A DNA stretch of 8,990 bases, from contig DATCKS010000095.1 of NCBI GenBank assembly GCA_036562265.1, positions 1-8,990 on the forward strand, in the 5' to 3' direction. The number at the start of each line of letters is the position of its first letter. The stretch's first letter is position 1. Positions 1-8,990 of this stretch are shown piece after piece. Position numbers and translations under genes: made by a program. The notes beneath the pieces are model-generated. The model ran no database searches, was not told the origin of the DNA, and was given only the letters and a program-made list of their open reading frames with translations. The stretch is from DASVDK01 sp036562265 [NCBI: Thermodesulfobacteriota bacterium] (GTDB lineage: Bacteria > DASVDK01).

Positions 1-827
1 ACCTCGAGTACCGGCGCGAGGAGCTGTCGTCGGCCAAGGCGGCCCGGCTCGGGACGTCGGACACGAACACGGCCACGCTGCGCTACTCGTACCGGGGGTT
101 CGAGCGGCTCACGCTCATGGGGCGGGTCACCTACTCCGACAAGTTCGGCGACAGCGAGTTCGACGCCAACGACCTGCAGTTCGGCGTCGAGGCCGCCTGG
201 CGCTTCCTGCCGCGCACGACGCTTCGCCTCGACCTGGCGCTCGGACCGGACGCCGACGTGCTGCCGGCCTTCGAGGGGGAGATCGAACTCCTGCAGGGCC
301 TCTCCCTCGGGCGGGCCGGCAGCGCCGTGCTCGGGGCCGGCTACCGGTACCTCGACTTCAACCGGAACGTCCGCCTTGCCGACGACGGTACGGTTGCCGG
401 CGTCGACCCCCGCACCAGGGTGCACATCTTCACCCCGTCGATCGCCTGGTACACGCCGTGGCCGGTCGTCCTCTTGGTCCGCTACTACTACTCCGCGACC
501 GACTTCGAGTCGATCCCCCGGATCGGCGCCTTCCCGGGCCTCGCGGGCGGCACGGACGACACCTCCTCGATCCTCGTGCGCACGACGTTCTTCCCCGAGG
601 CGCGGCTGTCGCCGTTCGTCGCGTACGCCCGCGGCGTCGAGTCCTTCTCGACCGCCGCGCAGCTCAGGGGCCTCACGACCGACACCTACGCCGGCGGCGC
701 GACCCTCAGGCTCGGGCCCCGCTTCGGGCTCCGCCTCCACGTGGAGTACCAGGACTCCGGCCGCGACACGGCCGGCGGCGCCATCAACCAGACCAACGTC
801 GTCGTCGGGACGTTCGTCTCGTGGTAA
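1..827 (+). CDS. YaiO-like outer-membrane beta-barrel protein, C-terminal part (5' end outside window)
   Basis: The reading frame is open from base 3 of the window, so the start and any signal peptide lie upstream; the first internal ATG (117) falls inside conserved-looking barrel sequence and is not taken as the start. About 274 residues are visible. They alternate short amphipathic strands rich in Tyr, Arg, Phe and Gly (for example GAGYRYLDF, TPSIAWYTPW, VLLVRYYYSATDF) with polar turns, and the protein ends in FVSW. A terminal aromatic residue after an alternating strand is the usual C-terminal signal for BAM-dependent barrel insertion. The GYRYLDF and TPSIAWY segments and the company of a HEAT protein and a GT2 synthase recall the YaiO family, often found in exopolysaccharide loci. 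YaiO proteins have no firmly established biochemical role; a part in polysaccharide export or modification is inference. The outer-membrane barrel is well supported, the family name less so. Confidence 0.75.
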   Translation, partial: LEYRREELSSAKAARLGTSDTNTATLRYSYRGFERLTLMGRVTYSDKFGDSEFDANDLQFGVEAAWRFLPRTTLRLDLALGPDADVLPAFEGEIELLQGLSLGRAGSAVLGAGYRYLDFNRNVRLADDGTVAGVDPRTRVHIFTPSIAWYTPWPVVLLVRYYYSATDFESIPRIGAFPGLAGGTDDTSSILVRTTFFPEARLSPFVAYARGVESFSTAAQLRGLTTDTYAGGATLRLGPRFGLRLHVEYQDSGRDTAGGAINQTNVVVGTFVSW

Positions 828-1909
828 GCCTCGTCGGGCTCACCTGGCTGCTCGCGGCCGTGGTCGCGCTCCTCGCGGCCACCGTTCTGGGCCTTCGGAG
901 CCTGCGCGAGGCGCGCGAGCGCCGCAGCATCGAGCGCAAGGCGACGCTGCTGCCGGCCGTGCGGGCGCTCCTCACCGACCCGAACACGACGCCCGACGAC
1001 CTCGCCGCCTTCTGGCGCCGGTCGGGCGCGCCCGAGTCGGTCGCTCGCCTGCTGCTCGACGAGGTCCGCACCCTGGGGCCGGGGCCGCGCGCGGTGGTTA
1101 CGGGGGCGTTCGAGGCGGTCGGCCGGGTCGATCGCGACCTCGCCGCCCTGCGCTCGCGCAGGTGGTGGGTCCGGGCGGCGGCGGCCGACCGCCTGCGCCG
1201 CCTCGCCGTGCCGCGCGCCGCCGACGCGCTCCTCGAGCGCCTGCGCGACCGGCACGAGGAGGTGCGCCTCGTGGCGGCGCGAGCCCTGGCCGATCTCGGC
1301 GACATGCGCGTCATCCGCCCGCTCCTCGCTTCGCTCTCCGGCTCCTCGCGCTGGGCGGCCATCCAGGCGGCCGCCATCCTCACGACGCTCGGGCCCGCCG
1401 CGGCCGACACGCTGATCGCCGTCCTCCGCGAGGAGGCGACCCACGCCGGCGGCGATCCGCGGCGACTCCGCCTGCTGCTCGACAGCCTGGCCGAGGCGGG
1501 GGGCCGCGACGCCGCCGGCACCGTGGCGGCGTTCCTCTCGCACCGCGACCCGGACATCCGCGCCCGCGCGGCGCGCGCCCTCGGCCGCCTCGGGGCGCCC
1601 GACGCGGCCCGCCTGCTGCGACAGGCGCTCGACGATCCGGCCTGGCCGGTGCGGGCGCAGGCGGCCGCCGCCCTCCTCGAGGCGCCGCTCGACGCCGGGA
1701 CCCTCGACGCCCTCGCCCTTCGCCTGTCCGACTCGGCCTACTGGGTGCGGCTGAACGCCGCCGAGACGCTCGGGTACCACACCGACCGCCGGGCGCGGCA
1801 GCGGCTCGTCGCGGCGCTGCGGTCGCCCGATCCCTTCGCCTGCCAGGCGGCGCTTCGGGTCCTCGACGCCTCGGCCGGCCTGCCGCGGGTCGCGGCGGCC
1901 GGCGAGTAG
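821..1909 (+). CDS. Membrane-anchored HEAT-repeat protein
   Basis: The chosen start is GTG at 821, which overlaps the stop of the barrel gene by 7 bases and places a clean membrane anchor at the very N-terminus (residues 4-25, VSLVGLTWLLAAVVALLAAT). The frame is open further upstream, but that part is a shadow of the barrel gene. A basic, charged stretch follows the anchor, fitting a cytoplasmic body. From about residue 114 to the end (362 residues) there are tandem helical repeats of roughly 30 residues with the HEAT/PBS-lyase pattern, such as WVRAAAADRLRRLA, VRLVAARALADLG, IRARAARALGRLGAPDA, VRAQAAAALLEAP and VRLNAAETLGYH. HEAT arrays are protein-binding scaffolds without catalysis. The tight coupling to the glycosyltransferase 8 bases downstream suggests that it organises or regulates the synthase; that partner is inferred. 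The only Shine-Dalgarno candidate is a weak GGGA about 9 bases ahead, so translational coupling is likely. Confidence 0.85.
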   Translation: MVSLVGLTWLLAAVVALLAATVLGLRSLREARERRSIERKATLLPAVRALLTDPNTTPDDLAAFWRRSGAPESVARLLLDEVRTLGPGPRAVVTGAFEAVGRVDRDLAALRSRRWWVRAAAADRLRRLAVPRAADALLERLRDRHEEVRLVAARALADLGDMRVIRPLLASLSGSSRWAAIQAAAILTTLGPAAADTLIAVLREEATHAGGDPRRLRLLLDSLAEAGGRDAAGTVAAFLSHRDPDIRARAARALGRLGAPDAARLLRQALDDPAWPVRAQAAAALLEAPLDAGTLDALALRLSDSAYWVRLNAAETLGYHTDRRARQRLVAALRSPDPFACQAALRVLDASAGLPRVAAAGE

Positions 1910-1911
1910 GA
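1908..1911 (+). promoter_or_regulatory. Shine-Dalgarno AGGA of the glycosyltransferase gene, overlapping the preceding stop codon
   Basis: The stop codon TAG of the HEAT gene (1907-1909) runs into AGGA, followed by 6 bases and then GTG at 1918. This spacing supports GTG 1918 as the start of the glycosyltransferase and points to termination-reinitiation coupling between the two genes. Confidence 0.55.
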
Positions 1912-1917
1912 CGCGCC

Positions 1918-3357
1918 GTGTCGGACCTCGCCGCCCTCCTCGAGCGCGTCGTGACCGGCTGGAGCCACGGGGTCCTGGTCTACTTCGTGGCGCTCCACAC
2001 GATCTACCTCGTCATGTGGGTGCTCTCGCTCCGCACGGTGGTCGCGCACATCCGCGGCCGGCGCTTCCGCGACATCCTGGCGCTCTACCAGTCCCGCCTC
2101 ACGCCGCCGGTCTCGGTCATCGTCCCGGCCTTCAACGAGGCGGCCAACATCGTGGCGAGCGTCCGCTCGCTCACCCGGCTCTCGTATCCCGAGTACGAGG
2201 TCATCGTGGTGAACGACGGCTCGACGGACGATACGCTCGAACGGCTCGTCGCCGCCTTCGACCTCAAGCCGGTCCCGCTCACGAGCCGCCGGGAGCTGCG
2301 CACCCAACCGGTGCGGGCGGTTTACCAGGCGGCCGGACCGGTCTCGCTCCTGGTCGTGGACAAGGTCAACGGCGGCAAGGCCGACGCCCTCAACGCCGGC
2401 ATCAACGTGTCGCGCTACCCCCTCTTCTGCGCGACCGACGCCGACAGCGTCCTCGAGGACGACGCCCTCCTCAAGGTCGTCGCCCCCTTCCTCGAGCACC
2501 CGGACGAGATGATGGCCGTCGGCGGCAGCGTCCGCATCGCCAACGGCTCGACGATCGTCGACGGCCGCGTCGCGCGCGTCGGGCTGCCGCGCGAGCCGCT
2601 CGCCATGTTCCAGATCGTCGAGTACCTGCGGACCTTCCTCACCGGCCGCATGGGGTGGAGCGCGCTGCGGAGCCTCCTCATCATCTCCGGCGCCTTCGGC
2701 CTCTTCCGGAAGGCGGCCGTCGTCGCGGCGGGCGGCTACCGCACCGACACCGTCGGCGAGGACATGGAGCTGGTCGTGCGGATCCACCGGACGCTGCGCG
2801 AGCGGCGGATCCCCTACCGGATGGTCTTCGTCCCCGACCCCATCTGCTGGACCGAGGCCCCGACGACCCTGGCCGGTCTCGAGCGCCAGCGCAACCGCTG
2901 GCAGCGCGGGCTCATCGAGAGCCTGGTGGCGCACCGGCGGATGTTCGCCAACCCGCGCTACGGCGTGATCGGCCTGTTCGCCATGCCCTACTTCGTGCTC
3001 TTCGAGATGCTCGGGCCGGCCGTGGAGCTCTCCGGATACGTGATGGTGGCGATCGCGGCGGCGGCCGGCCTGGTGGACGCCTACTTCCTGCTGCTCTTCT
3101 TCGTGGTTGCCTTCCTGACCGGCGCCTTCCTCTCGATCGCCTCGGTGCTCCTCGAGGAGATGGCCTTCCATCGCTATCGGGGCCTGCGCGCCCTCCTGCG
3201 GATCCTCGGCTACGGCCTCCTCGAGCCGATCTGCTACCGCCAGCTCATGGCGGTCTGGCGGACCCTCGGGATCGTCGACTACCTGCGGCGGCGCAACGAC
3301 TGGGGGGCGCAGAGCCGGCGCGGCTTCGTCTGGCGCGAGGGGCCGCGGGTGCCCTAG
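1918..3357 (+). CDS. Processive-type family 2 glycosyltransferase (membrane-embedded polysaccharide synthase)
   Basis: The gene encodes 479 residues from GTG 1918; the frame is open far upstream, but only because it shadows the two preceding genes. Layout: an N-terminal membrane helix (about residues 17-38), a GT-A catalytic domain (about 62-335), then hydrophobic helices at about 349-415 and a basic C-terminal tail. All GT2 synthase signatures are present: VSVIVPAFNE (65-74), VVNDGSTDD with Asp100, the NGGKADALN donor-binding segment, the metal-binding DAD at 174-176, the catalytic-base motif GED at 280-282, and QRNRW at 324-328, the (Q/R)xxRW motif of processive enzymes. This set is shared by cellulose, poly-N-acetylglucosamine, hyaluronan and NodC-type synthases, so it should use a nucleotide sugar to elongate a beta-linked polymer at the inner membrane. 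The sugar cannot be told from sequence. No PilZ c-di-GMP domain is visible. Confidence 0.9.
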   Translation: MSDLAALLERVVTGWSHGVLVYFVALHTIYLVMWVLSLRTVVAHIRGRRFRDILALYQSRLTPPVSVIVPAFNEAANIVASVRSLTRLSYPEYEVIVVNDGSTDDTLERLVAAFDLKPVPLTSRRELRTQPVRAVYQAAGPVSLLVVDKVNGGKADALNAGINVSRYPLFCATDADSVLEDDALLKVVAPFLEHPDEMMAVGGSVRIANGSTIVDGRVARVGLPREPLAMFQIVEYLRTFLTGRMGWSALRSLLIISGAFGLFRKAAVVAAGGYRTDTVGEDMELVVRIHRTLRERRIPYRMVFVPDPICWTEAPTTLAGLERQRNRWQRGLIESLVAHRRMFANPRYGVIGLFAMPYFVLFEMLGPAVELSGYVMVAIAAAAGLVDAYFLLLFFVVAFLTGAFLSIASVLLEEMAFHRYRGLRALLRILGYGLLEPICYRQLMAVWRTLGIVDYLRRRNDWGAQSRRGFVWREGPRVP

Positions 3358-3396
3358 AACGGTTCGGGGATCGGCCTTCCGGGTCGCCGCCGGGAC

Positions 3397-3420
3397 GGAC
3401 CCGGCCCGGGCCTCGGGTCC
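3397..3420 (+). terminator. Possible rho-independent-like hairpin after the glycosyltransferase gene
   Basis: A perfect 7-bp inverted repeat, GGACCCG (3397-3403) and CGGGTCC (3414-3420), lies 40 bases after the glycosyltransferase stop, with a loop that itself contains the palindrome GCCCGGGC. No T-run follows, so it could slow or end transcription only as a U-tract-less hairpin. In DNA this GC-rich such repeats also arise by chance. Confidence 0.3.
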
Positions 3421-3559
3421 GCTCGCGCCGGCCGGGCGCCTCGCGCACGCGCAGGTTCCGCGCCGCTGTCGCCTTTCCGGGCCGCAGCCGACCCGTCCCC
3501 GCGCCTCACCCCACGGGGATCCACGCAGGAGCGGGCCCGGCGGGCTTCGAGGCGCGAGG

Positions 3560-3576
3560 CGGGCCGGTACGGCCCG
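3560..3576 (-). terminator. Possible terminator hairpin downstream of the small minus-strand gene
   Basis: A perfect 7-bp stem, CGGGCCG and CGGCCCG, closes a GTA loop about 32 bases past the stop of the 102-residue gene. It is compact and would be very stable as RNA in either direction. There is no T-tract, so its role as a terminator is inferred from position only. Confidence 0.3.
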
Positions 3577-3608
3577 ACCCCGACGGCCAGGGCCTCACCG
3601 CCGCGGGA

Positions 3609-3917
3609 TCAGAGGTCTTTGAACGTCTTCCAGGCGCGGAACTTCTCGGGCGTGCGGCTGGGGTGGCTCGCGAACGTCTTGCTGATCTCCAGCATGGCGT
3701 CCATGAGCTTTTCCTTCCTGGGGTGCCCTTCGGTCATCCGCTCGGCCATCTTGAGCTGCGCGTCGCGGAGCCCCGCGAGCTTCTCCCACTGGGAGAGGAG
3801 CTCGTCGATGAGCCGGACGTCCTCCTCGCCGAGCCCGTGACGGCGGCAGATGTCGTCGATGGCGGAGCCGAGCACGTAGTGGACGAACGTGATGGTGGAC
3901 GGGCCCTCGCCTCGCAT
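3609..3917 (-). CDS. Small soluble protein of unknown function (102 residues)
   Basis: I do not recognise a family. The protein has no membrane segment, signal peptide or cysteine-based metal site; its single Cys is in DDICRRHGLG. It looks mostly helical and charged: an N-terminal helix (about 9-25), a second around EEDVRLIDELLSQWEKLAG, a third around RDAQLKMAERM, and a fourth at KEKLMDAMLEISKTF, ending in a basic-aromatic tail RAWKTFKDL. The composition is protein-like, unlike the Arg/Pro/Ala-rich antisense frames, and the ATG sits exactly 7 bases after a perfect TATAAT on the same strand, which supports both its reality and its start. It lies 39 bases after selD on the same strand, so it may be co-transcribed with selD as well as transcribed by itself. 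A link to selenium metabolism would be guesswork. Confidence 0.7.
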   Translation of the reverse strand: MRGEGPSTITFVHYVLGSAIDDICRRHGLGEEDVRLIDELLSQWEKLAGLRDAQLKMAERMTEGHPRKEKLMDAMLEISKTFASHPSRTPEKFRAWKTFKDL

Positions 3918-3924
3918 GTCCGCG

Positions 3925-3930
3925 ATTATA
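3925..3930 (-). promoter_or_regulatory. Consensus -10 element TATAAT for a probable leaderless transcript of the small gene
   Basis: The minus strand reads TATAAT at 3930-3925, then 7 bases (CGCGGAC), then the ATG at 3917. Transcription normally starts about 7 bases after the -10 hexamer, so the mRNA would begin at or next to the A of ATG. No Shine-Dalgarno sequence precedes the ATG. A perfect TATAAT is conspicuous in such GC-rich DNA. The -35 region at the proper distance (CGGGGC) does not resemble TTGACA, which is common for leaderless promoters in GC-rich bacteria. Confidence 0.6.
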
Positions 3931-3956
3931 GCGCCTCGGGCTCGCGGGCCCCGGCC

Positions 3957-5018
3957 TCAGCGGACCTCGACCGCCGGCGGGCCGGAACGGACCTCGCCGA
4001 TCACCCACCCGCGGGCCCCCTCGGCCGCCAGGCGCTCGAGGAGGAGGTCGGTCCGATCCGGGGAGATGGTGACGAGCAGCCCGCCCGAGGTCTCGCTGTC
4101 GAAGAGGAGATCGGCCGTGAGGCGTTCGACGTCGGCGCCGACCTCGACGGGGACCGGCGCCTCGGGTCCGGTGAGGAAGGCCCGGTTGCGCGTCGCGCCG
4201 CCGCTGAGGAGGCCCCGCCGGGCGTACTCGCGCGCGCCGGGGAGCACCGGCACGGCGGCCGCCTCGACGAGGAAGCGAACGCTGCCGCCGCGCAGCATCT
4301 CGGCGGCGTGGCCGAGGAGACCGAAGCCGGTGACGTCGGTCGACGCGCTGGCGCCGCTCGCCACCATCGCCTTCGACGCCCCCTGGTTGAGCGCCATCAT
4401 GCTGGCGATGGCTGCCTCCAGGTCCTCCGGCTTCGCCTTCCCGAACTTGCCGGCCGTGGCCACGGCGCCGGTGCCGATCGGCTTGGTGAGCACGAGCCGG
4501 TCGCCCGGCGCGGCGCCGACCTTGGTCCGCACCTGCGCCGGATCGACGAGTCCGGTCACGCAGAGGCCGTACTTCGGTTCCTTGTCGACGATGGTGTGGC
4601 CGCCCGCAACGATTCCCCCCGCCTCGGCGACCTTGTCGGCGCCCCCCTGGAAGATCCGGGTGATCACCTCGGGCGGCAGTTCCGCGGGGAAGCCGGCGAT
4701 GTTGAGGGCGAGGATCACGCGCCCCCCCTTCGCGAAGACGTCGCTCATCGCATTGGCCGCGGCGATGGCGCCGAACGCGTAGGGATCGTCCACGACCGGC
4801 GGGAAGAAGTCGAGCGTCTGCACCAGCGCCACGTCGGGCGCGATGCGGTAAATCGCCGCGTCGTCGGCCGGGTTGAGTCCCACCAGGAGGTCCGGGTGGG
4901 AGTAGGCCGCAAGCGGCGCCAGGACTCGGGCCAGGTCCGCCGGACCCAGCTTGGACGCTCACCCGGCGCAGGCGGCGTACTCGGTGAGCCGGATCTTGGA
5001 CTTCCCGAAAAGCGGCAT
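3957..5018 (-). CDS. selD: Selenophosphate synthetase (selenide, water dikinase), selenocysteine-containing
   Basis: SelD makes monoselenophosphate from selenide and ATP, the selenium donor for selenocysteine and selenouridine. From ATG 5018 the frame gives 353 residues if TGA at 4961-4959 is read as selenocysteine 20. The N-terminus then reads IRLTEYAACAG-Sec-ASKLG, matching the family's catalytic segment (E. coli IRLTQYSHGAGCGCK, with Cys17 and Lys20 essential), so Sec20 replaces the catalytic Cys and Lys23 is the conserved Lys. Further family marks: PADDAAIYR with Asp53, TLDFFPPVVDDPY with Asp70, AAANAMSDVFAKGG with Asp93, AGGHTI, LTKPIGTGAVAT, STDVTGFGLLGHAAEM and DSETSGGLLVTI. Metal and ATP ligands are thus intact. 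The GTG at 4883, from which a plain reading would start, falls in the middle of LLVGLNPADD and would delete the active site. The gene is 88 bases after glnD and 39 before the small gene. The product is cytoplasmic and about family length (E. coli 347). Confidence 0.95.
4930..4950 (-). promoter_or_regulatory. Bacterial SECIS-type hairpin within the selD coding sequence
   Basis: Counting bases after the UGA, positions 9-17 (GCUGGGUCC) pair with 21-29 (GGACCUGGC): seven Watson-Crick pairs and two G-U wobbles, closing the loop GGC. The loop begins 17 bases after UGA and its first two bases are G. Bacterial SECIS elements sit immediately 3' of the UGA, with the apical loop about 16-37 bases away and a G among the first loop bases, where the elongation factor SelB binds. 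The fit is good; the fold was drawn by hand, without energy calculation. Confidence 0.75.
4959..4961 (-). other. selD: In-frame TGA decoded as selenocysteine (codon 20 of selD)
   Basis: The codon lies between GCC-GGG (Ala18, Gly19) and GCG-TCC-AAG (Ala21, Ser22, Lys23). Homology to SelD continues without a break on both sides, the base count keeps frame, and the codon aligns with the catalytic Cys of Cys-type SelD proteins. Selenocysteine at this position is established for SelD of several bacteria and archaea. Cys17 upstream makes a CxxU pair. Confidence 0.93.
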
Positions 5019-5024
5019 GGGCCC

Positions 5025-5030
5025 ATGGTA
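5025..5030 (-). promoter_or_regulatory. Candidate -10 element (TACCAT) for a leaderless selD transcript
   Basis: The minus strand has TACCAT at 5030-5025, then GGGCCC, then the selD ATG at 5018. This TANNNT hexamer at 6 bases from the ATG has the geometry of a leaderless promoter and parallels the TATAAT before the next gene. There is no Shine-Dalgarno sequence ahead of the ATG. The -35 candidate at 17 bases is CGGACG, sharing only GAC with TTGACA. It is weaker evidence than the downstream TATAAT, because TANNNT can occur by chance. Confidence 0.35.
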
Positions 5031-5082
5031 GCGCGGCCACCGGGCGCCGTCCGGGACGCGCGCCACGCCGGGGCCGGCCCAC

Positions 5083-5111
5083 GGAAAATGGAAAGGCCTG
5101 ACCCCGTCAGG
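5083..5111 (-). terminator. Hairpin plus pyrimidine/T-rich tract at the end of glnD (terminator or repeat remnant)
   Basis: On the minus strand, CCTGAC (5111-5106) and GTCAGG (5102-5097) form a perfect 6-bp stem around a GGG loop (5105-5103), followed at once by CCTTTCCATTTTCC (5096-5083), the most AT-rich patch nearby. The glnD stop TGA is inside the first stem arm. A stem followed by T-rich sequence is the layout of an intrinsic terminator, and would separate mutS-glnD from selD. The T-run is interrupted, so termination may be partial. Confidence 0.45.
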
Positions 5112-7827
5112 TGCCGGTGATGGCGGCGCGGACCGCCGCGCGGATGTCCTCGAGCTTCGAGGGCGAGGTGATCTTGTGGCCGAAGATGTCGGTCACGTAG
5201 AAGACGTCCTCGGCGCGGTCCCCCTTGGTCGTGACCTTGGCGAGGGCGATGGTGAGCCCGGTCGCGGCGAGGGCGTTGGTGATCGAGTAGAGGAGGCCGA
5301 TCCGGTCCGGCGCGTAGACGTCGATGACGGTGTGGGTGTCGGACGCCTCGTTGTCGATCTCGACGTGCGTCGCCACCTTGGGGCGAGGACGGCCGCCGAG
5401 GACGGAGGGGCGCTGGCGCCGCGCCACGAGGTCGGCCACCCGGAGCCGCCCCGTGATGGCCGCCTCGAGGTCGGCGAGGACCCGCTCCCATCGCTGCGGG
5501 TCGTCGAGCGCGTCGGTGACCGGCGAGGCGAGGTGGAAGATGTCGAGGGCGTGGCCGTCGCGCCGGGTGTGGATCTGCGCGGAGAGGATGTTCACGTTGT
5601 GCCCGGCGAGGACGCCGGCGATCTTCGCGAAGAGCCCCGGCACGTCGAGCGTGCTGACGACGAGCTCCCAGTGGCCCCGATCGGGGCGGTGCGTGAGCGA
5701 GGTGGCCAGCGGCCGGTCGTCCTGCCGCAGCGCCACGCGGGCGTGCGCCGCGATGTCCTCGGCGTCGTTGATCAGGAAGTAGCGAGGCGGCAGCGACTTG
5801 AAGTAGGCCTCCCGCGCGGCGTCGTCGAACTCGCCGCCGAGCTTCGCCGCGGCCTCGGCCCGCGCGGCCGCGGCCCGCTCCTCGGGCCTCGCGACGGTGG
5901 CCGTCCGCCCGTCGAGCACCGCGGCCGCCTTCTCGTACAGCTCCTGGAGCAGCGCCCCCTTCCAGGGCGTCCACACCTCCGGCCCCACGGCGCGCATGTC
6001 GGCGAACGTGAGGAGGTAGAGCATGCGCAGCCGCTCGAGGCTCCCCATGGTCCTCGCGAAGCTCTGGATGAGCTTCTCGTCGTCGAGGTCGCGCTTCTGG
6101 GCGAGCTGGCTCATCGTCAGGTGGTGCAGCGCGAGGAACTCGAGCACCGCCACGTCCTCCGGCGGGTAGCCCATCCGGGTGCCGACCCGCACGGCGATGC
6201 GCGCGCCCCGCTCGACGTGTCCGTGCCCGTGCCCCTTACCGATGTCGTGCAGGAAGACGCCGAGGATCAGGAGGTCGGGACGCTGGATCTCCTCGGCGAT
6301 GGCCGTGAGCTGGGGGAAGCGCTCCGTGTACTCCCCCTTCTGCAAGGTGCGGAGCTGGTCGACCGCCTTGAGCAGGTGCTCGTCGACCGTGTAGACGTGG
6401 TAGACGTCGTGCTGCATCTTGCAGAGGAGCCGGCCGAACTCCGGCACGTAGGCGCCGAGCACGTGCAGCCGGTTCATCGCCCGGAGCGCCGTGCCGACGC
6501 CGCGCTTGAGCTCGAGGAGCCGCCGGAAGGAGGCGTTGACCGCCGGGTCGCGGCGGAAGGCGGCGTCGATGCGGCCGAGCGACTGCCGCACGAGCCCCTC
6601 GAGGTACCCGGAGAGCGGCACGCCCAGGCGGGCCGCGTGCTCGAACGCCTCCATGATGGCCGCCGGCCGCTCCTCGAAGAGGGTTGGCGAGGTCACGGTC
6701 AGCTCGCCGTTGAAGATCTTGAACCCGGGCGCGACCTCGCGCTGCGTGAGGTAGCCCACGAGGGTTCGCGCGCGACTCGGCCGCGCCCGGCAATGGGCGA
6801 TGATCCGATCGGCGAACTCCGTGATCGCGAGGGCGCGCAGGTAGTAGGCGCGCATGAAGCGCTCGACCGCGAGCGAGCGCTTCGTGCCGCGGATGCCGAG
6901 CGCCTCGGGCATCGCCTCCTGGTGGTCGAACGTCAGGCGGTCGTTCTTGCGCCCGCTGCGGTAGTGCAGCTCGCTGCGGACCCGCCAGAGGAAGTCGACC
7001 GACCGCTCGACGACGGTGAACTCGCGCTCGGTCATGAGCCCCTTGATCTTCAGGTCCTTGAGCTCCCGGATCTTGTACTTCGCCTTGGCGATCCAGAGGG
7101 CGGTGTGGACGTCGCGCAGGCCCCCCTGCCCCTCCTTGACGTTCGGCTCGAGGATGTAGACCGACCCGCCGAACTTCTCGTGGCGCTGTCTGAGCTCGCG
7201 CACCTTCTCGTCGATGAACTTCGCGACGTCCTTGTAGAGGACCTCCTTCCGGATGACCCGCTCGTACTCGTCGAACAGGGCGCGGTCGCCGGCCAGGAAG
7301 CGCGAGTCGAGGAAGGCGGTCCGCACGGTCAGGTCCTGCTGGGCCAGCTTCACGGCGTCCGTGATCCGCCGGACGGCGTTGCCGACCTCGAGGCCGAGGT
7401 CCCAGAGGGCGTAGAGGACCCGCTCGCTGACCGTCTGGACGTAGGGGGAGGCCTTCCAGGGGTAGAGGAACATCACGTCGACGTCCGAGGCGGGGTTCAT
7501 CTCGCCGCGGCCGTAGCCGCCCACGGCGACGACCGAGAGCCGCTCGGCGACGCGCAGGTGCTGCCGGAAGAACTCCGCCTCGGCCAGGGCGAGCAGGCGC
7601 CCGATGAGGGCGTCGATCAGCGCGGTCCGCATCTCGAGCACCTGCCGGCCGCTCGCGCCCGCCTCGTGGCAGGCACGGATCGTCGCCTGTCCCTCCTTGA
7701 GGTAGGCCTTGAACGCCGCGAGGTCGAAGACCTCGGGCGGATCGGGGAGCGCCGCCGTCCGGGGCCGGGCCTCGCCGTCGACGGCGGCCTGCGGCGTCGG
7801 CGCCTCCACGAGGTCCGGGGTACCCAT
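5107..7827 (-). CDS. glnD: Bifunctional [protein-PII] uridylyltransferase / uridylyl-removing enzyme
   Basis: GlnD is the cytoplasmic glutamine sensor: it uridylylates PII proteins (GlnB/GlnK) when glutamine is low and removes UMP when glutamine is high, thereby controlling glutamine synthetase and nitrogen genes. The 906 residues are family length and all domains are there in order. The nucleotidyltransferase motif GGYGRGEMNPASDVDVMF (103-120) carries the catalytic Asp115 and Asp117; the conserved NVKEGQGGLRDVHTALWIA lies near 229; the HD phosphohydrolase core is HDIGKGHGHGH from 527, with an upstream VDEHLLKAVDQL; and two C-terminal ACT domains start near 717 (LVVSTLDVPGLFAKIAGVLA) and 828 (TVIDVYAPDRIGLLYSITNA). 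Both activities and the glutamine sensors should therefore be intact. A proline- and alanine-rich N-terminal extension of about 30 residues is unremarkable. It starts 3 bases after the mutS stop, so the two are probably co-transcribed. The ATG has no strong Shine-Dalgarno, suggesting coupling. Confidence 0.97.
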   Translation of the reverse strand: MGTPDLVEAPTPQAAVDGEARPRTAALPDPPEVFDLAAFKAYLKEGQATIRACHEAGASGRQVLEMRTALIDALIGRLLALAEAEFFRQHLRVAERLSVVAVGGYGRGEMNPASDVDVMFLYPWKASPYVQTVSERVLYALWDLGLEVGNAVRRITDAVKLAQQDLTVRTAFLDSRFLAGDRALFDEYERVIRKEVLYKDVAKFIDEKVRELRQRHEKFGGSVYILEPNVKEGQGGLRDVHTALWIAKAKYKIRELKDLKIKGLMTEREFTVVERSVDFLWRVRSELHYRSGRKNDRLTFDHQEAMPEALGIRGTKRSLAVERFMRAYYLRALAITEFADRIIAHCRARPSRARTLVGYLTQREVAPGFKIFNGELTVTSPTLFEERPAAIMEAFEHAARLGVPLSGYLEGLVRQSLGRIDAAFRRDPAVNASFRRLLELKRGVGTALRAMNRLHVLGAYVPEFGRLLCKMQHDVYHVYTVDEHLLKAVDQLRTLQKGEYTERFPQLTAIAEEIQRPDLLILGVFLHDIGKGHGHGHVERGARIAVRVGTRMGYPPEDVAVLEFLALHHLTMSQLAQKRDLDDEKLIQSFARTMGSLERLRMLYLLTFADMRAVGPEVWTPWKGALLQELYEKAAAVLDGRTATVARPEERAAAARAEAAAKLGGEFDDAAREAYFKSLPPRYFLINDAEDIAAHARVALRQDDRPLATSLTHRPDRGHWELVVSTLDVPGLFAKIAGVLAGHNVNILSAQIHTRRDGHALDIFHLASPVTDALDDPQRWERVLADLEAAITGRLRVADLVARRQRPSVLGGRPRPKVATHVEIDNEASDTHTVIDVYAPDRIGLLYSITNALAATGLTIALAKVTTKGDRAEDVFYVTDIFGHKITSPSKLEDIRAAVRAAITGT

Positions 7828-7830
7828 GCC

Positions 7831-8990
7831 CTAGGACGCCCGATCCCGGCCGAAGAGCGCGAGCTGGGGGGCCGCCTGCGCCTGCCCCTGCCGCCTCGCG
7901 CCTCGCCGGGCGAAGCGCGGCTGGCCGCTCTCGGTGAGCTCGTCCCCCTCGAGGTTGGCCAGCACCTCCTGGGCCCTCGCGAGCACCGGCTCCGGAATGC
8001 CGGCGAGCCGCGCGACCTGGATCCCGTACGAGCGCGAGGCCGCGCCGGGGACGATCTTGCGCAGGAAGACGATACGCCCCTCGCTCTCGGTCACCGCCAC
8101 CGTGAGGTTGACGACGCGCGGCTTGGTCCTGGCGAGATCGGTCAGCTCGTGGTAGTGGGTCGCGAAGAGCGTCTTGCAGCCGAGATTCGGGTCGTCGTGC
8201 AGGTGCTCGGCCACGGCCCAGGCGAGCGAGAGCCCGTCGTACGTGGAGGTCCCGCGTCCAAGCTCGTCGAGGATGACGAGGCTGCGCGGCGTGGCCGACC
8301 GGAGGATGGCCGCGGTCTCGCTCATCTCGACCATGAACGTGCTCCGGCCGCGTGACAGGTCGTCGGCCGCGCCGATGCGCGAGAAGATCCGGTCGACGAG
8401 GCCGATCCGCGCGCGCCGCGCCGGGACGAAGGCGCCCACCTGGGCCATCAGGACGATCAGCGCCACCTGGCGCAGGTAGGTGGACTTGCCGGCCATGTTC
8501 GGCCCGGTGACGACCAGGATCTGGTTGGCCGACGTGTCGAGCCGGACGTCGTTGGGGACGAACCGCTCGCCGAGCGGCATCCGCTCGATGACCGGGTGGC
8601 GCCCCTCCTCGATGACGATCTCGGTCCCCTCGGTCAGCTCCGGCCGCACGTAGTCGTACCGGACCGCCGCCTCGGCGAAGGCGGCGACGGCGTCGAGCTC
8701 GGCGACGACGTCGGCCGTGGCCGCGATTCGCCTCGCCTCGGCCGCCACCGCGTCGCGAAGCTCCATGAAGAGCTCGTACTCCAGGTCGAGGATGCGCGCC
8801 TCGGCCGACAGGACCTTCTCCTCGTAGGCCTTGAGCTCCGGCGTGACGAACCGCTCGGCCTGCGTGAGCGTCTGGCGCCGCTCGTAGTCGTCCGGCACGA
8901 GGTGGAGGTTCGGCCGCGTCACCTCGATGTAGTAGCCGAACACCCGGTTGTAGCCGACCTTGAGCGAGGCGATGCCGGTCCGCTGCCGCT
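7831..8990 (-). CDS. mutS: DNA mismatch repair ATPase MutS, C-terminal part (5' end outside window)
   Basis: The frame is open to the right edge, and the first residues seen ([20 protein letters not shown]) are the end of the MutS lever/core region, so the mismatch-binding domain with the Phe-x-Glu motif is off-window. The apparent start at 8943 is only a GTG valine within this conserved stretch. About 385 residues follow: the clamp helices, EGRHPVIE, Walker [24 protein letters not shown], Walker [17 protein letters not shown] and the FATHYHEL switch, all intact. Near the C-terminus QLALF is a good beta-clamp binding motif of QLxLF type. The protein then stops after only six residues (GRDRAS), without the helical tail that in E. 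coli MutS mediates tetramer formation. MutS recognises mispairs and recruits MutL. The gene directly precedes glnD, an arrangement without obvious functional logic. Confidence 0.97.

What the first reader, a model, noticed from the sequence alone, without database searches (positions are those of the whole stretch)
4930..5018. selD is itself a selenoprotein gene: in-frame UGA at codon 20 hides the active site
Seen: translating the minus strand from ATG 5018 gives IRLTEYAACAG, then TGA, then ASKLGPADLARVL, in the same frame as the rest of SelD, with the TGA at the catalytic Cys position. A plain ORF reading starts at GTG 4883 and loses 45 residues including the catalytic Sec and Lys. Known: Sec-containing SelD proteins exist in several lineages. 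Inference: the organism has the full Sec-decoding apparatus (SelA, SelB, tRNA-Sec), and SelD synthesis depends on its own product, an autoregulatory loop.
Basis: partly seen in the sequence, partly recalled or inferred. Interest (0 to 1): 0.85.

Follow-up and report, generated by a model that had tools for sequence, protein, structure and literature searches.

The report
Selenium-donor enzyme gene needing selenium itself
The gene for the enzyme that activates selenium contains a "stop" codon at its catalytic position that is almost certainly read as the amino acid selenocysteine; this is a known kind of gene, but its relatives show a second RNA hairpin next to the usual one.

Summary
On the minus strand, 3957-5018 is one selD frame broken only by TGA at 4959-4961 (codon 20), which aligns with E. 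coli SelD Cys17; codon 23 aligns with its catalytic Lys. A plain ORF caller starts at GTG 4883 and loses 45 residues. A sequencing error is very unlikely: 27 of 34 relatives carry TGA at exactly this codon and 7 carry Cys. Behind the TGA lies a 9-bp hairpin (4930-4950, loop GGC) that meets the published bSECIS rules and is stronger than about 99.85% of synonymous recodings. Whether the host has SelA, SelB and tRNA-Sec could not be tested (no genome held); of 27 relatives with Sec-type SelD, 26 have SelB and 22 tRNA-Sec. Self-dependence of SelD follows from its chemistry; regulation was not shown. Verdict: new member of a known kind. Beyond the finding: many relatives in Chloroflexota and the phylum of G018 have a second hairpin at about +26 to +44. 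It exceeds coding expectation in Sec-type genes and not in Cys-type ones, and a synonymous base covaries with it (95 of 98 paired). The window has only a weak, bulged version.

The parts
3957..5018 (-). selD, selenophosphate synthetase (selenide, water dikinase), 353 codons plus stop TGA, read through the in-frame TGA
4884..5018 (-). the 45 N-terminal codons lost by a plain ORF call that starts at GTG 4883; they hold the Sec codon and the catalytic Lys
4959..4961 (-). in-frame TGA, read as selenocysteine (residue 20), aligned with E. coli SelD Cys17
   Evidence: residue number recalled
4950..4952 (-). codon 23, Lys, aligned with the catalytic Lys of E. coli SelD
   Evidence: alignment; catalytic role recalled
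4930..4950 (-). bSECIS hairpin H1: 9 bp, loop GGC at +18 to +20 after the TGA (4939-4941), -14.1 kcal/mol
   Evidence: published model
4914..4933 (-). weak, bulged hairpin H2: 7 bp, loop AGUCC at +33 to +37, -7.3 kcal/mol; place of the second hairpin of relatives; overlaps the base of H1; not beyond synonymous shuffles in the window itself

Best explanation
The gene encodes a selenocysteine-type SelD. The ribosome starts at ATG 5018, meets UGA at codon 20 and, instead of stopping, takes Sec-tRNA-Sec delivered by SelB, which is docked on the hairpin H1 just downstream (bSECIS). It then goes on to the real stop, which is also a UGA (3957-3959), so recoding is position-specific within the same mRNA. 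The finished enzyme uses Sec20 and Lys23 to make selenophosphate from selenide and ATP, the selenium donor for SelA to make more Sec-tRNA. Completion of SelD therefore needs selenophosphate, that is, some SelD already present. Shown here: frame, homology, conservation of TGA at the site, position-specific hairpin. Inferred: recoding in this organism, presence of SelA, SelB and tRNA-Sec, enzyme activity, and any regulatory meaning of the loop.
For: SelD profile match over full length with the TGA inside (354 bits). TGA aligned with the catalytic Cys of solved SelD. TGA at the same codon in 27 of 34 relatives of the first scan and Cys in the other 7. In all, 164 Sec and 22 Cys codons among 186 records with the site; two of these are repeats (L062 of L012, L038 of L021), and some were fetched because their row showed a TGA or showed none, so this is not a frequency. 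H1 in the window: 11 of 20000 (selD codon usage) or 30 of 20000 (pooled usage) synonymous recodings fold as well. In 46 Sec representatives (drawn from a pool that includes the window) the stretch +10 to +28 folds better than synonymous recodings (mean Z -1.74, t -12.1); in 15 Cys representatives it does not (mean Z +0.31). H1 meets each rule of the published bSECIS model: loop 3-9 nt, stem 4-16 bp, G in the first two loop positions, 16-37 nt spacing (17 here), at or below -7.5 kcal/mol (model quoted; fold). No other stop in the frame of 354 codons.
Against: No genome for the window, so SelA, SelB and tRNA-Sec are unseen. H1 is unremarkable against composition-only shuffles (29 of 200 as good), and in a 48-nt context a longer alternative fold (-19.9 kcal/mol) competes. 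No clear Shine-Dalgarno sequence before ATG 5018 (by eye).
Confidence: 0.94

Rival explanations
1. The TGA is a sequencing or assembly error in a Cys-type selD (TGT or TGC).
For: A single-base change would do it; Cys-type SelD exists among relatives (7 of 34).
Against: TGA at the same codon in 27 of 34 relatives; a hairpin at the bSECIS place, for which Cys-type genes show no excess over synonymous recodings; fewer than 2 in 1000 synonymous recodings of the window give such a hairpin.
Confidence: 0.02
2. A broken gene: translation starts at GTG 4883 and makes a shortened, catalytically dead or re-purposed SelD-like protein, or the gene is decaying in a host that lost Sec decoding.
For: GTG 4883 opens an uninterrupted 308-aa frame. 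In 1 of 27 genomes with Sec-type SelD (G004) SelB was below cut-off and no tRNA-Sec of 65 bits was seen.
Against: The 45 lost residues add 38.9 bits of profile score; the bSECIS hairpin is in place; no other stop in the frame. G004 is a metagenome-assembled genome by the title of L004, so genes may be missing from it.
Confidence: 0.03
3. UGA is reassigned or read through as another amino acid (for example Trp) in this host.
For: None found.
Against: The uninterrupted glnD frame (906 codons) and mutS part (385 codons) hold no TGA, and both selD and glnD end with TGA; the site is the catalytic Cys column.
Confidence: 0.01

Closest known systems
Sec-containing bacterial SelD (for example that of Haemophilus influenzae; name recalled). 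In PMC4561486 19% of SelD genes in a reference set carry Sec, always in the same position (passages)
   Same: UGA at the catalytic codon, bSECIS-like hairpin behind it, SelD over its whole length
   Different: Nothing in kind. Residue +2 after U is Ser (GUASK) where E. coli has Cys (GCGCK). Closest loci found are 55-60% identical behind residue 45.
E. coli SelD, Cys type (PDB 3u0o) and the SelD of 2yye/2zod
   Same: Whole-length homology, E 7e-70 and 9e-61
   Different: The E. coli enzyme has Cys at the site, no recoding.
bSECIS consensus model (bSECISearch; as described in PMC13188914, passages)
   Same: Window H1 meets all listed constraints
   Different: As described there the model is one stem-loop. 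Many relatives carry a second hairpin directly behind it at a fixed distance.
E. coli fdhF SECIS (sequence recalled, not fetched)
   Same: The second hairpin of relatives, GCA-GGUYC-UGC, resembles its upper stem-loop GCA-GGUC-UGC
   Different: Its loop lies at about +33 rather than about +19, behind another hairpin; in the window the element is weak and its loop is AGUCC.

Membership tests
SelD (selenide, water dikinase) | full-length match to the equivalog profile over its curated cut-off | tested here: met
   TIGR00476 354 bits (cut-off 125), NF002098 316 bits (cut-off 299)
SelD (selenide, water dikinase) | catalytic Cys or Sec followed by Lys three residues on | tested here: met
   TGA at codon 20, Lys at codon 23, aligned with E. 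coli C17 and K20 (numbering recalled)
SelD (selenide, water dikinase) | makes selenophosphate | not testable with these tools
   needs an assay
Sec-type SelD selenoprotein gene | in-frame UGA at the Cys column, same in homologues, with Cys as the alternative | tested here: met
   27 TGA and 7 Cys of 34
Sec-type SelD selenoprotein gene | bSECIS hairpin downstream of the UGA fulfilling the published rules | tested here: met
   9 bp, loop GGC, G first, 17 nt spacing, -14.1 kcal/mol (rules)
Sec-type SelD selenoprotein gene | selB and tRNA-Sec in the same genome | not testable with these tools
   no genome held; in relatives with Sec-type SelD 26 of 27 and 22 of 27
Tandem-hairpin bSECIS of relatives | second hairpin with loop at +33 to +37 beyond what coding requires | tested here: inconclusive
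   window H2 is 7 bp with a bulge, -7.3 kcal/mol and passes the count, but 29% of synonymous shuffles fold as well

The most novel reading that the evidence does not exclude
Sec-type selD mRNAs carry the SelB docking loop at one of two fixed places: in a proximal hairpin (loop about +17) or in a distal hairpin (loop about +33) that sits directly behind a proximal one. In the tandem form the proximal hairpin would act as a folded spacer: taking about 14 nt out of the path brings the distal loop to about +20, the distance of E. coli fdhF (recalled). Lineages have gained or lost the distal hairpin repeatedly (10 changes on the best SelD tree). The window would be of the proximal type (loop GGC) with a weak distal hairpin, perhaps a relic. 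Shown: the distal hairpin exceeds coding expectation in Sec genes and not in Cys genes, and a synonymous base covaries with it. Not shown: which hairpin SelB binds, the trade-off once kinship is allowed for, and the spacer idea.
Probability: 0.4. Interest if true: 0.6.

Novelty: new member of a known kind. Interest (0 to 1): 0.4.

Why it matters
For the window: an ordinary ORF call would give this SelD without its active site. As SelD with Sec, it implies a Sec-decoding organism whose machinery lies outside the window. For the relatives: bSECIS elements are described as hard to unite under one model (PMC13188914, PMC12013277, passages). A tandem-hairpin form with a covariation signature would help to explain part of that spread and would sharpen selenoprotein gene finding. 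It also makes a plain reporter test possible: which hairpin does SelB need?

Tried and rejected
Getting the host: no genome is held for the window, so selA, selB, selC and other UGA genes could not be sought there. Host phylum: on the SelD tree the window lies on one side of a starred branch (100/97) with 55 of the 56 Chloroflexota-side rows (rows from three searched phyla only), but the window's GlnD has no real match in 61 genomes of that phylum (3 weak matches, best 19.9 bits), and the YaiO barrel gene speaks for an outer membrane. A scan of viral contigs gave no SelD relative.

A rule tried and not upheld: 'the loop of H1 carries GG[GCU] if and only if H2 is absent'. It was found on 86 representatives (GG/no H2 25, GG/H2 10, other/no H2 9, other/H2 36; 6 unclear rows left out; Fisher p 4.5e-6), then written down and tested on 60 fresh loci (23, 7, 11, 15, 4 unclear). 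On the 37 independent ones the direction held but was not significant (18, 4, 7, 6, 2 unclear, p 0.12). A looser rule that had been computed before the fresh loci were read, 'at least one of the two hairpins has a G in the first two loop positions', held better: neither in 2 of 37 fresh representatives against a mean of 28.0 (minimum 21) in 100 sets of synonymous shuffles; 0 of 42 and 0 of 19 in the first sets. It fails in Planctomycetota (13 of 25 neither, shuffle mean 16.0). The trade-off between the two hairpins is unproven once kinship is allowed for: 7 independent pairs, H1 changed the opposite way in 1.3 on average, the same way in 0, unchanged in 5.7. Mere presence of H2 by the loose count does not separate Sec from Cys genes cleanly: 9 of 22 Cys loci pass it.

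Full report
What was checked. The minus-strand frame from ATG 5018 runs 354 codons to TGA 3957-3959 with a single internal stop, TGA at codon 20 (4959-4961). A plain reading starts at GTG 4883 and gives 308 aa. With the TGA read through, the product matches the SelD profile TIGR00476 from its first position with 354 bits; the plain ORF matches from position 41 with 315 bits. Against E. coli SelD (3u0o, E 7e-70) the TGA falls on Cys17 and codon 23 on the Lys of GAGCGCK (residue numbers recalled).

Chance and error. One scan of the named genome collection by short peptide patterns, so not exhaustive, gave 34 SelD relatives: 27 have TGA at exactly this codon, 7 have TGC or TGT, none TAA or TAG. 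Searches of whole genomes gave more: 127 of 151 genomes in the phylum of G012 (it contains G020, whose locus is titled Ardenticatenales), 165 of 249 in that of G018 (titled Eubacteriales) and 133 of 199 in that of G034 (titled Planctomycetaceae) match the window's SelD, and most of the listed full-length matches have one TGA inside (E cut-offs 1e-3, 1e-50, 1e-50; weak matches to other kinases are among the 127; the lists are capped). Of 191 records then in hand, 186 held the site: 164 TGA and 22 Cys. Two are repeats (L062 of L012, L038 of L021), and this is not a random sample, since I fetched rows partly because they showed a TGA or showed none. A sequencing error is therefore very unlikely.

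The recoding signal. Directly behind the TGA, 4930-4950, lies a hairpin of 9 bp with loop GGC, -14.1 kcal/mol. The loop starts 17 nt after the TGA with a G. The published bSECIS model asks for a 3-9 nt loop, a 4-16 bp stem, a G in the first two loop positions, 16-37 nt spacing and -7.5 kcal/mol or lower (PMC13188914, passages); all are met. Since the window is 72.5% GC, hairpins are cheap: dinucleotide shuffles do as well in 29 of 200 and 66 of 4797 25-nt stretches of selD, glnD and mutS reach -14.1. The fair test keeps the protein and recodes synonymously: 11 of 20000 (selD usage) and 30 of 20000 (selD, glnD and mutS usage) do as well. In a 48-nt context a longer fold at -19.9 competes; its outer 5' arm would be inside the ribosome when the UGA is decoded (recalled knowledge).

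The host. No genome is held. In the genomes of the 34 relatives, tRNA-Sec stands out (65 bits or more against 50.6 or less for other matches): 25 of 34, that is 22 of 27 with Sec-type and 3 of 7 with Cys-type SelD (at most 90 candidates per genome were scored, so misses are possible). SelB is over its cut-off in 51 of 56 genomes searched; among the 34, 26 of 27 Sec-type and 4 of 7 Cys-type. So full Sec decoding in the window's host is likely but unseen. The host itself is unclear: its SelD sits with 55 Chloroflexota-side sequences (100/97; end branch 0.83; three searched phyla only), yet its GlnD has no true match in 61 genomes of that phylum, and none of the other six window proteins matches any of the 34 loci (E up to 1e-4). 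Transfer of selD, or a phylum not sampled here, are both open.

What was not expected: a second hairpin in the relatives. I slid a 19-nt window along the mRNA behind the Sec codon and compared folding with synonymous recodings. In 46 Sec representatives (at most 80% identical over 48 nt) there are two sharp peaks of extra stability, at +7 to +28 (t -12.1 at +10 to +28) and at +25 to +46 (t -7.4 at +25 to +43). Elsewhere effects are small: -2.7 at +76 to +94, and weaker folding than expected at +40 to +61 (t up to +4.3). 15 Cys representatives show neither peak. By group, with codon usage taken outside the tested stretch: Chloroflexota side n 42, t -11.9 (+10) and -7.2 (+25); phylum of G018 n 19, t -11.9 (+10) and -2.5 to -2.8 (+25, +28); Planctomycetota n 25, t -3.0 (+10) and -2.5 to -3.5 (+22 to +28); Cys n 18, t +2.0 (+10) and -1.5 to -1.6 (+25, +28). 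The second hairpin (H2) typically reads GGCGCA-GGUUC-UGCGCC. By a loose count (5 or more bp with at most one defect, -6 kcal/mol or lower) it is present in 78 of 104 Sec loci on the Chloroflexota side, 16 of 31 in the phylum of G018 and 10 of 28 in Planctomycetota, in 22 of 60 fresh loci of the G018 phylum, but also in 9 of 22 Cys loci, so the count alone does not separate them; the excess over synonymous recodings does (mean Z -1.67 in 102 Sec against -0.18 in 18 Cys).

Covariation. The H2 helix is supported by a base that the protein does not fix: where codon +14 is Arg CGN (98 of 216 unique Sec sequences), its third base (+42) pairs with base +28 in 95 of 98 (68 Watson-Crick, 27 G-U; A-U 11, G-C 47, G-U 21, U-A 10, U-G 6), against a Watson-Crick maximum of 55 in 10000 permutations. 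In 43 less related representatives 41 pair (27 Watson-Crick, permutation mean 17.1, maximum 27, so the observed value is the top of the permutations). Permutations do not allow for kinship. H2 with a G in its loop needs 10 changes on the best SelD tree of 83 scored rows. All 60 fresh loci have TGA at the site (they were chosen from rows that showed one).

How the two hairpins may share the work. By the G-in-loop rule, in the two phyla where it holds, hardly any gene lacks both: 0 of 42, 0 of 19, and 2 of 37 fresh representatives, against shuffle means of 23.1, 14.5 and 28.0. Where H1 fails the rule, H2 meets it in 16 of 18 fresh loci, 4 of 6 among representatives. A sharper rule did not hold up on fresh data, and with kinship taken into account the trade-off is unproven. 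The idea that H1 is a folded spacer which brings the loop of H2 to about +20, as in fdhF, is arithmetic plus recall, not a result. The window's H1 loop GGC is that of L042, L074 and L132, which lack H2, but two fresh loci with the same H1 core, L208 and L239, do have H2. The window's own H2 is bulged and 29% of synonymous recodings equal it.

Literature. Sec-type SelD is well known: 19% of SelD genes in a reference set carry Sec, always in the same position (PMC4561486, passages); [quoted passage not shown] three selenoproteins of Chloroflexi were counted in 2006, and the idea that Sec decoding may be maintained for SelD itself is there too (PMC1794560, passages). For a tandem or second hairpin in bSECIS, four searches of the open library gave no paper that from its listing describes one (20 of 32 listed; 1; none). 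This does not cover subscription journals; the bSECISearch paper itself was not seen.

Verdict. The finding is real and correctly read as a Sec-type selD; it is a new member of a known kind, and its mechanism is the standard one. The autoregulation claim goes beyond the evidence. The second hairpin of relatives is the part worth a specialist's time.

Noticed in passing
selD of many Chloroflexota-side and G018-phylum loci (for example L040, L139), +26 to +44 after the Sec codon: Second hairpin directly behind the bSECIS hairpin, beyond coding expectation in Sec-type genes only, with covariation of a synonymous base (95 of 98 paired).
   Followed up: yes
window 3957-3959 and 4959-4961: The same codon, TGA, is read as Sec inside selD and ends it, a built-in sign that recoding would be position-specific.
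   Followed up: yes
L116 (G153 selD, Cys type): A Cys-type selD with a strong hairpin at the bSECIS place (-13.3 kcal/mol, 3% of shuffles as good), perhaps a relic of a former Sec gene; the best SelB match of that genome is just under cut-off (231 against 242 bits).
   Followed up: no
G185, G330, G294, G186, G229, G273: Genomes of the G018 phylum with two SelD genes that both show a TGA; the site itself was read in both copies only for G185 and G330.
   Followed up: partly
G010, G021, G029: Cys-type SelD beside tRNA-Sec and SelB: these hosts keep Sec decoding although SelD no longer needs it.
   Followed up: no
window 3609-3917 (-): 102-aa frame 39 bases behind selD without Pfam or NCBIfam match at E 0.001 and no match in the 34 loci.
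   Followed up: partly
window 3-3357 (+): YaiO-type outer-membrane barrel, HEAT-repeat protein and PgaC/IcaA-like glycosyltransferase in a row: may be a polysaccharide secretion set.
   Followed up: no
window 3322-3403 (+): ARAGORN calls a tRNA-Ser overlapping the end of the glycosyltransferase gene; Rfam finds no tRNA there at E 1, so probably false.
   Followed up: partly
window 4141-4177 (-): Rfam CRISPR-DR20 hit inside selD at E 0.72, 22 bits against a gathering score of 42: chance.
   Followed up: yes
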